Virus record (IMG/VR): IMGVR_UViG_3300050033_000162
Location: 1-26,146 of that record
Length of the DNA stretch: 26,146 bases
Reading direction: 5' to 3' (one strand)
DNA from: a virus
Part shown: positions 1-26,146 of the stretch, one piece after another
Layout: each line of letters opens with the position of its first letter
Position numbering within the stretch: the stretch's first letter is position 1
Translations under genes and position numbers: made by a program
Notes under the pieces: generated by a model
Databases searched by the model: none
Told to the model about the DNA's origin: nothing
Seen by the model: the letters and a program-made list of their open reading frames with translations, nothing else

Positions 1-984
1 ACGTTTTTTCATACCGTTATTACCTTTAAAGATGGTTTTCATCAAACCGTTAACGGCTTTTTCGTCTAAGGTATTAAGGGCTATATTGGCAGATACAGGT
101 ATGGCGGTATCTTGTAAGAATCCACCGCAGGTATAAACACGCTGTGTCTGTCCTGCAACCAATGTATCAGTAACACTTCTTACGCCATTTAGGAAAGAAC
201 GCTCAATCTGAAGTTTAAAGTCTTCAATTGCGGCACGTTTCATATCTGCAAAATTCCAGTCGATCTTCTTTGTCATTTTCTCCTGGAAGTTTTCAATTTC
301 GACCTGTTCCATGAAAAGCTGAACGTAGTTGAAATCAGGATCAGGCATTGATGCCCATGAGGTAGTTGATGCTGTTTTTGCGTTGTGTGCTGAACCTCCA
401 CGATAAACAACAAGTCCGGCAAAGTCACCATATGCAAGATTTGAACCGGCAACGGCAGGATTGATAAGTTTGACAGTAATCTGGTTTGGATTAGGAATAC
501 CTGTAACAATTCCCATGATGGTACGACCACCTAATACTTTTGTTGCTCCGGTAATTTCAGGGACATAAACAGTATTTCCCATCGTGAAGAAAGATGAATC
601 AGCTAAAGTAAATGTTGTTACGCCTGAACCAATAGCGGTGGCAGAAGTAATAGTGGTTGACATGCCACGTGAATCAATGGCATAGTACTGTTTTTCCCAT
701 GAATCACACTTTCCACGGCTCTGATCACTCATTAGTGTCATTATGGGTGTTTGATAAGGCTTATATAGTTCTACTTTCCGCTGTACATCCTTCATGTCAA
801 TATACTCTGTAGTTTCAGAGTAATTACCGGCACCACCAGTTACATCTTCCTGAGATACAGGACTTGCAATAACAGTACCAGTTGCCATACAAACGAGCGT
901 TATAGGCATTAGCAGGTTAATAACAAGGACTGTTGCCATTACAAGCAAGAGTCCAATAAGACTGTGTACTTTAAACTTTTTCAT
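1..984 (-). CDS. Major capsid protein, C-terminus cut by the window edge
   Basis: The reading frame is open for 328 codons from the ATG at 982-984 to the window edge, so the C-terminus is missing. After about residue 45 the sequence has features of tailed-phage major capsid proteins of the SU10/DUF5309-like type: an early KPYQTPIMTLMS segment, a beta-rich middle (TTFTLADSSFF, NPNQITVKLINPA), and a helical stretch with FQEKMTKKIDW and IERSFLNGVRS that fits a HK97-fold spine helix. The scaffold-like gene lies 44 nt upstream, as usual for capsid genes. Oddly, residues 8-42 are strongly hydrophobic and follow MKK, like a signal or membrane segment. A shorter start at M33 (position 888) would remove it. 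Fold and role are inferred from pattern and context; the capsid call is fairly secure, the start less so. Confidence 0.78.
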   Translation of the reverse strand, partial: MKKFKVHSLIGLLLVMATVLVINLLMPITLVCMATGTVIASPVSQEDVTGGAGNYSETTEYIDMKDVQRKVELYKPYQTPIMTLMSDQSRGKCDSWEKQYYAIDSRGMSTTITSATAIGSGVTTFTLADSSFFTMGNTVYVPEITGATKVLGGRTIMGIVTGIPNPNQITVKLINPAVAGSNLAYGDFAGLVVYRGGSAHNAKTASTTSWASMPDPDFNYVQLFMEQVEIENFQEKMTKKIDWNFADMKRAAIEDFKLQIERSFLNGVRSVTDTLVAGQTQRVYTCGGFLQDTAIPVSANIALNTLDEKAVNGLMKTIFKGNNGMKKR

Positions 985-1028
985 TCTTTTTTGATTTTGA
1001 TTAATACTGGTTTATATGAACTCTCGAT

Positions 1029-1877
1029 TTATAATTTTACATCGCGCATGAATTTTGCACCAAAATCTTTAGGTGTTCTTTTGGGTTCCGGTGCTTTAAC
1101 TATCCCTGCATTTCCTTCCGGCAAATAGTCCTTTGCGGCCTGTTCTTTGCTCAGGTTTTTAGCAACGATCTTTTCATTTTTACCTATGATTTTGCCGTTC
1201 TCTTCGGCTTCGGCTATTTGAGATTCTTTTGCGGCCATATCACCATCGTACTTAAATGCTTTTTCAAGAAGTGCCAAGTCTGCTTTTGTGATAAGTCCGT
1301 CTTTGCCATCGTCGTAATGTTTGATCACGAAATCTTCAAAGGCTTGTGCTTTCTCTTCGTCCCAATCTTTCTTCTCTTCCATGAATTCGGAAATGTCATT
1401 AAAGGATATTTCCATGTTCTTTTTTACAAGTTCCTGATGGGCTTTGGTGGCGGTGACTTTTTCTGAAAATTTACCTTTGTCTTCTTCGTAATCGTCCTGA
1501 TCAATTTCTTCCAGAACGGCTTGCATTTCCTCCTTATCGTAGTTACGGGCTAATGACTTGACTACGTCACCAGTTTCAAGCATATCAGAAATAAAGGCGG
1601 CTGTTTGTGTATCGGTATTTGCCAGATCATAGAGTTTATCGTACACCGGAACCATCATTTTAACGATTGTTAGCAGTCCTGCGGTGATTCCTTCGGGGGT
1701 AGATGTGTCTGCATCAGGAGCAAATCTTTCAATAAATGCGATTGCTTCCGAATTATCGGGAGCGTTTTCAGGCACAGTTTCAGCCGGAGCCGTTTCGACG
1801 GGGGCGGTATCTGTAACAGGGTTTGCTTCAGGAATTGCCTGATCTATTGGATTTTGTTCTGATTCTTTACCTTTCAT
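1029..1877 (-). CDS. Probable capsid scaffolding protein
   Basis: This 282-residue protein has a Pro/Ala/Glu-rich disordered N-terminus (about residues 1-45), then highly charged helices (DQDDYEEDKGKFSEKVTATK, EEKKDWDEEKAQAFEDF), and a basic C-terminal tail (APEPKRTPKDFGAKFMRDVKL region). An acidic helical body with a basic C-terminus is the usual layout of phage scaffolds, whose C-terminal helix binds the capsid protein. It is the first gene of a leftward pair with the capsid gene 44 nt downstream. A conserved 14-mer lies 33 nt upstream of the start. No catalytic triad for a fused prohead protease is visible. The role comes from composition and position, not sequence homology, so a head decoration or core protein remains possible. 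Confidence 0.62.
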   Translation of the reverse strand: MKGKESEQNPIDQAIPEANPVTDTAPVETAPAETVPENAPDNSEAIAFIERFAPDADTSTPEGITAGLLTIVKMMVPVYDKLYDLANTDTQTAAFISDMLETGDVVKSLARNYDKEEMQAVLEEIDQDDYEEDKGKFSEKVTATKAHQELVKKNMEISFNDISEFMEEKKDWDEEKAQAFEDFVIKHYDDGKDGLITKADLALLEKAFKYDGDMAAKESQIAEAEENGKIIGKNEKIVAKNLSKEQAAKDYLPEGNAGIVKAPEPKRTPKDFGAKFMRDVKL

Positions 1878-1910
1878 AGCACGCTGTATTAGCTTGTTAA
1901 ATGCTTACAG

Positions 1911-1924
1911 CCAAAGAAAAAGAA
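1911..1924 (-). promoter_or_regulatory. Candidate late promoter element, copy 1
   Basis: The minus strand reads TTCTTTTTCTTTGG, 33 nt upstream of the scaffold start. The identical 14-mer occurs 25 nt upstream of the first gene of the other minus-strand operon (24842-24855). I saw no copy elsewhere in the window. Within the same divergent region the minus strand also carries TAGTTTTG (1975-1982), a perfect TAnnTTTG -7 box, which is an alternative promoter for this operon. Confidence 0.5.
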
Positions 1925-1966
1925 TGAAGGGGGAAAAAAGTGTTATATTTTAACCTAAGAAAATGA

Positions 1967-1996
1967 TTAAATATCAAAACTATTTGTTATATTGGG
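1967..1996 (+). promoter_or_regulatory. Candidate plus-strand phage promoter, copy 1
   Basis: TATATTGGG at 1988-1996 has a TTAA 21 nt upstream (1967-1970). The core TATATTGG differs from the Bacteroidota -7 consensus TAnnTTTG at one position. The same core sits ahead of both YopX genes (6762 and 25479). This copy would transcribe rightward into the small-protein/terminase operon. It is the weakest of the three: one G fewer, and 66 nt from the first start codon instead of 20-26. Confidence 0.45.
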
Positions 1997-2061
1997 TAAA
2001 ATGAATTGAACATTTGAAAGACTATGAGAAGAGTGAAATATGTGAAACTAAATGAAAGATT

Positions 2062-2277
2062 ATGAAAGTTAGATGTTTTATTGTTTCAACAGTTGGGGAA
2101 GCTCCAAATGGAAGAGTTGAATTTAGCACTTTTGATATGAAGAGGGAGTATTTCGTTTCTTATGCTGAGTGCATATCGGCTTGTTCTGAACTACATCCGT
2201 ATCTAAAAAATATCACCATTACCGGAATAACAGAATTAACGCAAGAAGATCTTGATTCATTTGGTAAAAATCAATAA
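2062..2277 (+). CDS. Small phage protein of unknown function (71 aa)
   Basis: I do not recognise this family. The protein is compact, with a predicted beta-strand start (KVRCFIVSTVG), an aromatic middle and the helix YFVSYAECISACSEL, ending in acidic TELTQEDLDSFGKNQ. It has two cysteines and no membrane segment or known motif. It is the first gene of the rightward operon that contains the terminase, with the next gene 3 nt downstream. An ATG at 2052 is a possible but less likely alternative start in another frame. The compact size and tight packing suggest a real gene. Confidence 0.6.
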   Translation: MKVRCFIVSTVGEAPNGRVEFSTFDMKREYFVSYAECISACSELHPYLKNITITGITELTQEDLDSFGKNQ

Positions 2278-2280
2278 CCC

Positions 2281-2793
2281 ATGAAATTCAACTTTATTAA
2301 AACGTCCCCAGTGGAGATACTTGATTTTGAAAAAAAAATAGGGATGGAATTGGTGGTAGACATGCTTAATCACAACATGATGTCCTTTCAATTTGAAGGC
2401 TCACAAAACGATCCGTTTATTTATGATTTTGAAAGCACAAAACCAGATATCGACAAAGCCCTATCGTATATGTGCAATGCAATTAAAGGAACTAGGTTGT
2501 ATTGTAAAAATATTCCTAAAGGTTATAATAGTACAGTTGTCATTCTTCCACACCTTGTCCATACCCGAAAGGTAGAGATACCAACAGAAGAACCAAAATA
2601 TCAAAAACCACCATTAGGAATTATTCCTAAAAAATTACATGACGAGCGGAGATATAGCGACTTGTGCAATGCTATTTTGAGATATAATACCGTAAATAAA
2701 CCTGTTCCCATAGAATGGGAAGAAGAAATAAGGTTTTTAGAACACTTGTATCATTCCGAAATGCTTAACTCACAAGACAATACCAAATCATAA
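2281..2793 (+). CDS. Conserved-looking phage protein of unknown function (170 aa)
   Basis: The protein appears to have two parts. The N-terminal half (about 1-95) is a mixed alpha/beta segment without recognisable motifs. The C-terminal half holds GIIPKKLHDERRYSDLCNAI followed by RYNTVNKPVPIEWEEEIRFL. This pattern (G-hydrophobic-xP, then HDERR, then AI-RY, then a P-W-E-E turn) recurs in small hypothetical proteins of Bacteroidota phages and prophages, where its function is not known to me. It is packed 3 nt after the upstream gene and 5 nt before the next, so it belongs to the same operon. No enzymatic motif is visible. Confidence 0.7.
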   Translation: MKFNFIKTSPVEILDFEKKIGMELVVDMLNHNMMSFQFEGSQNDPFIYDFESTKPDIDKALSYMCNAIKGTRLYCKNIPKGYNSTVVILPHLVHTRKVEIPTEEPKYQKPPLGIIPKKLHDERRYSDLCNAILRYNTVNKPVPIEWEEEIRFLEHLYHSEMLNSQDNTKS

Positions 2794-2798
2794 ATATC

Positions 2799-3074
2799 AT
2801 GGGGGGACCATCTGAACGCACAGCAAAAAACCACCAAGAGGTAATTAATCTCTACAATCAAAAGTATGAGAATGCTCGGGAAGTTTACAAAAGAGAGGGA
2901 TGGAATTTTCAAAGTTTCAAACCTGCTTCTCTTTATCAGGAGGTAGCCGACGAACTTTGCTATCAGGCTATAACTGTCCGTATCATCATAAACGGATATG
3001 GAAAAACAGTAAGACAACAACATAAGGCCGCTATATGTCGCTTATCCTTGAAGAAAACGCCCGTAGGAATCTGA
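2799..3074 (+). CDS. Small basic HTH-like protein upstream of terminase; candidate small terminase subunit
   Basis: This 91-residue basic protein has a central segment, ASLYQEVADELCYQAITVRI, that could form a helix-turn-helix (helix, AxELxYQA turn, then TVRIIING as recognition helix). Its 3' end overlaps the terminase large-subunit start by 40 nt, which suggests translational coupling. Position directly before the large subunit and a DNA-binding look fit a small terminase subunit, but it is shorter than most of these and lacks a clear oligomerisation domain. It ends with TGA, one of very few TGA stops here. The HTH protein at 24958 is a competing candidate. Confidence 0.5.
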   Translation: MGGPSERTAKNHQEVINLYNQKYENAREVYKREGWNFQSFKPASLYQEVADELCYQAITVRIIINGYGKTVRQQHKAAICRLSLKKTPVGI

Positions 3075-5068
3075 TCCTTGACGCTCCTTACAATCCCTTA
3101 ACAGGTGTAGGATCTACTTTAGACAGACAATTATTTGAATTGTCTGATCTAAACGATAAACTGTACCTTCCTAAATCTATGGTAAATGTTCCCTGGATTC
3201 AAGAATTAGGAGAAAGTAAGAGTATGGCAGAGTTTGTAAAGAAAAGTAAAAACCCAATACTCTTAAAAGCAAGCGATCCATTAGGCGTAATGAGAGACGT
3301 TTTTTTGAATGAAAGGTTAGATCAGGATTTTGAATACTGGTGTGCTTTGTGTGCGAAGATTAAGCCAAAAAAAGGCGGTGATTTCATTCCTTTTTATCTG
3401 AATTACCCTCAAAGATTATTGTGGCATGAACAGTATGAAATGCTGATTAATCTTTTGCCAATCTTCTTTATGCTGTTAAAGTCTCGTCAGTTTGGAGGAT
3501 CAACAGAAATTGACGTATTGAGCGCGTACATTCAGACCAGACTAAAAACAAACTGGAATAGTCTTATTGCGGCTCATATCAATCAGGGAGCAACAAATAT
3601 ACGTTCCATGACAACCAATCTGTTCAAGTACTATCCTCAGCATATTGATAATGTTACCCTGAAACCGTTTGAAGGAACCCACAATATCAAAATTATTCCT
3701 GAGCGAAGCAATAAAATTACAATCGGTTCTATGGAAACCCCGGACTCTATCAGAACAGATGATTTAAAGATTGCACATGTTTCAGAGTTTGGGTTAATGA
3801 AAAAAACACAAGGCAAGTCACCGGAGGACTTAATACAGTCGATTATAGGGACACTTCCAATGGATGAACCTTATACAATGTTTGCCATAGAATCAACGGC
3901 CAAAGGTGTTGGTAACGCTTTTCATCGCATGTGGCAACAATCTGTAAGGGAGGAAAACGGATTAAAAGCAATATTCATCCCGTGGCTGAAGGATGGCAAA
4001 AACAGGATTCAGTTTAAAGAGAAAGAGAACAAAGAGGAATTTGTAAAATTATTCAGTGATTACGAAAAATATCTTTGGGAAAAAGGAGCAACGCTTGAAG
4101 GAATAAAATTCTATCGCAAGCAGTTAGGATTATTCAGTGGTGACATGTGGCGTATGCAGTCAGAATTCCCTACTACTCCGGAGGAAGCTTTTCAAAGTAC
4201 GGGTAATCGATATTATCCACCTCAGTACGTTCTTGCACTTCGTCAGGATAATAAAGAACCGATTTGGAAAGGCGAAATAATGGGAGATTCAACAAAAGGG
4301 AAATTGGCACTTGAAAATTTACGATTTGTTGAAAATACTCGCGGTAATTTATGGGTGTGGGAATTTCCGGATGAATTTAACGAGTATGATTTCAGGTATG
4401 TAGTCTGCATGGATATTGGCGGTACAAATGCAAAAGCAGACTATTCTATCATTCGGGTTATTGATCGTTTACCAATGATACACGGCAAGGATTTAAAGGC
4501 AATTATGACGTGGAAAGGTCATTTAGATCAGGATTTATTGGCGTGGAAAGGTATTCAAGTATCAAAAATGTGTGACAATGCGCTTTTCACACCGGAGGAC
4601 AATAGTTTTGACAGGGATAAAGAAGAAGATGGAGAACATTTTCAGACTATTCTTTACCAGATTAAGGATGATTACAGGAATATTTATATCAGAAATGACG
4701 AAGAGAAGGTTGGCAATGATTGGATTCCAAAATACGGCTTTAACACCAACAGGAAAACAAAAGGATTGGCTGTAAACTCCCTGAAATTTGCCGCAAGGGA
4801 CCGAATGAACAGGGATATTGAGAAGCCAGACAAGTACTATGGATATATTGAACCTGACGAAAGAGTTTGCACCGAAATGGATTGTTACGAAATAAAGGCA
4901 GATGGTAAACTTGGTGCAACGGATGGAGAACATGACGATTTATTAATGGCTACAGCAATTGGTTTATACGTGGCTCTTGACATTAATAAGCTCCCATTAC
5001 CACGATTAAGGCGACAGGAAACGGTTTACAAAAAGCCCGTCCGAAGATCAGAGAGTAGTATATTTTAA
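3035..5068 (+). CDS. terL: Terminase large subunit (packaging ATPase and nuclease)
   Basis: This 677-residue motor protein would pump DNA into proheads and cut it. The ATPase domain has a non-classical Walker A, KSRQFGGST (about residues 149-157), of the K-x-RQ-x-G-x-S type seen in many terminases. A Walker B-like strand, LKIAHVSEF, ends with catalytic Glu251, and FAIESTAKG (283-291) supplies the coupling motif. The C-terminal RNase H-like nuclease shows VVCMDIGG (Asp460), an acidic pair in FTPEDN (521-522) and ATDGEHDDLLMA with Asp634/635. All expected acidic residues are present, so it looks functional. The ATG lies inside the preceding gene (40-nt overlap). It is encoded on the strand opposite to portal and capsid, which is unusual for a packaging gene. 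Confidence 0.95.
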   Translation: MSLILEENARRNLILDAPYNPLTGVGSTLDRQLFELSDLNDKLYLPKSMVNVPWIQELGESKSMAEFVKKSKNPILLKASDPLGVMRDVFLNERLDQDFEYWCALCAKIKPKKGGDFIPFYLNYPQRLLWHEQYEMLINLLPIFFMLLKSRQFGGSTEIDVLSAYIQTRLKTNWNSLIAAHINQGATNIRSMTTNLFKYYPQHIDNVTLKPFEGTHNIKIIPERSNKITIGSMETPDSIRTDDLKIAHVSEFGLMKKTQGKSPEDLIQSIIGTLPMDEPYTMFAIESTAKGVGNAFHRMWQQSVREENGLKAIFIPWLKDGKNRIQFKEKENKEEFVKLFSDYEKYLWEKGATLEGIKFYRKQLGLFSGDMWRMQSEFPTTPEEAFQSTGNRYYPPQYVLALRQDNKEPIWKGEIMGDSTKGKLALENLRFVENTRGNLWVWEFPDEFNEYDFRYVVCMDIGGTNAKADYSIIRVIDRLPMIHGKDLKAIMTWKGHLDQDLLAWKGIQVSKMCDNALFTPEDNSFDRDKEEDGEHFQTILYQIKDDYRNIYIRNDEEKVGNDWIPKYGFNTNRKTKGLAVNSLKFAARDRMNRDIEKPDKYYGYIEPDERVCTEMDCYEIKADGKLGATDGEHDDLLMATAIGLYVALDINKLPLPRLRRQETVYKKPVRRSESSIF

Positions 5069-5098
5069 ATTACAAATGATTGAAAAATATAAACCATT

Positions 5099-5560
5099 AT
5101 GAACGAAAGATTAATTCTTAAATCACGTCTCTCACAGAAGAACGTAACACTAACAGAACCACAATGGCAAGCTTGTGAGCTTGCAATGATTGATGTATCT
5201 ATCCAAGCCGTCAACAGGTACAAAGACAACGAAGCAAAGGCGATTAATGGCGAAGCTGTAGCGTTTTTTCCTTCCATTATCCGGGGTGAACTGGTTGCCT
5301 GGATTCGCTTCCAATACTTGAAACATGCAAAGAAAACAGCGCAATTACTTGCTGATTCACGAAACATGCTTCATTACGTCATTAGAAAGACGGCAATTAC
5401 CTATATCATCATTCCTAATGATATGGTTGATCATCATAAGCGTATCGGAACATTCAGAAAGGATATAACAGCCAAAGAACTTCATGAAATTTCTGATTTT
5501 GTGGCCTATCCACCAGAAAGAGAAGTTAAAGTAGTAAGGGTGCTGCATAAAAAAAAGTAG
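5099..5560 (+). CDS. Phage protein of unknown function (153 aa)
   Basis: I do not recognise this protein. It begins with a hydrophilic helix (SQKNVTLTEPQWQACELAMI), continues through probable alpha-helices (IRGELVAWIRFQYLKHAKKT), then a strand-rich part (KTAITYIIIPND) and a basic C-terminus (REVKVVRVLHKKK). No membrane segment, signal peptide or catalytic motif is visible. It starts 30 nt after the terminase and ends with TAG one base before the next ATG, so it is probably cotranscribed and translationally coupled with the metallopeptidase-like gene. Confidence 0.65.
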   Translation: MNERLILKSRLSQKNVTLTEPQWQACELAMIDVSIQAVNRYKDNEAKAINGEAVAFFPSIIRGELVAWIRFQYLKHAKKTAQLLADSRNMLHYVIRKTAITYIIIPNDMVDHHKRIGTFRKDITAKELHEISDFVAYPPEREVKVVRVLHKKK

Positions 5561-5561
5561 C

Positions 5562-5909
5562 ATGAAAATAAAACGAATCCCATATGTAATTTATGATTTT
5601 GACCTAATCATTTTCACCGGAGGAACAGAAAAGGAAATATCAAAATACCTTAAATCAATTGTTCCTGACGATGTAGAAGACGAGGTTGATGAAATTGATT
5701 TTAAAAGCAGGGGTTATACGTTTATGTTTTCATCCGGTCAAACAATTATCAGATTTGGCAAAGATTCAAATATGGGAACTGTTGCACATGAGATTTTTCA
5801 CGCAGCAGAATTTCTAATGAGAAGATTACGAATGACTCTTAGTGACGATAGTAGTGAGGCATATGCTTATTTAATTGGGTACATTACAAATCAGTATTAC
5901 CAAAAATAA
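5562..5909 (+). CDS. HExxH metallopeptidase-like phage protein (115 aa)
   Basis: Residues 72-82 include VAHEIFHAAEF, a zinc-binding HExxH motif (H76, E77, H80). It is followed 19 residues later by SSEAYAYLIGYI, where E99 is well placed as the third ligand of a gluzincin-like site. The N-terminal half is a small alpha/beta region (IPYVIYDFDLIIFTGG). At 115 residues it is close to a bare catalytic core, with no signal peptide. Such mini-peptidases occur in Bacteroidota phages and may act on a host or virion protein; the substrate is unknown. A conserved fold without protease activity cannot be excluded. It ends with TAA, 46 nt before the next gene. Confidence 0.72.
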   Translation: MKIKRIPYVIYDFDLIIFTGGTEKEISKYLKSIVPDDVEDEVDEIDFKSRGYTFMFSSGQTIIRFGKDSNMGTVAHEIFHAAEFLMRRLRMTLSDDSSEAYAYLIGYITNQYYQK

Positions 5910-5955
5910 ATTTTAACTAAAACCTTACGAGTGTATAGGTAACCGTTATTAAATT

Positions 5956-6252
5956 ATGGACAACAATAAATTATGTGTACAGGGTAGCGAAACCCAATCT
6001 TCCGAACTTGATGGCTTATTGATCAATTTTAGGAATGAACTAATATGTATGCAGTCGGTAGCCGGCTCAATTGAACGAAGCACAGCAAAAATTAAGGAAT
6101 TCAGAAATCCTGAAGTGTGCGAAAAAAGCAATTCTGTGGATCAGCCTACATGTGGAATTATTGAAAAGTTTCTTGCGCTGATTTTAGAGATGCAACAATG
6201 CAACTCTGTTTTAAGTCGGGCCGCAAACGGACTTGAAAAGTTTGTAGGATAA
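5956..6252 (+). CDS. Small helical phage protein of unknown function (98 aa)
   Basis: The protein looks all-helical. Helix 1 covers LDGLLINFRNELICMQSVAG, helix 2 SIERSTAKIKEFR, and after a short turn with two cysteines (SVDQPTCG) comes IIEKFLALILEMQQCNSVLS. The heptad-like spacing of hydrophobic residues suggests a coiled-coil or helical bundle. There is no known motif. It is the last protein gene before the noncoding tRNA-like locus. No terminator hairpin with a T-run is seen right after the stop, so read-through into that locus is possible. Confidence 0.6.
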   Translation: MDNNKLCVQGSETQSSELDGLLINFRNELICMQSVAGSIERSTAKIKEFRNPEVCEKSNSVDQPTCGIIEKFLALILEMQQCNSVLSRAANGLEKFVG

Positions 6253-6299
6253 GTAAAAAATAATCGCTTTCCACTATTGTATAATTGAAATAGATTAGT

Positions 6300-6308
6300 T
6301 ATATTTTG
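6300..6308 (+). promoter_or_regulatory. Candidate promoter box of the noncoding locus
   Basis: TATATTTTG resembles the TATATTGGG core of the plus-strand promoters and approximates the Bacteroidota -7 element. It lies 46 nt before the hairpin at 6354 and upstream of the tRNA-like elements, with no protein start between it and the terminator at 6687. AT-rich sequence makes chance occurrence plausible. Confidence 0.3.
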
Positions 6309-6353
6309 AACGGAAAGATTCATATTTTTTTAAGTTTATCGTTACAAGATTAT

Positions 6354-6380
6354 CCCGAAGGGTCAACAATCGCCTTCGGG
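6354..6380 (+). other. GC-rich hairpin at the head of the noncoding locus
   Basis: CCCGAAGG (6354-6361) pairs perfectly with CCTTCGGG (6373-6380) around an 11-nt loop. There is no T-run on either side, so it is not an intrinsic terminator. It ends 5 nt before the first tRNA-like element and could be a processing or protective 5' structure. Confidence 0.55.
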
Positions 6381-6385
6381 AAAAC

Positions 6386-6442
6386 GGGGGATAATTGGTA
6401 ATGCGGCTGACGAGACGCGGGGGTTCGATTCCCTAATCCTCC
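6386..6442 (+). pseudogene. Truncated tRNA-like element lacking D-stem and anticodon arm
   Basis: GGGGGAT (6386-6392) pairs with ATCCTCC (6435-6441; one G-T pair) as an acceptor stem, followed by A as discriminator. A T-arm is visible as GGGGG, loop TTCGATT (6424-6430) and CCCTA; three pairs are Watson-Crick. AATTGGTA (6393-6400) matches the D-loop of the intact neighbour at 6575-6582, but the 5' D-stem strand is missing. Only 18 nt remain between D-loop and T-stem instead of a full anticodon arm. At 57 nt it reads as a tRNA with internal deletions, or a tRNA mimic. No anticodon can be assigned. Confidence 0.45.
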
Positions 6443-6448
6443 ACATAT

Positions 6449-6536
6449 GGGTGAGTAGATAGGTTGCATAAAGAGGCGCAATTCTGATGCAAATTGAGTG
6501 AAATGACTATCGAGAATTCTCAATCAATCACCCTCC
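6449..6536 (+). ncRNA. Structured element with acceptor-like ends and encoded CCA
   Basis: GGGTGA (6449-6454) pairs with TCACCC (6528-6533), followed by T and CCA, like a tRNA acceptor end. Inside are alternative hairpins: CAATT/AATTG (6479-6483 with 6492-6496) around CTGATGCA, which resembles a tRNA-Ile(GAU) anticodon loop with one extra base, or TTGCAT/ATGCAA (6464-6469 with 6487-6492). A canonical T-loop is absent; instead there is the palindrome GAGAATTCTC (6512-6521). It may be a strongly diverged tRNA or another folded RNA. Confidence 0.28.
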
Positions 6537-6561
6537 ACATAATCAGCCTCAAGAGGTAACC

Positions 6562-6634
6562 GCCGGATTAGCTCAATTGGTAGAGCGCCCCTCCTTCATT
6601 GGGGTAGTTGAAGGTTCGAGTCCTTCATCTTGCT
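6562..6634 (+). tRNA. tRNA-like cloverleaf, anticodon UUC or UCA, possibly non-functional
   Basis: The 73-nt length is that of a standard tRNA. The D-arm is perfect (GCTC, loop AATTGGTA, GAGC at 6571-6586), as is the T-arm (GAAGG, loop TTCGAGT, CCTTC at 6610-6626). The acceptor stem GCCGGAT/ATCTTGC has one C-T mismatch and one G-T pair. The anticodon stem has four G-C pairs and a T-T mismatch. By standard numbering the anticodon is TTC (Glu), but position 33 would be C instead of the near-invariant U. Sliding by one base restores U33 and gives anticodon TCA, which would read UGA. No CCA is encoded. The defects suggest decay or specialisation. Confidence 0.5.
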
Positions 6635-6686
6635 CGTAGTTAGTTTTTTGTTTCCAGTAGTTAGTAGTTTTAGTTTTTTAGTTTCG

Positions 6687-6718
6687 AATCCCTCAGCCAA
6701 CACTGGGGGATTTTTTTT
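6687..6718 (+). terminator. Intrinsic terminator of the noncoding locus
   Basis: AATCCCTCAG (6687-6696) pairs with CTGGGGGATT (6703-6712) through ten pairs (one T-G) around the loop CCAACA, followed by T through 6718. The 5' arm begins inside a T-loop-like TTCGAATCCC, so the terminator may have evolved from, or arrived with, a tRNA 3' end. Confidence 0.85.
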
Positions 6719-6739
6719 GAAATTATTTTTAATTTATAG

Positions 6740-6771
6740 TTAATATATCAGATTTAATTATTATATTGGGG
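6740..6771 (+). promoter_or_regulatory. Candidate plus-strand phage promoter, copy 2 (YopX/methyltransferase operon)
   Basis: TATATTGGGG (6762-6771) has TTAA 22 nt upstream (6740-6743) and lies 26 nt before the YopX-like ATG, just after the terminator of the noncoding locus. The extended stretch TTATATTGGGG is identical to that before the second YopX gene at 25478-25488, which argues for a phage-specific promoter. Confidence 0.6.
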
Positions 6772-6796
6772 TGATTTTAATTTAAAAACTACATCT

Positions 6797-7180
6797 ATGA
6801 GCAAAGAAGCATTATTCAGAGGCAAATGTGTATTTACGGGAGTTTGGCGACATGGATTTTATTACACAAGCAAAGGCAATTCTATCATTCGTGACGCAAA
6901 CGGATCAGAAAGTATAGTAATTCCTGAGACGGTGGGGCAATCTATTGAGTCATGCGATAAGAACGGGATAATTATTTTTGAGGGAAACAACCTTAAAATA
7001 CAACTTCCTTTAGGTGGATTTTGGGGCAATGTAAAACAGGAAAAAATAGGTCTTGTAAGATTTGAACCTGATTACGGAGCGTTCATTGTAGAATGGGAAT
7101 ACTCAAAAAATCAGCACCATGTAATACTGGACTGTGATATTGCGTATGAAAGTGAGATAATTGACGCTGAACTTTACTAA
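6797..7180 (+). CDS. YopX family protein, copy 1
   Basis: The N-terminus SKEALFRGKCVFTGVWRHGF matches the YopX signature (a LFRGK-type opening, then W..G). It continues with SIVIPETVGQSIESCDKNG, the conserved VIPETVGQ...DKNG block, and IIFEGNNLKI, equivalent to the usual IYEGDIV. The typical C-terminal GNIHDNPEL block is not recognisable, so this copy is diverged at its end. YopX proteins are abundant in phages and conjugative elements; their molecular role is not established. It opens the plus-strand operon with the methyltransferases. A second YopX gene at 25508 shares both promoter and opening sequence. Confidence 0.82.
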   Translation: MSKEALFRGKCVFTGVWRHGFYYTSKGNSIIRDANGSESIVIPETVGQSIESCDKNGIIIFEGNNLKIQLPLGGFWGNVKQEKIGLVRFEPDYGAFIVEWEYSKNQHHVILDCDIAYESEIIDAELY

Positions 7181-7191
7181 AATTTGATATT

Positions 7192-7617
7192 ATGGAAATG
7201 AACGAAGCAAAGTATTATTTGGGGACCAGACTAAATGTTGCGGATGAAGAGACAGGCGAAAAGTTTGAAGTGTGCGGAATTAGACTTGACAATGACGAAC
7301 TACTAATATATGATAATATAGACGGTAGTGTCGTGGAGTATTGTATTGATTTACTTAAACCAATAATGTTGCCCCTTTCTAGTTTGTCAAAACCCTGTCT
7401 TAAAGACGGCAAGATTCCAATAGTAGAAATTTGCAAAATGAGAAGTTTTTTACTTACGGAAGATCAATTTGATAAGGCAAGTAAAAAAATGGAATACGAT
7501 ATTTTTACCAAAAGACTACCATTTGATATGATGAATCAACTAATTGAATGGAATTTTGATGTTTTCGGATTAATTGCAAAGGGGCAGGCAATTGACATTA
7601 ATACCCTTCCGAAGTGA
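7192..7617 (+). CDS. Conserved-looking phage protein of unknown function (141 aa)
   Basis: The N-terminal half is beta-rich (KYYLGTRLNVADEETGEKFE; DELLIYDNIDGSVVEYCID), resembling a small barrel. The C-terminal half holds LPFDMMNQLIEWNFDVFGLI followed by AKGQAIDINTL, a pattern I associate with small early proteins of Bacteroidota phages, without known function. It ends with TGA overlapping the GTG of the next gene (GTGA at 7614-7617), so the two are translationally coupled. Confidence 0.7.
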   Translation: MEMNEAKYYLGTRLNVADEETGEKFEVCGIRLDNDELLIYDNIDGSVVEYCIDLLKPIMLPLSSLSKPCLKDGKIPIVEICKMRSFLLTEDQFDKASKKMEYDIFTKRLPFDMMNQLIEWNFDVFGLIAKGQAIDINTLPK

Positions 7618-7823
7618 AATGCCATTTCGCTCATATTGACGGTCAAAAGTATTTAGTTCCTTGGTGTTGGCCCGTGATTCATTCAGGAGATATAGCTGAT
7701 TGTACTTGCTTGAATATATGGGGCAGAATGGTATTGGATTTGAAAACAGAAGGTAAAACCGAAGAGTTAAAGGAGTTAAGGCAATTTTTAAAGGAAAATA
7801 ACATACCACGAACAGATAATTAA
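7614..7823 (+). CDS. Small cysteine-rich phage protein (69 aa, GTG start)
   Basis: The start is GTG within the GTGA overlap with the previous stop. The first 35 residues contain C3, H4, H7, C18, H23, C30 and C32 (KCHFAHIDGQKYLVPWCWPV, then DCTC), a pattern that could bind zinc, and several tryptophans. The rest is a charged helix (KTEELKELRQFLKEN). This fits a small zinc-ribbon-like early protein of unknown role. The next gene follows 2 nt after the stop. There is no start codon other than GTG in a sensible position. Confidence 0.6.
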   Translation: MKCHFAHIDGQKYLVPWCWPVIHSGDIADCTCLNIWGRMVLDLKTEGKTEELKELRQFLKENNIPRTDN

Positions 7824-7825
7824 CA

Positions 7826-8398
7826 ATGAAAAAAAACATGAAGCAGGAAACAATTCAATTAACTGGTGGAGGAAGTAAAGAAAATAGACGCGAATTAGAT
7901 TTTTATCCTACTCCGCCAGATGTAACTATTGCCCTAATGGATTTTTTACATCTAGCTCCATGTATTGTATGGGAATGTGCTTGTGGAGATGGCGCAATGG
8001 CAGATGTTATTGAAAAATATGGACATGCAGTCGTTAGGACAGATTTAAGGACGGGAAAAGATTATTTAAAAACCAAAGGCAAAGCTGACGCAATTATAAC
8101 AAATCCACCGTTTAATTTATCAGCCGAATTTATTGAAAAGGCACTTGGGGAGGCTGAAATAGTTGCTATGGTACTAAAAAGCCAGTATTGGCACGCGAAG
8201 AAGAGACTTGATTTATTTAGAAGAAATCCACCTGCATATATTTTACCACTTACATGGAGGCCAGATTTTCTAAATGGCGAACGTGGAGGATCCCCGACAA
8301 TGGAAGTACAATGGACTGTATGGATTAATGGAAATACTGAATGTAAGTATGTTCCACTTTGCAAGCCAGAAAAAACAGTTCAACCATCTTTGTTTTAA
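7826..8398 (+). CDS. Phage DNA adenine-type methyltransferase (NPPF)
   Basis: This is a compact class I SAM-dependent methyltransferase of 190 residues. DFYPTPP (25-31) is the entry motif typical of phage N6-adenine methyltransferases. WECACGDG (49-56) is motif I for SAM binding, RTDL (71-74) the acidic motif, and DAIITNPPFN (88-97) the catalytic motif IV. The later WRPDF and TMEVQWTVW strands complete the fold. No restriction enzyme is nearby, so it is an orphan, probably protecting phage DNA or affecting packaging or regulation. Target sequence is unknown. It may start at the second methionine (M5). Confidence 0.85.
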   Translation: MKKNMKQETIQLTGGGSKENRRELDFYPTPPDVTIALMDFLHLAPCIVWECACGDGAMADVIEKYGHAVVRTDLRTGKDYLKTKGKADAIITNPPFNLSAEFIEKALGEAEIVAMVLKSQYWHAKKRLDLFRRNPPAYILPLTWRPDFLNGERGGSPTMEVQWTVWINGNTECKYVPLCKPEKTVQPSLF

Positions 8399-8402
8399 TG
8401 CT

Positions 8403-8690
8403 ATGAACCTCGGCCAGTCCATCAAAACCCTTCGCAAGAATCGCGCGAAAGAGAAACAAAACGCCTTCGCTAAAAATATCGGCATATCACAAACCTACTT
8501 ATCACAAGTTGAGGCCGGTTTAAGACAGCCAAGCGTAGAATTATTACAACGTATAGCGGACTACTTAAAAGTCCCTCTACCTATCCTGTTTTGGTTCTCA
8601 GTGACAGAAGAGGACGCAAAGCCTGAAAAGGTTGAATATTATAGGCTGACAAAGCCGCTTATTGATAAAATAATTGAAGAAATGTTTTAA
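8403..8690 (+). CDS. XRE/Cro-type helix-turn-helix regulator (95 aa)
   Basis: NLGQSIKTLRKNRAKEKQNA, then FAKNIGISQTYLSQVEAGLR and QPSVELLQRIADYLKVPL, is a textbook HTH_3 domain with the recognition helix around QTYLSQVEAG. The C-terminus (residues 60-95) is short and helical, without a protease or ligand-binding domain. It is likely a repressor or regulator of phage transcription. I chose the ATG at 8403 because it begins exactly at the domain; the longer frame from 8274 would overlap the methyltransferase by 125 nt. It sits between two methyltransferase genes in one operon. Confidence 0.88.
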   Translation: MNLGQSIKTLRKNRAKEKQNAFAKNIGISQTYLSQVEAGLRQPSVELLQRIADYLKVPLPILFWFSVTEEDAKPEKVEYYRLTKPLIDKIIEEMF

Positions 8691-8701
8691 AAAAGAAGGA
8701 T

Positions 8702-9670
8702 ATGGGCGCATATGGGGACCTAGTAAAAGAACACAACGATCTTAATTCTAAAAGCACCAAAACAGATATAGACACATCCAGAATTTGGGAAATAAGGTTT
8801 AAAATACAGAAAGAGTGTTACTATTCTGGATGGGAAGATGGGTATAAAGGATGCGATTTTGACTATAAAGAACCACCGGTAAAGACTAAACAAGATAATA
8901 ATAAATTAATCAACAATTCTTATAATAATTCATCCATGGAAGTAAAAACTGTTCTTAAAAAATGCACTATTGAGGGCAATATTATCAAATTGCCAAATGA
9001 ACAACTTGATAGAAATGTTTATCAAGAGGTTAAAAAGTCGCTTGAACTGATTGGCGGTAAATGGAAAGGCGGTAAGGTGTTCGGGTTTGTTTTTAATGAA
9101 GATCCTACCGAACTGTTTGAGCAAATCGCAAACGGTGAAAAGCGGAATCTGAAAAAGGAATTTCAGTTTTATGCTACCCCTGCTGAACTTGCCGACGAAT
9201 TGGTTTCTTACGCAAATATCCATAATTCACACAAGATACTTGAACCATCAGCCGGACAAGGGGCGATCATTAATGCAATTCATAGAATAAGCGGAACTAT
9301 GCCAGTTGATTATTGCGAAACAATGGGGGTTAATTTAACTTTTTTGCAAAAGATGAAAAATGTTAATCCGGTAGGTGTTGACTTTTTGGAGATTAACGAA
9401 CCAAATAAATATGACCGGATCATAGCAAACCCACCATTCTCAAAAAATCAAGACATTCAACATGTTTATAAAATGCACGATTGCTTAAAAGAGGGTGGAA
9501 GACTGGTCTCTGTCGTATCAAAACACTGGCAAAATTGCGATAATAAAACCGAAGCCGGATTCAAACAATGGCTAAAGGTTGCAAAGGCTGAAATCCATGA
9601 AATAGATGCCGGAGTATTCAAGGAGTCGGGCACAATGATTGCCTCGTGTATTCTAATCATTGATAAATAA
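8702..9670 (+). CDS. Second N6-adenine-type methyltransferase with N-terminal extension
   Basis: The core begins around M79: an N-terminal module (KKCTIEGNIIKLPNEQLDR... LELIGGKWKGGKVFGFVF) and then a methyltransferase with FQFYATP (155-161), ILEPSAGQG (179-187, motif I) and RIIANPPFSK (239-248, motif IV). The KLPxEQLDR...GGKW module commonly precedes such phage methyltransferases. Residues 1-78 are unlike the rest (KECYYSGWEDGYKGCDF, then an Asn-rich linker), so they may be a fused small domain, or translation may begin at M79 (8936). An AAGAAGGA lies only 1-2 nt from the upstream ATG. It is the last gene before the bidirectional terminator. Confidence 0.85.
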   Translation: MGAYGDLVKEHNDLNSKSTKTDIDTSRIWEIRFKIQKECYYSGWEDGYKGCDFDYKEPPVKTKQDNNKLINNSYNNSSMEVKTVLKKCTIEGNIIKLPNEQLDRNVYQEVKKSLELIGGKWKGGKVFGFVFNEDPTELFEQIANGEKRNLKKEFQFYATPAELADELVSYANIHNSHKILEPSAGQGAIINAIHRISGTMPVDYCETMGVNLTFLQKMKNVNPVGVDFLEINEPNKYDRIIANPPFSKNQDIQHVYKMHDCLKEGGRLVSVVSKHWQNCDNKTEAGFKQWLKVAKAEIHEIDAGVFKESGTMIASCILIIDK

Positions 9671-9679
9671 TTTAATTCA

Positions 9680-9706
9680 AAAAGCCGGACACATCGCCCG
9701 GCTTTT
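9680..9706. terminator. Bidirectional intrinsic terminator between convergent operons
   Basis: AAAAGCCGG (9680-9688) pairs with CCGGCTTTT (9698-9706) around a 9-nt loop. A-rich sequence on one side and T-rich on the other let it work on both strands. It separates the plus-strand methyltransferase operon from the portal end of the long minus-strand operon. Confidence 0.9.
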
Positions 9707-9734
9707 CTTTTCTAACCAATCTATGAAACAAAAA

Positions 9735-11720
9735 CTACGCGGCATTTTGTCTTAATCCTTGTGAGACATTGTTCACGGTCTGCATGTTTCCTCCCACTCC
9801 TGCGGCTTGAACGTCCTGAGTAAGTCCGTTGACTGCTCCGTTCGCGTCACCACCTTGTAGCTGTTCCTGACGTTTACGAACACTGTCAAGCAACTGGCTA
9901 CTGAATGGTGCTGTTGTATTCTCCAAGAACATTGATAAATCAATCATGCCATTATTTAGAAGCGTCATTAATGTATCATCAATCATGGTTCTGTAAACCG
10001 GACTATCAGAAGTTTGACCAATCGTTAAATCGAAGTCAATATCTTTTACCTTTTCCGGATCGTACAAAACTGCAGTTTCTTTGTATGCTTTTCCTGAGAT
10101 AGCAAGCATCCGGGGTTCTGTATAATACTGCTGAATGGTTTTTAATAATGTCATATCCCTGTCGCGTATGAACAGACCGCAGAAGAAATCCATTGCATCC
10201 TTGCTGTTCATGGTGCTTTGATTGATCTGAGCATCGTAAAGTTTACCAGAGGTGCCTGATTGTGCCTGCTGTCCTTGCATGGCCGGATTAACGCCCGATA
10301 CGTCCTGAATCATCTTTAGGTACATCTGAATCATTTCAGAGATTCCAAGAGCGTTACCGCCGTTTGTTACTTCTTTCGGTGGTTTTCCTACTCCATTTGG
10401 TCCCGGATCCCAAAACATGACAGCCCCGATTTGTTTAAACTCATCCCCCAATTGTTCTTCTGATTTACCCATTGCTGTATTTACGTCATACAGGAGGGTG
10501 TTTTTAATTGAAGATGCCAGAATAGCACGTTGAAGAATTAATAAGCTATTTACCTGTTTTTGTGCATCGATCAAATCAGTTACAATACCAACAATCTTAT
10601 TATCCAAAAGAGGGTAAGGAGTAGCAATATAGGGGTGTCCTCCGTGTTCAAATGGTGTTACATCTTCACGTAAAACATGACCATAAGGAGAGTAGTAGGC
10701 ATAAAACCACTTCTGAACGTTTTCCATTTGCCCGGTAAGCATTGGTACTTCTTCCGCTGGCACTCCGGCTTCTGCATATTTTGAAACTCTAAAAGCGTTT
10801 GCCTGGTCAAGTTCTTTTTGCGTCCACTCGGTATAAAAATCAGTTCCGTTCATCCAGTCATGGACATACATTTGTTCAACCAGTCGTTGTTCCCATGTTG
10901 ATATCACCCTGCATTTTGATTGATCAAATGGGGTATAGAAGTTTTGATTGTACATTTTTTCGTCAATGTCAGTGGCAATGTAGTTATCCCTGAAATTGGC
11001 CGAATAAATCTCTTTGAGCTTGTTTTTTCGTGCGGTTGTGGTACCAAAATTAACGATCACTTCGTCCATCGTTAAGTCCATTAACCGGACTATAACCCTC
11101 ATATCATTACCCCGGACATCTTCAATGTCGTTGTTGCACGCCCATGATGTAGGGTTAACGTTTCTGATTACAACCTCTTTTTTCTTTAGTTTTGGCACGT
11201 ATTCCCAACTAATCACCTGAATGGGTAAACCGGAAATAAAGAACTCTTCCAACGCCCTTGCGTCAAGAATCTTTGAGCTGTTAACGGATGCTAAAGAGTA
11301 TTGGAGTGCATTCGATAACATTTCACTCTCTTGGCTCTTCTCTGGTGTCCGGGCAACAACTACAGATTTATTAGTATTGCTTCCGAACTGTCCTAATAAG
11401 GTACGAACTGCAGACTTGATAAGATTCTGTTTAAGGACCGGGTGACCTTTAGAAATCAAATCATCCTCTTCGGTTATCCAATTCCCGTTACCATCGTCAA
11501 TCAAATCACTATGCTGATCGTTATTGAAGAATCTCGCGGCTCTCTCGCGTGTCTTTCTGAACTCCTGAAAGCCATCATACACCTGTCGGTAATAGTCAAG
11601 TCTTTGGATGGAAAACGTCTCGTCAGAGATGGGTTTTTCCTTTACTTTAGGTTTTAAAAACCCCATATTAGACATTGTTAATCCTTTTCGGATTCCAATT
11701 GGTGCTGTTAGAGTGTCCAT
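9735..11720 (-). CDS. Portal protein
   Basis: At 661 residues this has the size of podovirus-type portals, the dodecameric channel at one capsid vertex. Early helices (residues 38-70) carry DYYRQVYDGFQEFRKTRERA. The body has HPVLKQNLIKSAVRTLLGQF and a central stretch near residues 470-490 with QDVSGVNPAMQGQQAQSGTS, a motif found in many portals (DVSGxxxxxxG...SG). Next comes YDAQINQSTMNSKDAMDFF and a Gln/Asn-rich C-terminus. It starts 3 nt after the stop of the giant gene and is the last gene of the minus-strand late operon. Normally scaffold and capsid would follow; here they lie 7.8 kb further on. Confidence 0.9.
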   Translation of the reverse strand: MDTLTAPIGIRKGLTMSNMGFLKPKVKEKPISDETFSIQRLDYYRQVYDGFQEFRKTRERAARFFNNDQHSDLIDDGNGNWITEEDDLISKGHPVLKQNLIKSAVRTLLGQFGSNTNKSVVVARTPEKSQESEMLSNALQYSLASVNSSKILDARALEEFFISGLPIQVISWEYVPKLKKKEVVIRNVNPTSWACNNDIEDVRGNDMRVIVRLMDLTMDEVIVNFGTTTARKNKLKEIYSANFRDNYIATDIDEKMYNQNFYTPFDQSKCRVISTWEQRLVEQMYVHDWMNGTDFYTEWTQKELDQANAFRVSKYAEAGVPAEEVPMLTGQMENVQKWFYAYYSPYGHVLREDVTPFEHGGHPYIATPYPLLDNKIVGIVTDLIDAQKQVNSLLILQRAILASSIKNTLLYDVNTAMGKSEEQLGDEFKQIGAVMFWDPGPNGVGKPPKEVTNGGNALGISEMIQMYLKMIQDVSGVNPAMQGQQAQSGTSGKLYDAQINQSTMNSKDAMDFFCGLFIRDRDMTLLKTIQQYYTEPRMLAISGKAYKETAVLYDPEKVKDIDFDLTIGQTSDSPVYRTMIDDTLMTLLNNGMIDLSMFLENTTAPFSSQLLDSVRKRQEQLQGGDANGAVNGLTQDVQAAGVGGNMQTVNNVSQGLRQNAA

Positions 11721-11723
11721 AGG

Positions 11724-14700
11724 TTATCTGTATTTATCTGGAAAATTAATTTCTGAATATTTTTCTGCTACTTCTTTGTAAAGGTCGTCAAGTTGTTTTT
11801 GATAATGGTCTGCTTCTGACGTATTGCCCATTTCTTTATAAAGTTCAATTGCTTTTTTTATCCTGTTGATGGCTTTACCCTGACCGTAAATATCCTGAAC
11901 GGTTTTATAAAGTGGATCATTCTGTAATTTGTCTGCCAGAACTTTATCATTTGTTCTCATTGCATCCTTAATCACTCCAATATAAATATCGGCCTTAGTG
12001 GTTATCCCTTTGGCTATTTTTGGATAATCAGTTGTTGGTTCTTTTGCACTCGCCATCTTTAAACCTAATCCGGTTGTAAGTGTCTGCCATCCGTCTTTTT
12101 CACCTTCGCCGTATTCCATTGCTCCCTGTACGCCAATAGGAAACATACTTCTTAAAGTTTCAAGACCAAAAGATGGCATTTGTGACCAGCTTAACACCTT
12201 TTCTTCACCAGGTGCTGCATACTTAGTCAACTGTCCTTCGTGCCTACCACCTTTTAAATCCCCTGCTTTAACTCCGGTTTTTTTATTGGATGTTGCATAC
12301 ATTCCCTTGTCGTCGGTTCCGGCAAGTTCGCTTGCGGTAGTATATGATTTACCCTGCCAGTTTGAACCGGTCAGTGCATTTAATGTCAATCTTGCCAATA
12401 CGCTTGATTTATTTTTAAGGAACGAGATAGGCTCAGCCACCATCTTAACGGCATCCATGAACGGGCCCAATACATTAAAATAATGCTGTTTGTCATCTGT
12501 ACCTACAAAAGCATTGTGAACGGGAGTAATGTTTGGAGCCAGCCAATTTAACCGTAATGGATTTGAAAAAGAATCTTTAAACATTCTTTTTACGGTTTGC
12601 CAATACTCTTCTTCATGGTCAGGGTCGTTAAATAAAGCCATTGCAAGGTTCATGGCTGTTGTTATGACTGCCGCCCTTAACATCAAGCCTCCCCACATTT
12701 TCATATACATTTTGTGTTCATCGGGATTAACGCCTTTAAAACCACTTCTGAACCATTCTGCCATCTTATCTATTTTAGTCACTTTATCGCCAGTCGTTGC
12801 ATCTGAAAAATCAAAATGCGTCGCCTTGAAAAAGTTTGAAAAGTTTGTTTCCGTCCAGTCCGGGGCAAAAGTCAATAAACTAAATATTCCCTGAGTTATT
12901 TTACTGCGGTGTTTTCTATCACGGTTAATGCCTCCGTAAAGGTTATTCATCAATTCTCCTACATTCTTGGCTAAAATATCAGGATCCGTATTAGGGTTGA
13001 GTTTAATTTGTCTTTGAAGTTCGGAAATACCCTGTTTAAACTTCAATCCTACGCCCATTTGTTTAAAAATCCAGTCGTTTTGTGCCTTATGAAGATTTAC
13101 AATTGCATCTTTAACGGGTCCGGCATAAGGTAATAGACTTAGTTTTTTACCCAGTTTGCTTGCCGATACTTCATTTAGTTCGTCCCATTCCTGCGTTTTC
13201 CCTACTGTCATACCTCCCCGGACAAGTTTTTCAGCCAATGGGCCAAACTCTTTGGCCATTTTAAGACCTTTTTTGTAAGATCCTACCATGTTCAAATCGC
13301 TCAGGTTTTTAACGTGTTCGGTCAGATAGTAATTCTTCATAAAGTTAAGAGGATGGAAGAAACTAAACGACAACACCGTTTGTTTTACAGCTCCGTTAAA
13401 TTGCTGCATAACCTTAAAAGGCCCCCACTTTATACCGTTTCCTAATATTGTATTTAACCTGTCGGCAATTTCAGCAGGTGCAAAAATGGCTTTTTTGACC
13501 ATTACTTTACCCTCTTTACCAATCATTACATTTTCATCCTTCAGCGGTTTTCCACTAACATTCTTAACTTTTTTAACCTTTCTCCACTTGGTGAAATTGT
13601 AGTGGTCGATCTTTTTATATCCAGGTACTCCGGCTTTGGTGGTAAACAATGGCATCCCATCGTTTCCAAATGTTTTTAATCCTTTGTCAACAAGTTTACG
13701 CCCCTCGATAGCGTTATTCATCTCAATTTTTTTGATCATAAGGCTGTTGGTTGCACCTTCTACCTTTTGAGTGAATCCGGCCTTTAAACCATCCGTAATC
13801 TTCGGGAATACTCTTTTCTTAGCATGTCCCGTTTTCTGTGAGAAATTTGTAAAATAATCAGATGGCGTAAGTTTTCCCTCCCTATTCCAGATATGGTTGA
13901 CGTGATTCTCAATTACATTATCAATCTGCCCGGCCTGAAATGATTTTAATCCTATTGCGTCATTCTGACTTTTTATCTCGTTGGCTATTTTAATCTGATC
14001 AGGCGTAAGATTACGGGCAACATCAATGATATGCTTATCGTAGTTCGTTAAATGGTCATAAGAGGTCTTTTCATCACTGTTAATATCGCTTCCGTGTTCG
14101 ATATAATGAGTGATAGCTTTGTCGATTTCCTGCCATGTTTTAGCGACACCGCCACGATGAAATGACTTCTTTATCTCTTCCTGTTGACGGGTAGCCTCTA
14201 AATTGGCTTTTGTGCTTTCAACATCGCGATTACCTAACCATTCATCTTCTGCCTGTTTGCCTATTTCTGATATTGATTTATCGCCTACATTATTACCTAA
14301 ATTTGTTAATATGGCCTTGTGTTCTTCGGGTGTTAATACCTCTTTAGCTTTACTCCATGCTTTAACTGCCTTATTATAGTCATCTTCTGTGGCAAAGTCT
14401 TTAAGTTTTGGCTTTGATTTCCTATTTTCCAATACTTTGGCTTTGGCATTCTTCAGAAAATCTTCAAGTGGTACATGAGAATCATGAACCTCGCTATTTC
14501 CAAAACTACCCTGTGGCTCCTGAAGCAATCCATTATCAAACATAGAATCAAAAGTAACAACCTTTCCTATGCTTAGATAATCCTGTAAAGCTATTTCACT
14601 CTTTTTTAAAGTGGCTTTTAAGGCTGTCAGGCCATTTACCGATTGTGTGTTATTCAAATCTACCTTTTGACCGAATAAGATTACATTTTGACCTCCGAAG

Positions 14701-17700
14701 CGTCCAGCATAGGCTTGTAGCTCTTTTGCAAGCTGTCTGACTCCTTCTCCTGTGGTAAAATCACTCGCTGAAAGATGCAAATAGGCTTTGATTTGCATTC
14801 CCCTGTCAAGGATAACGGCTGAAAGTTTTACTCCTTTGGTAAATCTTTGTTGAGAAAGGAACTGAGCAACCTCACCCGATTCAGAAACTTGCATAGGAAG
14901 TATTGCATCCTGCTTGAATACCTGCTTATCAAATTTGATTACCTTGTAATTTGATGGTGTTTTCTCGCTTGTCGGACGGTTAAGGATAAGATGATCACCT
15001 TCACCCATGCGGAAACGTGCGTATTTGCCTGTTTTAAGATTAATGATGATGTGTTCGCCCATCATATCCCCATAAGCTCCGACCGCCTGTTGGTGTATTG
15101 AAATGTCAGCCTGTGAAGGTTCAAGGCTTCCTGATGGGTGGTTGTGAATTAAGTAAACTTTGTCAGGTGAGAAACGTGTTATTGCATCGTTAAGTACTCC
15201 GTAATTCATCAAAGTTGATGATGATGTACCCATAGACAAATGAATAATCACAGGCTTACCGTCCTTTACCAGACAAGCAAACATGTTCTCAACCGATTTG
15301 TTTTCTAACTGACGGAACAGATACGCGACATCATCCGTGGATTCAATTTTGTTTTTACCGGAAAACATGAAGTTCTTGTCTGCGGTGTACTTCATTTCCA
15401 CAGATGAACGCTCTCCCTTGTTTAGTCCTCTAAGACTTGGATTGGATGATCTATCAGCTTGCCGTTGTATGTCACCGGAGTTGGCCCCGTCATTGATGGA
15501 GGAAAATGTACGGTATGGTATGGTTTCCCCTGCTTCTGTTTGGTAGGTCTTTTGGTTTTCATTGGCAGTAAAGTTATCGGAATTAACGGAATTATCAACC
15601 TTTTTTTCAGATACTTTTTCCTTTGCTTCCTTTAAAAAGTCAAGTAGGGGTTTATTGTAGGGTGAGAATTTTACAACACTTGTATTCCCATCTTCGTCAG
15701 TTATGGTATTTTCAAATTTTCCATTCCATTTATATGACTTGGTTATTTCTTTTACGTCAATCCTATTCTGATCAATCCATTCCTGAACCTCTTGTTTGGT
15801 GAGTGACTTTTTATCTTTGAATTGTTCATCAAATCCCATCCAATCTAGTTCAGCCTGCTTTGCTCCGTTTTTAAGAAGCATTGCTTTGAATTGGTCTGTT
15901 GTGCCTTTTTCTTGTTGAATTCTGGTTAATGCTTTTTCAACTGTTGAATAGAATCCTACTGGTTTTTTCTTTCCGTAAGTAGCCTCTGGCTCATTCAAAA
16001 TATTATTGCCTGACTTATTCCCTTCCACCTTCTCTTTTGCTTCTTTCAAAACATCTTCAAGAGGCTTAAGAGGTTGTTTTTCCGTTACGGGATTATCTTC
16101 TTGTTTTACTTTAACGTCTGAAAGTAAATTAGTGTCGTTTGCTATTTTACTTTCGGCTTTCTTCTCTTCTACTGCTTTTTTTGCGTTGGATAATACTTCG
16201 GAGAGAGGAAGAGACTTTGATATCCCAATTGCCTCATGTAGCTTATCTAACTTTTCTTGTTTTTCAACCTCTTTTTTTGATTTTGCCTCATTCCTGACTT
16301 TAGATAAATCAATCAAATCTTTTACCTCAAAACCTGCAAGTTGAATTGTTTTACTTATCTCAATTTGTTGGCCTAAATTTGAGTTGTCATAAATGGTTTG
16401 TAATTGACCAGAATTAGCTAATTCTTTGATATAGTCAGGGTACGAATCGGACAATTCATTAAACTTGCTGTTGTATTCGTCTGAATCTTCAAATTCCTGT
16501 TTATCTAATCCTTTTTCTGACACATATTTATCAATGCCGGATTCAATAAACGAAGATTCTCCCAACACTCCTACAGAATTTAGGGTATTTTCATTGATTC
16601 TTTTTTCCTTCGTAAATCCTAAGTCGATTATCTCAATAGCATCGTCAATTTCAGCCGTTAAATCAATTATTACTTGTTCGGCTTCTGCAATTTCTGTTTC
16701 TGTGCTTGCAGTTTCAGATAACTGTTCTGCGTTCTCAACCTCAGATTCGATAACTTTTGTACTTCTTGGTTTGCGTCCATTGCGTTGTTTCTTTACGTTT
16801 TGGTTAAAATTAGTAATTATTCCGTTAATTCCCTTCGTCTTTTCAGCTCCCTTTTCAACTCCTGTATTACTACTGTTGGGTGACAGTTCTGTTGCTGACT
16901 GATCAGAAGAACTAACCTTATCACTGTTTCCTTGTTCTGCAAGTGGTGTTCCATTCCCTCTATCATTGGAGGGGGTGAGGTTTGTAGGTTCTGTTCCATT
17001 GAGTTTATATTTTTTAAATCCTTCAATATCTTTTTCCGATCCCAAAATATGTATTTGGTCAGGTTCGAATACTATGTATTCTCCGTCTGATATTATTCCA
17101 TCATTTAATTTTGTTACGTCTCTGATTAATTGCTCATTACCCGATACATTACCCCATCTTAAATCTCCCTTTTCGTAATATGGATTTTGAATATCTAAAA
17201 CGCCAATTTTTAAATGGTCTCCAAGCCCCTTAATGATTTCATTTTGATCTCCGTTTGCCTCACGTACTACTTCTTCAAATCCAACTTGTGTAGCAATAGA
17301 AGTAAGATCGTCTGTTCCGAAATAAAACCCTCTTCCTAAAACTAAACTTCCTTCACCAGTGCCAATTTTATTTTTATCAAATTCATTTTTAACCCATCCA
17401 ATGTGATATACAACATCTTTTAGTCTACTATCTGGAAATATTCCATTTAAATACTCAGAATATTCTTTTGGTGTTCCAATATTGACAAGTTCAGGATTTT
17501 GTATAAAAACATTATTGACTCCTTTTGTGTGTTGTTCATTGGATTCAGGTGTTAATGGTTCAATGTTTTGCACAGTCGCAACCTCAGTGTCCGGTGAATT
17601 GGTGTCACTCGGTACGTCCGAGGTTGGCTGCGCTGTATCTTCATTTTGAACTGCTCGAATTTTTCGAGTAGTTGGAATGCTAATTTCTCCCACGGGCATC

Positions 17701-20700
17701 TGATCAGCAGGTGGTGGTGCTAATTCATCACTTGTCCGTGAAATATAAGTTTCCCCATTGGTATTCTCTGTAATTCCAGTTTCGCCAGTGCTATTACCAA
17801 CATTAGGTTGCTCTGCCTGACTGACATTTTGCAAACCTTTTTCATTTGTTTGTTCATTTTCTTGCAAATTTTGTGAACTATCAGTGGTTAACGACTGTTG
17901 ATTTACAGCATTTTCACCGTTATTTTGGTCAACATTTTCATTTTTTGGTTTTGAATTGTTTGCATTTTTGGGAATAATCCGAATACTTTTGATTACAGTT
18001 TTGTAAGTAGGATCGTCGTATTTTGTCTCTGCCGGTATCTCTACCTGTGATTTATCTACCTGTAATTTAAACTTAGGATGATCTTTAAATTTCTTTTCAA
18101 GTACGGGCAATGCTTTTTCGAGTGGCATCTTTTCGGAAGGAACAACTTCATCATAACCGTCTCCTTCTACAATGTCAAGTTCGGTATTTCCGAATTTCTG
18201 TGTTATGATTTTGCGTTCTGCAACCGGTTGTGTAACCGGTTGCGAACTGGTTACAACCGGTACAACATTTGGCACAATGCTCACCTGGTAACTCCCTTGC
18301 TGAGTAGGATCATTATTGGGTATTTCAGCCGCTTTGACTGTTGCTTTTCCTCCGGTTGTCCTTTCTACTTCTGCCTTTAAATTTTCAGTTTGATCAACTG
18401 TCATAGGGTCGGAAACAGCAAGATTACCCTGAGCATCTTTCTCTCCGGTTACCTGAGTTTTTCCGTATGATTGAGTAACGATATTAGGATTGGCATTAGG
18501 GTCTTGTTGTTTTGACTTCTCCCATGCGGCAACTATTTCATTGGGTACATTAACAAAACCACCATCTTTATCGGTAAAGGTTTCGTATTTTTTAGTTTTT
18601 GCTTCGGGGTTGTCAATTCTATCGAGTACCTGGCCCTGATAAGTCAGTTGGTTTTGCTGTGCCTGTTGTTGTAGTTGTTGGTTCTGATCATAGGCTCCAA
18701 GTTTAGAGTTAATGAAATCTTCCTGTCCAATCTCCTGAATTTCGCCTGTTACCTGGCTCTTTGAAATTGATTCATGATTACCTTCTCCATCTTCAACAAT
18801 ATAGAATTGGTTTCCTTCGCCTCCGTCAACTTCTTTAGTGATGAACCAACATTTTGTATTCTCTCCGTCCGGTGTAGTTTGTCCAATGGTACGAAGTAAT
18901 CCACTATCCTGATCTTTATGCTGATCATAGAAGGTTGCAGCTTGCTGTTGTGCCTGAGTACGGGGATCGACTGGCTGAACGGGTGCGGTTGGTTGTCCGG
19001 GTTGTGCTTCTCCTATTCTTTGGGAGTTTGGTTTATATCCATCTTCGAATTGTTTAAACAATACTTTAGGATCGGTGGTTGTCCACTGTGGCGCACTCTG
19101 CATTGTGGATTGATTACCACTTCTGTCAACTAATAAGGTATTTCCCTGACTATCTTTTCCTATTCCAAATTGTTCTTTTCCGCTTTGATCAATGGTGGAG
19201 TAAATTAAGCCGTCTGTGTTGGTAATCTTGTTTAGAAAGTTGCTGACATTACCCAAATAAGCATCGCGTTCAATTGTTGGACTTGTGCTTCCTGTCTGTT
19301 TAAATTTGCCAAGTTCTGATTTAAGCAATTCGGTTGGAACAATAAAGGTGTTCTTTGCCATTTCTGGGGTAACATCAACAATAGTTCCGTCCGGTCTCAT
19401 TCCTTTTTGTGGTTTTCCCTCTACAGATGGTAACACTTCAACGGATCTTCCTTTTGCGTCAAGTGTAATACCAACCGATCCCTGAGAATCCCAACGCTTA
19501 ATCATGTCGGGACCTGCTTTTCCCGTTGCAAATGCGCCAATAACTGCATGAAACGCTATTCCTGTTAATGCAGCACCTTTTGCTGTTTCCCAATAGTCTT
19601 TTGCTTTTACATCGTCACCGATAACAAACTGGTCCACGGCTTTTGAACCTACCATCATAGTTTCCATACTCGCTACCGAAGCGGGCGCATCCTTAACAAG
19701 AGTTGAAATATATCGTCCGGCAAGTGTTGGCTGATCTTTTGCAAATGTTTCAAATGCGATCTTTCCTGCTGTATTTTGTACTTCTGGATTAAGAACTTCC
19801 TTGCCTAAAATAGTTCCGATCCATGATTTTGGCATGTATTTACCTACAACTGCAGGTATAGGACCTGCGTACAATGTACCATAAAGCAATTCGGTTAATG
19901 CTTTTGTTCCTTTATTTTCCGATTCTCCTGTATTTTCTACATGTTTTTCGTAAGCATCTGCCCCTGTACCTACGCCTAACAATGCAAAACCCAATTTAGA
20001 AGCAACTGCAACTTCTCCCGATCCTGTAAGAAGGGAAGTGGCCGCAAGTGCCGCATAAGGTGCTGCGCCTCCGACATATCCGGCACTCTTATACATTGGT
20101 GTATATTGCTGAATTGTCGCTTTTTCTGTGTTAAGATTATCTAAATTGGCTTTTATGTGTTCGTCGACTTTTTGATTTTCGGCTGTTGATTTTTTAGTTG
20201 GTGAATCATCCATCCAATTGGCAAGTTCATTGGCATATCCGGCAACTTCCTGGGTGCCTTTTTGAATTAAATTACTCGCTTCTTGTGTTGCTTGCTTTCC
20301 CGATCCCCACAAATCTTTCATCCATTGCCCTGTTGCATCAAGAGGATGCTCAGTAAAAGATATCTGACTGCTTTTATCATCCGGTCTGTAATTCCAATCG
20401 GTTGTATCTGGCCGTGGTTCTTGCATTTCCATTTGTGGTGTTATACCTCTGTTTACAGCATCAATAGAATCAGCCTGAGCAATATTATGAACTGCCGGAT
20501 CAACACTTGAAAAAGGCTGTTTGGCCGATGGTGTTTCTAATGGTTGAGAAGGTGCTTGTATAGGATCAATATTTTTCATAAAATCATACTGGCTTCCGAT
20601 CTCTTCTTCTTTAAATCCACCTTGTTTGATTAAGTTGTCATGAAGAGCTGTAGCATTAGATGGATCAGATAACATATTATTGAACGTATCAAAATCGCCA

Positions 20701-20798
20701 ATTTGATCGGCAGTAACTCGTTTTGAATTAATGAGGTTGTCATATAATGCACGATTATTACTTACTGGTTGTTGAACTGATTGTTGAACAGGTTCCAT
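11724..20798 (-). CDS. Giant polyvalent protein (3024 aa) with ART-like and RadC/JAB domains
   Basis: Domains from N to C: two copies of a 30-residue helical unit (about 17-77; ALYDNLI / ALHDNLI); Gly/Ala-rich hydrophobic segments (236-277, 300-320, 405-425); beta-rich unknown modules (430-980); a Gln/Asn-rich linker (985-1110); an ADP-ribosyltransferase-like ART-PolyVal domain with VVYHIG (H1132), GRGFYFGTDD and YIVFEPDQI (E1245); charged helices (1290-1525); a GFYSTVEKAL...DQNRIDVKE module (1611-1690); a RadC-type JAB/JAMM domain with HNHPSGSLEPSQAD (1885-1898); and a long C-terminal large-polyvalent-associated region (2200-3000) with FHPLNFMKNYYL near 2480 and a membrane-like segment (2701-2721). 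Adjacent to the portal, it is probably packaged and ejected into the host. Enzymatic activities are inferred from motifs. Confidence 0.9.
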   Translation of the reverse strand: MEPVQQSVQQPVSNNRALYDNLINSKRVTADQIGDFDTFNNMLSDPSNATALHDNLIKQGGFKEEEIGSQYDFMKNIDPIQAPSQPLETPSAKQPFSSVDPAVHNIAQADSIDAVNRGITPQMEMQEPRPDTTDWNYRPDDKSSQISFTEHPLDATGQWMKDLWGSGKQATQEASNLIQKGTQEVAGYANELANWMDDSPTKKSTAENQKVDEHIKANLDNLNTEKATIQQYTPMYKSAGYVGGAAPYAALAATSLLTGSGEVAVASKLGFALLGVGTGADAYEKHVENTGESENKGTKALTELLYGTLYAGPIPAVVGKYMPKSWIGTILGKEVLNPEVQNTAGKIAFETFAKDQPTLAGRYISTLVKDAPASVASMETMMVGSKAVDQFVIGDDVKAKDYWETAKGAALTGIAFHAVIGAFATGKAGPDMIKRWDSQGSVGITLDAKGRSVEVLPSVEGKPQKGMRPDGTIVDVTPEMAKNTFIVPTELLKSELGKFKQTGSTSPTIERDAYLGNVSNFLNKITNTDGLIYSTIDQSGKEQFGIGKDSQGNTLLVDRSGNQSTMQSAPQWTTTDPKVLFKQFEDGYKPNSQRIGEAQPGQPTAPVQPVDPRTQAQQQAATFYDQHKDQDSGLLRTIGQTTPDGENTKCWFITKEVDGGEGNQFYIVEDGEGNHESISKSQVTGEIQEIGQEDFINSKLGAYDQNQQLQQQAQQNQLTYQGQVLDRIDNPEAKTKKYETFTDKDGGFVNVPNEIVAAWEKSKQQDPNANPNIVTQSYGKTQVTGEKDAQGNLAVSDPMTVDQTENLKAEVERTTGGKATVKAAEIPNNDPTQQGSYQVSIVPNVVPVVTSSQPVTQPVAERKIITQKFGNTELDIVEGDGYDEVVPSEKMPLEKALPVLEKKFKDHPKFKLQVDKSQVEIPAETKYDDPTYKTVIKSIRIIPKNANNSKPKNENVDQNNGENAVNQQSLTTDSSQNLQENEQTNEKGLQNVSQAEQPNVGNSTGETGITENTNGETYISRTSDELAPPPADQMPVGEISIPTTRKIRAVQNEDTAQPTSDVPSDTNSPDTEVATVQNIEPLTPESNEQHTKGVNNVFIQNPELVNIGTPKEYSEYLNGIFPDSRLKDVVYHIGWVKNEFDKNKIGTGEGSLVLGRGFYFGTDDLTSIATQVGFEEVVREANGDQNEIIKGLGDHLKIGVLDIQNPYYEKGDLRWGNVSGNEQLIRDVTKLNDGIISDGEYIVFEPDQIHILGSEKDIEGFKKYKLNGTEPTNLTPSNDRGNGTPLAEQGNSDKVSSSDQSATELSPNSSNTGVEKGAEKTKGINGIITNFNQNVKKQRNGRKPRSTKVIESEVENAEQLSETASTETEIAEAEQVIIDLTAEIDDAIEIIDLGFTKEKRINENTLNSVGVLGESSFIESGIDKYVSEKGLDKQEFEDSDEYNSKFNELSDSYPDYIKELANSGQLQTIYDNSNLGQQIEISKTIQLAGFEVKDLIDLSKVRNEAKSKKEVEKQEKLDKLHEAIGISKSLPLSEVLSNAKKAVEEKKAESKIANDTNLLSDVKVKQEDNPVTEKQPLKPLEDVLKEAKEKVEGNKSGNNILNEPEATYGKKKPVGFYSTVEKALTRIQQEKGTTDQFKAMLLKNGAKQAELDWMGFDEQFKDKKSLTKQEVQEWIDQNRIDVKEITKSYKWNGKFENTITDEDGNTSVVKFSPYNKPLLDFLKEAKEKVSEKKVDNSVNSDNFTANENQKTYQTEAGETIPYRTFSSINDGANSGDIQRQADRSSNPSLRGLNKGERSSVEMKYTADKNFMFSGKNKIESTDDVAYLFRQLENKSVENMFACLVKDGKPVIIHLSMGTSSSTLMNYGVLNDAITRFSPDKVYLIHNHPSGSLEPSQADISIHQQAVGAYGDMMGEHIIINLKTGKYARFRMGEGDHLILNRPTSEKTPSNYKVIKFDKQVFKQDAILPMQVSESGEVAQFLSQQRFTKGVKLSAVILDRGMQIKAYLHLSASDFTTGEGVRQLAKELQAYAGRFGGQNVILFGQKVDLNNTQSVNGLTALKATLKKSEIALQDYLSIGKVVTFDSMFDNGLLQEPQGSFGNSEVHDSHVPLEDFLKNAKAKVLENRKSKPKLKDFATEDDYNKAVKAWSKAKEVLTPEEHKAILTNLGNNVGDKSISEIGKQAEDEWLGNRDVESTKANLEATRQQEEIKKSFHRGGVAKTWQEIDKAITHYIEHGSDINSDEKTSYDHLTNYDKHIIDVARNLTPDQIKIANEIKSQNDAIGLKSFQAGQIDNVIENHVNHIWNREGKLTPSDYFTNFSQKTGHAKKRVFPKITDGLKAGFTQKVEGATNSLMIKKIEMNNAIEGRKLVDKGLKTFGNDGMPLFTTKAGVPGYKKIDHYNFTKWRKVKKVKNVSGKPLKDENVMIGKEGKVMVKKAIFAPAEIADRLNTILGNGIKWGPFKVMQQFNGAVKQTVLSFSFFHPLNFMKNYYLTEHVKNLSDLNMVGSYKKGLKMAKEFGPLAEKLVRGGMTVGKTQEWDELNEVSASKLGKKLSLLPYAGPVKDAIVNLHKAQNDWIFKQMGVGLKFKQGISELQRQIKLNPNTDPDILAKNVGELMNNLYGGINRDRKHRSKITQGIFSLLTFAPDWTETNFSNFFKATHFDFSDATTGDKVTKIDKMAEWFRSGFKGVNPDEHKMYMKMWGGLMLRAAVITTAMNLAMALFNDPDHEEEYWQTVKRMFKDSFSNPLRLNWLAPNITPVHNAFVGTDDKQHYFNVLGPFMDAVKMVAEPISFLKNKSSVLARLTLNALTGSNWQGKSYTTASELAGTDDKGMYATSNKKTGVKAGDLKGGRHEGQLTKYAAPGEEKVLSWSQMPSFGLETLRSMFPIGVQGAMEYGEGEKDGWQTLTTGLGLKMASAKEPTTDYPKIAKGITTKADIYIGVIKDAMRTNDKVLADKLQNDPLYKTVQDIYGQGKAINRIKKAIELYKEMGNTSEADHYQKQLDDLYKEVAEKYSEINFPDKYR
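14415..16214 (-). repeat. Four dispersed copies of a PLxxxLxxAKxKV linker motif in the giant protein
   Basis: The copies are LPLSEVLSNAKKAVEEKK (about residue 1530), KPLEDVLKEAKEKVEGNK (1578), KPLLDFLKEAKEKVSEKK (1716) and VPLEDFLKNAKAKVLENR (2109). Copies 2 and 3 flank the GFYSTVEKAL module; copies 3 and 4 flank the RadC-like JAB domain. The motif therefore marks domain borders. DNA sequences of the copies differ, so this is old protein-level conservation and not recent duplication. Confidence 0.8.
18222..18262. repeat. Cluster of ACCGGTT-type palindromes inside the giant gene
   Basis: AACCGGTT occurs at 18222-18229 and 18234-18241, then near-copies AACTGGTT (18245-18252) and AACCGGTA (18255-18262), spaced 10-12 bp, about one helical turn. 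The stretch encodes a Pro/Val/Thr-rich linker (VVTSSQPVTQPV), so codon repetition may explain it. Confidence 0.5.
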
Positions 20799-20804
20799 AA
20801 TTTG

Positions 20805-21995
20805 TTATTTATGTTGAAAGAATGGTGGTTTACTTACTGGTTGTGCTACCGGTGCCGTCTGCTGAACGGGTACTGCTGTTGTGGTAGGCTGTTGACCCAA
20901 ATTAAGCGTATTGTTCTGTCGTTGATGTGATTTAGCAAGATTATAACCCGTTCCTACAAGTTCTTTGTCGCCTAATTTGCTGTTGATAACTGTTTTTGGA
21001 GATTGTGTTTTGTCGGGCTGTCCAACAATATTTTTCGGATATTCGTCTGCAACAATACCGGGATATTTTTTTATAAGTTCATCCTTATTTTTTAAAGCAT
21101 AGTCTTTATAATAAGCAACCTCTTCAGGAGATAACACAGCCGGTTTACCATCATCTCCAATAATGGTCATTGGTCGATTAGCTGCTTTATCTGCTTCAGA
21201 TAATCCCATTTTAGCAACTCTGGCCCAGCCTATTTTTTGATTTTCTTTATTATTTGCGTTTCTGTCAAGTCTTTCCTGGTCTTTTTCGCTCAGACTTAGT
21301 TTGAATTTCGTCCAATCCTGCTCAGCTTTTTGTTTCTGTAGGTCTGACGATGCTTTAAGTCTTGCAGTAGCAAGGTTTTCAGCCTCTTTACGGTGTTCTT
21401 CTGATATTCCGTGAATTAAATTCTGCCTTGTAGTCTGGAAGTCTCTCAATCTCCATGCGTCATTTTCAGCATTAGATTTATCCATGATGTTTTCATACTG
21501 TTGATAAATCATAGGAGTAATACGATCCGGTTCACGTTTACGAATGTTTGCGCCAATAACAGAACCAAATAGATCAGACAGTCCACCGAATGCCTGACCA
21601 GCACTGTTTAGCTTCCCCATCCTCTGTAAACGATCAATTTTAGCCTGGTCAACTACAGGTTGTGGTTCTTTGGTTGCGTAAAGTTGTTGTATGAGTTGTT
21701 CGGCTCGTGATGGCTGCTCTACTTGAACAGGAATTACGGGAGCAGGCGCCGCCTGAGTATTTACGGTTTTATTGACATTGGGATATGTACTTTCGTTAAT
21801 AACCGGAGCAACAGGAATTACGGGAGCAGGCGCCGCCTGAGTATTTACGGTTTTATTGACATTGGGATATGTACTTTCGTTAATAACCGGAGCAACAGGA
21901 ATTGCTTCGGCCTTGACTTTGGCATCCTCCTTTACTAACTGCTCATTTATGAGTCGTTGCTTTTCAAGATCGTCACTGAAAATATTTGTTTTCAT
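20805..21995 (-). CDS. Probable internal virion or ejection-associated protein (396 aa)
   Basis: I do not recognise the family. After a charged helix (1-32) come two identical 28-residue Pro/Ala/Val repeats (about 33-88), a helix with EQLIQQLYATKEPQ, a small-residue segment (AGQAFGGLSDLFGSVIGANI, about 132-151) of a kind seen in ejected virion proteins, then long charged helices (185-280) likely to form coiled coil. The C-terminal tail is Gln/Pro/Val-rich (QQTAPVAQPVSK). Composition resembles the start of the giant protein, whose gene follows 6 nt downstream. Both may be packaged together. No enzymatic motif is visible. Confidence 0.65.
   Translation of the reverse strand: MKTNIFSDDLEKQRLINEQLVKEDAKVKAEAIPVAPVINESTYPNVNKTVNTQAAPAPVIPVAPVINESTYPNVNKTVNTQAAPAPVIPVQVEQPSRAEQLIQQLYATKEPQPVVDQAKIDRLQRMGKLNSAGQAFGGLSDLFGSVIGANIRKREPDRITPMIYQQYENIMDKSNAENDAWRLRDFQTTRQNLIHGISEEHRKEAENLATARLKASSDLQKQKAEQDWTKFKLSLSEKDQERLDRNANNKENQKIGWARVAKMGLSEADKAANRPMTIIGDDGKPAVLSPEEVAYYKDYALKNKDELIKKYPGIVADEYPKNIVGQPDKTQSPKTVINSKLGDKELVGTGYNLAKSHQRQNNTLNLGQQPTTTAVPVQQTAPVAQPVSKPPFFQHK
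21731..21898 (-). repeat. Perfect 84-bp tandem duplication in the 396-aa gene
   Basis: 21731-21814 and 21815-21898 are identical base for base by eye, and the first bases of a third copy (GGAATT) follow. The 28-codon unit encodes an exact repeat containing VINESTYPNVNKTVNTQAAP. Identity at synonymous sites points to recent duplication by slippage or recombination, so copy number may vary. Confidence 0.92.
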
Positions 21996-22008
21996 ACCCT
22001 TTTATGTC

Positions 22009-22271
22009 TTAATTGTCAATTATTCTTCTGCCATTAAAAACCAATCTTCCAACGGGCTTGTGTGTTCTTTCTACCAGAATAGATTGAATAAATTCATAAG
22101 CTCCAATGTCAGGAGATCCCGTTCTTGCGGTGCCTATGTAGTCTGTAGTTAATCCCACGCTTAGTCCTCTGTTAATGGCATATCCATATTACCCGGTGTT
22201 CTGGTATAAGTCTGACCTGTCAATATCAAACACAAAAGAACTAAAATTGAAATTGAGAGTAGTTTTTTCAT
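22009..22271 (-). pseudogene. Frameshifted small secreted/beta-helix remnant
   Basis: The first frame (ATG at 22271, stop at 22161) encodes 36 residues with a clear signal peptide, MKKLLSISILVLLCLILTGQ. The -1 frame, open from about 22185 to the TAA at 22009, reads YAINRGLSVGLTTDY followed by RTGSPDIGAYEF. This is the familiar C-terminal cap of bacterial right-handed beta-helix proteins (AIN.G...TTDY.G..R.G.PDIGAYE). The second frame has no ATG. A single-base shift near 22183 would join them into about 86 residues. No classical slippery heptamer is seen, so a mutation or sequence error is more likely than programmed frameshifting. Even joined, nearly all of a beta-helix is missing. Confidence 0.6.
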
Positions 22272-22273
22272 GA

Positions 22274-22579
22274 CTAAACTGTATAATAAATTGTTACTGT
22301 CTGCGATGATTCCTGCGCTCCAATCTTTATCCACCATGTACCGCCAGATAAAAACTTTGATGGAGTAAGCGGTATTCCTTCTGCATCCCAAATTGATACT
22401 TGCCTTAAATCTGCTGTTTCATGAGTATTAACGTCTGTATCTTCTCCGGCCATTATTTCAACGTAAATCGGAGGACTAACAACAACGCCCGAACACTGAG
22501 AAGGGGGTATAACTGAGCCAACCGCTACGTAAAGTTGTGGTGACTGCTGAGTTATTGGAGTGTTGACGATTTGATACAT
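22274..22579 (-). CDS. Small structural protein of unknown function (101 aa)
   Basis: The protein is beta-rich (QLYVAVGSVIPP; IYVEIMAGEDTD; GGTWWIKIGAQESSQTVTIYY) with no signal peptide or catalytic motif. Such small beta-sandwich proteins are common as head decoration, tail or fibre-associated subunits. It lies in the late operon between the SGNH fibre gene and the frameshifted secreted ORF. Its TAG stop is 2 nt before the next ATG. Function is inferred from context only. Confidence 0.6.
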   Translation of the reverse strand: MYQIVNTPITQQSPQLYVAVGSVIPPSQCSGVVVSPPIYVEIMAGEDTDVNTHETADLRQVSIWDAEGIPLTPSKFLSGGTWWIKIGAQESSQTVTIYYTV

Positions 22580-22629
22580 TCTATTTTTGTTTTTATTTCA
22601 TATAGTTCCTACATGTGAACCTTTTTGTT

Positions 22630-23874
22630 TTATGATAATGCTCTTATTTTGGGTGCAATTATAGAACCTATTATTTGTTCACCAAGTTTCGTTTGATGCG
22701 TACCATCTATAAAATATGTAACATTCGTAGCATCTTGCAATCTTACATCTGCTCTTAAATCTGACAAAGTATCATAAAATGATGTATCAGCCTTATACAG
22801 GTTATTGAGGGCAATTGATTTTGCAGTCCACCCTGCTACTGTGGAATCAATTTCAGTACAAAGATTTATCCGATAACCAGCGACACGACGAGCAAGACAA
22901 TATGCTTTAACACCATTAAAGATGCTGGTTACATCATCTGCTGAATTATTAACACCAATTAGTAAATTAAGTATATTTGGCATTCCTGTGACTATCATTG
23001 CATCAACAGCATCCCCCCTTGCAGTAAGTGCCGCAACATTAGTACCACTTACTGAATTTACTTTGTATTTGTACTTTTTATCAAGTGTATCAAAAATAGT
23101 TGACCAAACACGTTTTGGTTCAGTGGTTCTTGAGTCCCCCTCAAAAATCACATTTACCTTGCAATTTGCAAGTGTTAATACCTCAGAATCGGTTGCAGGT
23201 TTATTTAGCACAACTAAGTCTGCATAGTTACAATCCTCGGGGGCATAAATTGATGTAATCCACATACTCGCACCTACAATTGCAGAGGTAATTACGGTTT
23301 CAGCAACCCTAGATCCATCTAAATATAACCGCAGATAATCTCCTGATACACTATAAGTCAATGTTATATTTAGTAGTGAGTTTTTAAAAAAGTTATAATA
23401 AGCAGCACCTGAATTGATGTTATTACCTTGATAGTATATATTAACCGCTTCGTATGATACAGAATACACATTCTTCTGAATGCAAATTCTATTTGTATCA
23501 TTAATATAAAAATACACTAAATTTTGCAAGCTAACTACGTCTTTAATATTTTTAGGGTCAATCCAAACCGAGATTGTCCCCTCTGAATAATTCATCAGTG
23601 AGCTGAAGGGTGCTGATTTAAGATTAATCGTTTCTGCTTTTTTGACTAAAGCGGTTTTTCTGCCCAAGACACCATTTTGTTTAAAAATAGTGTTGGTTCC
23701 AAATGTTGCAATTAGGTTATTTTTTACATCGTTTTGAATCAATGTATCTTGTTGCATAGGCCAATATGCAACAATGCTATCTGCAAATTTTTGCAAAATT
23801 GTTGATTGATAAAGGTTCAGCCTTGCCCCTATGCGGCACCCAGCAATATTTGCTATTTTAACCTGCGTACCCAT
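22630..23874 (-). CDS. Receptor-binding or fibre protein with LamG-like and SGNH hydrolase domains
   Basis: Residues about 25-235 look like a concanavalin/LamG-type jelly roll (IVAYWPMQQDT at the start; SEGTISVWIDPKN; YLRLYLDGSRVAET). Residues 240-414 form an SGNH/GDSL hydrolase: FEGDSR with Ser248 (block I), SVSGTN with Gly277 (II), LLIGVNNS with Asn309 or Asn310 (III), and YFIDGTHQT with Asp390 and His393 (V). All four catalytic blocks are present, so it is probably active, perhaps removing acetyl groups from host surface glycans. The start overlaps the preceding stop as TAATG, indicating coupling. A short N-terminus (1-24) may attach it to the virion. Confidence 0.85.
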   Translation of the reverse strand: MGTQVKIANIAGCRIGARLNLYQSTILQKFADSIVAYWPMQQDTLIQNDVKNNLIATFGTNTIFKQNGVLGRKTALVKKAETINLKSAPFSSLMNYSEGTISVWIDPKNIKDVVSLQNLVYFYINDTNRICIQKNVYSVSYEAVNIYYQGNNINSGAAYYNFFKNSLLNITLTYSVSGDYLRLYLDGSRVAETVITSAIVGASMWITSIYAPEDCNYADLVVLNKPATDSEVLTLANCKVNVIFEGDSRTTEPKRVWSTIFDTLDKKYKYKVNSVSGTNVAALTARGDAVDAMIVTGMPNILNLLIGVNNSADDVTSIFNGVKAYCLARRVAGYRINLCTEIDSTVAGWTAKSIALNNLYKADTSFYDTLSDLRADVRLQDATNVTYFIDGTHQTKLGEQIIGSIIAPKIRALS

Positions 23875-24164
23875 TAGTACCCGTATTTTAAAAGTGCAAT
23901 TTGTGGAGCTGTAAGAACGGCATTAGCCTTAACCGCTTTTATCAGGTAAGGATTAGGTCCAACCTGAAATACACATGCCTGAAATGTAGTCATTGCTGCA
24001 AATTTCACCTCAAGCGTCACAGGATCGGTATTTTCATTAATGACATTGAAGTTTCTGAACTGATCACCGCTCGCAAGTGTAAAATCCCCAGTTGCCAATC
24101 CTGTTAATGGTCCATATGTTGAATACTGATCAGGTGTACTGTTGTGTTCTAATGACTTTCCCAT
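23874..24164 (-). CDS. Small virion protein of unknown function (96 aa)
   Basis: A beta-sandwich-like sequence, with TLASGDQFRNFNVINENTDP and VTLEVKFAAMTTFQACVFQV, resembles small virion or tail-associated subunits that carry a single immunoglobulin-like layer. There is no signal peptide or enzymatic motif. Its TAA stop overlaps the ATG of the fibre gene by one base (TAATG), so the two products may be made in similar amounts and could interact. The upstream gene ends 14 nt before its start. Confidence 0.6.
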   Translation of the reverse strand: MGKSLEHNSTPDQYSTYGPLTGLATGDFTLASGDQFRNFNVINENTDPVTLEVKFAAMTTFQACVFQVGPNPYLIKAVKANAVLTAPQIALLKYGY

Positions 24165-24178
24165 GATATTGTAAGTTT

Positions 24179-24817
24179 TTAGTCTGTAAATTTTTGATTT
24201 TTATTAAAGTTTGTAAGATCAGCAGCAACACTGTGACCATCTGCAACTGAACCAACTTTTGGTTTCTTTGCGCCTCCGATCATCATTGCAGAGCTCCCCA
24301 TGAGTGCGGCACCGTTTTCAACCAGGTTCCCTGCGCTGTCTGCGCTTTCTTTATTAAGATTGGTTTGCTGATTGTCGAGATTGGATTTTGTGTTGCGGTA
24401 CATTCCCTCTTGATTCTGTTGATATTGTGTTCCCATCCCCGCAAGCTCACTGAGTCTGCGGTTGTAATTCTTAGTTACTGCCGTGGATGATGCAATATTA
24501 GCCTCGTCACTTGCTCCTGTTATTGCTCCGCGCCCTGCAACCTCCTTATTTGCATCAATGAGATCCTCTTTCGCGGCTGTTACTCCTGATTTCGCGACAC
24601 TTGTATCAAGAAATGATTGATTGGCATTCTTATCATACAAAGCTTTGTTTTCGGCTTGCTGTTGGTTCAATAAGTTCTGTTGTTTCTTCCTTTCTTTGGC
24701 TGATTTGACCATTCCAAATATCTGAGCTGCCATACCTACACCCATTCCGATAGGTCCTAATGCGCCTGAAGAACCCGTTGCTCCTGCCAATCCTACTGCT
24801 GAATCTATTCCGGCCAT
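24179..24817 (-). CDS. Internal virion / DNA-ejection-type protein (212 aa)
   Basis: From the chosen start the sequence begins AGIDSAVGLAGATGSSGALG followed by PIGMGVGMAAQIFGMV, a Gly/Ala-rich segment of the type that inserts in membranes in podovirus ejection proteins. Gln/Asn-rich amphipathic helices follow (KERKKQQNLLNQQQAENKAL; NQQTNLNKESADSAGN). I rejected the longer start at 24874 because its 19 extra residues (ending LWWHVLKCIK) read through the promoter-like 14-mer. This is the first gene of the 15-kb late operon. The ejection role is inferred from composition and context. Confidence 0.65.
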   Translation of the reverse strand: MAGIDSAVGLAGATGSSGALGPIGMGVGMAAQIFGMVKSAKERKKQQNLLNQQQAENKALYDKNANQSFLDTSVAKSGVTAAKEDLIDANKEVAGRGAITGASDEANIASSTAVTKNYNRRLSELAGMGTQYQQNQEGMYRNTKSNLDNQQTNLNKESADSAGNLVENGAALMGSSAMMIGGAKKPKVGSVADGHSVAADLTNFNKNQKFTD

Positions 24818-24841
24818 TTTGATACATTTTAGTACGTGCCA

Positions 24842-24855
24842 CCAAAGAAAAAGAA
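24842..24855 (-). promoter_or_regulatory. Candidate late promoter element, copy 2
   Basis: The minus strand reads TTCTTTTTCTTTGG, identical over 14 bases to 1911-1924, and lies 25 nt upstream of the internal virion protein start. It would drive the long leftward operon down to the portal at 9735. Confidence 0.5.
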
Positions 24856-24928
24856 AGCTTCGGGCAATTGTCATTATCTTCTATCTAAAAACGGATAAAG
24901 AATAACAATAATTCAGGTCACGATCATT

Positions 24929-24936
24929 TATTTTTG
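24929..24936 (+). promoter_or_regulatory. Candidate Bacteroidota-type -7 box
   Basis: TATTTTTG is a perfect match to TAnnTTTG. It overlaps the TTG at 24934 that could serve as a start, so the real start is more likely the ATG at 24958, 22 nt past the box. I found no convincing -33 TTTG upstream. Confidence 0.45.
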
Positions 24937-24957
24937 TCTGATATAGACTATGATACA

Positions 24958-25458
24958 ATGGGAAAACCAAAATTACCGAACGCACGCAAGCTCCGGACAG
25001 TGATAACAGAGGAATTAAAGCAGGAGATAGTGAGAGATTTTCACGATTTAAAGCTCACCTTCTTGCAAATTTCCCGAAAGCGCAATCTTTGCTTCGCTGT
25101 GTGCAAGAAGATTTGTGAGCAAAACGAATACGGGTTCTGGACCAATCCCCCACGGTTAGCAGAAGGAGTAAAACACCAACCGGTTACAAAAAAACGTGAA
25201 AAACTCACGGATGAAGAGCGCAAAATGAAAGTTTCTGATGATGCTCTTGAAATTATTGAACTTGCAATGCAGGAAATGAAGAAGAAGCTGATCGCTCACG
25301 AATGTTCGGCCAATCAACTAAAGGATTTTGTCAATTCTGTTATCCCTTACATCATTAAAAAGCCTGACACTTCAAGTAAACAGGAGGACAAAGAGGACAA
25401 AATAAAGGATGATGCAAAAAAGGTTCATTCAATGTTTAAAGAATCACAAAATAATTAG
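24958..25458 (+). CDS. HTH DNA-binding protein; alternative candidate small terminase subunit
   Basis: The protein has 166 residues from the ATG (a TTG at 24934 would add 8). An N-terminal homeodomain-like HTH is suggested by VITEELKQEIVRDFHDLKLT and FLQISRKRNLCFAVCKKICE. A middle helical segment (DDALEIIELAMQEMKKKLIA, then NQLKDFVNSVIPYII) could oligomerise, and the tail is highly charged (KQEDKEDKIKDDAKK). HTH plus oligomerising helices plus charged tail is the layout of small terminase subunits, but the gene is 20 kb from terL in the window; a transcription regulator is equally possible. It is transcribed away from the late operon. Confidence 0.62.
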   Translation: MGKPKLPNARKLRTVITEELKQEIVRDFHDLKLTFLQISRKRNLCFAVCKKICEQNEYGFWTNPPRLAEGVKHQPVTKKREKLTDEERKMKVSDDALEIIELAMQEMKKKLIAHECSANQLKDFVNSVIPYIIKKPDTSSKQEDKEDKIKDDAKKVHSMFKESQNN

Positions 25459-25459
25459 T

Positions 25460-25488
25460 TTAACTCACTTATTAATATTATATTGGGG
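25460..25488 (+). promoter_or_regulatory. Candidate plus-strand phage promoter, copy 3 (second YopX gene)
   Basis: TATATTGGGG (25479-25488) with TTAA 19 nt upstream (25460-25463) lies 20 nt before the YopX ATG. The core TTATATTGGGG is identical to copy 2. It starts right after the stop of the HTH gene. Confidence 0.6.
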
Positions 25489-25507
25489 AAACAAAATCCA
25501 TAAAAAT

Positions 25508-25933
25508 ATGAAAAGAGAAATACTATTCAGGGGGAAACGAGTTGATAATGACAAGTGGATTGAAGGATATTATTGGAAAGATCATAACGGAAAACATTGC
25601 ATTACTTATTTGGGAGACGATAATTTTTTCAATGCTGAAGTTATCCCTGAAACAGTCGAACAATTATTATTTGAATTCAATAATAATAAATTTTTCAGTG
25701 GAGATATTATAGGAAACGACAGATCAAATATAAGATATGCAATTCTTTGGAATGAAGAAAGTCGATGTTTTAGTATCTTTAACAACTGGGAAATTGAAAG
25801 GATCAATGGAGATGATGAATTATTCAAAATTAATATTCTTGCAAATAAAGAATCTGTTCGTGTCAGCTTTTTGAAAAAGTACGAGCTTTATCCTGTCGGC
25901 AATATTCACGATAACCCTGAACTTATTAATTAA
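25508..25933 (+). CDS. YopX family protein, copy 2
   Basis: All signature blocks of the YopX family are present: REILFRGKRVDNDKWIEGYY at the start, AEVIPETVEQ in the middle, FFSGDIIGND (equivalent to IYEGDIV), and YELYPVGNIHDNPELIN at the end. At 141 residues it is full length. I took the ATG at 25508 because it starts exactly at the family motif and lies behind the promoter-like box; the longer frame from 25409 would run through the HTH gene. It is a paralogue of the gene at 6797. The family is common in phages and its molecular role is not established. Confidence 0.92.
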   Translation: MKREILFRGKRVDNDKWIEGYYWKDHNGKHCITYLGDDNFFNAEVIPETVEQLLFEFNNNKFFSGDIIGNDRSNIRYAILWNEESRCFSIFNNWEIERINGDDELFKINILANKESVRVSFLKKYELYPVGNIHDNPELIN

Positions 25934-25939
25934 ATCAAC

Positions 25940-26146
25940 ATGACAACCAAATCTATTCAAATAGCAGGCATGGACCTTGCAACACCTCAATCACTAGCCG
26001 GTGATGGTAAATGCAGAGAGATTATCAACATGAGATTCCGCAAGGGCTGTTGGAGACCAATACCGGCAAAAACAGTTTTACAATCTTCTGCATTCACGGT
26101 GTCGGGGACACCGATCGTATTTGATGCAATCTATCTTCACGACATT
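25940..26146 (+). CDS. Start of a probable structural (stabilisation/tail) protein, cut by the window end
   Basis: The frame is open for 69 codons from the ATG to the window edge. The sequence has AGDGKCREIINMRFRKGCWR followed by PIPAKTVLQSS. A short N-terminus, then DGxCxExINxRxxxGxWRPI resembles the beginning of virion stabilisation or tail-connector proteins of podoviruses, in which a beta-propeller follows. It starts 6 nt after the second YopX gene, so both may share one promoter. Only the first 69 residues are visible, hence the low certainty. If correct, this virion gene lies on the plus strand, opposite to the other virion genes. Confidence 0.6.
   Translation, partial: MTTKSIQIAGMDLATPQSLAGDGKCREIINMRFRKGCWRPIPAKTVLQSSAFTVSGTPIVFDAIYLHDI

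Follow-up and report, generated by a model that had tools for sequence, protein, structure and literature searches.

Phage T4 makes two stable structured RNAs that are not tRNAs, RNA C and RNA D, by co-transcription within its tRNA cluster. The tRNA-like domain of tmRNA has an acceptor stem with G3-U70, a T arm, and a D loop without a D stem, and it lacks an anticodon arm. Alanyl-tRNA synthetase (AlaRS) is able to charge minihelices, and U33 is near universal in tRNAs. As presented in PMC10485164, the G3:U70 pair is the main identity element of tRNA-Ala. In the T4-like phages described in PMC1524935, the number and kind of tRNAs vary between relatives, some of the genes are scored as pseudogenes, and promoters lie 5' to the tRNA genes. 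tRNA-dependent lysogeny has been described for temperate phages that carry one or a few tRNA genes (PMC10865867). Against defenses that cleave tRNAs, phage tRNAs have been argued to act as resistant or replacement tRNAs (PMC10264068 and PMC11555353); in the data presented in PMC11555353, the protection was lost when the anticodon or the stem-loops were changed, a result that speaks for tRNA replacement rather than for a decoy.

We analyzed a noncoding gap in a virus record of 26,146 nt, probably a fragment, which is called the window in its full length. The unit in this gap shares with the T4-like clusters described in PMC1524935 that phage-borne tRNAs vary between relatives. Unlike those clusters, it is a single short unit with a leader hairpin and a terminator, and it includes an anticodon-less tRNA-Ala piece, called element A. 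The likeness to T4 RNA C and RNA D is one of description, and element A differs from them in being plainly tRNA-Ala-derived. Element A also shares the layout of the tmRNA domain (an acceptor with G3-U70, a T arm, no D stem, and no anticodon arm). Unlike tmRNA, however, its unit has no message part or tag ORF, element A is only 58 nt long, and no tmRNA was found in 6253-6796 by ARAGORN -m. The closest long relative of the window is a viral contig, L007, whose TerL is about 50% identical. When ten related records were searched for integrases, the record of L007 had a tyrosine integrase over the cut-off, as would suit the phages of PMC10865867; unlike the phages presented there, the window is a fragment in which no integrase was seen and no attachment site was identified. 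New relative to the sequence-only reading is that element A is tRNA-Ala-derived, by its sequence signatures. Our literature search listed no paper on anticodon-less or degenerate phage tRNAs and none on T4 RNA C and RNA D, a result that describes this search and makes no claim of absence from print.

Genomic setting of the unit

The TerL gene lies at 3035-5068 of the window, and the portal gene lies at 9735-11720 on the minus strand. The named phages nearest by TerL and portal were the Bacteroides phages BKO1-TP3, BS-TP4, and BF1-TP2 (TerL identity, about 36 to 37%; portal identity, about 31%), and the window phage is apparently a podovirus-like Bacteroidetes phage. TerL and portal are 4.6 kb apart in the window versus about 0.7 kb at most in these three phages, in which ARAGORN found no tRNA across the 26-kb regions read. 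The gap at 6253-6796 (544 nt) is situated in this variable TerL-portal stretch and, as the sequence-only reading had claimed, holds no ORF of annotated size. Its features and the ORF directly 5' of it are as follows.

5956..6252, + strand: 98-aa ORF with no assigned function, directly 5' of the gap; a homologous ORF is in the same place in L007
6274..6307, + strand: putative promoter, TTG at 6277 and TATATTTT at 6300, spacer of 20; one mismatch to the Bacteroidetes consensus
6354..6380, + strand: leader hairpin, CCCGAAGG-GTCAACAATCG-CCTTCGGG; homologous hairpin at 14802-14825 of L007
6386..6443, + strand: element A, tRNA-Ala-like minihelix, acceptor GGGGGAT/ATCCTCC with G3-U70, A73, and a T arm; 26 nt between
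6449..6537, + strand: element B, doubtful tRNA relic, 6-bp helix GGGTGA/TCACCC and then T-CCA
6562..6635, + strand: element C, near-canonical tRNA, UUC in the canonical register (Glu codons), C33, T31-T39 and C3-T70 mismatches, U73
6639..6722, + strand: trailer and intrinsic terminator from a terminator scan, homologous to the L007 trailer; tRNA-like string TTCGAATCCC inside

The 98-aa ORF had no match in Pfam and PHROG searches. It was 40% identical to its L007 counterpart by BLASTP (E value of 4e-19, with L007 read from 14460, where the first codon is a stop), and the L007 contig was the sole tblastn match among the fetched loci. In the L007 homologue, at 14440-14729, an in-frame stop occurs close to the start, and the similarity extends upstream of the listed start at 14526. 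Two proteins of the window (6797-7180, directly 3' of the tRNA unit, and 25409-25933) weakly matched the YopX/phrog_98 kind. In the translation of a 396-aa protein at 20805-21995, about 29 residues are duplicated in tandem (PVAPVINESTYPNVNKTVNTQAAPAPVI).

Leader hairpin and terminator

The hairpin had been described as a perfect 8-bp one, and this proved correct, with arms at 6354-6361 and 6373-6380 and an 11-nt loop. Its counterpart in L007 resembles it in the loop and differs in the innermost pair. The local alignment of the two hairpins scored 31, which was reached by 0 of 1,000 Markov copies and by 0 of 300 in each of two further runs. The trailers aligned with a score of 38 (0 of 1,000 Markov copies; 1 of 300 and 0 of 300 with a longer target). 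The terminator claimed earlier was borne out, with 11 pairs and a T tail at 6686-6713, and it was the sole one found by the terminator scan in 5900-6900. By these alignments, the frame, i.e., the hairpin and the terminator, is homologous in two phages, those of the window and L007. Since the exact unit is common to just one relative, conservation of the frame is judged from two sequences.

The promoters proposed for the unit fared less well. The promoter-like box is one of 67 one-mismatch matches to the Bacteroidetes consensus on the plus strand of the window, and a sigma-70 scan gave 8 matches in an AT-rich stretch of 1 kb, where 3.0 were expected. The similarity of the putative promoter to L007 was not significant, because 105 of 1,000 Markov copies were as good. 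Folding energies were not unusual relative to shuffles of the same sequences, with z scores of -0.97, -0.99 (element B), and -1.09 for single elements and -0.69 for the whole unit. Because no element folds better than its shuffles, the case is built on tRNA signatures and homology and not on folding energy.

Two candidates were rejected. One was the string TTCGAATCCCTCAGCCAACA within the terminator, taken for a fourth fragment of a tRNA; it was dropped since it can be aligned with the terminator trailer of L007, and it had no exact match in the viral_contigs database. The leader hairpin was also considered as a widespread motif. Its pattern occurred in 22 stretches of viral_contigs, about the number expected by chance in a rough estimate of our own, and all except the one in the L007 contig were without an ARAGORN tRNA.

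tRNA content of related loci

A search of viral_contigs with the window TerL alone gave no match, and an alignment query gave 80 loci. From viral contigs, the alignment-based scans drew 80 loci by TerL and another 80 by portal; from bacterial genomes, they drew 80 by TerL. Among the 160 viral loci, ARAGORN found tRNAs only in L007, in L089 (a second copy from the same contig), and in L010. Four of the 80 bacterial-genome loci had tRNAs (L197, L238, L242, and L249), none of them within 4 kb downstream of TerL. The order in L007 is TerL, small ORFs, the ORF homologue, the hairpin, a tRNA-Thr, a terminator, a tRNA-like piece, a terminator, and portal. Its tRNA-Thr is intact (69.4 bits) and differs from the payload in the window. 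The tRNA of L010 is an intact tRNA-Met (64.6 bits). It is located 1.0 kb downstream of TerL and is followed by a terminator-like stem, as judged by eye. The contig with the closest TerL, L188 (70% identical), has no tRNA at the site; it carries other cargo and, by eye, a TnpB-like gene near the contig end. The site thus appears to gain and lose tRNAs, since among the surveyed loci these were found only in the L007 contig and L010 and were absent in L188.

The second tRNA-like piece of L007, at 15254-15393, has a perfect acceptor (TCAAAGT/ACTTTGA) and a T arm with 108 nt between them. It scored 9.6 against the tRNA set, the best of 400 null sequences being 8.8, and ARAGORN with introns allowed proposed a candidate Ser(gct) with a 56-nt insert.

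Given the tRNA signatures, the homology of the frame, and the different payload in the relative, all read directly from the sequences, the unit is likely to be a phage tRNA cassette that is self-contained and whose content can be exchanged, at a locus in turnover. The payload would be exchanged or decaying, because L007 keeps the hairpin and the terminator yet carries a different tRNA. The self-contained unit of tRNA pieces originally proposed is supported, and its frame has a homologue in L007; the parts that did not stand are the promoters and element B. Between the two origins put forward at the time, a tRNA array in decay, here in turnover, fits best with the intact ordinary tRNAs downstream of TerL in L007 and L010. 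The other origin, a structured RNA mimicking tRNAs, was to be abandoned by its own terms if related phages had intact ordinary tRNAs at this position, and L007 has one at exactly the corresponding place.

We infer the transcription, processing, charging, and benefit of such a cassette as follows. A transcript would start upstream and would contain the leader hairpin, the tRNA payload, and the intrinsic terminator, giving one short RNA that would be made by host RNA polymerase and trimmed by host RNases. Element C would mature into a tRNA with the anticodon UUC for GAA, and element A would be the leftover of a tRNA-Ala after the loss of the D stem and anticodon arm. Intact tRNAs at the site would likely have the usual role of phage tRNAs, supplementing or replacing host tRNAs. 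The acceptor of element A, perfect despite the lost arms, is not predicted by this account and counts against advanced decay. The unit offers a clean place to watch the gain and loss of phage tRNAs, as its frame is kept while the inner tRNA changes between relatives.

Element C

The nearly complete cloverleaf seen in the sequence was borne out when ARAGORN and Rfam were run: both called one tRNA in the unit, element C, which matched RF00005 with 54.6 bits, the gathering cut-off being 29. Its stems have 6 of 7 (acceptor), 4 of 4 (D), 4 of 5 (anticodon), and 5 of 5 (T) pairs. Among the conserved positions, U8, A14, G18, G19, A21, T54, T55, C56, A58, and C61 are present. The anticodon loop is indeed abnormal, reading CCTTCAT with C33 replacing U33, next to the T31-T39 mismatch. 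From position 34 onward, the loop is identical to that of a tRNA-Glu from a Bacteroidetes MAG, TTTTCAT; U73 and the first acceptor pairs of element C are closer to those of Gly or Thr tRNAs. GAA ranks second in the codon usage of the window (430 counts, 54 per 1,000 codons). Element C is, by these features, probably still a tRNA, but with C33 and two stem mismatches it may not work as one. The anticodon-loop string TCCTTCAT (6592) recurs in the 3' strand of the T arm (6621); an 8-mer repeat of this kind was found in 7% of Markov copies.

ARAGORN labeled element C SeC(tca). Such an anticodon would make it an opal suppressor (UCA) reading UGA, and TGA ends just 2 of the 24 ORFs of the window. 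However, tca is read in a register offset by one position, which needs a shifted anticodon stem and T37, whereas in the canonical register the anticodon is UUC, position 37 is A, and four pairs are C-G, and ARAGORN in mitochondrial mode gave Glu(ttc). TGA is also still a stop in those two ORFs, where read-through would add merely 8 and 12 codons, and a preference for TAA fits an A+T-rich genome. We therefore consider a suppressor very unlikely.

The altered loop could also bear on defense nucleases that cleave tRNAs, for which the unit might be a decoy or a cleavage-resistant replacement, with resistance residing in the element C loop. A cleavage-resistant replacement would be consistent with C33 and the T31-T39 mismatch. 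Resistance through anticodon-loop changes in phage tRNAs is proposed in PMC10264068, and PMC11555353 presents a phage tRNA able to rescue from retron-Eco7 or PrrC. On the other hand, U33 is kept in the tRNAs of both L007 and L010, and the rescue in PMC11555353 was lost with an altered anticodon or altered stems, which speaks against a pure decoy. A decoy is not favored, since resistant or replacement tRNAs are the mechanism argued for in the published cases, and no positive evidence was found for the decoy role suggested earlier. We give the nuclease explanation as a whole little credence; the tRNA cassette in turnover accounts better for the locus.

Elements A and B

A tRNA without an anticodon arm had been reported upstream of element C, and element A corresponds to this description: it has 7 of 7 acceptor pairs, 4 of 5 T-stem pairs (G49-A65 being the mismatch), and a standard T loop, TTCGATT, while the D stem and anticodon arm are absent. 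It is not a four-arm cloverleaf with an anticodon, but its acceptor stem is paired, with G3-U70, and is followed by A73, as expected for the acceptor domain of a tRNA-Ala. The gene has ACA instead of ACCA from position 73. In Rfam, element A matched the tRNA clan (tRNA-Sec) at 18.7 bits, below the cut-off. When it was compared with 39 distinct tRNAs from the fetched loci, the two best matches were tRNA-Ala, with a score of 20.0 versus a maximum of 14.7 for 400 null sequences, and these two were also the only ones among the 39 with G3-U70. The acceptor is one base away from that of a Bacteroidetes tRNA-Ala(UGC), the change being G5-U68 to G5-C68. By these signatures, element A plainly derives from a tRNA-Ala in which the D stem is lost and little of the anticodon arm is left, and it is probably a remnant. 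A scan for anticodon-less minihelices, with criteria chosen after element A had been seen, gave a match in 0.01% (about 1 in 10,000) of Markov copies of the region and an Ala-type match in 0.005%. Element A itself was found in one contig only, and an exact DNA search of viral_contigs with its 3' end gave no match.

Element B had been described as an acceptor-ended folded element. The claim held up poorly, since 3 of 400 null sequences matched the tRNA set equally well and no similarity to the L007 unit was found.

Element A might instead be a maintained anticodon-less alanine-acceptor RNA that is charged by the host AlaRS, like the tRNA-like domain of tmRNA, and has a role outside decoding, e.g., binding EF-Tu or diverting the synthetase. 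A perfect 7-bp acceptor that keeps G3-U70 and A73 without a D stem or anticodon arm, and that stays within one base of the Bacteroidetes tRNA-Ala(UGC), would suit such an RNA, but G3-U70 and A73 would be inherited by a tRNA-Ala relic too, and the G49-A65 mismatch and ACA 3' end argue against maintenance. The minihelix scan bears on the question in both directions. Across about 4.0 Mb of related loci, including L007, L010, and L188, it found no minihelix, versus 4 in one Markov copy of these loci, and the strict pattern with A73 was found in 0 of 296 Bacteroidetes genomes; this rarity favors maintenance, while the lack of a counterpart in the related phages counts against it. Overall, we regard a maintained acceptor RNA as unlikely, and a remnant in a cassette in turnover remains our preferred explanation. 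If cells did charge element A, a tRNA synthetase would have a natural minihelix substrate encoded by a phage.

Similar minihelices in further viral contigs

A generalized anticodon-less Ala pattern matched 92 stretches in viral contigs, of which 80 were fetched. About 50 of these were rejected by eye as complete tRNA-Ser genes in which the anticodon stem imitates an acceptor. Further matches were discarded as D-arm-reduced tRNA-Ala(UGC) or, in several cases, as chance matches without a T stem. L322 was part of a complete tRNA-Tyr, and L309 was not counted as Ala-type because it has G73.

The minihelices kept, those of L349, L354, L369, and L341, all have G3-U70, A73, and 5 of 5 T-stem pairs. 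Those of L349 and L354/L369 are 49 nt long and represent two distinct versions, which are nearly identical while their flanks vary; L349 and L354 differ at two positions, both in the connecting loop. The tRNA-Gly-like neighbor of the L349 and L354 minihelices shows compensatory acceptor changes. These examples would support a maintained acceptor RNA, but they show only common tRNA-Ala features, and their contigs matched no Rfam family at an E value of 0.5. The comparison is suggestive and not proof, as a relic would look alike today. It is quite unlikely, in our judgment, that Bacteroidetes and other phages carry short anticodon-less alanine-type acceptor-T-arm RNAs that would be charged with alanine by the host and act outside decoding, the 49- to 53-nt elements of L349, L354/L369, and L341 being similar examples and element A being one set in a tRNA cassette whose content can be exchanged and which has a leader hairpin and a terminator to itself.

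The tRNA-Gly-like element and the 49-nt Ala-type minihelix lie together at 2502-2626 of L349 and, on the minus strand, at about 6061-6186 of L354 and about 6764-6889 of L369; ARAGORN and Rfam missed these elements in all three. The L354 region adjoins terminase genes, named as such by eye. The element of L341 (3973-4025, minus strand) is 53 nt long and anticodon-less, and its acceptor, with G3-U70, extends to 11 bp through the flanks. In L303, L315, L329, L337, L346, L364, L372, and L377, we observed tRNA-Ala(UGC)-like phage genes with a strongly reduced D arm, which in both cases checked (L303 and L346) lie in large tRNA arrays.
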